A DNA stretch of 64,000 nt, from the NCBI RefSeq assembly GCF_014197795.1, contig NZ_JACIGI010000001.1, forward strand, positions 1-64,000. The letters are read 5' to 3'. Positions 1 to 64,000 of the stretch are shown here, in pieces. The first letter of the stretch is position 1. Each line of letters starts with the position of its first letter. The position numbers were made by a program, and so were the translations under genes. The stretch comes from Roseospira goensis. GTDB taxonomy: Bacteria > Pseudomonadota > Alphaproteobacteria > Rhodospirillales > Rhodospirillaceae. A model generated the notes under the pieces. That model ran no database searches. It saw only the letters and a program-made list of their open reading frames with translations, and was not told where the DNA came from.

Positions 1-501
1 ATTGCCAAGTACGGCCGCGAGGTCATCGATCGGGTTCGTGTCGACGAGGCGAACCGGCTCCGCCACGACAAGAAAGCACGCAAAGTCGTCAAGACGGCGC
101 GTTGGCTCCTCCTGCGGAATCGTGAAACCATAGGGCGCGAGGAGGATCATGTCCGGCTCAATGAACTACTGGCCGCCAATCAATCCCTCATGACGGTCTA
201 TGTCCTCAGGGACGAACTCAAGGGCCTGTGGCGACTGTCCTCGCCTGAAGCCGCCCGTACCGCCTGGAACGACTGGGCCAGAAAGGCGCGTGACAGCGCC
301 ATTCCGGCCCTGATGCGCTTCGCCACGCGCCTTGAGCCTTACCTCGCAGGCATCGCGGCCGCAACCGTCTGGCGCCTCAACACCAGCGTCCTCGAAGGCA
401 TCAACAACCGCATCAAGGTCATCAAGCGGATGGCCTACGGCTTCCGCGATGACGCCTACTTCTTCCTCAAGATCCGCGCCGCCTTCCCCGGAATTCCGTG
501 A
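1..501 (+). pseudogene. ISL3-family transposase, C-terminal part
   Basis: The reading frame enters from the left edge and ends at 501. It encodes the last ~166 residues of an ISL3-family DDE transposase, including the family's C-terminal stretch in which a Glu sits in LEGINNRIK, followed by KRMAYGFRD and FFLKIR. The start lies outside the window, so it cannot be judged whether the gene is otherwise whole. It is directly followed, with no room for a right terminal repeat plus flank, by an IS5-family fragment on the other strand, so at least one of the two elements is broken here. Family assignment is confident; activity is unlikely. Confidence 0.75.
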
Positions 502-507
502 TGAACC

Positions 508-929
508 TGATTTTGAGCCCCCCTTTTGCGCCGCTCGCCTTCTGGTGAGCGCTGACGATGGTGCCATCGATGATCGCGTATTCGAAATCCGGCTCTCCAG
601 AGAGTTCCTCGAACACCCGCTCGAAAACACCCGCCTTCGCCCACCGTCGGAAACGCTGGAACGTACTGTTCCAATTGCCGAAAACAGCCGGTAGATCGCG
701 CCAAGGGGACCCCGTGCGCACCCGCCACATGACGGCTTCCAGAAACAAGCGGTTATCCGCCGCCGTCACGCCACAGTCCGTCGCCTTGCCAGGCAGCAGC
801 GGCGCAACCCTCTCCCAAACCCTGTCCGTGATGACGAAACGCTCCGCATCCATTCTCAAGACCCCCGGTAAAAAGGATCTTGAATCATTTTTCGGTGCGG
901 ATGGGAATCCCCTGATTGTCAACGGGCCC
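508..929 (-). pseudogene. IS5-family (IS427-like) element, 5' part only
   Basis: A frame on the minus strand starting at ATG 853 encodes the N-terminal DUF4096-type half of an IS5-family transposase (DRVWERVAPLLPG, WRVRTGSPWRDLP, FGNWNSTFQRFRRW) up to the A-rich stretch around 525-535 where such elements normally shift frame into the second ORF. The second ORF, with the rest of the catalytic domain, is missing: the sequence runs into the ISL3 fragment at about 508. The outer end of the element is placed near 929, next to a TAG that would fit the TA/CTAG targets of this group. It interrupts trbL. Confidence 0.7.
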
Positions 930-931
930 TA

Positions 932-1615
932 GTGCTCGCGGTCATCGTTGGAATCGGCTCGACCATCTTCGGCGAGTTCACCGCCGGTTTCAGCGGCGAG
1001 CCGACCATCGAAGATGCCATGGCCGTGGTGCTCGCGGCGTTGTCACTCTTGGCCCTCGGGATCTTCGGCCCCGGCATTGCCAACGGCATCGTCTCGGGCG
1101 GACCGCAGCTTGGCGCCGGCGCCGCAGTGGGCACGGGTCTCGCAGCGGGCGGTCTCGCTGTGGGCGGCGCCATGGCGGGCGGCATCGCCGCCGGAGCCGT
1201 TGGAGCCAGCGCGCGTGGGGCGGCTTCCGTCGCCGGCGGCGCTTCGACCGCCTATCGCCTTGGCAGTTCCAGCGCTGGCGGCGGCGCATCCAGTGTCGCC
1301 GCCGGTCTCGCGAATGTCGGCAAGGCCGGGATGAGCGCTGCGGGAAGTCCCCTGCGCAAGGCTGCTGGCGCGATGAAGGAGAGCTATGAAAGCGGATCGC
1401 GGGCTGCGTTCACCGCGACCGGCGGCAAGTTCTCGAATGCGGCGGACATGCCGGCGTCCGCCCCAGGATCGTCAAATGGCGGCCCGCCCGCTTGGGCGCA
1501 GCGCCTCCGGCGACAGCAGACCCTCAATCACGGCGTCGCCACGGCTGCCCATGTCGTTCGCTCTGGCGACCATGGCGGAGCGGGCACGTCGGTCAGCCTC
1601 TCGGAGAAACCATGA
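932..1615 (+). pseudogene. trbL: TrbL conjugation protein, C-terminal part
   Basis: TrbL is the polytopic inner-membrane protein (VirB6-like) of the Trb-type mating-pair formation system. Only the C-terminal ~227 residues remain: one hydrophobic segment (about residues 31-50), then a long Gly/Ala/Ser-rich region and a low-complexity tail, which is usual for TrbL. The N-terminal membrane domain is cut off by the IS5 fragment that ends at about 929, so this gene is very probably non-functional and the conjugation system with it, unless another copy exists. The stop overlaps the trbF start (ATGA), the coupling typical for this operon. Confidence 0.8.
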
Positions 1616-2301
1616 GCCTCTTCAAACGCCCCAGCGTTCGCTACGCCACGAGCCCCGAGCCGGTCACGCCCTATCAGAAGGCAGCGCAAGCCTGGGACGA
1701 GCGCATCGGCTCGGCGCGGGTCCAGGCGCGCAACTGGCGGCTCATGGCCTTCTGCTGCCTCGCGCTCTCCGGCGGACTGGCCGGCGCGCTCGCCTGGCAA
1801 TCGACGCAAGGGACGATCGTGCCCTACGTGGTCGAGGTGGATGACCTCGGGCAGGCCCAGGCTGTGGCGCCGGCGACCGCAGACTATCGGCCGACCGATC
1901 CCCAGATCGCTTTCCACCTGGCGCGCTTCATCGAAAACGTCCGGCAAGTCCCGGCCGATCCGATCGTGCTGCGCCAGAGTTGGCTGCGCGCCTACGACTT
2001 CACCACCGATCGCGGCGCGCTGGCGCTCAACGACTATGCGCGGGTCAACGATCCCTTCGCGCGGGTCGGTCAGACGCAGATCTCCGTCGAGGTCTCCAGC
2101 GTCATCCGCGCCTCCGACAACAGCTTCCGCGTCGCCTGGATCGAGCGGCGTTACCAGAACGGCCAACTCAGCCAGACCGAGCGCTGGACGGCGATCCTCA
2201 CCATCGCGATCCAGCCGCCGCGCGACGCCGAGCGGCTGCGCAGCAATCCACTCGGCATTTTCGTTCACGCCATCAACTGGTCACGGGAGAGCGCACAATG
2301 A
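1612..2301 (+). CDS. trbF: Conjugal transfer protein TrbF (VirB8-like)
   Basis: Predicted 229-residue bitopic inner-membrane protein of the Trb type IV secretion apparatus. It has a short cytoplasmic N-terminus, one membrane segment at about residues 43-62, and a periplasmic VirB8-like domain with the family's VPYVVEVD stretch right after the membrane, followed by DPIVLRQSWLRAY and FAVRVAWIERRY-like strands. The ATG at 1612 overlaps the trbL stop and the gene's stop overlaps the trbG start by ATGA, so translation is coupled along trbL-F-G. Length is normal for the family. Order and overlaps are those of integrative conjugative elements of Rhizobiales and Rhodospirillales. Confidence 0.93.
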   Translation: MSLFKRPSVRYATSPEPVTPYQKAAQAWDERIGSARVQARNWRLMAFCCLALSGGLAGALAWQSTQGTIVPYVVEVDDLGQAQAVAPATADYRPTDPQIAFHLARFIENVRQVPADPIVLRQSWLRAYDFTTDRGALALNDYARVNDPFARVGQTQISVEVSSVIRASDNSFRVAWIERRYQNGQLSQTERWTAILTIAIQPPRDAERLRSNPLGIFVHAINWSRESAQ

Positions 2302-3320
2302 AAATCAAGACCCTTCACTCAGCGGCGCTTCCGGCGATCCTGCTTGCAGCAACAGTGCTGTCCGGATGTTCCACGTTCCGGCCGCCCCAGATCGACTATG
2401 ACGAGCCACCCATCGAGGCGACGCTTCTGCCAGAACCCGCCCGTCCGGTCGAAGTGGTCGAGCGGCCCGTGCCTTTGCCGCTGCCGGGCCAGCTCATGCC
2501 CGTCGAGGACGGCGGACCGGTGCCCGAAGCCGGAGAGCCGCCCGAACGGATCGAGGAGGCCAACGCCGCCGCCCGCATCGAACCCGTCCGCGACGGTTTC
2601 ATCAACGCGGTCCAGCTCTATCCCTACAGCGCCGGGGCGCTCTACCAGGTCTATTCCTCGCCTGGACAGGTCACCGACATCGCCTTGCAACCGGGCGAGA
2701 GCTTGGTCGGCAACGGCCCGATCGCGGCAGGCGACACGGCCCGCTGGATCATTGGCGACACGATCAGCGGCGCGGGCGACACGCAGCGCACGCACATCCT
2801 GGTCAAGCCGACCCGGCCCGATATCTTCACCAACCTCGTCATCAACACCGACCGGCGGACCTATCATCTGGAGCTTCGCGCGCATCCGAGCGCCTATATG
2901 GCGTCGGTCTCCTGGCGCTATCCGCAAGACGAGCTGATCGCGCTCCGGCGCGGCAACGCCGACGCCGAGGCCGCGCTGCCGATCGGGCGCGACGTCGCGC
3001 TCGACAATCTTCGCTTCCGCTACCGTATCGAAGGCGACCGACCACCCTGGCGGCCCCGCGGCGCCTTCGATGACGGCCGGCAGGTCTTCATCGAGTTCCC
3101 GCGCGGCATCGGCCAGGGCGAGATGCCGCCGCTCTTCATCATCGGACCGGAAGGCGAAGGCCAGCTCGTCAACTACCGCATCCGCCGCAATTACATCATC
3201 GTCGACCGGCTCGTCGCCGCCGCCGAACTGCGTCTCGGCGATCGTCAACAGGTGGTGCGCATCGTCCGCACCGATGGCGTTAGGCGCGCGCCAGCACGCC
3301 ATGTCGGAGCGGACTCATGA
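2298..3320 (+). CDS. trbG: Conjugal transfer protein TrbG (VirB9-like lipoprotein)
   Basis: 340-residue outer-membrane-complex component of the Trb conjugation channel, VirB9/CagX family. The N-terminus carries a lipoprotein signal with the lipobox LSGC at residues 21-24, so the mature protein would be lipid-anchored at Cys24. A Pro-rich linker (about 30-90) leads to the VirB9 domain with VYSSPGQVTDI, LQPGE and SWRYPQ strands and a C-terminal domain ending in the IRRNYIIVDRL motif expected of the family. Both ends overlap neighbouring Trb genes by ATGA. Nothing in the sequence suggests damage. Confidence 0.93.
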   Translation: MKIKTLHSAALPAILLAATVLSGCSTFRPPQIDYDEPPIEATLLPEPARPVEVVERPVPLPLPGQLMPVEDGGPVPEAGEPPERIEEANAAARIEPVRDGFINAVQLYPYSAGALYQVYSSPGQVTDIALQPGESLVGNGPIAAGDTARWIIGDTISGAGDTQRTHILVKPTRPDIFTNLVINTDRRTYHLELRAHPSAYMASVSWRYPQDELIALRRGNADAEAALPIGRDVALDNLRFRYRIEGDRPPWRPRGAFDDGRQVFIEFPRGIGQGEMPPLFIIGPEGEGQLVNYRIRRNYIIVDRLVAAAELRLGDRQQVVRIVRTDGVRRAPARHVGADS

Positions 3321-4534
3321 GCGACCCAGGCGACGGCCGAGAGGAGAAGGAGATCCGGCCCGGTCCGCGTCCCGAGGCTGAGATCGCCGCCGAGCTGCGC
3401 CTGCGGCCCGATCCGCCGCGGGTCATGCGCCTCTCCCGCAGGACGCTCGGCATCCTCGCCGCGGCCGGCTGCTTGAGCCTCGGCGCGATCCTGATCGTCG
3501 CTCTGCAGGACCCGGAGCGCGGCGATGGACCGGCGGAGCTGTTCAACACCGAGCGCGTGCCGACCGCCGACGAGCTCTTGTCGCTGCCGGAGGATTACAG
3601 CCAGGTCCCGCAACTCGGCCCGCCACTCCCCGGCGAACTCGGACGCCCGGTTCTGGCGGCGCGCGAGCGCGGCGAGCCTGTGCCGGTCGCGCCCGTCGCA
3701 CCCGGTCCCGCCATGGACCCGGAACAGCAGATACGCTTGCAGGAGCAGGAGGCGGCGCGCCTCAGTCGGCTGTTCCATGATGCGACCACCGCCGAGAGCG
3801 GAGGCCTTCTGGACGTCACAGCCCCGACAGGCCCGCAGATCGATCCGCAGACGGTGTTTCCGGCGCTCGCGCAGCCTGGGTCAGAACCGGATGCCGTGGA
3901 GAGGCGTCAAGCGTTTCTCGACCAGCCTGTCGATCGTCGCACCACAAGCGGCGAACGTCTCGTGGACCCAGCAAGCCCTTACGTGCTTCAGGCCGGCGCG
4001 GTGATCCCCGCCGCACTGGTGACCGGCCTGCGCTCCGATCTACCCGGTCAGATTACCGCCCAAGTGACGGAGCATATCTATGACAGCCCGACCGGGCGTT
4101 TCCTGTTGGTCCCGCAAGGCGCGCGGCTCATCGGCGAGTATGACAGCCGCGTCGCCTTCGGCCAGCGTCGCGTGCTCTTGGTCTGGACCCGGATGGTCCT
4201 GCCGAACGGGCGCTCAATCGTGCTCGAACGCCAGCCCGGCGCCGACGAAGCCGGCTACGGCGGTCTCGAAGACGGCGTCGACTATCATTGGGGTCAGCTT
4301 CTCCGCGCCGCCGGCCTCGCGACCATCCTCAACATCGGTCTGGAGTTTGGCCAGGACAATGACGACGAGATCGCCGAGGCGATCCGCGATGGCGCCCAGG
4401 ACACGGTCGGCCGCGCCGGGGACGAGATCGTCCGCCGCCAACTCACCGTGCCGCCGACCCTGACCATCCGACCCGGATTCCCGGTGCGGGTCATGGTCAC
4501 CCGCGACCTCATCCTCGAACCCTACGAAAGCTGA
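3317..4534 (+). CDS. trbI: Conjugal transfer protein TrbI (VirB10-like)
   Basis: 405-residue energy-sensing scaffold of the Trb secretion channel. A cytoplasmic N-terminus is followed by one membrane helix (about residues 42-63), a Pro-rich periplasmic linker, a coiled segment rich in Gln/Glu (residues ~135-155) and a C-terminal VirB10 beta-barrel-type domain from about residue 215 with LQAGAVIPAALVTGLRSDLPG and the following VLVWTRMVLPNG strand pattern (each family hallmarks). The antenna-like insertion with DYHWGQLLRAA is present. The start overlaps the trbG stop; the DUF2274 gene follows 3 bp downstream. Confidence 0.93.
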   Translation: MSDPGDGREEKEIRPGPRPEAEIAAELRLRPDPPRVMRLSRRTLGILAAAGCLSLGAILIVALQDPERGDGPAELFNTERVPTADELLSLPEDYSQVPQLGPPLPGELGRPVLAARERGEPVPVAPVAPGPAMDPEQQIRLQEQEAARLSRLFHDATTAESGGLLDVTAPTGPQIDPQTVFPALAQPGSEPDAVERRQAFLDQPVDRRTTSGERLVDPASPYVLQAGAVIPAALVTGLRSDLPGQITAQVTEHIYDSPTGRFLLVPQGARLIGEYDSRVAFGQRRVLLVWTRMVLPNGRSIVLERQPGADEAGYGGLEDGVDYHWGQLLRAAGLATILNIGLEFGQDNDDEIAEAIRDGAQDTVGRAGDEIVRRQLTVPPTLTIRPGFPVRVMVTRDLILEPYES

Positions 4535-4537
4535 TCG

Positions 4538-4798
4538 ATGACGAAACTGAAGCTCGGACCCATTCCCGACGACAAACCGGTGAAGGTGGCCCTGGAACTG
4601 CCCGCCGACGTCCACCGCGACCTTGTCGCCTATGCCGACGCGCTCGCTCGCGAGACCGGCCAGACCCACGAGCCTGCAAAGCTGATAGCGCCCATGCTGG
4701 CGCGGTTCATGGCAACGGATCGGGCCTTTGCGAAGCGGCGGAAAGAGAAGCGGCAGCCTTCCGCGCCTCGATCCGCGCCAGGCTCACAAACCGCCTGA
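4538..4798 (+). CDS. DUF2274 protein of the Trb operon
   Basis: 86-residue protein of the DUF2274 family, which is almost always the last gene behind trbI in alphaproteobacterial conjugative elements. It shows the family's KVALELPADVHRDL and AYADALARETG segments, a ribbon-helix-helix-like pattern, and a basic C-terminal tail. Function is not known; a DNA-binding or accessory role is only suggested by the fold pattern. Its last 92 bp overlap the 3' end of the convergent LysR gene, a tail-to-tail overlap that probably serves as a shared transcript end. Confidence 0.85.
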   Translation: MTKLKLGPIPDDKPVKVALELPADVHRDLVAYADALARETGQTHEPAKLIAPMLARFMATDRAFAKRRKEKRQPSAPRSAPGSQTA

Positions 4799-5732
4799 GC
4801 GCCGGGTTGTCATTGTCAGCGCGCCAGACGAGCGAAAACGGGATACGCTCATCCTCCTCACCGATCTCTCGGAACACGACCCCCGGATAGGTGACGCCGC
4901 ACCAGTGTTCGGCTACGAGGCTGACGCCCAACCCGAGACCGACGAGATTGATTATCCCTTCTCGTCCAAGCCCGTGGCGCGTCACATTTGGGCGACGACC
5001 AAGGCCCGCCAGTCTCCGAATGATATAGTCATGGATTTCCGGGCCGGGATCAGCCGAACTCACCAAGAATGGAACGCTCTGAACGCTGTCCCATGACAGG
5101 CGTCCTTTTCTTGCCAGATCACTCTCCTCCGAAACGGCGACAAAGATCTTCTCTTTACTTATTTCAAGGCTCTCACCCACATCCGGAGAAAAGCCGCCTG
5201 CCGCCATCATTGCATCCAACCGGCGATCATTTAACAGCGTGAGCAGTTTACTTCTTTCGGTCTCAACGGCTCTGATATCAACGCGGGGGTGCTGCGCCAC
5301 GAATTCCGCAAGGATGTCTCGCATGACGCCGCATGACAGCGAGGCGACCAACCCTAGTCTCAGTACACCCTTGCACCCTGCGCCTGCCGAGCGCGCCATT
5401 TCCACAACGGAGTACAATTCCTGGAGAATGAAGTGGGCGTGCTCAGCAAACGCCCACCCTGTTGCGGTGAGCCGGACACCGGAAGAGTGCCTCTCGAACA
5501 GCGAGACTCCAAGATGATCTTCGAGGTATCCGATGCGGCGTGATACGGCGGGTTGTCCGACAGCGAGCCCTATTGCGGCTTTTCTCAAACTCCGGCATTC
5601 CGCAACACGAAGAAACGTTTCCAGTTCAACTGGACTGGGCGCGATACACGTCCGAGAACGTACAGGACCTCTCGATCTCGAAGAACCGTCTTCTTCAGCC
5701 ATGCAAGCGTTCCGATCGCATCTCACTGACAA
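4707..5732 (-). CDS. LysR-family transcriptional regulator of the Trb element
   Basis: Up to 341 residues. The winged helix-turn-helix at about residues 34-95 reads ELETFLRVAECRSLRKAA and QPAVSRRIGYLEDHLG, followed by a full LysR substrate-binding domain. Three starts are possible: ATG 5732, ATG 5702, or a downstream GTG just before the helix-turn-helix; the first ~30 residues look unstructured, so a later start is likely. LysR genes of this kind commonly sit convergent to the trbI-DUF2274 end of conjugative elements, so a role in controlling transfer or an element-borne operon is an inference from position only. Confidence 0.85.
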   Translation of the reverse strand: MSVRCDRNACMAEEDGSSRSRGPVRSRTCIAPSPVELETFLRVAECRSLRKAAIGLAVGQPAVSRRIGYLEDHLGVSLFERHSSGVRLTATGWAFAEHAHFILQELYSVVEMARSAGAGCKGVLRLGLVASLSCGVMRDILAEFVAQHPRVDIRAVETERSKLLTLLNDRRLDAMMAAGGFSPDVGESLEISKEKIFVAVSEESDLARKGRLSWDSVQSVPFLVSSADPGPEIHDYIIRRLAGLGRRPNVTRHGLGREGIINLVGLGLGVSLVAEHWCGVTYPGVVFREIGEEDERIPFSLVWRADNDNPALRRFVSLARIEARKAAASLSAASQRPDPLP

Positions 5733-5847
5733 GCACTGTAAGTTGCCAAACGTGAGCAGAATGGTGATTCAGCATCGTGCACTCCCTTTGAGAGCCGCCG
5801 GGCCGGCTTGATGAAATGGATCGGCAGTCGCCAATGCCCGCCTGCGC

Positions 5848-7020
5848 CTACCGGGTGATCTCCCTGCGCTGGTGCGGCCTGTCCTTCTTCGCCCGTCTCG
5901 CGCCTTCGAGCGCCAGCCCCGCCAACAGCCCCCAGAAGGCGGCGCCGATGCCCAGCAGCGTCAGTCCCGATGCCGTCACGACGAAGGTGGCGACGGCGGC
6001 AAAGGCCTCGTCACCGTGTGATACGGCCACCGACAGCGCGCCGATGAAGGGCCCCGTCAGGGCAAGGCCGGCCAGGATCAGGATCAGCTCGGCCGGAAAG
6101 GCGGCGAAGAGCGCGACCACCGACGCGGCAATGGCCGCCAGCACGAGATAACCTCCGGCATAGACGATCCCGCCGAGCCATCGCTTGGCTGGATCGGGAT
6201 GGGCGTCGGGACCGGTGCAGATCGAGGCGGTGATCGCGGCCAGTGACGTGGTGTGGGCGCCGAACGGGGCGCTCACAAGCGAGGCAAGCCCGGTGGCGCC
6301 AAGGATCGACTGGACGGGCGGATCGTAGCCGTCCGCGCGCAGCACTGCGAAGCCCGGCAGGTTCTGCGAGGCCATGGTGACGATGTAGAGCGGCAGGGCG
6401 AGCCCGATCAGGGCCGCCGCGTCGAAGCGCGGCGTGGTCCAGACGAGCTCAGACAGGACCGGCGCGGGCAGCGGGTCGTTGAGACCGAAGGCGAGCGCCG
6501 TTCCGAAGCCAATGACAAGCGCGCCGATCACCGCCCAGCTTGGCGACCACAGCCGCGCGCTCACGAAGACCAGGATCATCGGCACGCCGATCAGCGGCAG
6601 GTCGACCGACCGGGTCACAGCACCCATGACGAAGTCGAACAGCACGCCCGCCAGCACGGCGGTCGCAAGCGACGTCGGGATGCGGCGCACAAGTTCGCCC
6701 AAAGGGCGGACCAGCGCCGTCAGGACGATCAGCACGGCACAGGCGGCAAACGCACCGACCGCTTCGGCGAAGCCGATGCCTGACGAGGTGGCGACCAGTG
6801 CTGCACCCGGGGTCGACCAGGCCAGCACGATCGGCATCCGGTGGCGGGTGCTGAGATAGCCCGACGCGATGGCCTTCGCCAGACAGACCGCCGCAAGCCA
6901 CGACGAGGTGGCGGCCGCCGATGCCCCGACGGCCTCGGCGGCGGCGATGACGATGGCGACCGACCCGCCGAAACCGACGATGACGGCGACAAGGGCCGAG
7001 ACGATAAGAGACAGGCGCAT
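5848..7020 (-). CDS. BenE-type benzoate/proton symporter family transporter
   Basis: 390-residue integral membrane protein with about 12 hydrophobic segments, matching the BenE family (proton-coupled uptake of benzoate-like aromatic acids) across its length: ASSAAATSSWLAAVCLAKA near the start, LAWSTPGAALVATS around residue 70, and TMASQNLPGFAVLRADGY in the middle. The ATG at 7020 is preferred over 7035 because AAAGGAG lies 5 bp upstream. It is divergent from a GntR regulator with a perfect inverted repeat between them, so it is probably controlled by that regulator. The true substrate is not known; BenE members are often misnamed as benzoate-specific. Confidence 0.85.
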   Translation of the reverse strand: MRLSLIVSALVAVIVGFGGSVAIVIAAAEAVGASAAATSSWLAAVCLAKAIASGYLSTRHRMPIVLAWSTPGAALVATSSGIGFAEAVGAFAACAVLIVLTALVRPLGELVRRIPTSLATAVLAGVLFDFVMGAVTRSVDLPLIGVPMILVFVSARLWSPSWAVIGALVIGFGTALAFGLNDPLPAPVLSELVWTTPRFDAAALIGLALPLYIVTMASQNLPGFAVLRADGYDPPVQSILGATGLASLVSAPFGAHTTSLAAITASICTGPDAHPDPAKRWLGGIVYAGGYLVLAAIAASVVALFAAFPAELILILAGLALTGPFIGALSVAVSHGDEAFAAVATFVVTASGLTLLGIGAAFWGLLAGLALEGARRAKKDRPHQRREITR

Positions 7021-7041
7021 GACGCTCCTTTGCATCCATCC

Positions 7042-7058
7042 ATGTATTTTGGATACAT
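7042..7058. promoter_or_regulatory. Inverted repeat, probable GntR operator
   Basis: Perfect 6-bp arms ATGTAT / ATACAT separated by five bases (TTTGG) in the divergent gap between the BenE gene and the GntR gene. Arms built on TGTAT/ATACA are common for FadR/FCD-subfamily GntR regulators. The site lies 22 bp from the BenE start, in a good position to repress both promoters. Confidence 0.55.
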
Positions 7059-7127
7059 TTTTCTGATATGGATGTTAAGTCAACCATGCTTTATGTCTGG
7101 AAGGCAAAGCGAAGGGCGAAACACGGC

Positions 7128-7778
7128 ATGAGCGACAGGCAGCAGCGCGGCGCGCAGGCCGCCGAGATCGCCGAGCGCCTGCGCGACGAGATCGTCTCGG
7201 GCGCGATCGAGGGCGGCGCGCGGCTCGGTCAGGACGCGCTCGCCGCGCGGTTCGGCGTCAGCCGCATGCCGGTGCGCGAGGCCTTGCGCCTTCTGGAGGC
7301 GCAGGGGCTTGTCGATGTGCCGCCGAACCGTTCGGCCATCGTCGCGCGGCTGAGCAAGGACGATCTGCTCGATATTTTCGACATGCGCGCGGCGGCCGAA
7401 CCGCTGGCGCTCGGGCTCGCCCTGCCGCATCTCACCAATGCCCGGATCGACCGCGCCGCCGAGATCCAGCGCGACATCGAGAACGCGCCGCTCGACCGGT
7501 TCGGCGATCTCAATGCCGCCTTCCACCGAACGCTGCATGCGCCCTGCGGCCGACCGCGCCTTCTGGCCCATATCGAGAGCCTCAATGCGCTCGCCGACCG
7601 CTATCTGCGGCTCGCCATCGGCACGATGGACCATCAGGGCCCGTCCGACGCCGAACACCGCGATCTGCTGGAAGCCTGCCGCGCCCGCGACGAGGCCAGG
7701 GCCCGCGCGATCCTGACCGCCCACATCGTGCGGGCGCGTGACGCGCTCGCCGCGGCTTTCGAGGACGCATCCTCGTGA
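7128..7778 (+). CDS. GntR-family regulator (FadR/FCD subfamily)
   Basis: 216 residues from ATG 7128; two earlier ATGs (7068, 7086) are possible but would place the start against the operator. Winged helix-turn-helix at about 8-75 (RLRDEIVSGAI, LAARFGVSRMPVREALRLLE), then an all-helical FCD ligand domain with the metal-binding pattern DMR...FH...H...AH (DMRAAAEP, LNAAFHRTLH, EHRDLLEACRARD, LTAHIVRARD). FCD regulators usually sense small organic acids. It overlaps the next gene by 4 bp (GTGA), so it is co-transcribed with the flavin oxidoreductase and divergent from the BenE transporter, suggesting one small catabolic unit for an aromatic or enone-type compound. Confidence 0.88.
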   Translation: MSDRQQRGAQAAEIAERLRDEIVSGAIEGGARLGQDALAARFGVSRMPVREALRLLEAQGLVDVPPNRSAIVARLSKDDLLDIFDMRAAAEPLALGLALPHLTNARIDRAAEIQRDIENAPLDRFGDLNAAFHRTLHAPCGRPRLLAHIESLNALADRYLRLAIGTMDHQGPSDAEHRDLLEACRARDEARARAILTAHIVRARDALAAAFEDASS

Positions 7779-8980
7779 CGGATTTCGACGATCAAGACAC
7801 TCAGACCTCGTTCCGACCCCTCACGCTGCCCTGCGGCGCGGTTCTGAAGACGCGCATCGCCAAGGCGGCGATGTCGGATTCGCTCGGCGACGGGCGCGGC
7901 GCGCCGACGAACGCGCAGATACGCCTCTATGAGCGCTGGGCCGAAGGTGGCGCGGCGCTGTCGATCGTCGGCGAGGTGCAGGGCGATCCGCGCTTCGCCG
8001 AAAGACCGGGCAATCTCGTGCTGGCGCCGGACATGGACGACGCGCGTCTTGCCGAACTCGCCCGGCGCGGCGGCGGCAATGGGTGCGCCTTGTTCGTCCA
8101 ACTCGGCCATGCCGGCGCCATGGCGCATCCGCCGATCTCCACCCCGAAGGGACCCTCGGCGCTCGACCTGCCGGGCCTGACGTGCGAAGCCATGACGCCG
8201 GCCGAGATAGAAGCCCTGCCGGCCGGCTTCGCGCGCGCCGCCGCCTTGGCGCGAAGCGTTGGGTTTGCCGGCGTGCAGATCCATGCCGCGCACGGCTTCC
8301 TCTTCAGCCAGTTCCTGTCGCCGCTGTTCAACCGGCGCACGGACGGCTGGGGCGGATCGCTCGCCAATCGCATGCGCGTGCTTGTTGAGACCATCGCCGC
8401 GGTGCGCGCGGCGGTGGGGCCGGACTTTCCCGTCGCGCTCAAGCTCAACGCCACAGACCAGCTCGACGGCGGGCTGACCGAGGCCGAGGCGCTCGACATC
8501 ATCGCCGCGCTAAACGGCGCAGGCCTCGATCTGATCGATATCAGCGGCGGCACCTATTTCCCCGGCGCGCCGTCGGCCTCGGATCGGCGCACGAGCGGCC
8601 CCTATTTCATCGATTTCGCCAGGCGGGCACGGGCCAGGACGACCGTGCCGCTGATGGTCACCGGCGGCTTCAAGCGCCGTGCCGAGGCCGTCGCGGCGGT
8701 GACAAGCGGGGCGGCCGACATGGTCGGCCTCGCCCGCGCGCTGGTTCTCGACCCGGACCTGCCGAACCGGTGGCGCACGGCGGCCGGCGGTGATCCGGCC
8801 TTCCCGCGTTTCGCCTCGCCCCCCGAGGGCGGCGTCACCGCCTGGTACACGATGCGGCTGACGGCGCTCGGCGAGGATCGCGCGCCAGACGACACGCCAG
8901 ACGCGCATGCCGCACTCGCCGCCTACGAGACCCGCGATGCGGAACGGGTGGCGGTCTGGAACGCTCGGTTTGCCCGATGA
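7775..8980 (+). CDS. Old Yellow Enzyme-family NADH:flavin oxidoreductase
   Basis: 401-residue FMN-dependent TIM-barrel oxidoreductase. Conserved parts: the N-terminal LKTRIAKAAMSD, the QLGHAGAM strand (residues ~108-115), GVQIHAAHGFLFSQFLSP with the active-site region, NRRTDGWGGS, and the phosphate-binding C-terminal part VTGGFKR...ADMVGLARALVLDPDLP. It lacks the C-terminal iron-sulfur and NAD domains of 2,4-dienoyl-CoA reductase-type relatives, so it belongs to the single-domain class that reduces alpha,beta-unsaturated carbonyls or handles xenobiotic-like substrates. The GTG start at 7775 overlaps the GntR stop, so translation is coupled. Confidence 0.9.
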   Translation: MTDFDDQDTQTSFRPLTLPCGAVLKTRIAKAAMSDSLGDGRGAPTNAQIRLYERWAEGGAALSIVGEVQGDPRFAERPGNLVLAPDMDDARLAELARRGGGNGCALFVQLGHAGAMAHPPISTPKGPSALDLPGLTCEAMTPAEIEALPAGFARAAALARSVGFAGVQIHAAHGFLFSQFLSPLFNRRTDGWGGSLANRMRVLVETIAAVRAAVGPDFPVALKLNATDQLDGGLTEAEALDIIAALNGAGLDLIDISGGTYFPGAPSASDRRTSGPYFIDFARRARARTTVPLMVTGGFKRRAEAVAAVTSGAADMVGLARALVLDPDLPNRWRTAAGGDPAFPRFASPPEGGVTAWYTMRLTALGEDRAPDDTPDAHAALAAYETRDAERVAVWNARFAR

Positions 8981-9017
8981 GGCAGGGGCGCCGCTCTCCG
9001 TTGCCGGGCGGACGCGA

Positions 9018-9869
9018 TCACGTGCAGCGTCGCGCCCAGTTGTGCAGGCGCTTGATCGGCGGTGCGGCCCGGTCCGTTCGGCGCGACAGCAAATGATAGG
9101 TGGCGCCGCCCGGCGCGGGTCGTCGGGCCAGGACGCGCAGCGCCGGCCGGTCGCCGACATTGCAGGCGCGCACGCTGGCGATACCGTGGCCGAGTTCGGC
9201 CGCCCGCAGGCTGGCCGCATCATCGCTCACGCGCGGGCCCCAGGTGACGTCATCGGGCGGGACGCCCAGCGCGTCGAGCCAGACCGGCCACTCGTCGAGG
9301 CCCGGCTGACGGATCAGCGGCTGGCTGCGCAGCAATGCGGCCGTGTCGTCTGTTGCATGAGCGGTCGCCACGACCAGCGCGATCTGAGAGGGCACCAGCG
9401 GCGTCGCCATCAGCTCGTCGCCAAACGATGCGCCGTAGCGAATGGCGATGTCGGACGCCCTCCAGCCGCGCGTCTCCTCGAAGGGCGTCGCCGCCGTGAC
9501 GAGGTCGAGTGTGAACGGCTCGGCCAGCGCCCGAATCGTCTTCAGCCTTGGCATCAGCCAGGCATCGGCGAAGGCGGGCGTGGCATGCAGGCGCAAGGCC
9601 CGATCGCGCCGGCCGGGCGCCAGCACGTCCTCGATCGCGTCGAGATGCGCACCCACCTGCTCAAACAGGGCAAGGCCGTCGCTCGTCGGCACGAGCTTGC
9701 GGCCGCGCCGGGTCACAAGCCTGCGCCCGAGATGCGTCTCAAGGGCGGCGATGCGCTGGCTGACCGCGCCGGGCGTCACGTTCAGCCGCTCGGCGGCCTC
9801 GGCCGCGCTCGCCCCCCGCGCGATCTCCGCAAAGGTCCTGAGGGCGTCGAAGGGCAGGCGCGAGGTCAT
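9018..9869 (-). CDS. LysR-family regulator (GcvA-like)
   Basis: 283 residues. Helix-turn-helix at about 6-65 with LRTFAEIARGASAAEAAERL and TPGAVSQRIAALETHLGRRL, then a substrate-binding domain with the GcvA-type pattern ADAWLMPRL and DIAIRYG. It is divergent from an EamA transporter and a perfect 7-bp inverted repeat of the T-N11-A kind lies 7 bp upstream of its start, so it probably regulates the transporter and itself. The gene product is of normal length. Confidence 0.88.
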   Translation of the reverse strand: MTSRLPFDALRTFAEIARGASAAEAAERLNVTPGAVSQRIAALETHLGRRLVTRRGRKLVPTSDGLALFEQVGAHLDAIEDVLAPGRRDRALRLHATPAFADAWLMPRLKTIRALAEPFTLDLVTAATPFEETRGWRASDIAIRYGASFGDELMATPLVPSQIALVVATAHATDDTAALLRSQPLIRQPGLDEWPVWLDALGVPPDDVTWGPRVSDDAASLRAAELGHGIASVRACNVGDRPALRVLARRPAPGGATYHLLSRRTDRAAPPIKRLHNWARRCT

Positions 9870-9875
9870 GGTGGC

Positions 9876-9894
9876 GATTTAGTTCCGCTAAATC
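9876..9894. promoter_or_regulatory. Inverted repeat, probable LysR operator
   Basis: Perfect arms GATTTAG / CTAAATC around TTCCG in the 70-bp gap between the LysR gene and the EamA gene. The core fits the T-N11-A rule of LysR binding sites. It is the only clearly AT-containing palindrome in the gap. Confidence 0.6.
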
Positions 9895-9939
9895 CGGCGT
9901 CGAGCCCTATCGCTTGTCCGGGGCCGGATCGCAGCCGAG

Positions 9940-10860
9940 ATGGGACGCATGTCCGATCCGCGCACACCGCTCACCCTGTCTTCGGCCTTCCTGCTTGTCG
10001 GCATCTTCGCCGCCTTCGGCGCGCAGCAGACAGCCGTCAAGCTCGCCGTCGCCGATATCGGGCCGATCGCGCAGGCGGCGCTTCGTTCGGCCGGCGGCGC
10101 GGCGCTGCTCGCCCTCTGGTTCGTCCTGCGTCGGACGAATCCCTTCGCCGCACCCTTCGCGCTGTCGGTCCTGCTCGGCGTGCTTTTCGCCGTGGATTTC
10201 GGCCTGCTCTATGTCGGCATCGCGCTGACGTCTGCCAGCCACGCGACGGTGCTCTATTACACCGCGCCGATGATGATCGCGCTCGCGGCCATGACAGCGA
10301 TTGCCGACGAGCCCTTCGATGGCGGCAAGATCGCCGGCATCGCCATCGCCTTTGTGGGCGTCGCCATCGTCGCGCTGGTGCGCCCGGCCGGCGGTGCGGG
10401 CGGCGCGTCGCTTGTCGGCGATCTGTTGTGCCTTGGCGCCGCGGCGGCCTGGGCGCTGACCGTGCTGGTCATCCGGGCCACGCGGCTCAAGACCGTCGAC
10501 GCCTCGGTCGTGCTGTTTCATCAACTCTTCTGGTCAGTGCCGCTGCTGGCGGCGACGGCTTTTGTCTGGGGCGATGCGACCCTCCGCTGGAGCGCCACGG
10601 CGCTCGGATCGCTCGCCTTCCAGACCATCGCCGTGGCCTTCATCGGCTATCTCGTCTTCTTCCGGCTGATCCAGCTTCATCCGGCCTCGCAGGTCTCGGC
10701 GATGAGCTTCCTGGCGCCGCTGTTCGGCGTTCTCAGCGCCTGGGCGATCCTCGGCGAGAGGCTGACGCCGGGCTTTGCGATCGGCGCCGGCGCGATCCTG
10801 GTCGGGCTTTACCTGACGAACCGCGCTCGTCGGAACGTGCCTTGCCCACGCTCCCCATGA
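9940..10860 (+). CDS. EamA-family (DMT) inner-membrane transporter
   Basis: 306-residue protein with ten hydrophobic segments forming two EamA repeats (about residues 12-145 and 160-295), the layout of drug/metabolite exporters such as RhtA or YdcZ relatives. Repeat ends show the usual acidic-Glu loops (IADEPFDGGKIAG and ILGERLTPGFAIG). The start may be ATG 9940 or ATG 9949. Position opposite a LysR gene with a shared operator suggests efflux induced by the regulator's ligand. Substrate cannot be read from the sequence. Confidence 0.87.
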   Translation: MGRMSDPRTPLTLSSAFLLVGIFAAFGAQQTAVKLAVADIGPIAQAALRSAGGAALLALWFVLRRTNPFAAPFALSVLLGVLFAVDFGLLYVGIALTSASHATVLYYTAPMMIALAAMTAIADEPFDGGKIAGIAIAFVGVAIVALVRPAGGAGGASLVGDLLCLGAAAAWALTVLVIRATRLKTVDASVVLFHQLFWSVPLLAATAFVWGDATLRWSATALGSLAFQTIAVAFIGYLVFFRLIQLHPASQVSAMSFLAPLFGVLSAWAILGERLTPGFAIGAGAILVGLYLTNRARRNVPCPRSP

Positions 10861-10867
10861 AGGGGAT

Positions 10868-10996
10868 TCAGCCGCAATAGCCCAGGCATGACACACCGCC
10901 ACAGCCCAATCCTTGCCGCTTGTCCACGACCGCAAGCCCTTGCAGCGCGCGACATGCACCGCACGGAATACGGGTTGCAATAATAAGGCAATTCAT
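10868..10996 (-). CDS. Possible 42-residue Cys/Gly-rich peptide
   Basis: A short minus-strand frame, MNCLIIATRIPC... to ...CLGYCG, with six cysteines (residues 3, 12, 15, 33, 37, 41) and a C-terminal GLGCGGVSCLGYCG stretch. A good ribosome-binding site (GAAGGAT, 7 bp upstream) precedes the ATG at 10996 and the upstream DNA is locally AT-rich. No transporter or maturase gene is adjacent except the EamA exporters on either side. It is unrecognised; it could be a bacteriocin-like peptide, a metal-binding small protein, or chance. Judged from sequence only. Confidence 0.35.
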   Translation of the reverse strand: MNCLIIATRIPCGACRALQGLAVVDKRQGLGCGGVSCLGYCG

Positions 10997-11246
10997 GGGT
11001 TTATCCTTCGATAGGAAGGCTTGTGATATCCAGCGTGTCGGCTTGCCTCTTTAAGAAACGCCGGTTTGTCTTCATGCTGCCAGCTATGGAAAATAAGAAG
11101 ACCGAATTCTCGCCGTCATCATTATCTGCTCTCAACGGCGGCGTAACGGCCCTGCCTCTTCACGCTTCGCGCGGTGTCGGCGCAGGCGCCAAGTCTCTGC
11201 CACCTTGCGCGGCAGCGAGCAGGTCCTCGGCGAGGATCAGCGGTGC

Positions 11247-12206
11247 ATGGCGCTCGCACTGTCGATGAGTTCACCCAGCCGCACCGAGCACGTCCCGTCC
11301 GTCCCTGCTCTCGGCGCCGTGCTGTTGGTCGCGGTGGCGGCCGCGCTGTGGGGCACGGTCGGCGTCGCCTCGAAGCTGCTCTACGGCACCACCGAGATCT
11401 CGCCGGTCTTCGTCGGCTTCGTGCGGCTGGCGCTCGCCTCGCCGCTGCTCCTGATCCTGTCGCTTGCCACCGTCGGCCGGCGCACCTTCGCCTTCGCCGG
11501 CCGGGAACTGGGCGCGATCGTCATGATCGGCGTCTCGATGGCGCTCTATCAGCTGTTCTACTTCACCGCCGTGGCGACCACCGGGGTCGCCATCGCAACC
11601 CTCGTGACGATCTGCACCGCGCCGCTGATGGTGGCGCTGCTTGCCGGCCTTTTTCTGGGCGAGCGGCTGACCGCGCCGGTGATCGGCGCGCTCGCGATCG
11701 GCATCGCCGGCACCGCGATGCTGGTCGGCGTGCCGTCCGATGTCGGGGTTACGCAGGCGGCCGTCCTTGCCGGCACCGGCTGGGCGCTCGGCTCGGCCGT
11801 CAGTTTCGCGGTCTTCACCCTGTTCAGCCGCGTGCTGGCGCCGCGCCATCACCCGTTCACGCTGATCGGCATCGGCCTCGGCGCCGGCGCGCTGATGTTG
11901 CTGCCCGTTGCCCTGATCCATCTGCCCGCATCGGTCCCGGCGGAGGGGCTGTGGCTGCTGCTCTATATCGGGCTGGTGCCGACGGGCTTTGCCTATGTCG
12001 TCTTCTTTGCCGGCATGAAGCGGACCGGCGCGACGGTCGCCAGTATCGCCGCGCTGACCGAGCCGCTGACGGCGACGCTTCTGGCCTGGCTCATGTTCGA
12101 CGAGCGGCTCGGCGCCCTCGGCCTGATCGGCGCGGCCCTGCTGGTCGGCGCCATGGTGCTGCTGACGCGGACCACGCGCCGCACAGCCGCTCAGGCCGCG
12201 AAATAG
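11247..12206 (+). CDS. EamA-family (DMT) transporter
   Basis: 319 residues from ATG 11247 (an ATG at 11265 and one at 11205 are alternatives; GAGGA lies about 11 bp before 11247). Ten hydrophobic segments in two EamA repeats: GAVLLVAVAAALWGTVGVASK opens the first, TGWALGSAVSFAVFTLFSR the second, with EPLTATLLAWLMFDERLG near the end as in amino-acid exporters of this superfamily. It is convergent with the TauE gene and overlaps it by 16 bp. It is not a close copy of the EamA gene at 9940. Confidence 0.86.
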   Translation: MALALSMSSPSRTEHVPSVPALGAVLLVAVAAALWGTVGVASKLLYGTTEISPVFVGFVRLALASPLLLILSLATVGRRTFAFAGRELGAIVMIGVSMALYQLFYFTAVATTGVAIATLVTICTAPLMVALLAGLFLGERLTAPVIGALAIGIAGTAMLVGVPSDVGVTQAAVLAGTGWALGSAVSFAVFTLFSRVLAPRHHPFTLIGIGLGAGALMLLPVALIHLPASVPAEGLWLLLYIGLVPTGFAYVVFFAGMKRTGATVASIAALTEPLTATLLAWLMFDERLGALGLIGAALLVGAMVLLTRTTRRTAAQAAK

Positions 12207-12931
12207 AACACGCTGAGCCCGAGGCCGGTCAGCACCACCACCGTTTTGAGCGCGTGCGCCGGAATGTGGCGGGCCGCGCGGGCGCCGAAATAGCCGCCCG
12301 CAAGGGCCCCCGCAAGCACGGCGAGGGTCTGCGGCCAGGCAACGATCCCGGCGGCGGAAAAGGTGACGACGGAAAGCGTCGTGACGAGGGTGGCGAGCAG
12401 GTTCTTCTGGGCGTTGGCCATCTGCATGTCGCGCACGCCGACAATCGTCAGCGCCGCCATCAGCAGGATCCCGAGCCCGGCGCCGAAATAGCCGCCATAG
12501 ACCGCGAAGACGAACTCGACGAGAAGCCCCCGCGCGGGCCGGTCGTGAAGGTCCCGGGCAAGGCTCTGGAGCCGGCCGGCACAGGCGAAGAGCACGGTCG
12601 CGAACAAGAGAAGCCACGGCACCAGCCCCTCAAACAGCGCGCGCCCGGTGCCGAGCAGGAGCAGCGCCCCAGCGAGGCCACCGACGCCCACCACGAGACA
12701 GCGCCCGATCAGCGCCCGGCCGCTTGCGCGCAGTTCCGCGCGATAGGCGGGCACGGCGGCGGCATGGCCGGGATAGATCGCCACCGCGTTCGACGCATTG
12801 GCGACGAGCGGATCGAGCCCCGAGGCGATCAGCGCCGGGAAGGTGAAGAACGTCCCGCCCCCGGCAATGGCGTTGGCGCCACCCCCGAGCAGGCCCGCAG
12901 CAAAAAGCATGAGAACGATCGACAGGTCCAC
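12191..12931 (-). CDS. TauE/SafE-family anion permease
   Basis: 246-residue membrane protein with about eight hydrophobic segments. The first half contains GGGANAIAGGGTFFTFPALIASGLDPLVAN (split here into its two motifs GGGANAIAGGG and FPALIASGLDP), the hallmark of TauE/SafE permeases that move sulfite, sulfoacetate or other organosulfur anions; the second half repeats it as YGGYFGAGLGILLMA. Start is GTG 12931, supported by AAGGAGG six bases upstream. The 3' end overlaps the convergent EamA gene. Upstream and on the same strand lies an AraC regulator, its likely controller. Confidence 0.88.
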   Translation of the reverse strand: MDLSIVLMLFAAGLLGGGANAIAGGGTFFTFPALIASGLDPLVANASNAVAIYPGHAAAVPAYRAELRASGRALIGRCLVVGVGGLAGALLLLGTGRALFEGLVPWLLLFATVLFACAGRLQSLARDLHDRPARGLLVEFVFAVYGGYFGAGLGILLMAALTIVGVRDMQMANAQKNLLATLVTTLSVVTFSAAGIVAWPQTLAVLAGALAGGYFGARAARHIPAHALKTVVVLTGLGLSVFYFAA

Positions 12932-13021
12932 GCACGGCCTCCTTTCGGGACCGATCGATGGGCCGAACGAAGAGCGGCTGTCTTGAACGAAAGTGACGGG
13001 GTACGGGGTGCGGTCGGAGTC

Positions 13022-13726
13022 TCAGGCGACCATGGCGCGCCGATAGGCGGCGGGCGTCGTGCCGAAGCAGAGGCGGAACTGGCGCGTCAGGTGGGCCTGA
13101 TCGGCAAAGCCGAGGGCGGCGGCAACATCGGCCGGCGCATGGCCCGCGCACAGCATCCGGCGGGCGCGGTTCGCCCGCGCCGTGACCTCGGCCGCATAGG
13201 GCGTGATCCCCGTGGCGCGCTTGGTCCGGCGGATATGCCAGGCGGCCGAGCGCGCGGCCTCCGTCCCGGAATCCGGCGCGCCGCACGCCGGCTGGCGCAG
13301 GCCTATGCGACCGTTTGCCATGGCGTGCGCGAGGAGGCCCGAAGCATCGATGGCGCGACCGGGCCCGCCGGCGCACCCGATCAGCCCGTCCGGGAGGGGG
13401 GCGACGAGGACATCCTCGGGTTCCGCGCCGATGGCGCCCGTCGGAAGATAGAGGTTGAAGCCCGCCCAGTCCCCCGTCTCTCCGGCACGGCCGCCGCGAT
13501 CGCGATGGGCGACGCGGGCCGGCACGACCAGCATCGCGCCGGCCGGCACGTCGACGGGCGCCCCCGCGACCTCGAACGACCGGCAGCCGCGCGTGACGAC
13601 GGCGATCTGCACCTCGTCATGGAAATGCGCGCGGCCGATGCCCCGTGCCCCGCCATCGGGCCGGCCGAGTTCGAGCCCGGCCCATCGCCGATAGAGCCAG
13701 GCGCCTCGCGTCTTCGTTTCCGCCAT
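13022..13726 (-). CDS. AraC-family transcriptional regulator
   Basis: 234 residues from ATG 13726, chosen because AAGGAG lies 5 bp upstream; an ATG at 13741 is also in frame. N-terminal cupin-like sensor domain (HFHDEVQIAVVTRG, PAGAMLVVPARVAHRD) and C-terminal double helix-turn-helix with NRARRMLCAG, DVAAALGFADQAHLTRQFRLCFGTTPAAYRR (motifs quoted in parts). This AraC type with an N-terminal H-x-H cupin usually controls a neighbouring exporter gene, here TauE 90 bp downstream on the same strand. Confidence 0.87.
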   Translation of the reverse strand: MAETKTRGAWLYRRWAGLELGRPDGGARGIGRAHFHDEVQIAVVTRGCRSFEVAGAPVDVPAGAMLVVPARVAHRDRGGRAGETGDWAGFNLYLPTGAIGAEPEDVLVAPLPDGLIGCAGGPGRAIDASGLLAHAMANGRIGLRQPACGAPDSGTEAARSAAWHIRRTKRATGITPYAAEVTARANRARRMLCAGHAPADVAAALGFADQAHLTRQFRLCFGTTPAAYRRAMVA

Positions 13727-13768
13727 GCACGCTCCTTGCATGCTCAGGGCAACCGACCGTCCACACGA

Positions 13769-14506
13769 TCACAGGACGATCGTCTTCCCATCCTCGGCTG
13801 TCTCATATGGCAGATCGGCCAGACGGGCGAGCATGTCCTCGCTCATATGCGTCAGGATCAAGCACTTCGGCGCGATTCGCGGCAGGTTGTCCTCCAGCGT
13901 CCTGAGATCGAGATGCAGCGGCACCTTCTTGTCGAAGGTATAGGCCTCGGCGATCAGAAGGTCGGCCTCCCGGCCGATTTCGATGAGGGCCTCCGTCCAC
14001 TCGGTATCGCCCGTATAGGCGAGCACGCGGTCGCCCACCGCGAACCGGTAGGCCAGGAACGGCCCCTCCGGCCGGCCGTGGCGGACGAGCTCGGCCCGCG
14101 CGACGATGCCGCCGAATGCCGTCTCTTGTCCGGGTGCGATCTCGATCAGGTCGATCCCGAACGCGCGCCGCGCCCCGAACGAGCCGGGAAAGGTCGTCTC
14201 CATGACCCGCTCGACCCAGGCCTTGAGGCCCGGCGGCCCGACGATCGTCAGCGGCTCCCTCCGCTTCGAAAAGAACTGCGCATCCAGGATGAAATAGGGA
14301 ATGCCGCCGAAATGATCGCCGTGGAAATGGGTGATGAAGATCGTCCCGATCGCGTTGCGGTCGATGCCGGCGCGCTTGAGCGCGATCATCGACGATGCGC
14401 CGCAATCGATGAGAAAGCTGCCTGCCGCCGTCTCGACATGGAAACAGGTCTGGAAGCGGCCGCCGCTGCCGAAGGCATCTCCGGATCCGACAAAGGTGAG
14501 CTTCAT
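13769..14506 (-). CDS. MBL-fold metallohydrolase (RNase Z-like)
   Basis: 245 residues of the metallo-beta-lactamase fold. Metal ligands are visible: THFHGDHFGG at about residues 59-68, the Asp in YTGDTEW (~165) and the final His in LTHMSE (~222). The overall pattern, with an N-terminal GSGDAFGSGGRFQTCF and an exposed TG(D) loop, is that of small RNase Z/arylsulfatase-like MBL proteins that hydrolyse esters, cyclic phosphodiesters or tRNA 3' ends. The exact substrate is open. It lies between AraC and EamA genes on the same strand. Confidence 0.85.
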   Translation of the reverse strand: MKLTFVGSGDAFGSGGRFQTCFHVETAAGSFLIDCGASSMIALKRAGIDRNAIGTIFITHFHGDHFGGIPYFILDAQFFSKRREPLTIVGPPGLKAWVERVMETTFPGSFGARRAFGIDLIEIAPGQETAFGGIVARAELVRHGRPEGPFLAYRFAVGDRVLAYTGDTEWTEALIEIGREADLLIAEAYTFDKKVPLHLDLRTLEDNLPRIAPKCLILTHMSEDMLARLADLPYETAEDGKTIVL

Positions 14507-14561
14507 GACAGGGCCCTCGTGCTCCGGTCGCGCCCGGCCGCTGCCGTTGTCTCTCGCCCGC

Positions 14562-15431
14562 TCATGGCCCTCTCCGGACCCGAGCCTTCAGGCACACCAT
14601 CATCGCCGCGAAGACGATGACGGCTGAGGCGAGCGCGGTCGTCGTGATCTCCTCGCCGAGAAAGAGCGCCAGAAGCAGGGCGAAGGAGGCGCGCGGCAGC
14701 CGCGCCATGGCGAGCTGGTCGCAAACATAGGGGATGACGGACGAGGTGACGCCGATCCCGGCCAGGACGATCAACGGCATGCCGAAGGCGCGGGCAGCTT
14801 CCAGAAAACCGATCGGCATCAGAAGGACGAAGGCGATCGCCATGGCCGCGCCGAGCCGCTCGATGCCGCCGCCCGCGCCCGTTTCGGCCGCTCTGTGCCC
14901 GAGGACGATATAGCCGGTGAAAAGGGCGGCGTTCAGCGCCGCCCAGAACAGGCCGAGCGGGTCGGCCGCCCATGCGACGTCGATCAGCAGGACGATGCCG
15001 AGCGCGGCAAGTGCGAGCGCCAGAAGGTTCCGCCCGGTTCTGAGGCCGTAAAGCGCGACGATGAGCGTTCCGAGGAACTCGATCGCCGCAACGAGGCTCA
15101 TGGGCAGCCGGTCGAGCGCAAGATAGAAGGCGGTGTTCATAGCGGCGAGGCAGACGCCGAGACCGAGCAGCAGGAGCCGCGTGCGTCCGTCCGCGTCGCG
15201 CAGGGTCCGCCATGGCCGGGTCAGAGGCGCGAGGACAAGCGCCGCGGTCGCGATCCGGAACCAGGCGATGCCGAGCACGCCGACGACGGGGAACAGAAGC
15301 ACGGCGAAAGCAGGACCGAGATAGCGCGAGACCGCGCTGACGCCGAACCATGCGTGCGGCGGCACCGCATTGGCGGCGCGGTCGAGCCCGGGGGACATTG
15401 ACAGCGCGGATACCGCTCGCGAGCCTTTCAT
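14562..15431 (-). CDS. EamA-family transporter (RhtA-like)
   Basis: 289 residues from ATG 15431 (ATG 15398 or a longer start at 15515 are possible; the latter would leave no promoter for the divergent Lrp gene). Ten membrane segments; closest in pattern to RhtA-type threonine/homoserine exporters, with AAMNTAFYLALDRLPMSL and AIEFLGTLIVALYG in the first repeat and PYVCDQLAMARLPRASFALLLALFLGEE in the second (motifs in parts). Divergent from an Lrp/AsnC regulator, a combination typical for amino-acid exporters controlled by their substrate. Confidence 0.85.
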   Translation of the reverse strand: MKGSRAVSALSMSPGLDRAANAVPPHAWFGVSAVSRYLGPAFAVLLFPVVGVLGIAWFRIATAALVLAPLTRPWRTLRDADGRTRLLLLGLGVCLAAMNTAFYLALDRLPMSLVAAIEFLGTLIVALYGLRTGRNLLALALAALGIVLLIDVAWAADPLGLFWAALNAALFTGYIVLGHRAAETGAGGGIERLGAAMAIAFVLLMPIGFLEAARAFGMPLIVLAGIGVTSSVIPYVCDQLAMARLPRASFALLLALFLGEEITTTALASAVIVFAAMMVCLKARVRRGP

Positions 15432-15459
15432 TCCATCGAGTATGAAGGGCGACCGTACC

Positions 15460-15487
15460 TTTTCACAGTATCGAACGATGCTATGAT
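15460..15487 (+). promoter_or_regulatory. Probable promoter of the Lrp-family gene
   Basis: TTTTCA (15460-15465), 16-bp spacer, TATGAT (15482-15487), ending 33 bp before the Lrp start. A nearby partly symmetric stretch TTGA...TCAA at 15493-15510 would suit Lrp self-binding. Pattern-based call. Confidence 0.4.
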
Positions 15488-15520
15488 GAGCTTGAATCGA
15501 ATTAATCAAAGGCAAAAACC

Positions 15521-16000
15521 ATGAAGCGCCTTAGATATCAAAACGGTCCACTCGACGCGATCGACCAGAAGATCCTGACCCTGCTTGTCGAAAACGCCCG
15601 CACCACCACCGCCGACCTGGCGCGCGCGGTGGGGCTTTCCGCGCCGAGCGTCGCCGAGCGGGTCCGGCGGCTGGAAGAGGCCGGCGTGATCGGCGGCTAC
15701 ACCGCCGAGATCGCACCGGGCGCCATCGGCCTGCCGATCTCGGTCTGGCTGCGCATCCGCCCCGTACCCGGCCAGTTGGAGAAAGTCGTCGAGATCATCC
15801 GGGGCATCCCGGAAATCACCGAGTGCGACCGGGTGACGGGCGAGGATTGCTTTCTGGCCCGCGCGCATCTTGCCTCCGTCGCCGAGATGGAGCGGATCAT
15901 CGACCGGATCATCCCGCACGCGATGACCAACACTTCGGTCATCCAGTCCTCGCCGGTGAAGCGCCGCCTTCCGCCTTTGCCGAACGGGCCGACCCGATGA
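15521..16000 (+). CDS. Lrp/AsnC-family transcriptional regulator
   Basis: 159 residues: helix-turn-helix at about 12-65 (DAIDQKILTLLVENARTTTADLARAVGLSAPSVAERVRRLEEAGVIGGY, seen in parts) and an AsnC ligand domain with VEIIRGIPEITECDRVTGEDCF, in which amino-acid effectors bind between subunits. Starting ATG 15521 has AAAGG 8 bp upstream. It faces away from an RhtA-like exporter that it probably regulates in response to an amino acid. Confidence 0.9.
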   Translation: MKRLRYQNGPLDAIDQKILTLLVENARTTTADLARAVGLSAPSVAERVRRLEEAGVIGGYTAEIAPGAIGLPISVWLRIRPVPGQLEKVVEIIRGIPEITECDRVTGEDCFLARAHLASVAEMERIIDRIIPHAMTNTSVIQSSPVKRRLPPLPNGPTR

Positions 16001-16041
16001 CGGCCGGGCGAGACAGTCGGCGGTTCGTTGCGTGGACATTC

Positions 16042-16149
16042 TCAAGCGGCGACCAGCGCCAGCCCGACCGAGGCCAGCAGCATCGCCGCGAACGCGGCGA
16101 GCCAGAGCAGGGCGAGCGCGTTTGCAAGATGCGGCAAATCCTCCATCAT
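16042..16149 (-). CDS. Possible 35-residue single-pass membrane peptide
   Basis: A short frame, MMEDLPHLANALALLWLAAF..., ending LVAA, predicted as one hydrophobic helix with a short acidic N-terminus. It fills the gap between the Lrp gene and a broken AraC gene and is antisense to neither. No clear ribosome-binding site is seen. Small membrane peptides of this shape exist, but GC-rich DNA produces such frames by chance; low confidence. Confidence 0.25.
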   Translation of the reverse strand: MMEDLPHLANALALLWLAAFAAMLLASVGLALVAA

Positions 16150-16199
16150 CGGGCCACGATCGCCGCATTGCGTCGCCCTGTCTTGAACGATCGTGCGCC

Positions 16200-16931
16200 A
16201 TGACCCGTCCCGACGACGGCCTGATCCGGTCCCGCCCCATCGCGGCCGGGCTGGAGATCGTCGAGACGGCGGGGCTAAGAACCGGCTACAGGCCCCACGG
16301 CCATGACAACTATGTCATCGGGACGACATCGCACGGCGTGCAACGCTTCCGCTACCGGGGCGAGTAGCGCCACGCCCTCGCCGGCCAGGCCTTCATCCTC
16401 CATCCCGACGAGCGGCATGACGGACGGCCCGGAACGGAGGATGGCTATGGCTACCGCGCGATCCACATCGCGTCCCGGCTTATCGCGGAAGCCAACGGGT
16501 TGAGCCCGCTGCCTTTCGCCAGCCCCGTCCTGACCGATGCCGGGCTGATCGACGCGATCGGCGCCCTGATCAAGGCGCGGGCCGATGCACCATCGGACAT
16601 GGCCCTCGTCAGCGCGCTCGCCGATCTGGCCGGTGCTCTGGAGCGCCTTGCCGGCCGGCCGCGGCGCAGGACACCCATCGCCGACGAGACCCTGCGTGGC
16701 GTCAAGGCCGAGCTCGACGACGCGCCCCGCTCCGCCCTCTCGATGTCGGCCCTCAAGGCCGCATACGGTCTCAGCCGCTTTGCGATCGCGCGCCGGATCC
16801 TTGCGGGCGAAAGCCTGGCCGATGCGGCGCTCGCCGCCGGGTTCAGCGACCAGAGCCACATGACGCGGCACTTCCTGCGGGCCTTCGGCATGACGCCAGG
16901 CCGCTGGCAGGCGCTCCGCGAGAGGCGTTGA
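16200..16931 (+). pseudogene. AraC-family regulator with in-frame stop codon
   Basis: Continuous AraC-type coding sequence from ATG 16200 to 16931 (243 codons) broken by a TAG at 16365-16367. Upstream of it: TGYRPHGHDNYVIG and GVQRFRYRGE, the cupin sensor; downstream: HALAGQAFILHPDERHDG, GYGYRAIHI and a complete double helix-turn-helix (FAIARRILAGESLADAALAAGFSDQSHMTRHFLRAFGMTPGRW, seen in parts). Since the frame is otherwise open, this is a single nonsense change or a sequencing error rather than old decay. Restart downstream would yield only the DNA-binding half. Confidence 0.8.
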
Positions 16932-17086
16932 ATTCGCTTGGAACCGAGCCGCGTCGCTGCAACAGATCCGGCGGAGCATGGGTCATCACGATCACAACTC
17001 CAGTGGGCTCCGGAGCGCCGGTAATGCCCGCGCAAATCGGGCTCGCCATCATAAGCCGAATAGGGATCCGATTCCGCGCATCGGAG

Positions 17087-17488
17087 TTACTGGGTTTTCG
17101 CTTGCGCCATCCCGCTTGACTTGGGTTTGGAGCCGGGCGTCCACCTCACCATCTCGGCCCAGGCCGGGCGGAAGCCGGCACTGGCATAAAGGCGAATGGC
17201 CCCTGCATTTCCGGCAATCGCCCCAACGCAGCAATCGCTGACGCCGCGTGCTTCCAGAAGCCGTCCCGCCGCCGCCAGAAGCGCCTTGCCGATACCGCGG
17301 CCACGCGCGTCTGCGCGCACGGCCATGACGTCGATCTCCGCGACCGCGTTCCCGGTGGGCCAAGTGTCAGCGAAGTCGTCCCGCCCCACAGCAATGTCCA
17401 ACACTGCAATGCAGAGTGGTGCGGCTGCCGGACCTGCACGTAAAAGCAGCTCCTCGCGTGCGGCAGCCTCGAAAATCGGCAGGAATAC
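17087..17488 (-). pseudogene. GNAT acetyltransferase, 5' end removed by IS
   Basis: The minus-strand frame open from the IS3 left end down to 17087 encodes the C-terminal ~130 residues of a GNAT N-acetyltransferase: the acetyl-CoA pyrophosphate-binding loop is intact (VRADARGRGIGKALLAAA, R-G-x-G-I-G), followed by GNAGAIRLYASAGFRP. The N-terminal strands and the start are missing because the IS3-family element begins at 17489. The rest of the gene does not appear on the other side of the IS, so flanking DNA has been lost. Confidence 0.8.
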
Positions 17489-17562
17489 TGAGGTGGTCCC
17501 AAGAATCTGGACAGGTGGGTTGGCTCTGAGGTGAGCTCCCTGGAGACACAGGAGAGCGCACG

Positions 17563-17850
17563 ATGCCGAAGCAGACCCGCCGCAACCACAGCGCTGCCTT
17601 CAAGGCCAAGGTGGCCCTGGAGGCCCTGCGGGGTGAGAAGACCGTCGCCGAATTGAGCGCGAAGTATGAAATTCATCAGACGCTGATCAACCAGTGGAAA
17701 CGGACGCTGACCGATCAGGCGTCGGCGGCGTTCGAGAAGGGTGGCGGCCAGGACGGGAAAGAGAACGAGCGCCTGGTGGATGATCTCTACAAACAGATCG
17801 GGCGCCTGAAGGTCGAGAACGATTTTTTGGCCGTCAGGCTCAAGCGCTGA
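17563..17850 (+). CDS. IS3-family transposase OrfA
   Basis: 95 residues: helix-turn-helix with HSAAFKAKVALEALRGEKTVAELSAKYEIHQTLINQWK (seen in parts) and a C-terminal leucine-zipper segment, as in OrfA of IS3 elements, which binds the terminal repeats. A run of six T at 17823-17828 near the 3' end is a plausible -1 slippage site for making the OrfAB transposase: the -1 frame reads on through ALTREERRA into orfB. Confidence 0.9.
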   Translation: MPKQTRRNHSAAFKAKVALEALRGEKTVAELSAKYEIHQTLINQWKRTLTDQASAAFEKGGGQDGKENERLVDDLYKQIGRLKVENDFLAVRLKR

Positions 17851-17870
17851 CCCGGGAGGAGCGCAGAGCC

Positions 17871-18749
17871 ATGATCGATCCCTCCCACAAGGACTTGAGC
17901 CGAACCCGCCAGTGCCAATTGGTCGGCATCAGCCGGTCGTCCCTGTACTACAGGCCGGTCAACGACAACAGCCCGAAATACCAGGAAGACCTGGACCTGA
18001 TGGCCGACATCGACCGCCAGTTTCTGGAGATGCCCTACCTGGGCAGCCGCCGCATGGCGGAGGTCCTGCGGCGCCAGGGCTGGTCGGTGGGCCGCAAGCG
18101 GGTGGCCCGGCTGATGCGGCTGATGGGCCTGGAGGCGATCTACCGCCGCCCGCGCACCACCGAGCCGCACCCGGAGCACCGGGTCTACCCGTACCTGCTG
18201 CGCGGCCTGACCATCGACCGGCCGAACCAAGTCTGGGCGGCAGACATAACGTATATCCCGATGCCGAAAGGGTTCCTGTACATGGTCGCGATCATGGACT
18301 GGCACAGCCGAAAGGTTCTGTCCTGGAAGCTATCCAATACCATGGACGCCGACTTCTGTGTCGAGGCCTTGAAAGAGGCACTGGAGATTTACGGAAAGCC
18401 CGAGATCTTCAACACCGACCAGGGCAGTCAGTTCACCAGCCTGGACTTCACCGGCGTTCTCCAGGATGCCGGCGTGCGCATCAGCATGGACGGCAAGGGG
18501 CGCTGCATGGACAATGTGTTCGTCGAACGCCTGTGGCGCAGCCTGAAGTACGAGGACGTCTACCTGAAGGCCTACGCCACCGGATCCGAGGCCCGGGCCG
18601 GAATCGGCGCGTGGATCAAGACCTACAACACCCGGCGTCCACACCAGGGGCTGGCATATCGAACGCCCGACGAAGTGTATTGGCCAGGCCCGCCGTCCTC
18701 CGGGCTCCGCTGCCGCTCCGCCCTGCAGACGGCGGGCCTGGCCGCCTGA
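17871..18749 (+). CDS. IS3-family transposase OrfB (DDE integrase domain)
   Basis: 292 residues with the HTH_21 segment (SRSSLYYRP, YLGSRRMAEVLRRQGW, GRKRVARLMRLMGL) and an rve integrase core. All catalytic residues are seen: Asp in VWAADITYIP, Asp in FNTDQGSQF and Glu in NVFVERLWRSLKYE. Length is normal. Probably made as an OrfAB fusion by -1 frameshifting; the stand-alone start at 17871 is in the orfB frame. The element therefore looks able to transpose. Confidence 0.92.
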   Translation: MIDPSHKDLSRTRQCQLVGISRSSLYYRPVNDNSPKYQEDLDLMADIDRQFLEMPYLGSRRMAEVLRRQGWSVGRKRVARLMRLMGLEAIYRRPRTTEPHPEHRVYPYLLRGLTIDRPNQVWAADITYIPMPKGFLYMVAIMDWHSRKVLSWKLSNTMDADFCVEALKEALEIYGKPEIFNTDQGSQFTSLDFTGVLQDAGVRISMDGKGRCMDNVFVERLWRSLKYEDVYLKAYATGSEARAGIGAWIKTYNTRRPHQGLAYRTPDEVYWPGPPSSGLRCRSALQTAGLAA

Positions 18750-18830
18750 ACCGTCACCCACCAACCCGCCAAGGAGCCCCTCAGAGCTTACGAACCCACC
18801 GAACCTGTCCAAACAATCGGGATCACCTCA

Positions 18831-19319
18831 GGACCCCGGTTCCCTGTCGGCTAAACTCACGGCCAGGGTCAGCAGCAGCGCGCCGTGGTTGCGGCTGGAC
18901 CCCGGTTCCCTGTCGGCTAAACTATGCTGACCCACGTCAAGGAACTCATCGCAGTTGCGGCTGGACCCCGGTTCCCTGTCGGCTAAACTTGTCTGCGACA
19001 GCGGATCGATGGCCGACTGGTTGCGGCTGGACCCCGGTTCCCTGTCGGCTAAACTGGGAGAGAGAGCATGTATGTAATAACAATGGTTGCGGCTGGACCC
19101 CGGTTCCCTGTCGGCTAAACTAGGTAGGATTGTCGCAGTCCTCATAATAGGGTTGCGGCTGGACCCCGGTTCCCTGTCGGCTAAACTTAGTCGTGCAGGG
19201 CCCGCCAGACCGTGGCGGTTGCGGCTGGACCCCGGTTCCCTGTCGGCTAAACTGTGGTTCAGGAACGGCCGCTCGTTCAGCGGGTTGCGGCTGGACCCCG
19301 GTTCCCTGTCGGCTAAACT
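18831..19319 (+). CRISPR. Type II-C CRISPR array, 8 repeats and 7 spacers
   Basis: Repeat unit 36 bp, starting GTTGCGGCTGGACCCC and ending GTCGGCTAAACT; seven complete identical copies at 18888, 18954, 19020, 19086, 19152, 19218 and 19284 plus a 27-bp partial first copy at 18831-18857 whose first nine bases are replaced by the IS3 end. All seven spacers are exactly 30 bp. Transcription on the plus strand is supported by the terminator behind the last repeat and by the orientation of the tracrRNA anti-repeat. The repeat 3' end TAAACT could act as a -10 box, as in Neisseria and Campylobacter II-C arrays whose repeats carry promoters. Confidence 0.97.
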
Positions 19320-19333
19320 GCATGTCCCCCTAG

Positions 19334-19358
19334 CGCCCTGTGTTCAGGGCGTTTTTTT
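19334..19358 (+). terminator. Rho-independent terminator behind the CRISPR array
   Basis: 7-bp stem CGCCCTG / CAGGGCG, TGTT loop, followed by seven T. It works on the plus strand and lies 14 bp after the last repeat, so it ends the array transcript before it could run antisense into cas2. Confidence 0.9.
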
Positions 19359-19393
19359 GTGCCGGACACCCCCAGATGCAAGATCGCGGCCCC

Positions 19394-19726
19394 TCAGAAC
19401 AGCACGAGCTGGGCCGGTTTTCCGGCCTGGGGTTGGCGCGAGACCCCGGTGTACGTTCGGCAGGTTTCGTATTGCTTGTCGGTGAAGTAGAGAATCGAGA
19501 CCTTTCCCGCCTTGGGCAGGTTGCGCTCGATCTCCCGGGTCTGCGCTTCCGCCAGCTCCCGAGTCGCGCAGAACCGGGCGTAGACCGAGAACTGCACCAT
19601 CTCGAACCCCGCATCGAGCAGGTAGGTCCGAAAGGTGGTCGCGCGTTTGCGTTCTGCCTTCGTGCCAACCGGCAGGTCGAACAGGATCATCATCCATGTC
19701 ATGCGATATCCCGACAGGTGGGTCAT
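19394..19726 (-). CDS. cas2: CRISPR-associated endonuclease Cas2
   Basis: 110-residue Cas2 of the type II-C lineage, partner of Cas1 in spacer integration. The ferredoxin-like fold is recognisable from MILFDLPVGTKAERKRAT with the conserved Asp17, DAGFEMVQFSVYARFC and the C-terminal strand KVSILYFTDKQYE; the tail ends in QLVLF. The ATG at 19726 overlaps the cas1 stop by ATGA. The gene ends 35 bp from the array's terminator, convergent with the array. Confidence 0.95.
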   Translation of the reverse strand: MTHLSGYRMTWMMILFDLPVGTKAERKRATTFRTYLLDAGFEMVQFSVYARFCATRELAEAQTREIERNLPKAGKVSILYFTDKQYETCRTYTGVSRQPQAGKPAQLVLF

Positions 19727-20643
19727 TGCGCCCGCTCGCATCCGACAAGGTCGAGCGCCGTCGGCGTGGTCGGTAGGTCTAGGGCCGCCGAGCCAGCCTC
19801 GAAGCTGGTTGCCAGGGAATGGGTCAGGGCGTCCAGGGCCGTCGCCAGGGGGCTCGTCCCCTTCGGCCCCGGAAGATCCAGGGTGGTGACCGCCACCAGG
19901 GCCTGTTTCACCGGCGGTGTCAGGTCCTCGAGACCGTCCCGCACCAGCGTCCTGACCGTCAGGTCCACGAACGGCCGGAACGGTTCCATGACGTCGTCCA
20001 CGAGGCACATGGGATTGCCGCGATTGTGGTGATGCAGACCCAGGGTGGGATGGAGACCGGCGCCCATGACCGAGCGGGCGGTCGCGGCCCGAAGAACGGT
20101 GTAGCCGTAGTTGAGGAGCGCGTTGGCGCCGGGGGCCTCGGGATCGCGTCGGAAATCCGGCCCCATCACCAAGGGCCAGTAGCGCCGCGCGGCCTGGGCT
20201 TCCACGTTGTCCGGATCACCGGACCGCACGGTGCGTGCCAGCCGAGCAAAGGCGGCCTCCGGTCCGCCGAGGGCCCCCACAACGCTCCCCTGCATCCGGA
20301 TCTTGGCTTGCACCAGCTGCTGCCACAGGCGTTTGCGCAGCGGCAGGCGGGCCTCGGCCTGGCACCGCATGCGATGCGCCTGAACGTGGTGGCCGTCGAC
20401 CGGCCACAGGACCGCCTCGGGCCGATGTTGCGGTCCGCACAGGACCACGGGAACACCCCGTCGCGTCAACGCGATCATCAGGGCATTCGACCAGGTCGTC
20501 CCGTGGGCGTTGACGATCACCGCCCCGATGCTGTCGAGGGCGACCCGACCGATCTCCTCGTGTCCGGTGCCGACGACGAGGAAGCCGCGCCGCAGACTCA
20601 GGTGCCGCCCGTCCTCGGCGATCTCGACAATCCGGCCGACCAT
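19723..20643 (-). CDS. cas1: CRISPR-associated integrase Cas1
   Basis: 306 residues, normal for type II Cas1. N-terminal beta domain (GRIVEIAEDGRHLSLRRGFLVV), then the helical catalytic domain with the metal ligands in order: Glu in DNVEAQAARRYW, His in GLHPTLGLHH and Asp/Glu in CLVDDVMEPFRPFVD. All are intact, so the adaptation enzyme should work. The start ATG 20643 is 20 bp after cas9; the stop overlaps cas2. The three genes form one operon cas9-cas1-cas2, without csn2 or cas4, which defines subtype II-C. Confidence 0.96.
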   Translation of the reverse strand: MVGRIVEIAEDGRHLSLRRGFLVVGTGHEEIGRVALDSIGAVIVNAHGTTWSNALMIALTRRGVPVVLCGPQHRPEAVLWPVDGHHVQAHRMRCQAEARLPLRKRLWQQLVQAKIRMQGSVVGALGGPEAAFARLARTVRSGDPDNVEAQAARRYWPLVMGPDFRRDPEAPGANALLNYGYTVLRAATARSVMGAGLHPTLGLHHHNRGNPMCLVDDVMEPFRPFVDLTVRTLVRDGLEDLTPPVKQALVAVTTLDLPGPKGTSPLATALDALTHSLATSFEAGSAALDLPTTPTALDLVGCERAQ

Positions 20644-20663
20644 CCTGCGGTCCCCGGCGCGGC

Positions 20664-23600
20664 TCAGAGGGGCGGGGGGACGGGCCGAATCCGGCCGATC
20701 GGATCGACACGCACCCGGCGGGTGGCCGTCTGCTGCATGCGCGCGAACGTCAGCAGGCGCCAGCCGCGCCAGCCGAAGTCGTCCTCCGGGTCCCGGTCCC
20801 GGGCGCCGAAGTCCCCCGCTTCCGTGTGCCCGACGACCCGAACCCGTCGCGCCGAGACCTCCAGCCGCACCACACGAACGATCGCACGCCTGCCCTCCAC
20901 CTCGGTCTCGAGCAGATCGCCCTTGTGCAGCACCATGACCGGGCGCGCGTCCGGGTGGCGCGACCGCCACGGGGCAGGCTCGGCCTGGTTGGCCGCAAGG
21001 ACGGTGACCCCTTCGCCATGCCACCGGCCAGCCCGTTCATAGATCTCGATCCTGTGGTTCTTGTCCGGGATCAGCGCCTTGTATGGGTGGCCGGACTTGT
21101 CCAAGATCGAATGCACGGCGGCTTCGGTTTTCAGCAGCCGGACCCGCCGGACAGGGTTCGCCTCGCCGTACCGCGTGACACTCTCCTCTGGGAAGCGGGC
21201 CATCGCCTGCATGTGCGAGAGGCCCAGGGCCTTGGCCTCCTCCAGCCAGGCCAGCACCTTCGCGCGGATGGCGCGGTCCCGGATCCGGCCCACCTCGGAC
21301 GTCGTCAGGCTGGCGACCGGTTTGCGGAAGACCAGATTGCAGCCTCCTTCCGAGGCCGGATCGCGCACGTGTCCATAGGCGGTGTCCTCGTGCAGGCGCC
21401 CCTGCGTGCCATGGTCCGGCTTGTGCGAGGCGACGACGGTGGACAACCGGGCCTGAAGGGACTCGCGGAACGCCGGCCAGGGTGCGGGCATGTCCTCGAT
21501 CAGACGGGGGCGGGTTTCGTCGGCCGCGCGCGCCACGCGGTTCAGAAGACCGCGGTCGGTACAGCCGACGACAAAGGCGTCGATCGCGTGGTGGCGGTGG
21601 TCGGTGCGGGTCTTCCGATTGTGATCCGAAAGCAGGCCGTCCAGTCCCCATTTTCCGCGCAGCATGGCGGTCAATCGTCCTGGCGTCACCCAGACCCGGA
21701 CCCCTTCGTCTTTCGCATACAGGCAGCCCAGGTATTCCGCCGTCCGACGGGCGAGGTATTGTGTGTCGGTGAGCTGGCGCGCCAGGAAATCCTGCTCGCC
21801 CTCGAAGCGGTCCATGGCGTCGGGCTCGAACCGCCAGCGCTTGTTGCCCGGCAGGTCCTGGGCGCGGGCCAGGATGGCGGACCAGTCCGGGTGACCGTGG
21901 AAGGCTTCCCAAGGGGACCGGTTGCCCTTGAGGCGGTTCCATTCGCGCAGGCTGACCGTCTTGTTGGCGGCGCCGTTGTCGAGGGTGCGACGGAACGGCA
22001 GGATGTGCTCGACCTCCACCTCGGGCGAGAACAGCAGGGCCCGCGAGATCGGCCGACCCGAGTACACGCAGCAGCGCCGGGTGGGGTCGCGCGACAGTTC
22101 CTCCCAGAGACGCAGCCGGAGGCGGTTCTCGCCCGTGTCCTCCAGGCCCAGTTCCGCCAGTTCCCTGCGGTGCCGGTCATTCCGCGCCTGGTTCTCCCCC
22201 TGGCGCCGGGTCTCCAGGTCGCGGTCCCGTCTGGACTGCTTCAACTCCCGCGCCAGCTCCACGATGATCTGGTCGGGCCGCCCGTAGGCCTTGATCAGGG
22301 CGTTAACCACCGTGCGGAGCTGGTTCAGGCCGATGTGGACCGTCGGATTGGGGACACGGCCCCAGCGATCCTCCTTGCGGGCGCGGGCGTCGCCGCTGCC
22401 GGCAAGATGCCGGGACAGAACCTCGCCGTAGTAGGGCAGGAATGGGCGGGCGGAGTGGTCGCTCAGATCGGAATGGTGTCGGCCGAGGCGCGCCAGTGCG
22501 GTGCTCTCGTGCAGCGGAGCGGCGCAGCCATGCCCCTCCGCGTCCACGATGGCCTCGGCCTCGGCCTGCATCACCGGCACGAGGTCCGACAGCACGATGC
22601 GGCCGAACCGGCTGTGTCCAGCCGGCAAGGCGGTGCGCGCGACCCTGACCGCGGCCGCTTGGTCGAGGCCGTGGTGCGCTATCAGCCATGCGACGAGCGT
22701 CGGTTCGTCCGCCTCCGCGAGCAGGCGCTCGACCACGGCCGTCTGATCGGTCAGCGACAGTGAATGCCACGCTTTGCCGAAGGCGGTCTTGTGCGCCAGC
22801 CGGGCCGCCGTCTCGTCGCCGGACAGGCCGGTCCGCTTCTCGCTTTCCAGATTGAAGCGGTGGTCGGCATCGAGGCCCAGCGTCCTTCGCATGCTGTCGA
22901 ACGTCACCGTCTTCGAGCGCCGGAGCCGCTCCAGCAGCCGGTCGCGCTCGTCGACCGTCAGGCGGCGGCGGGGCTGCCCGGGTACGCCGACCTCCAGGGT
23001 GGCCAGTTCTTTCAGAATCCGGAACCGCTGGGTCAGCGGCAGGGCCCACGGGGCGCGTGGGTCTCCATGCTCCAGGGTACAGAACCCCACGATCGGGGGC
23101 CGCAGGTCACGCTGCCGCAACAGGATATCGCGCAGGGTGAGCCGAGTCGTCTCGTCCAGGTTCAGTTGGTCGCCCTGTGCCTGCCAGAGGGCATCGAACT
23201 CCTCAGCCACCAGATCGCGGGACGCATAGAACACGTACCCTGCGCGCGCCCCCTCGCCGCGGAGGCGGGCGCGCACCCACTCGCGTCTCTCGTGCCGCCA
23301 GTCGAGCAGTTCACCGAGTGTGCGTGCGCCCTCCGCCTCCATGGCTTGCCGGGTTGCATCGATGGCCGTGCGGATCCTGCCCTGGTCCTCGTCCTCGCCA
23401 GGGTTGGCTTTGCGGTTGGACCGGAAGCCCCGACGTTGCGACAGGTGAAACAGGGCTCGTCCCAGTTCGTGAGCCGTCAGGGCCTGGTCCAGGCCTTTCC
23501 GCCGCAGCGCGTAAGGGTCCAAAGACTCCAAGGCCTTGCGCGCCGTCTCGTCGGCCGGCATGAGGCTGGAGTCGATCAAGGCGGCCATGAAATCGGCCTT

Positions 23601-23810
23601 GCGCCGGAGCAGCCGGTCCCGCCGGCGGCGGGCGCCCCGGGCCAGCCTGCGGCCCTCGTTGAGGGACGTCTTCTTCTGCGGCTCGCGCCCATCGTCGAAC
23701 ACGCGGACGCCGAGGTCGATCAGGTCGCTGGGCTGCTGACGGTCATCTAGCGCGAGCACCGCCCATCCCAGACTGTTTGTCCCGATGTCGAAGGCGAAGC
23801 GTTTACCCAT
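20664..23810 (-). CDS. cas9: CRISPR-associated endonuclease Cas9, type II-C
   Basis: 1048 residues, the compact size of II-C. RuvC-I FAFDIGTNSLGWAVL with Asp8; bridge helix rich in Arg at about 53-72 (NEGRRLARGARRRRDRLLRR); RuvC-II QIIVELARE with Glu518; HNH domain VEVEHILPF with His602, Asn616 and Asn625; RuvC-III DHRHHAIDAFVVG with His741 and Asp744; a PAM-interacting C-terminal domain with KPVASLT and YKALIPDKNHRIEIYE. All catalytic residues are present. Start ATG 23810 has GGAGG 4 bp upstream. Divergent from the tracrRNA gene. Nothing indicates damage. Confidence 0.97.
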   Translation of the reverse strand: MGKRFAFDIGTNSLGWAVLALDDRQQPSDLIDLGVRVFDDGREPQKKTSLNEGRRLARGARRRRDRLLRRKADFMAALIDSSLMPADETARKALESLDPYALRRKGLDQALTAHELGRALFHLSQRRGFRSNRKANPGEDEDQGRIRTAIDATRQAMEAEGARTLGELLDWRHERREWVRARLRGEGARAGYVFYASRDLVAEEFDALWQAQGDQLNLDETTRLTLRDILLRQRDLRPPIVGFCTLEHGDPRAPWALPLTQRFRILKELATLEVGVPGQPRRRLTVDERDRLLERLRRSKTVTFDSMRRTLGLDADHRFNLESEKRTGLSGDETAARLAHKTAFGKAWHSLSLTDQTAVVERLLAEADEPTLVAWLIAHHGLDQAAAVRVARTALPAGHSRFGRIVLSDLVPVMQAEAEAIVDAEGHGCAAPLHESTALARLGRHHSDLSDHSARPFLPYYGEVLSRHLAGSGDARARKEDRWGRVPNPTVHIGLNQLRTVVNALIKAYGRPDQIIVELARELKQSRRDRDLETRRQGENQARNDRHRRELAELGLEDTGENRLRLRLWEELSRDPTRRCCVYSGRPISRALLFSPEVEVEHILPFRRTLDNGAANKTVSLREWNRLKGNRSPWEAFHGHPDWSAILARAQDLPGNKRWRFEPDAMDRFEGEQDFLARQLTDTQYLARRTAEYLGCLYAKDEGVRVWVTPGRLTAMLRGKWGLDGLLSDHNRKTRTDHRHHAIDAFVVGCTDRGLLNRVARAADETRPRLIEDMPAPWPAFRESLQARLSTVVASHKPDHGTQGRLHEDTAYGHVRDPASEGGCNLVFRKPVASLTTSEVGRIRDRAIRAKVLAWLEEAKALGLSHMQAMARFPEESVTRYGEANPVRRVRLLKTEAAVHSILDKSGHPYKALIPDKNHRIEIYERAGRWHGEGVTVLAANQAEPAPWRSRHPDARPVMVLHKGDLLETEVEGRRAIVRVVRLEVSARRVRVVGHTEAGDFGARDRDPEDDFGWRGWRLLTFARMQQTATRRVRVDPIGRIRPVPPPL

Positions 23811-23842
23811 GTGACCTCCGGCAAGAAGTGCAACATAAATGA

Positions 23843-23871
23843 TTGCATTGCCGACGCGCGTACGCTACCTT
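23843..23871 (+). promoter_or_regulatory. Probable tracrRNA promoter
   Basis: TTGCAT (23843-23848), 17-bp spacer, TACCTT (23866-23871) on the plus strand, about 27 bp before the anti-repeat. Predicted start near 23878. The same 87-bp gap must hold the cas9 promoter on the other strand. Confidence 0.5.
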
Positions 23872-23877
23872 TTCGTT

Positions 23878-23980
23878 CGGATGGGTTGCGTTGCCGTTTT
23901 AGCCGACAGGGAACCGGGGTCCATCCGTTAACAAGCCTAAATGGCACAAAATGGGGGTCTCCTACGGGAGGCCCCTTCTT
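23878..23980 (+). ncRNA. tracrRNA
   Basis: A 26-base stretch at 23898-23923 is the exact reverse complement of the CRISPR repeat, and similarity extends to the repeat's 5' end with few mismatches (GTTAAC near 23927-23932 against GTTGCGG). Behind this anti-repeat come a short stem-forming tail (CCAT...ATGG, 23921-23944) and a 9-bp terminator hairpin. Location upstream of and divergent from cas9 and orientation relative to the array fit II-C loci. The 5' end is inferred from the promoter; length about 100 nt. Confidence 0.88.
23954..23980 (+). terminator. tracrRNA terminator hairpin
   Basis: Stem GGGGTCTCC (23954-23962) with GGAGGCCCC (23967-23975), TACG tetraloop, then TTCTT. The T tract is short because a group II intron end follows immediately at 23981. 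Confidence 0.8.
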
Positions 23981-24245
23981 GTGTGTGCGCCAGGCAGGGC
24001 GCGGAGCGCCGTGACTGGCGCTGCCTGGACCGCTGTGGTGGCGGTCCGGGTGATTTGGGGGTGGAAGTCCCCTGCGGGCCCTGGTGACGGGAACCGCTAG
24101 CCGAACAGCAAGGGCGTCCCCGCGAGGCGGGGTCTGAAGGAAGCTGGAGGCAAAGTCCTGGCCCGACGAACAGGAACCGCATACGAGGCGCCGAGACCCT
24201 GGGCGAGGGGGCATGGAGACCCGAAGCCCGATGTCACCCGGAGGG
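23981..24245 (+). mobile_element. Group II intron 5' remnant (class C-like)
   Basis: Begins GTGTGCGCC, matching the 5' consensus GUGYG of group II introns, and contains conserved domain I stretches seen in bacterial introns: GGGTGGAAGTCCC, AAGGGCGTCC...GCGAGGCGGGGTCTGAAGG (in parts), GCCCGACGAACAGGAACCGC and ATACGAGGCG. No intron-encoded reverse transcriptase follows; instead a CHAT-domain frame begins at 24257, so only the 5' portion is left. Class C introns insert just behind terminator hairpins, and this one starts 5 nt after the tracrRNA terminator stem. Recognition is from memory of intron consensus, not alignment. Confidence 0.6.
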
Positions 24246-24256
24246 CCTGGGCGTAG

Positions 24257-24928
24257 ATGCGGCGGGCGCTGTCCAACGCCGCCGTCGCGCCCGGCGCGGC
24301 CGCGGTCGAATCCCGGCTGCGCGCGGGGTATCGGGGCTTGATCGCGCCGCTTCTGGACCACCTCGCGGCCGTGGACACGCTGTTCATCGCCCCGGACGGC
24401 CCGCTGCATGCCGTCCCCTTCGGCGCCCTCACCGACGACCGCGACCGCCGCCTGCTGGAGCGGTTTGCCGGCGTCCGCCTGCTGCAGACCGGGCGCGACC
24501 TGGTCGCCCGGGAGCGCCCCGCGACCGGCACCGGGCTGGTCGCGCTGGGCGGCGTGGACTTCGGTCCGCCACCCGACACCGAGCCGGCCGCGGCCGCCCC
24601 GGCGACCGACGGCGATGCGGTGCCGCTGACCGGCCTGTCCGCCTGCAACACCGGCCAGGGGGTGTTCGACGACTCCGAGGGGCTGGAGGGGCTGCCGCGG
24701 GCGTTCTACGTCGCCGGGGCCAAGGCCGTGCTGGTCGCCCTGTGGCCGATCGGGGACGCGGCCACGGCAACGTTCATGGCCCGGTTCTACGAGACATGGC
24801 TGGCCGACCCGACCCTGTCGCCGGCCGCCGCGCTGCAGCGGACGAAGCGGGTGCACGACATCGGCAGCGCCAACCCGGCCGCGCGCGACCCGGCCGTCTG
24901 GGCGCCGTTCGTGCTGTACGAGGGGTGA
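24257..24928 (+). pseudogene. CHAT-domain (caspase-like) protein fragment
   Basis: Frame of 223 codons encoding a CHAT peptidase domain, the caspase-HetF-related protease of many bacterial signalling and defence proteins. Seen: LFIAPDGPLHAVPFGAL, the catalytic-Cys motif LSACNTGQG, the helix LPRAFYVAGAKAVLVALWPI and the family C-terminus WAPFVLYEG. Missing: everything upstream (usually TPRs) and the segment with the catalytic His (normally an FATHG-like motif) that should lie ~60 residues before the Cys; sequence jumps from GDAVPLTG straight to LSACNTG. So the gene has both a 5' truncation next to the intron remnant and an internal deletion. Confidence 0.75.
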
Positions 24929-25032
24929 GGCGCGCCACACAAGGGCGGGATGGCGGTGGTGGCGCGGGCGGTTCTGTGCTGTCATTGCGGGCGGTGCTCC
25001 GCCCCCACCGCCAGCGATGTGCGACCCGGCCG

Positions 25033-28000
25033 ATGCGAGACTCCCACCGCGCCCTCATCAAACGCGCCCTGCCCGGGCTGGGGCTGGCCGCCGCGGGAGT
25101 CGTGGTGGCCAGCCTCGCCCCGTTGCAGGCGATGATCGACCGGCTCATCGACGCGCTCGATCTCACCAAGTGGCTCGGAGTGGTGCTGGCGCCGCCCCTG
25201 GTGGAGGCCCTCACCACCGACTGGCGGGCGGCGGTCCTGGGCGGCGTCGGACTCTTCGCGGGGGTGTCGGGCGCCGGCCTCGCCCCGGTGCGCGCGGCGA
25301 CCGACCGGCTGCTGCCGGACCCGCCGCCGTTCCTGGACCGGACGCTGTTCCGGGACAGGGCGGACGTGTTCAGCCCCTACGCCCGGCCCGACCTGTTCGT
25401 CGGCCGCGACCTGTCGCCGCTGATGCGGTTCGCGGGCGGGGATGTCACCGGCCTTGCGTGGTGGGCGCTGCACGGCCCGCCGGGCTGCGGCAAGTCGCGC
25501 CTCGCCCTGGAATGGCTGCGCCGGCTTGCCACCCTGGAGCGCGGCCGGCGCTGGGATGCCGGCGTCCTGCGCCCGGAGGCCTTGCGCGATCCGGACGTGC
25601 TGGCGCGCTGGCGCTTCCGCCGCCACACCGCGATCGTCCTGGACGACGCCGGCGAACACCCGGCCCGCTGGGCGAGGCTGGCCCGGCTGGCGGCGAACCC
25701 GAGCACCCGCAAGGTCCGGGTGCGGGTCCTGTTCGTCGAACGGACGCGGCCGCGTCCGCAGGTCGGTGGTCCTGGGGATCTGAGCCCGGACCTGCGGCCG
25801 CACTGGACGGCGGTCCTGGCGGCCTGTCACGGGGGCGGGACCGACCCGTCGCTGCCGGTGGCGGACCTGGGCACACAGGCGGTCGCGGCCCTGGCCGCGC
25901 GTGTCCAGGGGACCCCCCTGGCCGAGGCCGATCTGCACACCCTGCTCGACCGCAGCGGGGGCCGGCCCCTGTCGGTGGTCGCCGGTGCGCTGGCCGGGAC
26001 GGACCGCGACGCGGCGGCGGTGTTCCGGGCGCGCGCCGAGGCCCTGGTGACGCCGGACGATCCGGTGCGGGCGCGGGTGCTGGTGCTGGCCGCCCTGGCG
26101 GGACCGGTCGAGCGGACGGCCGTGCGCGCGGCCCTCGGCGATGCGTCGCGGACCCTGCTGGAGACGCTGTTCCCGACCCATGAGGCCCGCCGCCTGCGCC
26201 GGGAGATCCCGGTGCTGCGCCCCGAGACGGTGGCGCAGGCGGTGCTGCTCCAATGCCTGATCGAGTACCCCGAGGCCGCCCGGGACAGCGCCGCCGCCGC
26301 CTTCACGGCCGCCCCGGCGGTGGCGGCGCATCGGTTCGCCCGGCTGTGGCTCGACGGTCCGGACGCCGAGGCGGCGCTCGACCTGGCCGCGGCGCCAGTG
26401 GAGGACGCGCCCGGGGACGACGCCGCGATGGCGCGCGCCCGGGCGATGCTGGACCTGGCGCGGGTCCACGCGCGGGCGACCGGCCATGATGCGCTTGCGC
26501 CGGTCGACATCGAGACCCTGTCCGCGGAACAGCACGCCCACGGGGCGGCGGGCCGGCTGTGGGACATGCTGGCGGTGCACACGGAGGTCATGCTCGCGCT
26601 GGCCGGCCGGCCGGACGACCCGGCGGCGGAACACGGACGGATCCAGGCCCTTCTGTGCGCCTTGCGCCATGTCGCGGAGCACGCGCCCGCGCGCGCGGAC
26701 ATCGATCCGGCGGCGCTGGAGACCGCCCTCGGCGACCGCCTGAGCCGCGCGCTGCGCCGGCCGTCGGCCCGGGCCGAGGACGCGCGGGCGGCCGCCGGCC
26801 ATTACACCAACGCGATCTGGGCGTACGGTGACGGCGCGCTGTCCGAACCCGACCCGGGGCGCGCCGAACGCCTGTGGGCCGCGCTGGCGGCGGCCCGCCG
26901 CCGCCTGGCGGAGATCGACGCCGGGTGGCCCGACGACGCCGCGGTCGCTCGCGAGGTCGCGCGGGGCGCATTCAACCTCATCACAGCGTACGGCGACGGG
27001 GCCCTGGCCGCGACGACGCCCGCCCAGGCCAAGCGGTTGTGGGACCGTGTCCGTGAGGCGGACGACTGGCAGGCGGCGCTCCTGGCGCGTTGGCCCGACG
27101 ATGCCGCCCTCGCGGTGTTGGTCGCCCGGGGCGCGACCAACCTGATTTGCCGCTGCGGCCCTGGGTCCGTGGCCGCGACCACGCCTGCGGAGGCCGACCG
27201 ACTATGGGATCGCGTTGGCGCAGCGCAAGACCGACAGGCGGTGCTCCTGGCGCGCTGGCCGGATGACGCCACGGTCGCGCATGCGGTCGCTCGTAGCGCG
27301 ACGATGCTGATCACAGCGTGCGGCGAGGGGGCACGGGCCTCCGCCGAACCGGAGAAGGCCGAGCGGTTCTGGGGCTGGGTCTTTGTGGCATACGACAGGC
27401 AGACCGGGCTCCTGGCCCGCTGGCCGGACGACGCAGCGGTCGCCGTGGAGGTCGCCCAGGGCGCGACCAACCTGATTGCCGTCTGCGGCCAAGGGACTGT
27501 TGCCGCCACCACGCCGACAGAGGCCGAGCGGTTCTGGGGCTGGGTCGTCGCGGCCCACGACAGGCAAGACGCGCTCCTGGCGCGCTGGCCGGACGACGCG
27601 GCGGTCGCCGTGGAGGTCGCCCAGGGCGCGAACAACCTGATTAACCGCTTCGGAGAAGGGGCCTTGGCCACGACCATGCCGCAGGAGGCCGATCGGTTCT
27701 GGGGCTGGGTCGTCGCGGCCCACGACAGGCAAGACGCGCTCCTGGCACGCTGGCCCGACAACGTGGCGGTCGCCGAGGCTGTCGCCAATTGCGCGACAAA
27801 CCTGATTCACTACTGCGGCAAAGGGGCCTTGGACGCGACCAAGCTGGCGGAGGCCGAACGATTGTGGAGCCTTGTTGTCGCGGCGGAGCAACAGCAGGCC
27901 GCGCTCCTGGCGCGCTGGCCCAAGGATAGCACGGTTGCCGGTGCGGTCGCCGGCGGCGCTCTCAACATGCTCATCACGGTCACGGGCGGTGCATGCCTCG

Positions 28001-28248
28001 AAGCCGTGCAGGACTGGATGGCCGAGGCCCGCGCCGCGCTCACGACGACGGAACACCGCGTGGCCCGGATCATCGAGCGGTGGATTGACGAGCCGGAGAT
28101 CGCGTTTCGGATCGCGTGCTGCGCCGTACTCTTTATTCGCGAAAGACTAGGTGCTCGCGACACTTGGTTCGCGATCGCGCGCCGGATCCGGGAGCGCCAT
28201 CCCTATGACGACCGGATCGCCGCGGAACTGCAGTACCTCGACCTCTGA
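25033..28248 (+). CDS. Membrane-anchored P-loop NTPase with 55-residue repeats (STAND-like)
   Basis: 1071 residues. Two hydrophobic segments near the N-terminus (about 14-31 and 66-85) predict a membrane anchor. An NTPase domain follows: Walker A GPPGCGKS at 148-155, Walker B IVLDD at 201-205, and a winged-helix-like stretch to about residue 430. From about residue 628 come seven near-exact 55-residue repeats with consensus LLARWPDDAAVA...GATNLI..CG.G..AATTP.EA.R.W..V.AA.DRQ, predicted helical. This is the architecture of STAND sensors in which repeats recognise a trigger. No known name. It follows a CHAT fragment on the same strand (105-bp gap), suggesting a former effector-sensor pair. Start ATG 25033; no strong ribosome-binding site is visible. 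Confidence 0.7.
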   Translation: MRDSHRALIKRALPGLGLAAAGVVVASLAPLQAMIDRLIDALDLTKWLGVVLAPPLVEALTTDWRAAVLGGVGLFAGVSGAGLAPVRAATDRLLPDPPPFLDRTLFRDRADVFSPYARPDLFVGRDLSPLMRFAGGDVTGLAWWALHGPPGCGKSRLALEWLRRLATLERGRRWDAGVLRPEALRDPDVLARWRFRRHTAIVLDDAGEHPARWARLARLAANPSTRKVRVRVLFVERTRPRPQVGGPGDLSPDLRPHWTAVLAACHGGGTDPSLPVADLGTQAVAALAARVQGTPLAEADLHTLLDRSGGRPLSVVAGALAGTDRDAAAVFRARAEALVTPDDPVRARVLVLAALAGPVERTAVRAALGDASRTLLETLFPTHEARRLRREIPVLRPETVAQAVLLQCLIEYPEAARDSAAAAFTAAPAVAAHRFARLWLDGPDAEAALDLAAAPVEDAPGDDAAMARARAMLDLARVHARATGHDALAPVDIETLSAEQHAHGAAGRLWDMLAVHTEVMLALAGRPDDPAAEHGRIQALLCALRHVAEHAPARADIDPAALETALGDRLSRALRRPSARAEDARAAAGHYTNAIWAYGDGALSEPDPGRAERLWAALAAARRRLAEIDAGWPDDAAVAREVARGAFNLITAYGDGALAATTPAQAKRLWDRVREADDWQAALLARWPDDAALAVLVARGATNLICRCGPGSVAATTPAEADRLWDRVGAAQDRQAVLLARWPDDATVAHAVARSATMLITACGEGARASAEPEKAERFWGWVFVAYDRQTGLLARWPDDAAVAVEVAQGATNLIAVCGQGTVAATTPTEAERFWGWVVAAHDRQDALLARWPDDAAVAVEVAQGANNLINRFGEGALATTMPQEADRFWGWVVAAHDRQDALLARWPDNVAVAEAVANCATNLIHYCGKGALDATKLAEAERLWSLVVAAEQQQAALLARWPKDSTVAGAVAGGALNMLITVTGGACLEAVQDWMAEARAALTTTEHRVARIIERWIDEPEIAFRIACCAVLFIRERLGARDTWFAIARRIRERHPYDDRIAAELQYLDL
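26914..27990 (+). repeat. Tandem 165-bp coding repeats, about 7 units
   Basis: Unit boundaries taken at the LLARWPDD codons fall at 26914, 27079, 27244, 27409, 27574, 27739 and 27904, always exactly 165 bp apart. The units starting at 27409 and 27574 are almost identical at DNA level over their first ~55 and last ~60 bases, a sign of recent duplication or gene conversion; outer units are more diverged and the last is partial. Length variation between strains is expected. Confidence 0.9.
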
Positions 28249-28540
28249 GCGGTCGGCCGCGTGCCGACCCGCGCGACCGACCGCGCCCGCCCCCGCGTGT
28301 GCCGGAAGACGGCGGCGACCGGGTCGGTCCGCAACGCGGCGCGCCGACGGCCGCCGGCGTGGCGAAGACACCGAGACGCGGCCCTACGTCCGGCAGTACG
28401 ACGGCAGCGGACCGAGATCGAGACCCGGGGGCTCCAGGGTCTCTTACCAACCTCCCGCTCTGGCGCCGCAGGCGGCGGCCAGGCCGGCGCGGATCAGGGG
28501 GGGCGGCGATGTCCTCGCCCCCGAGGTGGCAGACGCCGAC

Positions 28541-28680
28541 TAGAGCCGATTGTTCGAAATCGGAACCGCAGATGCGGTCCGATTTCGAACGTGAATCGGC
28601 TCTATATTATTGATTTTACAGCCGATTATCGCGACAAACCGAAGTCGTGCCGCGATTCCGGTTTGTCGCAATCGGCTGTA
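28541..28680. repeat. Double-hairpin dispersed repeat, copy 1
   Basis: 140-bp element of two adjacent hairpins. First: TAGAGCCGATT ... AATCGGCTCTA enclosing a second inner palindrome around TTCGAAATCGG. Second: ACAGCCGATT and GCGACAAACCG pairing with CGGTTTGTCGC and AATCGGCTGT. The outer arms of both share AGCCGATT. A second copy lacking the inner palindrome is at 44847. It has no coding sense and looks like a MITE/REP-type element. Confidence 0.85.
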
Positions 28681-28789
28681 AGCGCGCGAACGACCGCGCA
28701 CCGGTGAGATAGCAGGTGACCGTCCGCCCCTCGACCCGGGCGCGCAGGAAAGCGGTCGCCGCGGCCCCGCCGGGCTCGGACCGCTCCGC
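28681..28789 (-). pseudogene. SNase-like nuclease fragment
   Basis: About 36 codons on the minus strand, ERSEPGGAAATAFLRARV and EGRTVTCYLTGARSF, match the conserved centre of staphylococcal-nuclease-like proteins (APER...GG.AAT..L..LVEGRTV.C.LTG.RS). The frame runs straight into the double-hairpin repeat at 28680, and no N-terminal part is found upstream. It is a remnant, probably truncated by the repeat. An intact SNase-like gene of a different subtype is at 30388. Confidence 0.55.
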
Positions 28790-28815
28790 CAGTTTTGCTA
28801 GAAAACGCGCTCTCC

Positions 28816-28839
28816 AAACCCGGCTCCGGCCGGGTTTTT
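28816..28839 (+). terminator. Hairpin terminator
   Basis: 9-bp stem AAACCCGGC / GCCGGGTTT with TCCG loop followed by TT. Symmetric enough to act on both strands. Its gene is unclear; it lies in an 894-bp stretch (28249-29142) that otherwise holds only the repeat and the nuclease remnant. Confidence 0.6.
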
Positions 28840-29142
28840 GCGTTGGGTCAAAGGGATATGGGGGGCGGCTGTTCACCGGCGGTGGGCGCCGGCGCCTGGC
28901 GCGCCTCCAGATCCTCGCGGACCGAGATCCGCGCCCCCCGACCCATGATACCGGCCGCCGGACGGACGGACGGACTTCTCCGTCGGCCGGGCGGCGCGAC
29001 TCTGGCATCGCTCTGCGATGCCAGCGTGACCAGATGAGGGGCCGGCGACGGTCGGGGGCCGGGTCTGGCCGCCCGGTCTCGCCGGTTCCCTTCGCCGCCC
29101 AACCCTATTAGTCTGCCCCCCGACACGTCACATGACAGACCG

Positions 29143-30366
29143 ATGATCGCGTTCTTCGCCGCCCTCACCGCCCTGGCCGGCGGCCCGGCCCTGTTCCGCG
29201 CCCTGGTTGGCCTGGGCCGTGGCACCCCCGCGCCCGGCGACGACGAGCGCCGCCTGGCCCTGGCCGTGCGCGGCGCCAGCCTGATCGCCATCGGGGTCTT
29301 GGTGGCGGCGCCGCTGGGGCTGTTCGGCGCCTGGGCCGGCGCGCTCGGCCTGGCCGCCCTGCTGGCGCTGCTGCGGCCGCGCTGGATGGTGCCGGTGCCG
29401 CGTCCCGACCGCTGGCGCGGGGCCGCCGGCTACGGTGTCATGGCGGCGATCATGGCGCTGTTGTGGGCGGTGATGCCGAACCTCGGTCCCGGCTTCGGCC
29501 CGGGCTTTGGCGGGGGCTTTGGCGGGGGCTTCGGCGGGGGGCGGGCCGTGGCCCAGGACCCGTTCCTGATGGACCTGATGGCGGGGACGCTGCTGCTGCT
29601 GGGGCGGGCGTGGCTGTGGTTCGTGCGCGACGGCGCCCCCTTCGCCTCTGGCACCGATCCGGGCACCGATCCGGGCCCCGACCCGGGCGTCGACGCCGGC
29701 CGCGCGGATGCCACAGGCGGGCGCGGAGCGTGGTGGGACCGCGCCTGGCGTCGCCGCGCCGCGGGCGACGCCAGCTTCGCCGATGCCGCGGCCGCGGACC
29801 CGCCGCCGCGCCCGGAGCCGGACCCCGCGTCCGACCCCGAGGGGCCAAAGGCGCGGGCCGCCGCCCGCGACCCGGCGGCCGCCGACGCCGCCCTGGAGGT
29901 GCCCGGCTACGATCCCGAACTGCTGCGCGAGGAGCTGGCCGCGTTCCGGGAGCGCGCCCGCCTGATCGACCGCGTCGCGGTGACCTGGCCCAGCCATCCG
30001 GTTTCGGAGGCGCTGATCCACGTCTCGGTGATCCTCAACGAGACCCGCCGCTTCCTCCAGGACCATCCGGACAAGTACCGCGATCTGCGCCCGATCCTGG
30101 TCACCCACGCCGCCACCGCCGCCGACATCGCCCGCCTCGTGGACCGCATCAAGGGCACCGGGGAGGCGCTGGACGACGCCGAGGCCGTGGCCCACCGGTT
30201 GTTCGCCCTGGCCGGCATGATGCGCGAGGCGCGCCGGCGCTCGACCCAGGCCGAGCGCGACCGGCTGAAGGCCAGCATGGCGGTGATCGACGATGAACTG
30301 AGCGCGCTGTCGGCGGTGCAGGACCTGCGCGCCCGCATGGCCGACGCCCCCCGCGACCCGGCGTGA
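29143..30366 (+). CDS. Membrane protein with XpaC-like C-terminal domain
   Basis: 407 residues. Three or four hydrophobic segments in the first 160 residues with a Gly/Phe-rich loop (GPGFGPGFGGGFGGGFGGG, about 117-135), an Asp/Pro/Gly-rich linker with DPGTDPGPDPG, and a helical C-terminal domain from about 255. In that domain ALIHVSVILNETRRFLQDHPDKY and DLRPILVTHAATAADIARLVD (in parts) resemble the XpaC (5-bromo-4-chloroindolyl phosphate hydrolysis) family, also related to TelA. Function unknown. The gene ends 21 bp before the convergent nuclease gene. Confidence 0.55.
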   Translation: MIAFFAALTALAGGPALFRALVGLGRGTPAPGDDERRLALAVRGASLIAIGVLVAAPLGLFGAWAGALGLAALLALLRPRWMVPVPRPDRWRGAAGYGVMAAIMALLWAVMPNLGPGFGPGFGGGFGGGFGGGRAVAQDPFLMDLMAGTLLLLGRAWLWFVRDGAPFASGTDPGTDPGPDPGVDAGRADATGGRGAWWDRAWRRRAAGDASFADAAAADPPPRPEPDPASDPEGPKARAAARDPAAADAALEVPGYDPELLREELAAFRERARLIDRVAVTWPSHPVSEALIHVSVILNETRRFLQDHPDKYRDLRPILVTHAATAADIARLVDRIKGTGEALDDAEAVAHRLFALAGMMREARRRSTQAERDRLKASMAVIDDELSALSAVQDLRARMADAPRDPA

Positions 30367-30387
30367 GCCGGCCGACGCGTGGTGAGG

Positions 30388-31218
30388 TCAGGGCCGCGGG
30401 CTCGCCGCGTCCAGGGACGGACGACCCCAGCCGTCGGCCAGCGCCGCCTCGTCGCTGCAATAGCGCGCCTCGACGGCGCCATCGGGCAGGTCGGCATAGC
30501 CGGCGTCGAGCGGCACCAGGAACACCCGCCGGCCGTCGGCGTCGACCGTTGCCTTGATCGGGCACGGCGGCGGGTCGATCACGGGATCGTCGGGCAGGCG
30601 GGCGCCGCGGCGCCAGTCCGCCGGCCGCACGAAGTCGGTCCGCCACAGGCCGAGACCGCCGGTGCGGGCGCCGGCCTCGGCCTCGCGGTAGCGCAGCGGT
30701 GCGTCCGCCAGCGCCAGCGCCAGCCCCTGGGACAGCAGCACCAGCGCGATGTCCTTCTGCCCCCCCAGGGCGCAGGTGGCGCGATCCACGCCGGTCTCCG
30801 GATCCGGCGCGCCGGCGGGTGTGCACACCAGGGGCACCAGCGACAACCCGAGGCTGCGGTGCAATGCGAAGGCCGCGTTCTGACCGCAGGCGATCCAGCG
30901 CCCGGCCTGCTGGCAGCGCTGCCCCAGTTCCGGTGCGTCGATCCCCGACAGCGTGAACAGGCCGGTCTCGGTCTGTACCGTGTCGCCGTCGATCACGATC
31001 GGGCGCGGGGCTGGGCCGGCGGTCTCCGCGGCGGCGGCGGGGCCGGCCTCCATGGCGGCCGCGACGGCCAGCGTCATGAGCGCGCGGACGACGCCGCGGG
31101 GGCGCGCCCGCCACCGGCGAGCCCGCCGGCCCGGCCCGCGCGGTCCGCGACCGCCGGTCGAGCCGCCGAGCTGTTGTGCGCCTCCGTGCGTTCCTGGTCT
31201 CACACCGCGTCTCCGCAT
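30388..31218 (-). CDS. Thermonuclease (SNase-like) family protein, exported
   Basis: 276 residues from ATG 31218; a start at 31077 (MTLAVAAAMEAG) would give a tighter signal peptide, and the segment ending in AGPAAAAETA is a likely export signal either way. The SNase-like core shows IDGDTVQTETGLFTLSGIDAPELGQRC, ACGQNAAFALHRSL, TCALGGQKDIALVLLSQGLALA and YREAEAGARTGGLGLWR (all family positions, quoted in parts). A C-terminal extension with two Cys (PPPCPIKATV...ARYCSDEAAL) is added. Likely periplasmic or secreted nuclease; some family members lack activity. Confidence 0.75.
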   Translation of the reverse strand: MRRRGVRPGTHGGAQQLGGSTGGRGPRGPGRRARRWRARPRGVVRALMTLAVAAAMEAGPAAAAETAGPAPRPIVIDGDTVQTETGLFTLSGIDAPELGQRCQQAGRWIACGQNAAFALHRSLGLSLVPLVCTPAGAPDPETGVDRATCALGGQKDIALVLLSQGLALALADAPLRYREAEAGARTGGLGLWRTDFVRPADWRRGARLPDDPVIDPPPCPIKATVDADGRRVFLVPLDAGYADLPDGAVEARYCSDEAALADGWGRPSLDAASPRP

Positions 31219-31442
31219 CCTGGGACCGGATGCGCGCCCCGCGCCGAACCTTCGGGCGAAACGACCCCTGGACCCCGCCAACTTTAGGACGCCGGCCGCC
31301 CGGCGTCCATGTGGATCGCACCCCCACAGGCGCCTGCCGCCGGGTGCCGCCGGGGCCCTTCCCAGCGGCGCGACGGTCGTCTACACCGGACCCGGCGCCC
31401 GCTCCGCGCCGTCCCTCGCGTCCCGGGAGAGCCTGCGTCCTC

Positions 31443-32480
31443 ATGTCGTCCGCCGCCTCCGACTCGTCCGCCCCGCGCCGACGCGGTTTGCTGCGCACCC
31501 TGGCCTGGCAACTCGCCCTGGGCGCCGGTCTGTGCGCCGGCCTTGCCCTCTGGCTGCTGCCGGACGGCGCGCTGGCCCCGCTGGGGACGGCGCTGGCGAC
31601 CACCGAGCCGGGGCCGGTGCTGCTGGCCGGCGCGCTCTATCCGCTGGTGATGCTCAGCCGAGCGCGCCGGCTGGCGGTGGCGGTGCCGCACCTGGCCGGC
31701 GCGGCCGCGACGACCACAGCCGCGCCGCCGCCGCTGGGACGGATGGCGCGGGTGGCGGCGCTGCATTCCATGCTGGCCTCGTTCGCCCCGATGCGCCTCG
31801 GTGAACTGTCGCTGGTCTGGCTGCTGCACCGGGCCGCGGGCACACCGCTGGCCGCCGGTTCGGCGCTGCTGCTGGTGCTGCGGCTGCTCGACCTGGCCGT
31901 GGTGCTGGGGGCCGGGTTGCTGGCCCTGGCGTTGCTGCCGGCGGCGCGGGCCGCGCTGCCGCAGGGTGGCGCCATCGCCGCCGCGCTGCTGGCCCTGCTG
32001 GCGGTGGGGCTGCTGCTGGCCCCCTGGCTGGCCCAGCGCCTGCGGCGGCTGCGGCCGCCGGGGGCGGCGACGGGTCGGCTGGCGCGGCTCTGGACCACCC
32101 TGCTGGGGGCGCTGGCGGCCCAGACCCCGGCCCGTCTGGGTCACCTTCTGGGGTGGACGCTGGTCATCTGGGGCCTGATCTTCGCCATGGCGTGGCTGTG
32201 CGCCAACGCCACCGCGACGCCTGTCGGGCTGGCGGGCGGGATCGCCGGCGGCAGCGCCACCGCGCTGGCCTCGGTGCTGCCGGTCAACACCTTCGCCAAC
32301 GCCGGCACCTTCGAGGCGGCCTGGGTGCTGGCGCTGATCCCGGCCGGCCTGGACGAGGCCACCGCGCTGGCGACCGGCCTGGTGTTCCACGGCATCAGCC
32401 TGCTCGGCTCGGCCCTGCTGGGGGGGCTGGCGCTGCTGGGCGGCGGCCGCCGGCTGCTGTATGGCGCGCCGCCGCAATGA
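31443..32480 (+). CDS. Lysylphosphatidylglycerol synthase-type flippase-domain membrane protein
   Basis: 345 residues with about eight hydrophobic segments and no soluble domain, matching the stand-alone LPG_synthase_TM/UPF0104 family. Characteristic bits: MLASFAPMRLGELSLVWLLHR in the middle (the family's R-x-G-E element) and PVNTFANAGTFEAAWVLAL near the C-terminus (N-x-G-x-F-E). Such proteins act in lipid or glycan translocation across the inner membrane. Start ATG 31443. Extremely Leu/Ala-rich, like the surrounding genes. Confidence 0.75.
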   Translation: MSSAASDSSAPRRRGLLRTLAWQLALGAGLCAGLALWLLPDGALAPLGTALATTEPGPVLLAGALYPLVMLSRARRLAVAVPHLAGAAATTTAAPPPLGRMARVAALHSMLASFAPMRLGELSLVWLLHRAAGTPLAAGSALLLVLRLLDLAVVLGAGLLALALLPAARAALPQGGAIAAALLALLAVGLLLAPWLAQRLRRLRPPGAATGRLARLWTTLLGALAAQTPARLGHLLGWTLVIWGLIFAMAWLCANATATPVGLAGGIAGGSATALASVLPVNTFANAGTFEAAWVLALIPAGLDEATALATGLVFHGISLLGSALLGGLALLGGGRRLLYGAPPQ

Positions 32481-32545
32481 GGGCACACTGTTCGGGTATG
32501 GAGAGCGGGTGCGGGCCTCGGGCCCGCCGGAGAGGAGGAGTTGCG

Positions 32546-33253
32546 ATGCGCGCGATCATCCTGGCGATGCTGGTGTGCGGCGGCCTGCTGGCGGGCGGCG
32601 CGACGGCGCCCGGTCTCGCCGCCGGGACGGCGGAGGACGAGGCCGACGCCCCCGGCCTGGCCTACTGCGCCGCGCTGTCCCGCCAGTGCGGCCTGGCCTG
32701 CAACGAGAGCACCGAGCCGGGCAGCGCCGCCGCCGCCGCCTGCGAGGCCCGCTGCGCGGTCGAGCGGGCGGCCTGCGAGGCCCGCGACGGTCTGGCGCGG
32801 CTGGAGCCCTGGCTGGCCGACAAGGCCGACAAGGTGGACCGCTTCATGCAGGGCTTCCACGGCGACGGCGACGGCGACGGCGACGGCGCGGGCGAGGGCG
32901 GCCCCGGCGGCCCCGGCGGTATTGACGAGGCACCCGGACAGGCGGCGCCGCAGGAGGACGAGGACGCGGACGAGACGGCCGGGGCGTGCCGGGCCGGGCA
33001 CGAGGCCTGCGAGGCGCGCTGCGCGGCCCGATACGGCGACGACGACTACGCCCGCGCCGGCTGCAAGAGCGTGTGCGCGCTGGACCGCGCCACCTGCGAG
33101 GCCAACGCCGGCGTGGAAGCCGCCAAGCCGTTCATCGAACGCGAGACGAAGCGGCTGCGGGACTTCTTCGACGGGTTCCTGGGCGACGACGACGCGCCGC
33201 CGCCGCCGCCCGAATGGCCGCCGACCAACCCCGACGGCACGGTGGACCTGTGA
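32546..33253 (+). CDS. Secreted protein with duplicated Cys-rich module
   Basis: 235 residues with a clear signal peptide (MRAIILAMLVCGGLLAGG, cleavage near AGLAAG) and a strong ribosome-binding site GGAGGAG 7 bp upstream. Two copies of one module, CAALSRQCGLAC...ACEARCAVERAACEA and CRAGHEACEARC...GCKSVCALDRATCEA, each with six cysteines, are joined by an acidic linker containing a (GD)n run. Each module ends in a helix followed by KPFIERETKRLRDFF or the similar LEPWLADKADKVDRF. Not recognised. Probably a disulfide-bonded helical-hairpin periplasmic or surface protein. Confidence 0.7.
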   Translation: MRAIILAMLVCGGLLAGGATAPGLAAGTAEDEADAPGLAYCAALSRQCGLACNESTEPGSAAAAACEARCAVERAACEARDGLARLEPWLADKADKVDRFMQGFHGDGDGDGDGAGEGGPGGPGGIDEAPGQAAPQEDEDADETAGACRAGHEACEARCAARYGDDDYARAGCKSVCALDRATCEANAGVEAAKPFIERETKRLRDFFDGFLGDDDAPPPPPEWPPTNPDGTVDL

Positions 33254-33302
33254 CGGGGGGTGTGTCGGGACGCGCTCCCCGGGCCGAATCGTCCGGCCGG
33301 CC

Positions 33303-34673
33303 TCACAGCAGGGCGTGGTCGAGGGCGGCGAGGGTGGCGGTGTCGGCGCCGTCGAGCGTGAACACGCCGGCCAGCGCGGTCGCGGCCTCCTCCGTCAGGG
33401 CGGCCGCGGCGGCATCGAAGGCGGCATCGCGGCGGCCGTCGTCCAGCAGGTAGCCGACGGCCTCGACGAACACCTGGTCGGTCGCCATCCCGCCGGCGGT
33501 CAGCGCCCAGGCGAACCAGGCGTTGGCCTCGGCATGGGCGGCGCCGCCGGCGCTCAGGCCCATGTGGTCCAGCGTGATGACGTCGATCTTGCGGTCGAGC
33601 GCCCAGGCGGGCGCGAACTGGTCCTGGAACAGCGGTTCGGCCAGCACGGTGGCGGCGACGCTGCGCAGGCTGCCGCCGGCGACCACCACGGCGTCGACGG
33701 CATCAGCCACCGCGGCCGTCCCCGTGGGACCGAGCATCAGGCGCGCCACCGCCATCGCCTCCGCCGCCGTGGCGGCCGTCCCGCCACCCCCCGGCGCGCC
33801 GCCGTCGCCCTCGGGCACGGCGGCGTCCAGCTTGACGTTGGCGCCCGCGACCGACGCCGTGGCCGAGGCGAGCACGCTGCCAGTCGCGGATTCCAGCCGC
33901 AGGTCATAGACCCCGTCCGGGACCCGCAGCTGGTAGCCGCCGCTGTCCCAGGTCGCGGTGGTGAAGCGCCCGGCCACGCCTTCGGCCACCACCGTCAGCC
34001 CGCCCCGGCCCTCGCCCACGGAGTAGAAGGCGTCGCCGTCGCGGTCGGTGTAGGCCACCCCCAGGATCCAGGCCGCGGCGTCGGCCGGCGCGCCGGCCTG
34101 GGCGGTGCCGCCGGTGGGGCAGGTGGCGAAGTCCTGGGTGATGACCAGCGGCCCGACCTGGGTCGCGGCGTTGCCCTCGGCCTGCACCGACAGGCCCGCG
34201 ACCGCGTAGTCCGGGTTCATCAGGTTGACCCGGTGCGCCGCCGGCTCCTGAAGGCCGGTGGCGGTGGCGCCCCAGTCGATGGCGAAGGCGGCGTGGCCCT
34301 CCAGGACATCGCTGGCGTAGGCGAACACGTTCTCGGCATAGCCGCACCCGGCCGGCATGCCGGCGGCCTCGGCGCGGGTGCGCAGGGCATCCTCGCCGGG
34401 CAGGATGTGCCCCTGCATGTCCAAGGCGATCATTGCCTGTGAATGCGCGTCGGCCGCGCTGCCCAGCGCCGACGACCAGGCCAGCGGCGCGCTCGGCGTC
34501 AGGGTCGCCCACTGCGCCCGCAGCAGCCCCATGTCGACGCCGAAGTAGTCGAGCGCCGTCGCCACGCCGGGGTTGTTGGCCGCCAGCAGGCGATCCAGTT
34601 CCGCGGCCGGCGCGGTGCGCAGGCGGTTGACGTATTCGAGGAGGAGTTGCTCCTCGCCGGTCGGCAGGCCCAT
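33303..34673 (-). CDS. CAP-domain (SCP/PR1) protein with DUF4214-like tail
   Basis: 456 residues. The N-terminal CAP domain (about 1-180) shows LLEYVNRLR, LAWSSALGSAADAHSQAMI, GHILPGEDALRTRAEAAGM and GYAENVFAYA, the family signature with the His and Glu of the cavity. A beta-sandwich-like middle part (DRDGDAFYSVGEGRGGLTV, a calcium-type DxDGD site) follows, then an Ala-rich domain like DUF4214. No N-terminal signal peptide, which suggests secretion by a type I system with a C-terminal signal. Downstream of PBP4 on the same strand. Confidence 0.78.
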   Translation of the reverse strand: MGLPTGEEQLLLEYVNRLRTAPAAELDRLLAANNPGVATALDYFGVDMGLLRAQWATLTPSAPLAWSSALGSAADAHSQAMIALDMQGHILPGEDALRTRAEAAGMPAGCGYAENVFAYASDVLEGHAAFAIDWGATATGLQEPAAHRVNLMNPDYAVAGLSVQAEGNAATQVGPLVITQDFATCPTGGTAQAGAPADAAAWILGVAYTDRDGDAFYSVGEGRGGLTVVAEGVAGRFTTATWDSGGYQLRVPDGVYDLRLESATGSVLASATASVAGANVKLDAAVPEGDGGAPGGGGTAATAAEAMAVARLMLGPTGTAAVADAVDAVVVAGGSLRSVAATVLAEPLFQDQFAPAWALDRKIDVITLDHMGLSAGGAAHAEANAWFAWALTAGGMATDQVFVEAVGYLLDDGRRDAAFDAAAAALTEEAATALAGVFTLDGADTATLAALDHALL

Positions 34674-34810
34674 GGTGCGATATCCCTGCGGCGGGGTCCG
34701 GTGTTGGCCGCGGCCTCCGACCCCCGATCGGCTTCAGCATGGCCCCGAACGGCATAACCAGCGGTTAACACGCCCCGAGACGTGGTGGTCGTGCCTTGCA
34801 GTCGTGCCGA

Positions 34811-36562
34811 TCAGTGGCGCGTGATCCAGGTCAGCAGCAGGGCGTGTTCCAGGTCGCGGGCCCGGCGCAGGGCGTCGCGGGCGCGCGCCACCGGGCCGCC
34901 GGCATAGTGCAGATAGCCGGCGTCGAAGGCGCGCCGCGCCGCCAGGTCCGAGGTGAACACCGCGAACACCAGTCGGTGCCCGCTGGCCCCCCGGGCGAAC
35001 CCGGCCAGCCCGCGCCCGTGGTACATGGTGCCGCTCTTGGCCCACACCCGGGGCGTGACGTCGCCGGCGTGGACCGCCGCCGCCAGCCGTGTGGCGTCGC
35101 TGTCGGGGAAGCGGCGCGGCGGCAGCAGGGCGTCGTAGGTGCGCGGCGCCAGCGCGGCGCCCTGGTCCTCGGCGAAGCGCAGCAGGGCGACGACCTGTTC
35201 CGGGCTGGCGCGGCTGTCCGGGGACAGGCCGGAATGGTTGGCCATGCGGAAGCCGGTCCAGTCCACCCACGGCAGCGTCTGGGCCAGCCACCGTTCCAGG
35301 CGCGCGGCCGATCCGGCCAGATCGTGGGGGCGGCCGTCCAGGCGCGCGGTGGTGGCCAGGCCCAGCAGCTCGGCCAGCAGGTTGTTGCTGTACTTCAGGC
35401 CATTCGCGGCGATGGCCGACAGCGGCGGGCTGAAGTGGCGGGCCACGATCGGCCCGCGCGCCGGGCCGGGGGCCGGCTCCGGTTCCGGCAGCGTGATGCC
35501 GGCCTCCGCCGCCAGGGCCCGGAACACGGCGGCGACGAACGGTCCCGGCGCCTTCACCGGCAGCCAGGCCGCGCCGCGCTCGGGTGCGTAGGGCGACAGG
35601 CGCCACACCTCGGTCACCAGCCCCCGGGCGTCGCGGGTGCCCGGCGCCGGGAAGGCGTGGCGCAGCGGCGGGCCGGCGCGCGACCAGCCGGCCGGATCGC
35701 TGGCCCGGGTCAGGCGCACCGGGGCCACCGGGGGCGTGTCGTGGGTCTCGACCACGCGCACGCGGTCGCCGTCCCACCGCACCCGGATGCGGTTGAAGTC
35801 CAGCGACAGCGCCGACAGGCCGGGATTGTAGGCGTGCTCGGCCGGCTGCGACGGCTCCAGCGCCGGGGTGGCGACCAGGGCGGAATCGTCATAGACGAAG
35901 CGCCCCTCCAGGCGGGTCAGCCCGGCCGCCTTGAGGGCCCCGACCAGTGCGCGCAGGGCCTCGGAGTCGAGCACCGGGTCGCCGCCGCCGACCAGCGCCA
36001 GCGTGCCCGTCCACAGGCCGTCGCGCCCGAGCCGGTCGCCGTCGAAGCGCACCAGGGTGGGGAAGCGGTGGTCCGGCCCGAGCACCGCCAGCGCGGCCAC
36101 AGTGGTGGGAATCTTGAGCACGGAGGCCGGCAGGAAGGCGGCGCGGGTCGCGTTGTGACCGCCCAGATACGCGCCGGTGTCGAGGTCATAGACGAGGTAG
36201 CCGACCTGGTCGGGCTGGAACCCGGCGGCGGCGATCAGCTCGGCCTCTGTGGGACGCGGGATGGCCGGCTTGGGGCCCGGGGGGCGCGGCGGACCGGCCA
36301 GCGGGCGCATGGCCAGCGCGACGTCGCTCTCGGAAGACGCGCCCCCGCCGGCGGCGATCTGTGCCGGCGGCGCGGCGGCCTGAAGCCCTGGAACCGGCTT
36401 CGCGGGCGGGGGCAGCGGACGCTCCGCCGCCTGGCCGCTCCCGGCTCCGGCGGCCGCCCCGACCGCCATGATGACCAACAGCACGACGGCCAGGGCCGTC
36501 GGCCAGGGTCGTCGCGTCCTGGTCTCCCGGGTTCCGCCACTCTTCAACGCCGCGCGCGTCAT
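34811..36562 (-). CDS. dacB: D-alanyl-D-alanine carboxypeptidase/endopeptidase (PBP4)
   Basis: 583 residues, S13 peptidase family, which trims or cuts peptidoglycan cross-links in the periplasm. N-terminal membrane/signal segment (about 21-46), a Pro/Ala-rich linker to residue 105, then the catalytic domain: SVLK at 147-150 (active-site Ser147 and Lys150), SNN in KYSNNLLAE, and KSG in WAKSGTM. The PBP4 insertion domain between SxxK and SNN is present. All motifs intact. Confidence 0.93.
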   Translation of the reverse strand: MTRAALKSGGTRETRTRRPWPTALAVVLLVIMAVGAAAGAGSGQAAERPLPPPAKPVPGLQAAAPPAQIAAGGGASSESDVALAMRPLAGPPRPPGPKPAIPRPTEAELIAAAGFQPDQVGYLVYDLDTGAYLGGHNATRAAFLPASVLKIPTTVAALAVLGPDHRFPTLVRFDGDRLGRDGLWTGTLALVGGGDPVLDSEALRALVGALKAAGLTRLEGRFVYDDSALVATPALEPSQPAEHAYNPGLSALSLDFNRIRVRWDGDRVRVVETHDTPPVAPVRLTRASDPAGWSRAGPPLRHAFPAPGTRDARGLVTEVWRLSPYAPERGAAWLPVKAPGPFVAAVFRALAAEAGITLPEPEPAPGPARGPIVARHFSPPLSAIAANGLKYSNNLLAELLGLATTARLDGRPHDLAGSAARLERWLAQTLPWVDWTGFRMANHSGLSPDSRASPEQVVALLRFAEDQGAALAPRTYDALLPPRRFPDSDATRLAAAVHAGDVTPRVWAKSGTMYHGRGLAGFARGASGHRLVFAVFTSDLAARRAFDAGYLHYAGGPVARARDALRRARDLEHALLLTWITRH

Positions 36563-36689
36563 GGGCGCTCTCCCCGCCGGTCGCGCCGGCCCGATCCCGC
36601 ACGGACGGGATCATGGCCGAATCATGGCGGGATCATACGGGATCGCGCGGCGAAACGGAACGGGGAGGATGCGCGGATGGTCGCGCCGC

Positions 36690-37091
36690 TCAGGCGACTT
36701 CGCGTTCAGGCACCGACGCGGTCTCGTGGCGGGGCAGGGTCGCGGTCTCGGCGGCGCGGACGATGAGGTTGCCGTGGGCGGCGAGGAACGCCTCGCCCGC
36801 CTCGGTGCGCTGCACCAGGACGCTGCGGCGGTCGGCGTCGTCCACCTGGCGGCTCAGGAGGCCGTACTCGCCCAGCCGGTCGAGCGCCCGGGTGATGGCC
36901 GGCTTGGAGATGTCGAGGGCGCGCGCCAGGCCGCGCACCGTGTGCGGCGCCGGCGTGAGATAGACAGTCAGCAGCACGGCCATCTGTCGCGACGACAGGT
37001 CGGGCGTGTCGCGACGGACGCTTTCGACGACGGTGAGTCGCCAGAGATTGAGCGCTTGCTCGACGGTCAGTGCAGTGGAGTTCAGACCCAT
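36690..37091 (-). CDS. MarR-family transcriptional regulator
   Basis: 133 residues. Winged helix with LSSRQMAVLLTVYLTPAPHTVRGLARALDISKPAITRALDRLGEYGLL (seen in parts) and the wing DDADRRSVLVQRT; no extra domain. Start ATG 37091. Direct repeats TACGTTGA lie 12 and 26 bp upstream and a perfect FNR-type box lies 225 bp upstream. Target genes are not evident: the gene stands alone between PBP4 (same strand, downstream) and a 754-bp gap. Confidence 0.85.
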   Translation of the reverse strand: MGLNSTALTVEQALNLWRLTVVESVRRDTPDLSSRQMAVLLTVYLTPAPHTVRGLARALDISKPAITRALDRLGEYGLLSRQVDDADRRSVLVQRTEAGEAFLAAHGNLIVRAAETATLPRHETASVPEREVA

Positions 37092-37102
37092 TCCAGACCC
37101 AG

Positions 37103-37124
37103 TACGTTGAAGTCACTACGTTGA
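37103..37124. promoter_or_regulatory. Direct repeats upstream of MarR gene
   Basis: TACGTTGA twice, 14 bp apart start to start, directly before the MarR start. Likely operator half-sites or part of the promoter; MarR proteins usually repress themselves. Confidence 0.35.
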
Positions 37125-37315
37125 CGAATGTCCGGACATGCCTCGGGAGCATGCTTCTACGACGCGGACTGTCCCGAGAACAAGCTACCTAGACGACATA
37201 ATCCCGACGCGTCCCACGCCCATCTTTCGGACGAAGGCGTGATGGTTTCGAAGCTTTCGAACAGACGCGGGAACCGCAAGAACCGGGACTATGGCGCCCC
37301 GGTAACGATCCGGCA

Positions 37316-37329
37316 TTGACGTGCGTCAA
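37316..37329. promoter_or_regulatory. FNR/DNR-type binding site
   Basis: TTGAC-GTGC-GTCAA, a perfect 14-bp palindrome fitting the FNR/FixK/DNR consensus. On the minus strand a CATAGT (-10-like, plus-strand 37288-37293) is centred 32 bp from the box centre, the spacing for activation from -41.5. The rest of the 754-bp gap 37092-37845 shows no gene I can support. Confidence 0.5.
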
Positions 37330-37845
37330 ACGGCGTTGTGGCCGCATTGGCGCGGCGGGGCCGGCCGGCCCGGCCGGCGCGCGCGGCGAAAGCCCCAGAG
37401 GATCGGGTCCGCGCACAGCGTTGACAAAGAGACGCGTCCGGATCGCTCAAGTCGCCGCGATCTCAAGCGAAAGGATGTCGCACAGAGGGCGGAGTGGTTT
37501 CATCGGATCGGGGCGAGACCGGTTCGAACACGCCTATCGCAAATCGCCCTTTCGTGGAACATAACCTTTAGACGCACTCTAAGACCCGCATCGCCGTCTT
37601 GTGGGTCCGCAGACCGTGCCGGTGCATCACCCGCACCAGCGGGGGGCATCCTGATCCATCTGGTGCGCCAGTGCGTGGGAAGGTCCGCGCCCTGGTCCGG
37701 GCCGCCCTGCACGAAACGCAAGTCCCGACCGGCGCGGGGTGCATGGCGGCGGCGACCTGCGCCGACGCACGTCGCCGGGGCGGCGGCACGCCCCGCACCG
37801 AGGCGCGAGAGCGCACCCAGGGCCACGGGATCGGCGCGATCGGCC

Positions 37846-38976
<1,131 letters not shown>

Positions 38977-39064
38977 GGGTCGAGGCCCGGTCGCGCCGGG
39001 CCGAGCTGTTCACGATCGTTCCAACATGGGACCAAACGCCGATGCGCGAAAGGGTCGTCGGCGC

Positions 39065-40117
39065 TCAGCCCGTCAGTGGATCCCCCGCCAGCCAGCCCAG
39101 CACCAGCCGGCGGGCGATGGAATCGGGGCGCGGCAGCAGCCAGCCGCCGCCGGCGACCGGCGCCGGGTCGCCCACCTCGCCGAAGCCGGCCACCTCGGCC
39201 CGGCTGTACCAGGCCGCATGCTCCAGCTCGCGCGGATCCAGGGTGATCTCCGTGGTCTCGGCCAGGCAGTGGAACCCCAGCATGAGCGAGGACGGGAACG
39301 GCCACGGCTGCGAGGCGGCGTAGACCACCGCGCCGACGCGCACTCCGGTCTCTTCGTGCACCTCGCGGCGCACCGCCTCCTCCAGGCTCTCGCCGGGCTC
39401 GACGAAGCCGGCCAGGGTGGAGACCATGCCGGCCGGCAGCCGCGGGCCGCGCCCCAGCAGGCAGCGCGCGCCGTCGCCGCGGCCGTGATGCACCAGCATG
39501 ATGACCGCCGGGTCGGTGCGCGGGAAGTGCTGCGCGCCGCAGGCCGGATCGGTGCAGCGCCGGCGCCAGCCGCCCTCCTCGGGCCGCGACGGCGCCCCGC
39601 AGGCGGCGCAGAAGCGGTGCCGGCGGTGCCAGGCCAGCACCCCCAGCGCCTGCGCCAGGATCGCCGCCTCGGCCGCCGGCAGCGCCGGCCCGACCGTGCG
39701 CAGCGGCAGGAAGCGCCCGCCCAGCCCGGTCTCCGGGCCGCGCTCGTCGTCCTCGCCGGCGCCGGCCGGAAGCTGCACCCCGAACCAGGCCGCCCCGTCG
39801 CCGTCCAGGCCCAGGAACACCTCCTCCTCCGGGGTCAGCGCCGCATCGTCGGGGCGCCAGTCGCCGCCGGCCACGCGGGCGCGCGGCGCGCTCCGGCCGC
39901 CTCTCGTGTCCACCAGCACCCGGTTGCGCCACAGCAGCACGCGCCGGCTCGCCGGATCGCCGGCCCGCCCCGCCAGCGCCGCCGGATCGCTGCGCAGCGG
40001 CTCGGCCCGGTCCAGCGGGGCCCCGGTGTAGGTCAGGTGCTCCAGCGCGGGCCGGGCCGACGCGGCCAGGATCGGCGCCGCCGGTCCCGTCGCCGGTCCC
40101 GTCGCGGGGTCCGTCAC
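39065..40117 (-). CDS. nudC: NADH pyrophosphatase / RNA decapping hydrolase NudC
   Basis: 350 residues from GTG 40117, which overlaps the methyltransferase stop (GTGA). Zinc ribbon CAACG...CTDPACG, then Nudix domain with GFVEPGESLEEAVRREVHEE (GX5EX7REUXEEXGU type) and the NudC-specific SQPWPFPSSLM. The enzyme cleaves NAD(H) and removes NAD caps from RNA. Translation is coupled to the upstream methyltransferase gene. Confidence 0.93.
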   Translation of the reverse strand: MTDPATGPATGPAAPILAASARPALEHLTYTGAPLDRAEPLRSDPAALAGRAGDPASRRVLLWRNRVLVDTRGGRSAPRARVAGGDWRPDDAALTPEEEVFLGLDGDGAAWFGVQLPAGAGEDDERGPETGLGGRFLPLRTVGPALPAAEAAILAQALGVLAWHRRHRFCAACGAPSRPEEGGWRRRCTDPACGAQHFPRTDPAVIMLVHHGRGDGARCLLGRGPRLPAGMVSTLAGFVEPGESLEEAVRREVHEETGVRVGAVVYAASQPWPFPSSLMLGFHCLAETTEITLDPRELEHAAWYSRAEVAGFGEVGDPAPVAGGGWLLPRPDSIARRLVLGWLAGDPLTG

Positions 40118-40866
40118 GGCGCCCACCGCAGGCCCCGGGCGGCCTCTTCTGACTTGTACAGGTAGAGCGTGAAGTCGTTGGGGTCGTAATCCTCGCGCAG
40201 CACGGCGCGCGGCACCCGCTCGCGCGCCCAGGCCAGCGTGGTGTCGGGGTCGGCGTGATAGAGGGTCCAGCGGTGGGCGTACTCGGCCTTGAGGCTGAGC
40301 GAATTGACCGCCACCCCCTTGTCGGCGATCGCCAGCATGGCCTCGATCATGGCCCGCATGTAGGCATCCGGCCGGTCCCGACGGTGCGCGAAGATGCCGC
40401 TCGCCACCACCCAGTCGAAGCGTGGCCGGGGCAGCGCCACGCCGTTCAGCAGACAGCCCTGAAGGAACGCCCGGTCCGGGAACCGCGCCTGCGCCGTCTC
40501 CACCATCAGCGGCGTCAGGTCGACCCCGGTGTAGTCGAGGGCCAGGCCGGCGCGCTCCAGCCAGGCCACCAGGTCGCCGATGCCGCAGCCGACGTCGAGC
40601 AGGGTATCGCCCGCGCCCAGCCCCACGTCGGCGAGCGCGGCGAACCGGCGCTCCTGACTCTCGCGGCTGTTCCACTCCAGCGCGGCGTGGCTGTGGCCGT
40701 GGCGGCTGAGCAGGCGGCTGAAGTGGGTGATGGTGTGGCGGTCGTCGTCGTGGGACACCCGCTGCACCGCCTCGCGCACGGCCGGGGCCGCGGCCCGCGC
40801 GGTTGATCCAAGTCGCAGCGACAGGCGTAGATCGGCGAACAGCGATCGCAAGGAGGAGGAGGTCAT
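40114..40866 (-). CDS. Class I SAM-dependent methyltransferase
   Basis: 250 residues from ATG 40866, with SAM motif LLDVGCGIGDLVAWLE, motif II DYTGVDLTPLM, and the helix FLQGCLLNGVALPRPRFDWVVASGIFAHR. The segment before the SAM fold (TITHFSRLLSRHGHSHAALEW) is like that of small-molecule or lipid-type methyltransferases; the substrate is unknown. The ATG at 40866 interlocks with the ATG of the divergent gene (CATG), so the real start may be a later GTG near residue 30-37. Coupled to nudC by overlap. Confidence 0.78.
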   Translation of the reverse strand: MTSSSLRSLFADLRLSLRLGSTARAAAPAVREAVQRVSHDDDRHTITHFSRLLSRHGHSHAALEWNSRESQERRFAALADVGLGAGDTLLDVGCGIGDLVAWLERAGLALDYTGVDLTPLMVETAQARFPDRAFLQGCLLNGVALPRPRFDWVVASGIFAHRRDRPDAYMRAMIEAMLAIADKGVAVNSLSLKAEYAHRWTLYHADPDTTLAWARERVPRAVLREDYDPNDFTLYLYKSEEAARGLRWAP

Positions 40867-41635
40867 GGCGCGGGCAACTCGACTGGGGGTATGGGCGGCG
40901 TCGGCGGTCCTGGCGCTCGCGGCCCTGGTGGGGCCGAGCGGGGGCGCGGCGGCAACGGAGGCCGCATCGTCGCAAACCGACGGGTCGTTCGCCAAGACCC
41001 AACTGGCGGCGCGGGCATCGGCCCTGGAGGCCTTGTATCCCAACGGCCTGCGCTTCGACGTGGTGCGCAAGGGCGACGTGGTCGGCAGCCACCGCACGCG
41101 GTTCCGCCGCGACGGCTCGGATCTGGTGGCGGAGTCGCGCATGGACCTGGCGATCACGCTGCTGGGGTTCACGGTGTTCCGCTATGACTACCGCTCCACC
41201 GGAACCTGGCGCGACGGCGTGCCGGTGGCCCTCACGGCCGAGACCAACGAGGATGGCGATGTGCGGGCCGTGCAGGCCCGCTGGACCGGCGATACCCTGA
41301 CCGTGCACGGCAGCAAGGGCCGCCTGACCGCCGACCGGCCGCTGTTCCCCACCAACCACTGGAACCCGGCGGTGCTGACCGAGGACCGGGTCCTGAACTC
41401 GATCACCGGCGGGCTCAACGCCGTGACCATCACGCCCGGGCCGATCGAGCGGGTGCGCACCGGCACCGGCCCGCGCGAGGCGCGGCGCTTCGATTACACC
41501 GGTGACCTGCGCGTCAGTGCCTGGTACGACGCCCGCGGCCGCTGGGTGAAGCTGCGCTTCGAGGGGCGCGACGGCACCCCGGTGGAGTATGTCTGCCGCG
41601 AGTGCGGCGGCGACCAGGCGGCCCGCGCGCGCTGA
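40865..41635 (+). CDS. DUF6134-family exported protein
   Basis: 256 residues with a signal peptide (LGVWAASAVLALAALVG, cleavage near GAAATEA) and a very strong ribosome-binding site (AAGGAGGAGGAGG). The beta-rich body (LYPNGLRFDVVRKGDVVGSHRTRF, RYDYRSTGTWRDG, NHWNPAVL) resembles DUF6134 / lipocalin-like periplasmic proteins often next to short-chain dehydrogenase and SnoaL genes, exactly as here. Function unknown. Confidence 0.65.
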   Translation: MARATRLGVWAASAVLALAALVGPSGGAAATEAASSQTDGSFAKTQLAARASALEALYPNGLRFDVVRKGDVVGSHRTRFRRDGSDLVAESRMDLAITLLGFTVFRYDYRSTGTWRDGVPVALTAETNEDGDVRAVQARWTGDTLTVHGSKGRLTADRPLFPTNHWNPAVLTEDRVLNSITGGLNAVTITPGPIERVRTGTGPREARRFDYTGDLRVSAWYDARGRWVKLRFEGRDGTPVEYVCRECGGDQAARAR

Positions 41636-41713
41636 TCCGGCCGGACCGGCGCGTTCCGATCCCGTCTCGAAGGTCTGTGAAGGGCGCGCGACCGCGCCCC
41701 TGCTGGAGGATGT

Positions 41714-42544
41714 ATGCCGAAACTGATCTGGATCACCGGCGCCGGGCGCGGAATCGGTCGCGCGCTCGCCGTTCGTCTGGCCCGCCAGGGCGCCACCGTG
41801 GTGGCCAGCGCCCGCAACGCCACCGACCTGGAGGACCTGGCGCGCGAGTCCGTCGGCCTCAAGGGCCGCATCGTGCCGAAGCCTCTGGACGTCACCGACC
41901 GCGCCGCCGTGGGGCGGGTGCTGGACGAGATCGACCGGTCCGAGGGCCTGCCCGACGTGGTGGTGTTCAACGCGGGCACCCACGAGCCGATGCCGGCGTC
42001 CGCGTTCAAGGCGGAGGTGTTCGACCGCCTGCTCGCGGTCAACGTCACTGGCGCGGTCAACGGCCTGGAGGCGGTCATTCCCCGCTTCATCGCCCGGCGG
42101 CGCGGGCGCATCGCCGTCGTCGCCTCGGTCGCCGGCTACTTCGGGTTGCCGACGGCGGCGGCCTACGGCGCCAGCAAGTCCGCCGTCATCACCATGTGCG
42201 AGGCGCTGCGGCCCGATTTGGCGCAGTACGGTGTCCGGCTCCAGGTCATCAACCCGGGCTTCGTCCGCACCCCGCTGACCGACCGCAACGACTTCCCGAT
42301 GCCGTTCCTGATGGAGGTCGACGCAGCCGCCGACCGGATCGCCCGCGGTCTCCAGTCCAATGCCTTCGAGATCACGTTCCCGCGCCGTTTCGCGTGGCTG
42401 CTGAAGGCGATGCGGCTGCTGCCGTATCCGGTGTTCTTCGCCCTGACCAAGCGGGCCATTCCGGACTCGGCCAAGCCACCGGCGCGGCGCCGGCTGAAGG
42501 CCGGGGCGCCGCCCGCGAGCGCCGAGAACGAGGGCGGCCGGTGA
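41714..42544 (+). CDS. Short-chain dehydrogenase/reductase
   Basis: 276 residues. Rossmann signature TGAGRGIGRA at residues 9-18, NAG in VFNAGTHEP, Ser in VASVAGYFG and the catalytic YGASK. An extended basic C-terminus (RLKAGAPPASAENEG) and a membrane-prone helix LLPYPVFFALTKRA resemble YqjQ/DltE-type SDRs. Overlaps the SnoaL-like gene by 4 bp (GTGA), forming an operon with the DUF6134 gene upstream. Confidence 0.9.
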   Translation: MPKLIWITGAGRGIGRALAVRLARQGATVVASARNATDLEDLARESVGLKGRIVPKPLDVTDRAAVGRVLDEIDRSEGLPDVVVFNAGTHEPMPASAFKAEVFDRLLAVNVTGAVNGLEAVIPRFIARRRGRIAVVASVAGYFGLPTAAAYGASKSAVITMCEALRPDLAQYGVRLQVINPGFVRTPLTDRNDFPMPFLMEVDAAADRIARGLQSNAFEITFPRRFAWLLKAMRLLPYPVFFALTKRAIPDSAKPPARRRLKAGAPPASAENEGGR

Positions 42545-43008
42545 CGGAGCCGGCCGCGCCACAGCCCCCGTCACAGCATGCCCTGGCGGGGGCCGCCCGG
42601 TACGTCGCGTTCTTCGAGACGATGACGCCGGCGGCCCTCGATGACGGGCTGGATGCGGTGGCGAGCCCCGACATCCACTTCGTTGATCCGTTCAACGACG
42701 TGACCGGGGTTGCGGCGCTGCGGCGCATCCTGCGCGCGATGTATGGGGACACGCGGGACCCGCGCTTCGTGGTGACTCACCGGGCGTTCGACGGTGACGT
42801 CTGCTTTTTGCGCTGGCGGTTCACCGCCGGCGTCCCGGCGTTGCGCGCCGACCTGGAGATCGTCGGCATGACGGAACTCCGCTTCGCGGCCGACGGCCGG
42901 GTGTGCGAGCATGTCGACCACTGGGACGCCGCGGGGCAGATGTACGAGCGGGTCCCGGGGCTGGGCTGGGTGCTGCGGCGCTTGCGCCGCCGCCTCGGCC
43001 ACGGCTGA
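42541..43008 (+). CDS. SnoaL-like (NTF2-fold) protein
   Basis: 155 residues from GTG 42541, overlapping the SDR stop. NTF2-type fold: SPDIHFVDPFNDVTGVAALRRIL, CFLRWRFTAG and VCEHVDHWDAAGQMYE (parts). Such proteins pair with the SDR gene in alphaproteobacteria together with a DUF6134 protein; a shared role in lipid or hydroxy-compound metabolism is inferred from context only. Confidence 0.85.
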   Translation: MTEPAAPQPPSQHALAGAARYVAFFETMTPAALDDGLDAVASPDIHFVDPFNDVTGVAALRRILRAMYGDTRDPRFVVTHRAFDGDVCFLRWRFTAGVPALRADLEIVGMTELRFAADGRVCEHVDHWDAAGQMYERVPGLGWVLRRLRRRLGHG

Positions 43009-43052
43009 CGCGGCGGGCATCCGTCGTCGCCGGGCGGCGCGCTGGTCACCGG

Positions 43053-43403
43053 TCAGTGGACGGGCTTGCCCACCAGTTCTGCGTTGACCTGGGCCTCGGC
43101 CTCGTGCAGCAGCTTGGCGAGGCGCAGCTCCAGGCGGTGGCGGGACATCTCGATGCCCTTCCGCGACAGGTCGGACTGGGCCTTGGCGATCAGGTCGGGC
43201 GCCGCGGCGCCGGCGTGCACCAGGTCGTACTCGATCAGATCGTGGGCATAGGCATCCGCGTCCGGGCCGGACAAGCCGGTCTCGCCGGCGATCCACAGGC
43301 CGAAGAGCTTGTTTCGCCGCGTCAACACCCGGAAACGGAGGGCCTCGTCATGTTCGTACTTGGCTTCGAACGCCCTCTCGCGTTCGCGGATCGGATCGCT
43401 CAT
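43053..43403 (-). CDS. F1-ATPase zeta subunit (DUF1476), ATPase inhibitor
   Basis: 116 residues matching the alphaproteobacterial zeta subunit that blocks ATP hydrolysis by F1FO-ATPase: the N-terminal FEAKYEHDEALRFRV is the inhibitory segment, followed by RRNKLFGLWIAGETGL and the helix bundle DAYAHDLIEYDLV ... LELRLAKLLHEAEAQVN. Taxonomically useful, since the family is nearly confined to Alphaproteobacteria. No ATP synthase genes are near. Confidence 0.9.
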   Translation of the reverse strand: MSDPIRERERAFEAKYEHDEALRFRVLTRRNKLFGLWIAGETGLSGPDADAYAHDLIEYDLVHAGAAAPDLIAKAQSDLSRKGIEMSRHRLELRLAKLLHEAEAQVNAELVGKPVH

Positions 43404-43601
43404 GGTCCTCCCTTTCTGTGCTCTGACGGCGGCCCGGCGCGGCCGCCGTTATACCCTTTGGCGAACACCGGGCCTACCCTCTTGTTCCCTCCGGTCTCCG
43501 CCCCTCTCGCGGGCGGGTGCGTACCCTCCCTTTGCCGAAGTGACCCCCTTATCCTACCATGACGCGGGTGCCCCGCGCATCCCGAGGAGACCGCAAACCC
43601 C

Positions 43602-44378
43602 ATGTGTACCGTCGTTTTGCTGCGCCGATCCGGGCATGCCTGGCCGCTGCTGCTGGCCGGGAACCGCGACGAGATGCGCGACCGGCCGTGGACGCCGCCG
43701 GGCCGGCACTGGCCGGACCGGCCGGAGGTGGTCGCCGGGCGCGACGACCTCGCCGGCGGCTCGTGGCTGGGCCTGAACGATCACGGTGTTGTGGCGGTGA
43801 TGCTCAACCGGCCCGGCACGCTCGGGCCGGAGGCCGGCAAGCGCAGCCGCGGCGAGCTGGTGCTGGAGGCGCTGGACCACGCCGACGCCGGGGCGGCCGC
43901 CGAGGCGCTGGCCGACCTCAACCCGCACGCCTACCGCCCGTTCAACATGGTCGTGGCCGACAATCGCGATGCCCTGTGGCTGCGCCACGCCGGCGACGGC
44001 GGCATCGGCGTGCGCCCGCTGGGGGACGGCCTGTGGATGCTGACCGCCCACGACGCCAACGACACCGCGGACCCCCGCATCCGCGCCAACCTGCCGCGCT
44101 TCCAGGCCGTGCCGGCCCCCGACCCGACGGCCCCCGACGGCTGGGACGGCTGGTCGGCGCTCCAGGGCCTGGGAGCGGATCCGGAGGCGCCCGGCCCGAC
44201 CGCCGGCCTGTGCTTCGCCCTGGACAGCGGCTTCGCCACCGTCAACGCGACCCAGGTGGCGCTGCCGGCGCCGGCCCTAGAGCCACCGCCGCCGGTGCTG
44301 CGCTTCGCCGCCGGCCCGCCGGACCGGACCCCGTTTCGGCCGGTCGATCTCGCGCAAGAAGGGCACAAGGCGCCTTGA
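43602..44378 (+). CDS. NRDE-family (TANGO2) protein
   Basis: 258 residues beginning MCTVVLL and carrying the family name motif NRDE (LLAGNRDEMRDRP), then SWLGLNDHGVVAVMLNRPGT, RSRGELV and FNMVVAD. The catalytic-type Cys2 suggests an Ntn-hydrolase-like fold; role uncertain (heme or lipid handling for TANGO2 relatives). The ribosome-binding site GAGGAG lies upstream of ATG 43602. Confidence 0.88.
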   Translation: MCTVVLLRRSGHAWPLLLAGNRDEMRDRPWTPPGRHWPDRPEVVAGRDDLAGGSWLGLNDHGVVAVMLNRPGTLGPEAGKRSRGELVLEALDHADAGAAAEALADLNPHAYRPFNMVVADNRDALWLRHAGDGGIGVRPLGDGLWMLTAHDANDTADPRIRANLPRFQAVPAPDPTAPDGWDGWSALQGLGADPEAPGPTAGLCFALDSGFATVNATQVALPAPALEPPPPVLRFAAGPPDRTPFRPVDLAQEGHKAP

Positions 44379-44462
44379 TGTTTGCGCATGACCGGGCGGA
44401 CCGGGCCATGGTATCGGAGTTCCCGTGGCGACGCTTCCGGCGAGAGGCGAGACGGTAAGGCC

Positions 44463-44849
44463 GTGACCCCGAAAGACTTCAAGACCTGGCGCAAGGGCGT
44501 CATGCGCATGTCGCAGAAGGAAGCGGCGGAGGCGCTCGGCCTCAAGCGGCGGGTCGTCCAGTATTACGAGAAGGGGGAGCGCGACGGCGACTCTCTGGAG
44601 ATTCCGAAGTCGGTACGCCTGGCCTGCTTCGCGCTGGCCCAGGGGGTGACGGACTACCACGGTCCCGGACAGGTGCCGGAGGGCGCGCCCCCCGACCCGG
44701 CGGCTGGATCGCAGCCGGCGCCGGACGAGATCGCCGGCTCCAAGAAACGCAAGAAGGCGGCCAAGGTCCGGCGCAAGGCCGCCGGGACCCCCGACGGCGG
44801 AGCGGGCGGGGACGGCGCCGGCGGACCGGACACCGAGGCCGCCGACTAG
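44463..44849 (+). CDS. Helix-turn-helix protein with basic tail
   Basis: 128 residues from GTG 44463 (ATG 44502 is an alternative). An XRE-type helix-turn-helix lies at about 5-45 (FKTWRKGVMRMSQKEAAEALGLKRRVVQYYEKGER, in parts), then a Pro/Gly/Ala linker and a lysine-rich stretch SKKRKKAAKVRRKAAG like a histone-type DNA contact. The stop codon TAG is the first triplet of the double-hairpin repeat, so insertion of that repeat may have redefined the C-terminus. Confidence 0.75.
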   Translation: MTPKDFKTWRKGVMRMSQKEAAEALGLKRRVVQYYEKGERDGDSLEIPKSVRLACFALAQGVTDYHGPGQVPEGAPPDPAAGSQPAPDEIAGSKKRKKAAKVRRKAAGTPDGGAGGDGAGGPDTEAAD

Positions 44850-44953
44850 AGCCGATTTCGAACGTGAATCGGCTCTACATTATTGATTGTACAGCCGATT
44901 ATCGCGACAAACCGCAGTCGTGCCGCGAGTCCGGTTTGTCACAATCGGCTGTA
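44847..44953. repeat. Double-hairpin dispersed repeat, copy 2
   Basis: 107-bp relative of the element at 28541. The first hairpin is short here (TAGAGCCGATT, TTCGAACGTG, AATCGGCTCTA), lacking the 33-bp inner palindrome; the second hairpin is conserved with a few changes. Both copies follow the hexamer GCCGAC. No other feature lies in 44954-45081. Confidence 0.85.
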
Positions 44954-45081
44954 AGGCTGCCGACTGAGGCCGCCGCCCCGGATGCTGGGCGATGCGGCGG
45001 CCTTGAAGCCGGGCCTGCCGATTCGTACAGTCCCGCCTTCCCCGCCGCCCGCGGCCGCCCGTTGCCGCCGAGAGAACCGCC

Positions 45082-46089
45082 ATGGATGACCTGTCGCCGC
45101 CGACCCCCGACGTGCTGGTCGCCCGTCTGGGCGATCTGGCCCAAGCCGCGCTGCCGCTGTGGGATCTGCCGCCGGGCTGCACGACGCGCCTCATCAACCT
45201 GTCGGAAAACGCCACCTTCCTGGTCGAGGCCCCCGACGGCGGGCGCACCGTGCTGCGCGTCCATCGCCTGGGCTACCACAGCCGCGCCGCCATCCAGAGC
45301 GAACTGGACTGGATGGCGGCCCTGTACCGCGACGCCGGGGTCATCACGCCCCAGGCCATCCCGGGCCGGGACGGCGCGTTGATCCAGCGCATGGCCACCC
45401 CGGACCTGTCGCAGCCGCGCCACATGGTGCTGTTCCATTTCATCGAGGGCTACGAGCCCAGCGAGGACGACGACCTGATCGAACCGTTCGAGCGCCTGGG
45501 CGCGGTCTCGGCCCGGCTGCACCAGCACGCGATGGGCTGGCACCGCCCGCCGGGGTTCGAGCGGCTGGTGTGGGACGATGACAGCATCCTGGGCCCGAAC
45601 CCGCTCTGGGGTGACTGGCGCCGGGCGGTGGGCATGGATGCCGCCGCCGTCGCGCTGCTGGAGCGCCAGGCGGCGGTGATCCGCCGCCGGCTGGCCCGCT
45701 TCGGCCGCGCCCGGGACCGCTACACCCTGATCCATGCCGACATCCGCCTCGCCAATCTGCTGATCGTCGACGACAGCACCCGCGTCATCGACTTCGACGA
45801 CAGCGGCTTCGGCTGGCTGCTGTACGACGTCGCCACCGCCCTGTCGTTCTTCGAGCACAGCCCGAAGGTGCCCGACCTGGTGGACGCCTGGTTGCGCGGC
45901 TATCGCACGGTGCGCGCGCTGCCCGCCGACGACGAGGCCGAGATCCCCACCTTCATCATGCTGCGACGCATGGCCCTGCTGGCGTGGAGCGGGACCCATG
46001 CGGAGACCGAGCTGGCGCAGTCCCTGGGGCCGGCCTACACGCGGGGATCCTGCGACCTGGCCGAGGACTACCTGCGCCGCTTCGGCTAG
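45082..46089 (+). CDS. Aminoglycoside phosphotransferase-fold kinase
   Basis: 335 residues of the APH/choline-kinase fold. Seen: ATP-binding N-lobe with NLSENATFLVEA, TVLRVHR (Lys replaced by Arg in the strand, as in many relatives), catalytic loop HADIRLANLL and metal-binding DFDDSGFGW. It precedes genes for a glutamine synthetase-like enzyme, an aldehyde and an alcohol dehydrogenase, all on the same strand, so an amino-alcohol or amine kinase is plausible. Antibiotic resistance is not suggested. Confidence 0.85.
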   Translation: MDDLSPPTPDVLVARLGDLAQAALPLWDLPPGCTTRLINLSENATFLVEAPDGGRTVLRVHRLGYHSRAAIQSELDWMAALYRDAGVITPQAIPGRDGALIQRMATPDLSQPRHMVLFHFIEGYEPSEDDDLIEPFERLGAVSARLHQHAMGWHRPPGFERLVWDDDSILGPNPLWGDWRRAVGMDAAAVALLERQAAVIRRRLARFGRARDRYTLIHADIRLANLLIVDDSTRVIDFDDSGFGWLLYDVATALSFFEHSPKVPDLVDAWLRGYRTVRALPADDEAEIPTFIMLRRMALLAWSGTHAETELAQSLGPAYTRGSCDLAEDYLRRFG

Positions 46090-46282
46090 GGGCGTCCGCG
46101 ATGGCCCCAATGCGGCCAACGGGCGGCCGGGCACCCGCCATGGGCGCGGGGACGGCGCGTCCCCCTGACCGCAGTGGCGCCATCGAGCGCGCACGGGACA
46201 GCCGGCAATTCCACTCCCGCCCGATCTGCTCTAGGCTCCCCGCCTTTCGATCACAACCAACAACGGGACAGGCGGGGAGTCC

Positions 46283-47653
46283 ATGGAACCACATCTTTCC
46301 TTCGACGCCTTGAAGCAGGCGGTGAGCGCCGGCGAGATCGACACCCTTCTGGTCGCGTTTCCGGACATGCAGGGCCGGCTCATCGGCAAGCGGTTTCACG
46401 CCGCCTTCTTCCTGGAGAGCGGCCACAGCGAGACCCACGCCTGCGACTACCTGCTGGCCGACGACATCGACATGGAGCCGGTCCCCGGCTATGCCGCCCA
46501 TAGCTGGGCGCGGGGCTACGGCGATTTCGTGCTCAAGCCGGACCTCGCCACGCTGCGCCGCTGCACCTGGCTGGAGGGGACGGCACTGGTGCTGTGCGAC
46601 GTGCTCGACCACCACCACCACGACCCGCTGCCGCACGCCCCGCGCCAGATGCTGAAACGCCAGGTGGCGCGGCTGGAGGCGCTGGGGCTGTCGGCCATGG
46701 CGGCCTCGGAGCTGGAGTTCTACCTCTTCGACGAGGACTACCGGTCCCTGCGCGACCGCCGCTACCGCGACGCCCGCACCGCCGGCGCCTACATCGAGGA
46801 CTACCACATCTTCCAGACCACCAAGGAGGAGGGGGTGGTGCGCGCCATGCGCAATCACCTGCACGACTCCGGCATCCCGGTGGAGAATTCCAAGGGCGAG
46901 TGGGGACCGGGGCAGGAGGAACTGAACATCCGCTACGCGGACGCGCTCACCATGGCCGACCGTCACGTGGTGATGAAAAATGCCATGAAGGAGATCGCCC
47001 ACGCCCACGGCCAGGCGATCACCTTCATGGCCAAGTGGGACTACGATCTGGCCGGCAACTCCTGCCACGTCCACATGTCGCTGTGGGACCGGGAGGCCCG
47101 CACCCCGCTGTTCTACGACGCCGACGCCCCGCACGGCATGTCCGACACCATGCGCCGTTTCACGGCCGGGCTGCTGAAATACGCCCCGGACATCACCTGG
47201 CTCCTGGCGCCCTACATCAACTCCTACAAACGGTTCCAGGACGGCACCTTCGCGCCGACCAAGATCGTCTGGAGCCGCGACAACCGCACCGCCGGCTTCC
47301 GCCTGTGCGGCGAGGGCACCAAGGCGGTGCGCATCGAATGCCGCATCCCGGGCGCGGACGTGAACCCCTACCTCGCCTACACCGGGTTGCTGGCGGCCGG
47401 CCTCGCCGGCCTCGAGGAGGGGCTGGAACTGCCGGCGCCCTTCGTGGGCGATGCCTACGGCAAGGGTGACCTGACCAACATCCCCACCACGCTGCGCGAC
47501 GCCACGGCCCACCTGGACGGGTCGGCGATGCTGCGGGCCGCGCTCGGCGACGCCGTGGTCGACCACTACGTCCACACCGCGCGCTGGGAGCAGCGGGAGT
47601 ACGACCGCCGGGTGACCGACTGGGAGCTGATGCGCGGCTTCGAGCGGTATTGA
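46283..47653 (+). CDS. Glutamine synthetase-family gamma-glutamylamide ligase
   Basis: 456 residues, the size of the GlnT/PuuA-like subgroup rather than GlnA. Beta-grasp N-terminus (VAFPDMQGRLIGKRF), then the catalytic domain with ASELEFYLF, NSKGEWGPGQEELNIRYADAL, HMSLWD and YKRFQ...FAPTKI...RLCGEG (parts). Enzymes of this subgroup glutamylate amines such as putrescine, ethanolamine or isopropylamine. With the aldehyde and alcohol dehydrogenases behind it, a gamma-glutamyl route for an amine or amino-alcohol is inferred. Confidence 0.85.
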   Translation: MEPHLSFDALKQAVSAGEIDTLLVAFPDMQGRLIGKRFHAAFFLESGHSETHACDYLLADDIDMEPVPGYAAHSWARGYGDFVLKPDLATLRRCTWLEGTALVLCDVLDHHHHDPLPHAPRQMLKRQVARLEALGLSAMAASELEFYLFDEDYRSLRDRRYRDARTAGAYIEDYHIFQTTKEEGVVRAMRNHLHDSGIPVENSKGEWGPGQEELNIRYADALTMADRHVVMKNAMKEIAHAHGQAITFMAKWDYDLAGNSCHVHMSLWDREARTPLFYDADAPHGMSDTMRRFTAGLLKYAPDITWLLAPYINSYKRFQDGTFAPTKIVWSRDNRTAGFRLCGEGTKAVRIECRIPGADVNPYLAYTGLLAAGLAGLEEGLELPAPFVGDAYGKGDLTNIPTTLRDATAHLDGSAMLRAALGDAVVDHYVHTARWEQREYDRRVTDWELMRGFERY

Positions 47654-47752
47654 CCGACGCGCGATGACGCAAGGCCGTCCCTACAGGACGATCCTGTCTT
47701 TGTCTCTTCGCCGGTCCCTGAGGAGGGGCCGCGATTGCTGGAAACAGGCCCC

Positions 47753-49138
47753 ATGACCCAGACTCTCAAACTCGTCTCCCCCGTCGACGGCTCGGTCTAC
47801 GCCGAGCGTCCCGTCGTCTCCCCGGACGCGGCCGCCGCCGCCGTCGCCCGCGCCCGCGCCGCCCAGCCGGCGTGGGCCGCGCGCCCGCTCGACGAGCGCA
47901 TCGCCCTGGTGCGGGCCGGCGTCGCCCGCCTGGGCGCGATGAACGACGAGATCGTGCCCGAGCTGGCCTGGATGATGGGCCGCCCGGTGCGCTACGGCGG
48001 CGAGTTCGGCGGCGTGAAGGAGCGCGCCGACCATATGGCCGCCATCGCCGCCGAGGCGCTGGCGCCCCTGGTGGTCGAGGACAGCGACCGCTTCCGCCGC
48101 ACCATCAAGCGCGCCCCCCAGGGGGTGGTGTTCGTCATCGCGCCCTGGAACTACCCCTACATGACCGCCATCAACACCGTCGCCCCGGCCCTGATCGCCG
48201 GCAACGCGGTGGTGCTCAAGCACGCCACCCAGACCCTGCTGGTGGGCGAGCGGATGGTCCGGGCCTTCGTCGAGGCCGGGGTGCCCGAGGACGTGTTCCT
48301 GAACCTGGTCCTCGACCACGCCACCACCGAGCGGCTGATCGCGGACCGGTCCTTCAACTTCGTCAACTTCACCGGCTCGGTGGCCGGCGGCCAGGCCATC
48401 GAGCGCGCCGCCGCCGGCACCTTCACCGGCCTGGGGCTGGAGCTGGGCGGCAAGGACCCGGGCTATGTGATGGAGGACGCCGACCTGGACGCCGCCGTGG
48501 CGGTGCTGATGGACGGCGCCATGTACAACGCCGGGCAGTGCTGCTGCGGCATCGAGCGCCTCTACGTCACCGCGTCGCTCTACGACGCCTTCGTCGAGAA
48601 GGCCGTGGCCGAGGTCAACAAACTCACCCTGGGCAACCCGCTGGAGGAGGCGACCACGCTCGGCCCGATGGCCAACGCCCGCTTCGCCGCCACGGTGCGG
48701 GGCCAGATCGCCGAGGCGGTGGCCGCCGGCGCGACCCCGATGATCGACCCGGCCGGATTCCCGGCCGACGACGGCGGCACCTATCTGGCGCCGCAGATCC
48801 TGACCGACGTCACCCACGATATGCGGGTGATGCGCGAGGAAAGCTTTGGTCCGGTTGTTGGGATCATGAAGGTCGAGAGTGACGACGAGGCCATCGCCCT
48901 GATGAACGACAGTCCGTTCGGCCTGACCGCCTCGCTGTGGACCCGCGACGCGGCGCGCGCCGAGCCCCTGGGCGACCGCATCGAGACCGGCACGGTGTTC
49001 CTGAACCGCGCCGACTACCTGGACCCGGCCCTGTGCTGGACCGGCTGCAAGGACACCGGGCGGGGCGGGGCGCTGTCCGTGATCGGCTACCACGCGCTCA
49101 CGCGGCCGAAGTCCTACCACCTGAAGAAGGCCCCCTGA
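47753..49138 (+). CDS. Aldehyde dehydrogenase
   Basis: 461 residues from ATG 47753. ALDH fold with VIAPWNYPYMTAINT, VNFTGSVAGG, LELGGKDPGYV containing the general-base Glu, and the catalytic Cys in NAGQCCCGIERLYV; ESFGPVVGI closes the active site. Oxidises the aldehyde arising from the amine or alcohol handled by neighbouring genes. The Fe-alcohol dehydrogenase follows 39 bp downstream. Confidence 0.92.
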   Translation: MTQTLKLVSPVDGSVYAERPVVSPDAAAAAVARARAAQPAWAARPLDERIALVRAGVARLGAMNDEIVPELAWMMGRPVRYGGEFGGVKERADHMAAIAAEALAPLVVEDSDRFRRTIKRAPQGVVFVIAPWNYPYMTAINTVAPALIAGNAVVLKHATQTLLVGERMVRAFVEAGVPEDVFLNLVLDHATTERLIADRSFNFVNFTGSVAGGQAIERAAAGTFTGLGLELGGKDPGYVMEDADLDAAVAVLMDGAMYNAGQCCCGIERLYVTASLYDAFVEKAVAEVNKLTLGNPLEEATTLGPMANARFAATVRGQIAEAVAAGATPMIDPAGFPADDGGTYLAPQILTDVTHDMRVMREESFGPVVGIMKVESDDEAIALMNDSPFGLTASLWTRDAARAEPLGDRIETGTVFLNRADYLDPALCWTGCKDTGRGGALSVIGYHALTRPKSYHLKKAP

Positions 49139-49177
49139 ACAGGGTTTGAGAGCCCCCTTGAAGAAGGCTTTTGAGAC

Positions 49178-50323
49178 ATGAGCCCGACCGCGAACTGGAG
49201 CTATCCCACCGCCATCCGCTTCGGCGCCGGCCGCATCGAGGAACTGGCCGAGGCGTGCCGCAGCCTGGGCATGACCCGGCCGCTGCTGGTCACCGACGCC
49301 GGCCTGGCGGCCCTGCCGATCACCCAGGGCGCCCTCGATGTGCTGGACGCCGCCGGCCTCAAGCCCGGCCTGTTCAGCGAGGTGCAGCCCAACCCGACCG
49401 AGGCCAACCTCGCCGCCGGCGTTGCCGCCTTCAAGGCCGGCGGTCACGACGGCGTGGTGGCCTTCGGCGGCGGCTCGGGCCTGGACCTGGGCAAGCTGGT
49501 CGCCTTCATGCACGGCCAGACCCGGGCGGTGTGGGACTTCGAGGACATCGGCGACTGGTGGACCCGCGCCGACGCCGACGCCATCGCCCCCATCGTGGCG
49601 GTGCCGACCACGGCCGGCACCGGCTCCGAATTCGGCCGCGCCGGCGTGGTCACCAACAGCGAAACCCACGTCAAGAAGATCATCTTCCATCCGAAGATGT
49701 TGCCCGGGATCGTGATCTGCGACCCTGCGCTGACCGTCGGCCTGCCGCCGGCCCTCACCGCCGGCACCGGCATGGACGCCTTCGCGCACAGCCTGGAAGC
49801 CTACTGCTCGCCGCATTTCCACCCCATGTCCCAGGGCATCGCGCTGGAGGCCATGCGGCTGGTCAAGGACTACCTGCCGCGGGCGCATGCGGACGGCAAG
49901 GACATCGAGGCCCGCGCCCACATGATGGCCGCGTCCGGCATGGGGGCGGTGGCGTTCCAGAAGGGCCTGGGGGCGATCCACGCGCTGTCGCACCCGGTGG
50001 GGGCGCTCTACAACACCCACCACGGCACCACCAACGCCTGCGTCATGCCGGCGGTGCTGCGCTTCAACCGGCCGGCGATCGAAGCCCGGATCGACCGCCT
50101 GGCCGCCTACCTGGGGCTGGCCGGCGGCTTCGACGGCTTCCTGACCTATGTCCTGGGGCTGCGCGCGGCGCTGCACATCCCCGAACGCCTGAGCGACATG
50201 GGGGTGACGGCCGACCGCCTGGACGAGATGGCCGCCATGGCCGCCGAGGATCCGAGCTGCGGTGGCAACCCGGTGCCGCTCAGCGCGGAGACGCTGATGA
50301 CGCTCTACAAGGCCTGCCTGTAG
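49178..50323 (+). CDS. Iron-containing alcohol dehydrogenase
   Basis: 381 residues of the group III ADH family. Nucleotide site GGGSGLDLGK, PTTAGTGSEFGRAGV, and metal ligands in AFAHSLEAYCS and GAIHALSHPVGALYNTHHGTTNA (two His). Last gene of the kinase - GS-like - ALDH - ADH cluster. Interconverts an aldehyde and alcohol; substrate unknown. Confidence 0.92.
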   Translation: MSPTANWSYPTAIRFGAGRIEELAEACRSLGMTRPLLVTDAGLAALPITQGALDVLDAAGLKPGLFSEVQPNPTEANLAAGVAAFKAGGHDGVVAFGGGSGLDLGKLVAFMHGQTRAVWDFEDIGDWWTRADADAIAPIVAVPTTAGTGSEFGRAGVVTNSETHVKKIIFHPKMLPGIVICDPALTVGLPPALTAGTGMDAFAHSLEAYCSPHFHPMSQGIALEAMRLVKDYLPRAHADGKDIEARAHMMAASGMGAVAFQKGLGAIHALSHPVGALYNTHHGTTNACVMPAVLRFNRPAIEARIDRLAAYLGLAGGFDGFLTYVLGLRAALHIPERLSDMGVTADRLDEMAAMAAEDPSCGGNPVPLSAETLMTLYKACL

Positions 50324-50457
50324 AGCCGGCTTTGGGGGGGTGCGGGGCCGGGGCCGGGTGACAGAACGCTGACGGGTCCTCTCAGGCGGGCATCAGCGGG
50401 TCCCTGGTAAAGGTCGGGTGTCGTTGAACACACCGTCCAGTCAAGGGACCCCACGCC

Positions 50458-50658
50458 ATGAACACGCCGGAAACCGTGACCAGCATTCTCTCCGTCGCCC
50501 ACCTGCTTGCCATCGGGACCGGCGACAACGCCCTCGATCTGGCGCGCCGCCGGACCTGGCTCGACGGCCGCGGCCAGCCCACCCCCGCCGGCCGCGACGT
50601 GGTCGCGGCGATGCGGACCCAGCGCGGCACCCGCAGCGTCTTCTTCGGCGCCGCGTGA
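50458..50658 (+). CDS. Small hypothetical protein
   Basis: 66 residues, MNTPETVTSILSVAHLL... to ...SVFFGAA. Helical N-terminal half, basic C-terminal half with RRRTWLDGRG. An inverted pair GGGTCCCT (50398) / AGGGACCC (50446) brackets the upstream 40 bp, ending next to the start. Not recognised. It is convergent with the radical SAM gene (10-bp gap) and may or may not belong to that system. Confidence 0.5.
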   Translation: MNTPETVTSILSVAHLLAIGTGDNALDLARRRTWLDGRGQPTPAGRDVVAAMRTQRGTRSVFFGAA

Positions 50659-50668
50659 GCCGGCACCG

Positions 50669-52171
50669 TCACTCGGCGGCGGTTCGCGCCGCCCCCGCGC
50701 GGGTGGGACTGCGCGGCTTCAGCACCTGCGCCAGGGCGCGCAGGAACACCGCCCGGTCGTCCGAGCGCAAGGCGTCCGCCACCTCGCCCAGGACGGCCGC
50801 GATCAGGGTCTTCTGGACCGCGCAGAACCAGGCCGGCGGCTTGTCGATGCGCTGGTCCAGCAGGAACGACGATCCCAGGCAGGACTGGCAGATCTCGTTG
50901 GCCCAGCACTCCCGGCACGGCGCGTGGTGGGACTTGCCGTTGGCCCGGAAGCGGTCCGAGACGGCGGCGTAGCGGTCCTGCGACCAGTCCCCGCCGAGGA
51001 CGCCGTAGCGCGTCTCCGCCGACTGCAGCAGGTAGCAGGGATAGGCCGTGCCGTCGGCGTTCACCGCCATGAAGGTGCGCCCGGCGCCGCAAACGTGGCC
51101 GCGCCGCTCGCGCTTGACCAGGCCGTCGAGCACGAAGTGGATGCCGCGCAACAGGAACGGATCCGCCGTGCGCAGGGACCGCACGCAGGCCCGGGCGACC
51201 GCGACGAACGACTCGGTGACCGCCTCCAGTTCGGCGCGGCAGTCCTCGCCGTGCCAGGTCCCGAGGGCGAGGGTGATCTGCATCTCCGTCACCCCCAGCG
51301 AGCGGATGTGATCGGCCAGATCCCGCACCGACAGGCCGGCCTGGGCATGGGTGCGGGTGTAGACCGCCTCCACCGCCCCGTCGACGCCGGCCGCGCGCAG
51401 GCGCCGAACGGTCTCGCTGGCCCGGTGGTACGAGCCGCGCCCGCCGGCGAACGGGCGCAGGGTGTCGTGGACCGCCGGCGGGCCGTCCAGACTCACCAGG
51501 ACGTAGAAGTCGTGCTCCCGGAAGAAGGCGATCATGGCATCCGTGACCGCCGTGCCGTTGGTGACCACCACGAACACCGGGAGCGGCCAGCCGGCGGCCG
51601 GCCAGCGCCGCTCCACCGCCGCCACGACGTGGCGGATGGTCTCGAACGCCAGCGTGGGTTCGCCCCCCAGGAACTTGATGCTGCCGATGCCCGACCGCGA
51701 CAGCGCCATGGCCGCGTCCAGGATGGTGTCGGCGGTGTCGGGCCGCATGCGGGTACCGGCGCTGTTGAGATCCTCGGCGTAGCAGTAGGCACAGGCCAGG
51801 TTGCAGAGCTGGCTGACGTTCAGCACCAGGTCCTTGAGGTCGGGCACCGGGTCGGGATCGGCGGGCGGCAGCGGGGCGGCGGTGTCGGCATGCGCGGCGA
51901 TCACCGCCCGCATGGCCGCGCGGACGCCGGCCTCTCCGGGCCGCAGGCCGGGCAGGTTGTCCGAGACGGTGCCGGCCCCGAAATCCGACAGGGCCTCCCG
52001 GACCGCGTCCGGGATGTCGAACAGCCGGTAGAGCTCGGGCAGGAACAGGAAGGAGCGATCGCCCCCGTCGACGACGGCGAAGCGGCCGGGCGTGGGCGGG
52101 GCGGCGGCGCCCGAACAGCCCGTGCAGGCGGTGGACGCGGGTGCGGGTGCGGGTGCGGGTGCGGTGGCCAT
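50669..52171 (-). CDS. Radical SAM/SPASM peptide-modifying enzyme
   Basis: 500 residues from ATG 52171 (GGAGG 9 bp upstream). A Pro-Ala N-terminus with CTGC, a ~90-residue domain (RFAVVDGGDRSFLFLPELYRLFDIP) that may bind the precursor, the radical SAM motif CNLACAYC with C123, C127 and C130 followed by YAED, SAM-binding FLGGEPTL, and a SPASM domain with CGAGRTFMAVNADGTAYPC and CRECWANEICQSC to hold extra iron-sulfur clusters. SPASM enzymes of this layout modify ribosomally made peptides. A peptide gene lies 97 bp upstream on the same strand. Which RiPP class is unknown to me. Confidence 0.85.
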   Translation of the reverse strand: MATAPAPAPAPASTACTGCSGAAAPPTPGRFAVVDGGDRSFLFLPELYRLFDIPDAVREALSDFGAGTVSDNLPGLRPGEAGVRAAMRAVIAAHADTAAPLPPADPDPVPDLKDLVLNVSQLCNLACAYCYAEDLNSAGTRMRPDTADTILDAAMALSRSGIGSIKFLGGEPTLAFETIRHVVAAVERRWPAAGWPLPVFVVVTNGTAVTDAMIAFFREHDFYVLVSLDGPPAVHDTLRPFAGGRGSYHRASETVRRLRAAGVDGAVEAVYTRTHAQAGLSVRDLADHIRSLGVTEMQITLALGTWHGEDCRAELEAVTESFVAVARACVRSLRTADPFLLRGIHFVLDGLVKRERRGHVCGAGRTFMAVNADGTAYPCYLLQSAETRYGVLGGDWSQDRYAAVSDRFRANGKSHHAPCRECWANEICQSCLGSSFLLDQRIDKPPAWFCAVQKTLIAAVLGEVADALRSDDRAVFLRALAQVLKPRSPTRAGAARTAAE

Positions 52172-52223
52172 GCCTCGTGTCCTCCCCGAGGGATCCTGGT
52201 GGCCGGAGGCCGGCGCCGCCATC

Positions 52224-52256
52224 GGCGCATCCGGGCCGGCCGCGCCCGGATGCGCC
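52224..52256 (-). promoter_or_regulatory. Strong hairpin between precursor and maturase genes
   Basis: Perfect 12-bp stem, GGCGCATCCGGG with CCCGGATGCGCC, 9-nt loop, in the 97-bp gap between the peptide gene and the radical SAM gene. No T tract follows, so an RNA-stabilising or partial-attenuation role is more likely than a full stop, giving more peptide than enzyme. Confidence 0.6.
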
Positions 52257-52268
52257 CGCGCCGGGGCC

Positions 52269-52472
52269 TCAGCCGCAGCCGATGCCGCCGCAATTGGCAC
52301 GCGAGGCGGCGGCCAACTCGGCCAGCTTGTTGACGTCCTCCACGGCCAGGGCGGCAATGGCGTCCTTGTTGGCCATCAGGGCGCGGATCGGGCCGGCGCC
52401 GATGGCTTCCGCCACCTTCTCCATGTCGCGTCCGGACAGGTGGGACAGGTCGGGGGTCTCACGGCTTGGCAT
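52269..52472 (-). CDS. Putative radical-SAM RiPP precursor peptide
   Basis: 67 residues from ATG 52472 with a good ribosome-binding site (GAGGAG, 8 bp upstream). A long helical, Ala-rich, Cys-free leader (MPSRETPDLSHLSGRD..., ...VEDVNKLAELAAASRAN) is followed by the short C-terminal core CGGIGCG, the only cysteines in the peptide. Leader plus compact Cys-Gly core immediately upstream of a SPASM enzyme is the classic layout of thioether- or carbon-linked RiPPs. The 451 bp upstream (52473-52923) hold only an AT-richer probable promoter near 52640-52720. Confidence 0.7.
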   Translation of the reverse strand: MPSRETPDLSHLSGRDMEKVAEAIGAGPIRALMANKDAIAALAVEDVNKLAELAAASRANCGGIGCG

Positions 52473-52923
52473 GGTGATGCTCCTCGCAGGGGAGAGGGAA
52501 GGGTGGGACGGATCCTGAACGGGCCGGACCGCGCGACGGTCCCGGGATCCGCGGCGGCGCGGGGCCCGTGGCGTCCGGGGCGGCTCCCGGTCGGGAGTGC
52601 AGGCCCGGACGTTGCTTAACCGTAATGGAGTCGGCGGGGGATGTAAAGCTGGTGCGTGCAATGGGCGTTACAAGACTTTTTTGGTTGTATTTGACGCGAT
52701 TTCGCAGTCAACCGCACGGACCGTCCCTCGCCCCCCCGGTTCGGGTCCCGGCCCCAGCGGCGCGAGTCGCCCGCCGCCGCCGGCGGACCACCCGGCGGAC
52801 CACATTGCCGCGCCCTGTCGACATCGTGGCCGACGTCATCATCGACATCATCCGCGGCGTGGTCTAAACGCGGAGGGATCGCATCGCGTCTTCCGTCAAC
52901 CACTCCCGTCCGCGTCGCCGCTC

Positions 52924-53799
52924 ATGGTCCCTCCGCCGTCCGACTCCCCGCCGTCCGCCCCCACCGCGCCCGCCGGCGACCGCGTCGCCAAGGTGCTGGC
53001 GCGCGCCGGCGTCTGCTCGCGCCGCGACGCCGAGCGCCTGATCGCCGCCGGCCGGGTGGCCGTGAACGGCCAGGTGCTGGACAGTCCGGCGCGCAACGTC
53101 GCTCCCCGCGACCACGTGACCGTCGACGGCGCCCCCATTCCCGAGCCCGAGGACACCCGGCTGTGGCGCTTCCACAAGCCGCCGGGACTGGTGACCACCA
53201 CCCGCGATCCGCAAGGGCGCCCGACGATCTTCGAGCATCTGCCGGACACGCTGCCGCGGGTGATCACCGTGGGCCGACTGGATCTGAACAGCGAAGGGTT
53301 GCTGCTGCTGACCAACGACGGCGCCCTGGCCCGCCACCTGGAACACCCGGAGACCGGCTGGGTGCGGCGCTACCGGGTGCGGGTGCACGGGCGGGTGGTG
53401 CCCGAGCGCCTGGCCGAACTGGACCAGGGGGTGACGGTCGAGGGGGTGCGCTACGGCCCCATCAAGGCCGCCCTGGAGCGCCAGCAGGGCAGCAACGCGT
53501 GGCTCACGGTGGCCCTGCGCGAGGGCCGTAACCGCGAGGTCCGGCGCGTCATGGAGCATCTGGGCCTGCCGGTCACGCGGCTGATCCGCGTCGGCTACGG
53601 ACCGTTCATCCTGGGGGCGCTGCCGCGTACCGGGGTCGAGGAGGTGCCGCGGCGCCAGATGCGCGATACCCTGGGCACGGCCTGGCGCCAGGGCGGCGGC
53701 ACCGACGGCCGCAAGACCGGCAAACAGGGCGGCGGGCGCCGCCGTCACCGGGGCGGCACGGCCGCCCCCGACACCACGACGACAGGAGGGGCCGCATGA
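52924..53799 (+). CDS. 16S/23S rRNA pseudouridine synthase (RsuA/RluB family)
   Basis: 291 residues: S4 RNA-binding domain (RVAKVLARAGVCSRRDAERLIAAGRVAVNG, in parts), then the synthase domain with catalytic Asp in GRLDLNSEGLLLLTNDG, and NREVRRVMEHLGLPVTRLIRVGYG. A Lys/Arg/Gly-rich tail (RKTGKQGGGRRRHRGG) is typical for alphaproteobacterial RluB relatives. Start ATG 52924. Its stop overlaps the GNAT gene by ATGA. Confidence 0.9.
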   Translation: MVPPPSDSPPSAPTAPAGDRVAKVLARAGVCSRRDAERLIAAGRVAVNGQVLDSPARNVAPRDHVTVDGAPIPEPEDTRLWRFHKPPGLVTTTRDPQGRPTIFEHLPDTLPRVITVGRLDLNSEGLLLLTNDGALARHLEHPETGWVRRYRVRVHGRVVPERLAELDQGVTVEGVRYGPIKAALERQQGSNAWLTVALREGRNREVRRVMEHLGLPVTRLIRVGYGPFILGALPRTGVEEVPRRQMRDTLGTAWRQGGGTDGRKTGKQGGGRRRHRGGTAAPDTTTTGGAA

Positions 53800-54305
53800 A
53801 GCTGATTGCCCTGCCGCCGGATGTCGCGGCCCGGGTCGCCGGGGGCGACCTCTCGGTCCTGCCGACGGATATCATGCTCGGCGGCGTCGCCGACCTGGTG
53901 TCGGCCATGGCCGCCGGCCACACCGCCCTGTACGCGGCCACCGGGGCCGTCGCGCCCTGGATCGGGTATCTCGCGGCCGAGCCGCGCGGCGCCCAGGTGG
54001 TCGGCGCCTGCGGGTTCAAGGGGCCGTGCCGGGGCGGCGTGGTCGAGATCGCCTACTTCACCTTCCCGCCGTTCGAGGGCCGGGGCCACGCCAGCGCGAT
54101 GGCCGGCGCCCTGCTCGACCTGGTCGCCGGACGGCCGGAGGTGCGGGAGGTGATCGCCCACACCCTGCGCCAGGACGGCCCGTCGGTGCGGGTGCTGGTG
54201 GCGCATGGCTTCCGGCGCCTGGGCGAGATCGACGACCCGGAGGACGGGCGGGTCTGGCGCTGGACCCGCCCGTGCACCGAAAGCGCCGACCGCGCCGCCG
54301 ATTGA
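53796..54305 (+). CDS. GNAT-family N-acetyltransferase
   Basis: 169 residues resembling RimJ/RimL-type GNATs: EIAYFTFPPFEGRGHASAMAGALL holds the acetyl-CoA loop (F-x-G-R-G-x-A), followed by SVRVLVAHGFRRLGEI. Coupled to the pseudouridine synthase gene, so a ribosome- or protein-modifying role is possible but unproven. Confidence 0.85.
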   Translation: MKLIALPPDVAARVAGGDLSVLPTDIMLGGVADLVSAMAAGHTALYAATGAVAPWIGYLAAEPRGAQVVGACGFKGPCRGGVVEIAYFTFPPFEGRGHASAMAGALLDLVAGRPEVREVIAHTLRQDGPSVRVLVAHGFRRLGEIDDPEDGRVWRWTRPCTESADRAAD

Positions 54306-54315
54306 AGCCCGATGC

Positions 54316-55182
54316 CTACAGCCCGGCGTCGGCGGCGGCACGGGTCACGGTCGGGATGGCGTCCGGGGTGGCCGCCGATTCGGCCGCCTTGTCGCCCATG
54401 TCGTAGACCCGGTCCTCGTCCAGGGGAACCCGTTCCAGGTGGATCATGGTTTCGCCGTCGGCGATCTCCACCACCGCATAGCCGGGCGAATCGAAACAGC
54501 CCAGGACGGTGGGATCGGAACTCAGGCGCAACGCCACCTGGTGGTTGGGGGACGGCACGCTGGACAGCGGGATGCCGCGCCAGGTGCCCCAGAGCGGCCG
54601 GTGCACGTGGCCGTGGAACAGGTGGCGCACGCGGCCGTGCCCCGCCAGCAGCTCGCCGAGCAGATGGTCGCCCTGGGTCAGGCGCTGGCGGTCCATGGCG
54701 CGCAGGCCGCAGCCGCGCGGCGGATGGTGCAGGCCGATGTAGACGTCGCGGTCGGCATGCTCGCCCAGCCGGGCCTCCAGCCAGGCCAGCCGGGTGGCGT
54801 CGAGGCGGCCGCTGCTCAGGCCCGGTTCCAGGGTGTCGAGCATGAGGAACACCCCCTCGGGCGTGTCGACCGCGTACTGAAGGTAGTCCGGATCGCCCAT
54901 CGGGGCTTCCGGGAACACGCGGTGGAACGGCGCCCGGGCATCGTGGTTGCCCAGGCCGGGGTGGACGGTGACCCGGCAGCCGGCGAGGATGTCCTTCAGG
55001 GCCTGATAGTCGTCGTCATCGCCGTCGTGGGTCAGGTCGCCGGTCAGCCACACGAACGCCGCGTCGGCGTGATGCCGGTTGATGTGGGCGACGGCCAGGG
55101 CCAGACGCCGGCGCGGGTCGGTGCCGTACAGGGCGCGGGGGGCGGCTACGATGTGCGGGTCGCTCAGGTGGATGATTTTCAT
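54316..55182 (-). CDS. Calcineurin-like metallophosphoesterase (CpdA-like)
   Basis: 288 residues with the dimetal site: HLSDPH (D8, H10), GDLTHDGD, GNHD and HGHVHRPLWG. This subgroup includes cyclic-AMP phosphodiesterase CpdA and other phosphodiesterases. All ligands are intact. Convergent with the GNAT gene (10-bp gap). Confidence 0.87.
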   Translation of the reverse strand: MKIIHLSDPHIVAAPRALYGTDPRRRLALAVAHINRHHADAAFVWLTGDLTHDGDDDDYQALKDILAGCRVTVHPGLGNHDARAPFHRVFPEAPMGDPDYLQYAVDTPEGVFLMLDTLEPGLSSGRLDATRLAWLEARLGEHADRDVYIGLHHPPRGCGLRAMDRQRLTQGDHLLGELLAGHGRVRHLFHGHVHRPLWGTWRGIPLSSVPSPNHQVALRLSSDPTVLGCFDSPGYAVVEIADGETMIHLERVPLDEDRVYDMGDKAAESAATPDAIPTVTRAAADAGL

Positions 55183-55299
55183 GGCACGGTCCGGTTGCTG
55201 CGGGTCGGACGGCGCGGGCGCCCAGCCGGGCGCCCGGGTCGCCGGGTCAGGGGTGGTGCGGCGCGCCGCCCGTCCAGCGACCGTTTCGCGACCGCCGCT

Positions 55300-55770
55300 T
55301 CAGGGCGTGCCGGTCGCGGGCACGATGACGTCGCCGGCCCAGAACAGCGCCAGGTCGTCGCGCTCCAGGGCCAGCGGCGGTGCCGGGCCGCGATCGGCCG
55401 CGCCGTCATCGCGCAGCAGCACCCGCGCCGGCGGCGTGCCGGGGGGCGGGACGGCCGGCTCCAGTCCGTCCAGAATGGCGGTGGCGCCATCGCGGAAGAT
55501 CAGCAGCGCCGGCAGGTGGTCGGCGAGCCCCGCCAGCCCGGCCCAGGAGAGTCGCGTGTGACGGGCGGCGAGACCCAGATCGTCCGCCACCGCGAGCACC
55601 GTGTCCAGGGTGAAGCCGTCGCCGCGCACCCCGTGGGCGCTGGCCAGCCGGTCGCGGTCGCCGCCCAGGCCGCGCTCGGCCGCGAGGCGCAGCAGGCGGT
55701 CCAGGAAGCAGCCGTTGACCAGGGGCACGGCGGCCGCCGCGGCGGCAGTGTCGGGTCCAGGCATCATCAT
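55300..55770 (-). CDS. Stand-alone C39-like peptidase domain
   Basis: 156 residues (first of three ATGs at 55770). The sequence fits the N-terminal C39/C39-like domain of type I secretion ABC transporters: PLVNGCFLDRLLRLAAERG, DGFTLDTVLAVADDLGLAARHTRL, LPALLIFRDGATAILDGLEP and the strand VLLRDDG...LALERDDLALFWAGDVIV. A Cys stands at the usual position in the first helix, but membrane and ATPase domains are absent and the frame stops after TGTP. It is either a remnant or an independent protein. A role in export of the peptide at 52269 cannot be excluded. Confidence 0.6.
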   Translation of the reverse strand: MMMPGPDTAAAAAAVPLVNGCFLDRLLRLAAERGLGGDRDRLASAHGVRGDGFTLDTVLAVADDLGLAARHTRLSWAGLAGLADHLPALLIFRDGATAILDGLEPAVPPPGTPPARVLLRDDGAADRGPAPPLALERDDLALFWAGDVIVPATGTP

Positions 55771-55849
55771 GGCGCCGATATGGACGCATCCTGACCGGCG
55801 GGCAAGGCCGGTGTGGACCCGGCTGCGCCCGCGCCCGCCCTGGAGAGCC

Positions 55850-55904
55850 CACGGGGAGACCACGGGGAGACCACGGGGAGACCACGGGGAGACCACGGGG
55901 AGAC
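55850..55904 (+). repeat. Five exact 11-bp tandem repeats before a start codon
   Basis: CACGGGGAGAC repeated five times without change, ending 7 bp before ATG 55912. Each unit holds a GGGGAG that could pair with 16S rRNA. As 11 is not a multiple of 3, loss or gain of one unit shifts the longer upstream frame. Confidence 0.9.
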
Positions 55905-55911
55905 CGCATCC

Positions 55912-56844
55912 ATGATCGTGTCCGCCAGCTACCGCACCGACATCCCCGCCTTCTACGCCCGCTGGTTCGGCGCCCGGCTGGCGGCCGGCGAGGCCTGGGT
56001 CGCCAATCCCTACGGCGGCCGGCCGACCCGGGTGGCGCTGACGCCGGGGGCGGTGGACGGCTGGGTGTTCTGGACCCGCAACCCGCTGCCGTTCCGCGAC
56101 GCGCTGGCGGCGGTGGCGGCGCGCGGCGAGCCGTTCGTGGTGCAGATGACCGCGCTGGGCTATCCGCGCGCGCTCGACCGGGCGGTGATGGCGCCGGAGC
56201 GGGCGCTGGCGGCGATGGCGGATCTGCGCCGGCGCTATGGGCCGAAGGCGGTGGTGTGGCGCCACGACCCCATTGTGGTCAGTTCCCTGACGCCGCCGGC
56301 CTGGCACCGCGAGACCTTCGCCCGCCACGCCCGGGCGCTGCGCGGGGTGGTCGACGAGGTGGTGGTCTCCCTGTTGCAGGTCTACGCCAAGAGCCGGCGC
56401 ACCCTGGACGCCCGCGCGCGCGACCATGGGTTCACCTGGCGCGACCCGCCGGAGGACGAGAAGCGCGCGCTGCTGGCCGATCTGGCCGGGATCGCGGCCG
56501 AGGCGGGCCTGCGGCTTTCGCTGTGCGGCCAGGCGGCACTGGGCGCCGGGCTGCCCGGGGTGGGGGCGGCCGCCTGCGTGGACGCGGCCCGGCTGTCCGC
56601 CGTCGCCGGCCGCCCGATCGCGGCCCGGCCCAAGCCGCACCGGTCCTGCGGCTGCGCCGAGAGCCGCGACATCGGCGCCTACGACACCTGCCCGCACGGC
56701 TGCGCCTACTGCTACGCGGTGCGCGACCGCGACCGGGCCCGGCGGCGCCACGGGGCGCACGACCCGGCGGCCCCATTCCTGGCCCGCCCGGACGCCCCGC
56801 CGACGGCCCCGACGCCGGCGCCCGCCCAGGGCCGGCTGCTGTGA
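55912..56844 (+). CDS. DUF1848 protein with C-terminal CxxxCxYC motif
   Basis: 310 residues. DUF1848 family: starts IVSASYRTDIPAFYARWF, with WVFWTRNPLPF, FVVQMTALGYPRALD and CGCAESRDIGAYDTCPHGCAYCYAVRD near the end, the last being a radical SAM-like Cys cluster placed unusually at the C-terminus. Function unknown; an iron-sulfur enzyme is likely. Start ATG 55912, just behind the 11-bp repeats. The frame stays open upstream through the repeats. Confidence 0.82.
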   Translation: MIVSASYRTDIPAFYARWFGARLAAGEAWVANPYGGRPTRVALTPGAVDGWVFWTRNPLPFRDALAAVAARGEPFVVQMTALGYPRALDRAVMAPERALAAMADLRRRYGPKAVVWRHDPIVVSSLTPPAWHRETFARHARALRGVVDEVVVSLLQVYAKSRRTLDARARDHGFTWRDPPEDEKRALLADLAGIAAEAGLRLSLCGQAALGAGLPGVGAAACVDAARLSAVAGRPIAARPKPHRSCGCAESRDIGAYDTCPHGCAYCYAVRDRDRARRRHGAHDPAAPFLARPDAPPTAPTPAPAQGRLL

Positions 56845-56871
56845 CCGCCGGATCCGGCGCGGCGGGCGGGT

Positions 56872-58332
56872 CTACTTGTCCACCCCGCCCATGCACAGGT
56901 ATTTGATCTCGACGAAGTCGTCGATGCCGTACTTGGAGCCCTCGCGGCCCAGGCCGGATTCCTTGACCCCGCCGAAGGGGGCGACCTCGGTGGAGATGAT
57001 GCCCTCGTTGATGCCGACGATGCCGTACTCCAGCCCTTCGGAGACGCGCCAGACGCGCCCGATGTCGCGGGCATAGAAGTAGGCGGCCAGGCCGTACTCG
57101 GTGTTGTTGGCCATCTCGATCGCCTCGGCTTCGGTCGAGAACCGGTACAGCGGGGCGACGGGGCCGAAGATCTCCTCCGAGAACAGCCGCATGGACTCGC
57201 TGACGTCGGCCAGGATCGTGGGCTCGTAGAAGGTCCCGCCCAGGGCGTGCGGCTTGCCGCCCAGGACCACCCGCGCCCCCTTGCCGACGGCGTCGCCGAC
57301 CAGCTCCTGCACCTTGTCCAGCGCGGCCGTGTCGATCAGCGGCCCCTGTTGGGTGTCGCCGGCCAGGCCGTCGCCCACCGTGAGCGCCTGCACGGCCGCC
57401 GCGAGCTTCTCGGCGAAGGCGTCGTAAACGCCGTCCTGCACCAGCAGGCGGTTGGCGCACACACAGGTCTGGCCGGTGTTGCGGTACTTGGAGGCGATGG
57501 CGCCTGCCACCGCGGCGTCCAGATCGGCGTCGTCGAACACGATGAAGGGCGCGTTGCCGCCCAGCTCCAGCGAAATCTTGGTGACGTGCTCGGCGCACTG
57601 GGCCATCAGTTTCTTGCCGATCTCGGTCGAGCCCGTGAACGAGAGCTTGCGCACCAGCGGGTTGCGCGTCATCTCCGCGCCCATGGCCGACGACCGCTTG
57701 GTGGTCAGCACGTTCAGGACCCCGCGCGGCAGACCCGCCTGTTCGGCCAGTTCGGCCAGCGCCAGCGCCGACAGCGGGGTCAGCGCCGCCGGCTTGATCA
57801 CCACCGGGCAGCCGGCGGCCAGCGCGGGCGCGCACTTGCGGGTGATCATGGCGCTGGGGAAGTTCCACGGCGTGATGGCGGCCACGACGCCGATCGGCTG
57901 CTTGATGACCACGATGCGCTTGTCGGGGCCGTGCGCCGGGATGACGTCGCCGTAGATGCGCTTGCCCTCCTCGGCAAACCACTCGATGAAGCTGGCGCCG
58001 TAGGCGATCTCGCCCCGGGCCTCGGCCAGCGGCTTGCCCTGCTCGGCGGTCATCAGGACCGCGAGGTCCTCCTGGTGTGCCATGATGAGCGAAAACCACT
58101 GGCGCAGGATGGTGGCGCGCTCCTTGGCGGTCTTGGCGCGCCAGGCCGGCCAGGCGGCGTGGGCGGCCTCGATGGCGCGGCGGGTCTCCTCCACGCCCAT
58201 GTCGGGCACGCGCGCGATTTCGGCCCCGGTGGCCGGGTTGGTCACTGCGACGGTGCCGCCGGCGTCGGCGTCGCACCACTGGCCGTCGATGTAGCCCTGC
58301 TGGCGCAGCAGGCGGTTCTCGGTCAGTTTCAT
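56872..58332 (-). CDS. gabD: Succinate-semialdehyde dehydrogenase
   Basis: 486 residues, close to the GabD type: VAAITPWNFPSAMITRK, LSFTGSTEIGKKL, LELGGNAPFIVFDDADLDAAVAG (parts), catalytic Cys in NTGQTCVCANR, and EEIFGPVAPLYRF. It completes the GABA/putrescine degradation route to succinate, which would match the glutamylamide pathway genes at 45-50 kb. ATG 58332. Confidence 0.92.
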   Translation of the reverse strand: MKLTENRLLRQQGYIDGQWCDADAGGTVAVTNPATGAEIARVPDMGVEETRRAIEAAHAAWPAWRAKTAKERATILRQWFSLIMAHQEDLAVLMTAEQGKPLAEARGEIAYGASFIEWFAEEGKRIYGDVIPAHGPDKRIVVIKQPIGVVAAITPWNFPSAMITRKCAPALAAGCPVVIKPAALTPLSALALAELAEQAGLPRGVLNVLTTKRSSAMGAEMTRNPLVRKLSFTGSTEIGKKLMAQCAEHVTKISLELGGNAPFIVFDDADLDAAVAGAIASKYRNTGQTCVCANRLLVQDGVYDAFAEKLAAAVQALTVGDGLAGDTQQGPLIDTAALDKVQELVGDAVGKGARVVLGGKPHALGGTFYEPTILADVSESMRLFSEEIFGPVAPLYRFSTEAEAIEMANNTEYGLAAYFYARDIGRVWRVSEGLEYGIVGINEGIISTEVAPFGGVKESGLGREGSKYGIDDFVEIKYLCMGGVDK

Positions 58333-58600
58333 CGGTCGAGTCCTCTGGTCGGACGAAGCAAGTGGTCGGACGAAACGAGGGCGGGCCGCGTGAACGGCAC
58401 GCGATGATGCGGACTCTACCCGTTCGCCCCGGCGGCGTCATCCCGGGGCGCGACGAGGCCCGTTCGCGCGGCGCGGCGGTCGGCTCCCGCGTCCCGGCCC
58501 GCGGGTGGTTGCGGCGCCCGCGGACAGGGTCTCGGCCCCCGCGACGCAGCCATGCACGCGGCCCCTGTCGCCGGCCGCCGGCTTCGGTATACTGCCCGCC

Positions 58601-59521
58601 ATGACGACCCTCTCTTCCGCACGCGCCGCCGCCCCCGCTTCCGCGACCCCCGAGACGCCGCCCGAGACGCCGCCCGAGACGCCGCCCGAGACGCTCCCCG
58701 GGGCGGACCGTCCCGCCCTGCTGGACCGGGGCGAGCCGGGGCCGTTCGAGGTGCTCAACCCCGACGCCACCCGGCCCGTTCTGCTGATCTGCGACCATGC
58801 CAGCCGCCGCATCCCGCGTGCCCTGGGCAGCCTCGGCCTCGACAACGCCGACCTGCACCGGCATATCGCCTGGGACATCGGCGCCGCCGCTGTGACCCGC
58901 CATCTGGCGCACCGGCTCGGCGCCTGTGCCGTGCTGGGGACCTATTCGCGGCTGGTCATCGACCTCAACCGGGCGCCCGGGGCGCCGGAGTCGATCCCGC
59001 CGGTCAGCGACGGCACCCCGGTGCCCGGCAACACGGACCTGGCCGAGGCCGACGAGGATGCTCGCATCGCCGCCCTGTTCGAGCCCTACCACGCCGAGGT
59101 GACGCGCCGCCTGCACCATCTGTGGCGCATCAGCGGACAGGCGCCGGTGCTGTTCTCGGTGCACTCCTTCACCCCCACCATGCGCGACGGCGGCCAGCCG
59201 CGGCCCTGGCACGTGGGCGTGCTGTGGGACCGCGACGGGCGCGTGGCCGAGCCCCTGATGGCCCGTCTGGCGGCCGAAGACGGCCTCGTGGTGGGGGACA
59301 ACGAGCCGTATTCGGGCTGGGTCGTGGGCTACTCCGTGGCGGCGCACGCCGGCAGCGCCGGCCTGCCCCGGGCCGCGGTGGAGATCCGTCAGGACCTGAT
59401 CGCCGGCGACGCCGGCGCGGCCGCCTGGGCCGGGCGCCTCGCCGAAGCCCTGGACGGCATCCTGGCCGACCCGGCACTCTATACGGTCGAACCGGCGGCC
59501 CTGTCCGACGGACAGGAGTAA
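58601..59521 (+). CDS. N-formylglutamate amidohydrolase family protein
   Basis: 306 residues. Family motifs: VLLICDHASRRIP, HIAWDIGA, SRLVIDLNRAPGAP, LFSVHSFTP and VEIRQDLI. The substrate of this branch is often other than formylglutamate. A (TPPE)3-4 tract near residue 20, encoded by 12-bp tandem repeats at 58660-58700, forms an N-terminal linker. TATACT 20 bp before the start may be a -10 box. Confidence 0.88.
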   Translation: MTTLSSARAAAPASATPETPPETPPETPPETLPGADRPALLDRGEPGPFEVLNPDATRPVLLICDHASRRIPRALGSLGLDNADLHRHIAWDIGAAAVTRHLAHRLGACAVLGTYSRLVIDLNRAPGAPESIPPVSDGTPVPGNTDLAEADEDARIAALFEPYHAEVTRRLHHLWRISGQAPVLFSVHSFTPTMRDGGQPRPWHVGVLWDRDGRVAEPLMARLAAEDGLVVGDNEPYSGWVVGYSVAAHAGSAGLPRAAVEIRQDLIAGDAGAAAWAGRLAEALDGILADPALYTVEPAALSDGQE

Positions 59522-59557
59522 CACCACCGCCGGACGGACAAGGGGGAGGGGTCCGCC

Positions 59558-60703
59558 ATGGCGTGCGCCAGCAATACCGAACCGGCCTTCACCATCGGGG
59601 TGGAGGAGGAGTACCTGCTGGTCCACCCGGAGACCGGCGACCTGGTCGGCGACGTGCCCGAGACCCTGATGGCGCGCTTCGACGACATGGCGACGGGCAC
59701 CGCCAGCCCCGAGTTCCTGCGCAGCCAGATCGAGGTCGGCACCCGCAAATGCGAGACCGTCGCCGAGCTGGGCCAGTGCCTGCGCGACCTGCGGCGCACG
59801 GTGCGCGACGTGGTGGCCGAATACGGCATGGCCCCGATCGCGGCCTCGACCCATCCCTTCGCCCAATGGGATGTCCAGAAGACCACCCTCAAGGACCGTT
59901 ACACCGCCCTGGCCAAGGACTACCAGGCGGTGGCCCGGCGCCTGCTCATCGGCGGCATGCACGTGCACGTGGGCATCGAGGACCCCGACCTGCGCATCGA
60001 CCTGATGAACCAGTGCGCCTACTTCCTGCCGCACCTGCTGTCGCTGTCGACCTCCTCGCCGTTCTGGCGCGGCCTCGACACCGGTCTGAAGAGCTACCGG
60101 ATCAGCGTGTTCAACGAACTGCCGCGCACCGGCCTGCCGGGGCGGTTCGACTCCTATGCCGATTACCAGCGCCATATGGACATCATCGTCCAGGCCGGGT
60201 TGATCGAGGACGCCAGCAAGATCTGGTGGGACCTGCGGCCGTCGGCGACGTTTCCGACGCTGGAGATGCGCATCACCGACATCTGCACCCGGGTCGAGGA
60301 CACCATCGCCCTGGCCGCGGTCTATGTGTGCATCCTGCGCATGCTGTGGCGGCTGCGCCGCTCCAACCAGCGCTGGCGCATCTATGCCCGCATGCTGGTC
60401 GAGGAGAACCGCTGGCGGGCACAGCGCTACGGCTACGACGACGGCCTGGTGGACTTCGGCGTCGGCCGGGTGGTGCCCATGGCCGACCTGATCGAGGAAC
60501 TGATCGACCTGACGCGCGAAGACCAGAAGGTGCTGGGCTGCCGCCACGAGGTGGAGCACCTGCGCGAGATCATCCGCCGCGGCACCAGCGCCCACAGTCA
60601 ATTGCGGGTCTACCACGAGTCCCTGGCCGCCGGGGCCACCTCGGAGGAGGCTCTGCGCGCGGTCGTCGCCATGCTGCGCGAGGAGACCATGGCGGGGGTG
60701 TGA
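59558..60703 (+). CDS. Carboxylate-amine ligase YbdK (glutamate-cysteine ligase-like)
   Basis: 381 residues of the GCS2 family: FTIGVEEEYLLV, ASTHPFAQW, GGMHVHVGI, SLSTSSPFWRG and PTLEMRITDIC. Has weak glutamate-cysteine ligase activity in known members; true role unclear. It follows the formylglutamate amidohydrolase-type gene by 36 bp, a common pairing. All ATP-grasp-like GCS2 motifs intact. Confidence 0.9.
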   Translation: MACASNTEPAFTIGVEEEYLLVHPETGDLVGDVPETLMARFDDMATGTASPEFLRSQIEVGTRKCETVAELGQCLRDLRRTVRDVVAEYGMAPIAASTHPFAQWDVQKTTLKDRYTALAKDYQAVARRLLIGGMHVHVGIEDPDLRIDLMNQCAYFLPHLLSLSTSSPFWRGLDTGLKSYRISVFNELPRTGLPGRFDSYADYQRHMDIIVQAGLIEDASKIWWDLRPSATFPTLEMRITDICTRVEDTIALAAVYVCILRMLWRLRRSNQRWRIYARMLVEENRWRAQRYGYDDGLVDFGVGRVVPMADLIEELIDLTREDQKVLGCRHEVEHLREIIRRGTSAHSQLRVYHESLAAGATSEEALRAVVAMLREETMAGV

Positions 60704-60717
60704 CGGTGGTGGCGGGA

Positions 60718-61208
60718 GCGCCCACGCAGGAGCGTGGGCGCGAGATCCCCTCGCTTCTCGGTCCCACGCTCCCGCGTGGGACCGGTCCACACCGCGCGGC
60801 GCCCACGCAGGAGCGTGGGCGCGAGATCCCCTCGCTTCTCGGTCCCACGCTCCCGCGCGGAACCGGCCCGCCCCGCGCGGCGCCCACGCAGGAGCGTGGG
60901 CGCGAGACCCCTGAACCGTCTCTCTCGGTCCCACGCTCCCGCGGGGGACCGGTCCGCCCCGCACGGCGCCCACGCAGGAGCGTGGGCGCAAGATCCCCTC
61001 GCTTCTCGGTCCCACGCTCCGGCGTGGGACCGGTCCGCCCCGCACGGCGCCCACGCAGGAGCGTGGGCGCGAGATCCCCTCGCTTCTCGGTCCCACGCTC
61101 CGGCGTGGGACCGGCCCACACCGCGCGGCGCCCACGCAGGAGCGTGGGCGCGAGATCCCCTCGCTTCTCGGTCCCACGCTCCCGCGTGGGACCGGCCCGC
61201 CCCGCATC
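60718..61208. repeat. Tandem array of six ~81-bp double-hairpin units
   Basis: Units begin at 60718, 60799, 60880, 60966, 61047 and 61128; five are 81 bp and the third is 86 bp through a changed spacer. Each unit has two palindromes with 10-bp arms: GCGCCCACGC / GCGTGGGCGC around AGGA, and GGTCCCACGC / GCGTGGGACC around TCCC (TCCG in two units), separated by a conserved GAGATCCCCTCGCTTCTC. The two loops are nearly complementary. It fills the 618-bp gap between ybdK and the MATE gene. Confidence 0.92.
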
Positions 61209-61321
61209 CCGGTGGTAGGCGCCGGCGGGTCGGTGGCGTATGCTGCTGCCGGTTTCCCCCAGATACCCGCACCACCCGCCGGCCCTGTCCGGCGGTCGGT
61301 CCCTCTCGCGCCGAGGCCCCC

Positions 61322-62719
61322 GTGTCCACCCCTGGCCGCCCCTACGACCACCGCCTGAGCCACCACGTTCGCCGCACCGTCGTTCTGGCCGGCCCGGTCG
61401 TGCTGGCGCGCCTCGGCTTCATGGCCTTCACCAGCGTCGACGTCATCGTGCTGGGTCGGGCCGGCGCCGAGCCCCTGGCCGAGTACGTGCTGGGCGCCGC
61501 GGTGGTCGACGGTCTGCTGGCGACTCTGGCCGGGCTGCTGATGGGCGTGCCGGTCTTGGCGGCGCAGGCCGACGGGGCGGGCGCCCGGGGCGGTGTGGGC
61601 CGGATCTGGCGCCAGGGCGTGGCCTACGGCCTGGTGGTGGGCGCTCTGCTGGGCGTGCTGCTGGCGCTCTGCGCCGAACCCCTGTTCCTGCTGGCCGGCC
61701 AGGACCCGGACCTCGCGGCGCGGGCGGCGACGGTGGCGGCGATCATGGCCCTGGGCCTGCCGTCGCTGGCGGTGGTCCTGGTCGGCGCGACCTTCCTGGA
61801 GGCGCTGAGCCGGCCTCTGCCGGGCATGTTGGCGGTGCTGCTGGCGAACCTGTCCAACCTGGGGCTCAACATCGTCCTGGTGTTCGGCTGGGGGCCGATC
61901 CCGGCCCTGGGTGCCCTTGGCTGCGCGCTGGCGACCGCGATCAACGCGCTGCTGCTGGCGGTCGGGATCAGCCTTTACGTGCGCTACGGCCTGCGTGACC
62001 GCGTCCACCTGGGATTGGCCGGGGACGCCGCCGCGGGCGCGCCGCTGTGGAGCCCGGCCCCGTGGCGCGGGGCCGGCCGCCTGCGCGGCATCGGCTATGC
62101 CGCCGGCGTGGCGCAGGGCCTGGAGGCGGGGTCCTTCACCGTGCTGACGCTGCTGGTGGGCCTGCTGGGGTCGCTGGCGCTGGCGGTCCACGGGGTCATG
62201 TTCCAGTTCGTCGGCCTGACCTTCATGATCGCCTTCGGGCTCGCCACCGCGACCCAGGTCCGGGTGGGCAACGCAGTCGGGCGCCGCGATCCGCGCGGGG
62301 TGGCGCTGGCCGGATGGGTCGGCCTGGGGCTGTCCACCGTGGTCACCGGCGCCGCCGCGGTCGCCTACCTGCTGTGGCCGGAGGCGCTGCTGCGCGTCTT
62401 CACCACCGACGAGGCGGTGCTGGCGGCGGCCGTGCCGGTGATGCTGTGGGCGGCGCTGGCGCTGGTCTGCGACGGCGGCCAGTCGGTGATGAACCACGCC
62501 TGCCGTGGCTGCGGCGATACCTGGACGCCGACCGGGCTGCACGTGCTCAGCTACTGGGTGGTGATGGTCCCGGTGGCGGCGCTGCTGGCGCTGCCGCTGG
62601 GTCAGGGCGTGTCCGGCGTGTTCCAGGCCATCGCGCTGGCCAGTGTGGTATCCATGGCGGTGCTGATGGTGCGCTTCGCGGTGCTGGCCCGGCGGCCGCT
62701 GGCGGCCCCGCCGGGGTGA
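61322..62719 (+). CDS. MATE-family efflux transporter
   Basis: 465 residues from GTG 61322, with 12 hydrophobic segments in two halves typical for MATE exporters (GPVVLARLGFMAFTSVDVIVLGR at the start; ATATQVRVGNAVGRRDP in the second half, with the family G-x-x-x-G-x-x-x-R spacing). It exchanges H+ or Na+ for cationic compounds. An open frame continues upstream through the hairpin array but has no coding character. Confidence 0.87.
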   Translation: MSTPGRPYDHRLSHHVRRTVVLAGPVVLARLGFMAFTSVDVIVLGRAGAEPLAEYVLGAAVVDGLLATLAGLLMGVPVLAAQADGAGARGGVGRIWRQGVAYGLVVGALLGVLLALCAEPLFLLAGQDPDLAARAATVAAIMALGLPSLAVVLVGATFLEALSRPLPGMLAVLLANLSNLGLNIVLVFGWGPIPALGALGCALATAINALLLAVGISLYVRYGLRDRVHLGLAGDAAAGAPLWSPAPWRGAGRLRGIGYAAGVAQGLEAGSFTVLTLLVGLLGSLALAVHGVMFQFVGLTFMIAFGLATATQVRVGNAVGRRDPRGVALAGWVGLGLSTVVTGAAAVAYLLWPEALLRVFTTDEAVLAAAVPVMLWAALALVCDGGQSVMNHACRGCGDTWTPTGLHVLSYWVVMVPVAALLALPLGQGVSGVFQAIALASVVSMAVLMVRFAVLARRPLAAPPG

Positions 62720-62801
62720 CGCGGGCGCCGCGCGTCACCGAACCGCGGCTTGACAACACCCGCCCCCCCGCTCACGTTGACGTCGATTGGGGATGCAAAA
62801 C

Positions 62802-62858
62802 GGGATGCCCGCGCGCCCGGCGGAGCGTGCGGCGGTCGCGCCGACGCCCGGGCATCCC
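62802..62858 (+). promoter_or_regulatory. Inverted repeat in the miaB leader
   Basis: Perfect 10-bp arms GGGATGCCCG and CGGGCATCCC, 37 bp apart, between a TTGACA (62750) and the miaB start. May form a 5' UTR hairpin; function not known. Confidence 0.4.
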
Positions 62859-62878
62859 GGACACGACTGAGGACGCGG

Positions 62879-64000
62879 TTGCGACCGCGCGAACGATTCG
62901 CCTTGGCGACGAAGAAGCTCTTTATCAAGACCTACGGCTGCCAGATGAACGTCTACGATTCCGCCCGCATGGCGGACGTCCTGGCGCCGCTCGGGTACGG
63001 TCCGACCGACGATCCGGCCGAGGCCGACATGGTCCTGCTCAACACCTGCCACATCCGCGAGAAGGCCGCCGAGAAGGTGTTCTCGGAGCTGGGCCGGCTG
63101 CGCCGGATCCGCGCCGCCCGCGAGGCCCGCGGCGAGGGCCGCACCGTGCTCGGCGTGGCCGGCTGCGTGGCCCAGGCGGAGGGCGCCGAGATCCTGGCCC
63201 GGGCGCCATTCGTCGACCTGGTGCTGGGGCCGCAGGCCTACCACCGGCTGCCCGAGATGGTGGCCCGCCTGGCCCGCGCCGGCGAAGCCCAGCTCGACAC
63301 CGATTTCCCGGCCGATCCCAAGTTCGACCACCTGCCGGCCCCGGGGGTGCGTGGGCCGGCCGCCTTCCTGTCGGTGCAGGAGGGTTGCGACAAGTTCTGC
63401 ACCTTCTGCGTCGTGCCCTACACGCGCGGGGCCGAGTACTCACGCCCGGTGACGGACATCCTGGCCGAGGCGCGCGCCCTGGTGGCGGCGGGGACGGTCG
63501 AGATCACCCTGCTGGGCCAGACCGTCAACGCCTATCACGGCGAGGGTCCGGACGGGTCCCCCTGGGGACTGGGCCGGCTGATCCGGGCGCTGGCGGAGAT
63601 CGACGGCCTGGACCGCATCCGCTACACCACCAGCCACCCGCGCGACGTGGACGACGATCTGATCGCCGCCCACGCCGAGGTGCCGGCGCTGATGCCGTTC
63701 CTGCATCTGCCGGTGCAGGCGGGCTCGGACCGCATCCTGAAGGCCATGAACCGCGGCCACGACGCCGCCGCCTACCGCCGCATCGTCGAGCGGCTGCGGG
63801 CGGCGCGGCCGGATCTTGCGCTGTCGTCCGATTTCATCGTCGGCTTTCCGGGCGAGACCGAGGCCGATTTCGCCGACACCCTGGCCCTGGTGGACGAGAT
63901 CGGGTTCATCCAGGCCTATTCCTTCAAGTACAGCGTCCGGCCGGGGACGCCCGCGGCGGGCCTGCCCGGGCAGGTGGCGGAGGACGTCAAGGCCGAGCGG
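62879..64000 (+). CDS. miaB: tRNA methylthiotransferase MiaB, 3' end outside window
   Basis: 374 residues visible. MiaB adds the 2-methylthio group to i6A37 in tRNA. N-terminal UPF0004 domain with [14 protein letters not shown] and [11 protein letters not shown], third cluster Cys in [10 protein letters not shown], then radical SAM motif [15 protein letters not shown] and [14 protein letters not shown]. Start TTG 62879 is chosen for a GAGGA eight bases upstream; TTG 62903 is possible. The C-terminal TRAM domain lies beyond the window. Confidence 0.93.

Follow-up and report, generated by a model that had tools for sequence, protein, structure and literature searches.

A rare RiPP-type gene pair with an unusually small Cys-Gly core in Roseospira goensis

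The window analyzed here, a 64,000-nucleotide stretch of Roseospira goensis DNA, contains a small precursor peptide gene next to the gene of a radical SAM/SPASM enzyme, and the two are conserved together. The evidence supports a RiPP-type pair that lies outside the curated families tested, is rare and has an unusually small core. In the preferred reading, to which a probability of roughly 60% is assigned, the pair is a minimal two-gene RiPP locus in which the leader would be bound in an RRE-like manner and one or more radical thioether rings would be formed in the CGG[I/F]GCG core. The locus consists of the following features.

52480–52485, minus strand: Shine-Dalgarno-like GAGGAG of the precursor gene, read from the sequence and kept in Roseospira visakhapatnamensis
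52269–52472, minus strand: precursor peptide gene with an ATG start, 67 residues, MPSRETPDLSHLS...NCGGIGCG
52272–52292, minus strand: putative core CGGIGCG (residues 61–67), with the sole Cys residues of the peptide, C61 and C66
52172–52268, minus strand: 97-bp gap with an inverted repeat (arms 52212–52236 and 52244–52268) directly after the precursor stop
50669–52171, minus strand: radical SAM/SPASM peptide maturase of 500 residues, assigned by sequence, Pfam and predicted fold
51881–52087, minus strand: N-terminal enzyme region (residues 29–97), three strands followed by helices, a possible leader-binding RRE
51782–51805, minus strand: radical SAM cluster motif CNLACAYC (C123, C127 and C130; CX3CX2C)
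50822–51091, minus strand: SPASM auxiliary-cluster region from C361 to C450, with a shortened CX2CX5CX2C block

The sequence-only reading of this DNA had described a 67-residue peptide gene with a good ribosome-binding site, a Cys-free leader and two Cys residues confined to CGGIGCG, followed 97 bp downstream on the same strand by its enzyme. All of these elements are read directly from the window, including GAGGAG at 52480–52485 and the gap at 52172–52268 between two minus-strand genes, and the start of the enzyme gene also has a plausible ribosome-binding site. Searching 84,980 species genomes with an enzyme pattern identified one relative, R. visakhapatnamensis JA131, which carries the peptide and enzyme genes in the same order. 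The window peptide (P0001) and the R. visakhapatnamensis peptide (P0003) are identical at 61 of 67 residues, and the latter contains the core CGGFGCG. Across the 68 codons of the frame, 46 are identical, 16 differ synonymously and 6 differ non-synonymously, and at the DNA level the two sequences align strongly once the ribosome-binding site is reached. Judged from these alignments, the precursor frame is conserved beyond chance. The check proposed in the sequence-only reading, conservation of the frame next to a homologous enzyme, thus came out positive in R. visakhapatnamensis, and peptides of the same build are found beside two distant enzymes. Calculated from a single pair of closely related sequences, the dN/dS ratio between the two species comes to 0.13 in the peptide gene, 0.51 in the enzyme gene and 0.24 in the control gene gabD, which indicates that the peptide, including its leader, is under tighter constraint than its presumed enzyme.

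The enzyme belongs to the radical SAM/SPASM peptide maturases on the basis of its CX3CX2C motif, SPASM Cys residues and predicted fold. It matches the Pfam families Radical_SAM (6.2e-19) and SPASM (5.9e-5), and the claim that all cluster Cys residues are present is borne out by CNLACAYC and by seven SPASM Cys residues (361, 379, 419, 422, 428, 431 and 450). The last SPASM block reads CX2CX5CX2C, whereas most aligned relatives contain CX2CX5CX3C. The best fold match of the enzyme model is 5wgg (CteB), with which the full model aligns from residue 27 onward. The fold list also includes the SPASM enzymes anSME, TigE and SuiB, whose chemistry differs from thioether formation. The N-terminal region modeled alone (pLDDT 66.1) has its best match, at E 0.35, in 5why, a chain from the same CteB study, and the leader-binding TbiB1 is among its weak fold matches; the RRE search with this isolated region gave nothing at E 0.001.

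Two more distant enzymes are accompanied by peptides of a similar build. In genome G714, an enzyme (P0008) that is 35% identical to the window enzyme over 376 aligned columns is followed 69 bp downstream by a 62-residue peptide (P0007) with the C-terminus NFCCSGVG. In genome G039, a 358-residue enzyme with a GTG start (P0005, stored with one additional codon) starts 3 bp downstream of a 78-residue peptide (P0004) that contains PD[LI]SHLS at the same leader position as the window peptide and ends in NNGGCGVLSGGCC. The N-terminal region is absent from P0005 and much shorter in P0008 in the alignment, and RRE use therefore cannot be general to the four enzymes of the window, R. visakhapatnamensis, G039 and G714. 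Shuffle tests of the window peptide gave p values of 0.0002 to 0.0004 against P0004 and 0.0006 to 0.0024 against P0007. The P0003–P0007 comparison was weaker than that of P0001 with P0007 (p 0.017 local and 0.0034 global), the P0004–P0007 comparison reached p 0.0020 globally and 0.09 locally, and BLASTP of P0001 against P0007 aligned just 22 residues, out of register. All four peptides retain Cys in the tail, where C-[GS]-[GV]-[IFVL]-[GS] can be read in each, a possible shared pattern noticed afterwards.

The four enzymes form one group. A single branch of a 28-row maximum-likelihood tree, supported at 99/99 and present in 100% of 200 bootstrap trees, separates them from the other rows; the branches of P0005 and P0008, which meet, are long. 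The CX2CX5CX2C SPASM block is found in all four, and in the first alignment the remaining 13 sequences are one residue longer (12 clearly CX3C; L006, with CGGCC, is ambiguous, though aligned without a gap). L041, alone among the parsed viral loci, has the short spacing and yet falls outside the group in the tree, so spacing alone is not diagnostic. A peptide filter (same-strand ORF of 45–100 residues at most 400 bases away, whose Cys residues all fall within the final 12 positions together with two or more Gly), written after the four positives had been seen, found a Cys-tailed peptide at four of the four group loci and at 1 of the 24 remaining loci (28 in total). The single positive non-member has no Shine-Dalgarno match. 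The count leaves aside L013, where no enzyme frame was parsed, L002 and 21 of the 32 viral loci.

The claim that no established RiPP class fits agrees, for the curated families compared here, with the NCBIfam and Pfam scans. Among the 25 NCBIfam models listed for each of the four enzymes, none reached its own cut-off; likewise, P0001, P0004 and P0007 reached no NCBIfam cut-off, and these three and P0003 reached no Pfam cut-off. The best NCBIfam match of the enzyme, the PapB family of ranthipeptide maturases, scores 170.5 bits against a cut-off of 340, and the core lacks Asp. Mycofactocin (55.3 versus 265 bits for the maturase) and the streptosactin GggB equivalog (84.4 versus 650 bits) fall short as well. 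QhpD, a related enzyme (146 versus 453 bits), and the Nif11-type maturases (143 versus 518.7 bits) are likewise below cut-off, and the peptide has no Nif11 match in NCBIfam or Pfam. SCIFF precursors contain six Cys residues in forty-five residues, whereas this peptide has two, and the SCIFF maturase model scores 124 versus 425 bits.

The ranthipeptide systems of PapB (freyrasin) and CteB (thermocellin) resemble the pair in having a radical SAM/SPASM maturase and Cys in the core. They differ in that the core here has two Cys residues without Asp, Glu or Thr, the PapB score is half its cut-off and the SPASM Cys spacing is shorter than in most aligned relatives. In the portion of PMC11002830 consulted, CteB and PapB join Cys to the side chains of Thr, Asp or Glu, the ranthipeptide acceptors named are Asp, Glu, Asn and Thr, and QhpD/PeaB, the maturase of quinohemoprotein amine dehydrogenase, makes Cys-Asp/Glu thioethers. 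QhpD/PeaB acts on an enzyme subunit, whereas the dehydrogenases scanned near the pair are aldehyde and iron alcohol dehydrogenases rather than quinohemoprotein subunits. Streptosactin (GggA/GggB), as described in the portion of PMC8172795 consulted, also has a small C-terminal core with Cys and Gly; GggB links Cys31 to the alpha carbon of Gly34 through a thioether, and the cluster includes a protease and regulators, which were not found among the window neighbors scanned. Against plasmids, the window enzyme matched 33 records, all below 60% identity and many named peaB among the 30 listed, and P0008 matched three at ∼25% identity. A literature search, with most subscription journals beyond its reach, found no paper on this gene pair, and the one match to the core string was a paper on lamprey teeth.

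In the preferred reading, the peptide would be the substrate, and its conserved Cys-free leader would be bound by the enzyme, probably through the N-terminal RRE-like region. The reaction would rely on a 5'-deoxyadenosyl radical together with two auxiliary iron-sulfur clusters. Because the core offers only Gly and Ile/Phe as near acceptors, the sulfur of C61, and perhaps that of C66, is proposed by analogy with related enzymes to be joined to a carbon of Ile/Phe64 or Gly65, three or four residues further along. The product would carry one very small thioether ring, or two, within CGG[I/F]GCG, and the leader would presumably be removed by a peptidase encoded elsewhere. The putative thioether or Cys-linked ring suggested in the sequence-only reading fits the nearest enzyme families.

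Several observations count against the preferred reading: the seven-residue core has no Asp, Glu, Asn or Thr, which the consulted portion of PMC11002830 gives as ranthipeptide acceptors, the family scores listed are all far below cut-off (170.5 versus 340 bits at best), the N-terminal region is missing from P0005 and shortened in P0008, and SPASM enzymes also perform other chemistry. The same precursor and maturase could instead make a C–C link, epimerize a residue, oxidize Cys or convert the Cys-Gly tail into a cofactor-like product. The presence of anSME, TigE and SuiB in the fold list and the absence of any listed NCBIfam model at cut-off are consistent with such chemistry, but the enzymes closest in sequence family and in best fold match mostly make Cys thioethers and Cys is retained in all four tails, which makes this alternative unlikely, albeit one to be taken seriously.

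Another alternative concerns the fate of the peptide, which might stay in the cell uncut, leader included, as a small modified protein such as a redox or metal-binding carrier. The tighter constraint on the peptide than on the enzyme is in keeping with this proposal, but recognition by the enzyme can equally cause strong leader conservation and a single pair of close sequences was compared. Likewise, no peptidase or exporter is found among the scanned window neighbors, a point that also weighs against the preferred reading, but both may be encoded elsewhere, and the 10 ORFs scanned near the other three pairs include one ABC transporter ATPase, located in G039 ∼2 kb upstream of the peptide (L069:12965–13699). 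An uncut carrier is accordingly considered improbable. Equally doubtful is a broader proposal, a new RiPP class with a C-[GS]-[GV]-[IFVL]-[GS] tail and a thioether ring of four or five residues closed on Ile/Phe or Gly, in which the full-length peptide would be kept as an intracellular cofactor-bearing mini-protein and not exported. That the peptide is an unrelated small protein or a chance neighbor rather than a substrate is very improbable: the G714 peptide lies downstream rather than upstream of its enzyme and peptide similarity across the group is weak (local p 0.09 for P0004–P0007), but peptide and enzyme are co-conserved with R. visakhapatnamensis, remain together at different genome sites in two Roseospira species and recur in the post hoc filter count.

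On the present evidence, the pair introduces no new principle. With it, the radical SAM RiPPs gain an unclassified precursor family and a maturase subfamily, and its small size and two-gene make-up allow cheap testing by co-expression. Should Gly or Ile/Phe prove to be the acceptor over so short a distance, the known scope of the enzyme group would widen.

The pair is located between an iron alcohol dehydrogenase gene, with a 66-residue ORF, and a pseudouridine synthase gene in the window and between purL and gabD in R. visakhapatnamensis. Across seven genomes of the genus, including that of R. goensis, the synthase is found in 7/7 and the dehydrogenase in 5/7, and the pair is absent beside these genes in the loci of the other genomes (flanks of about 1.5 kb or less). 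The differing sites suggest that the pair is a small unit gained, lost or moved as one. The statement that no transporter is adjacent holds for the 10 neighboring window ORFs scanned with Pfam (a set that excludes, for example, ORF 44382–44849), among which neither a transporter nor a peptidase was found; nine matched a family and one (50458–50655) matched none.

The pair is rare in wider searches. A three-row precursor model matched 12 of 318 order genomes at E 0.05, three of them strongly (the window genome together with G228 and G039) and the other nine with E values between 0.006 and 0.045. G228, placed in the genus by a whole-genome search, is very probably the R. visakhapatnamensis genome rather than an extra relative, and G039 was itself in the model that re-found it; independent support for G039 comes from tblastn (E 6.6e-4 over 15 loci) and the shuffle test. 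Within the genus, the precursor is found in 2/7 genomes. The enzyme query matched 12 of 298 order genomes at E 1e-30, its own included, and 2 of 398 phylum-sample genomes at 1e-33 (its own and G714), and a three-row enzyme profile matched 2 of 385 class genomes at 1e-40 (its own and G367). In 48 genomes of the class of G714, P0007 matched G714 itself and eight others at E 0.13 or worse; A3 matched four at E 1e-38, the other three of which (L032, L033 and L034) have no such peptide alongside. Viral contigs yielded 32 loci, in which the best segment of the enzyme match did not exceed 38% identity. The window precursor had zero matches in phages and 110 plasmid records, the 10 listed being at E 0.8 over 25 residues within an ABC transporter permease.

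The gap between the two genes is 97 bp in the window versus 293 bp in R. visakhapatnamensis, where an inverted repeat also follows the precursor stop (L015:5668–5695) and the predicted fold bypasses it. The fold energies of both gaps are ordinary for their GC-rich composition (z −1.15 and −0.16), the repeats are not stronger than those of shuffled sequences and Rfam gave no match in window positions 50000–54000. The post-stop repeat might favor peptide over enzyme output.

Other observations were made around these loci. The 66-residue ORF at 50458–50655, without a Pfam match, lies by the end of the enzyme gene on the opposite strand. Near the G714 pair, one ORF resembles the HicB antitoxin, and of two similar genes (L068:6616–7982), the one scanned matches DUF3782. 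G221 contains a 35-residue Cys-rich peptide (L006:1087–1191, plus strand), with no NCBIfam match, that has a good ribosome-binding site, lies just upstream of another SPASM enzyme (L006:1261–2664) and is possibly part of a separate unclassified RiPP. In the window, an 11-bp tandem repeat of 5.5 copies (55845–55905) is located at or just before the start of a DUF1848 gene, and positions 60718–61205 contain six tandem copies of an 81-bp unit with an inverted repeat inside.
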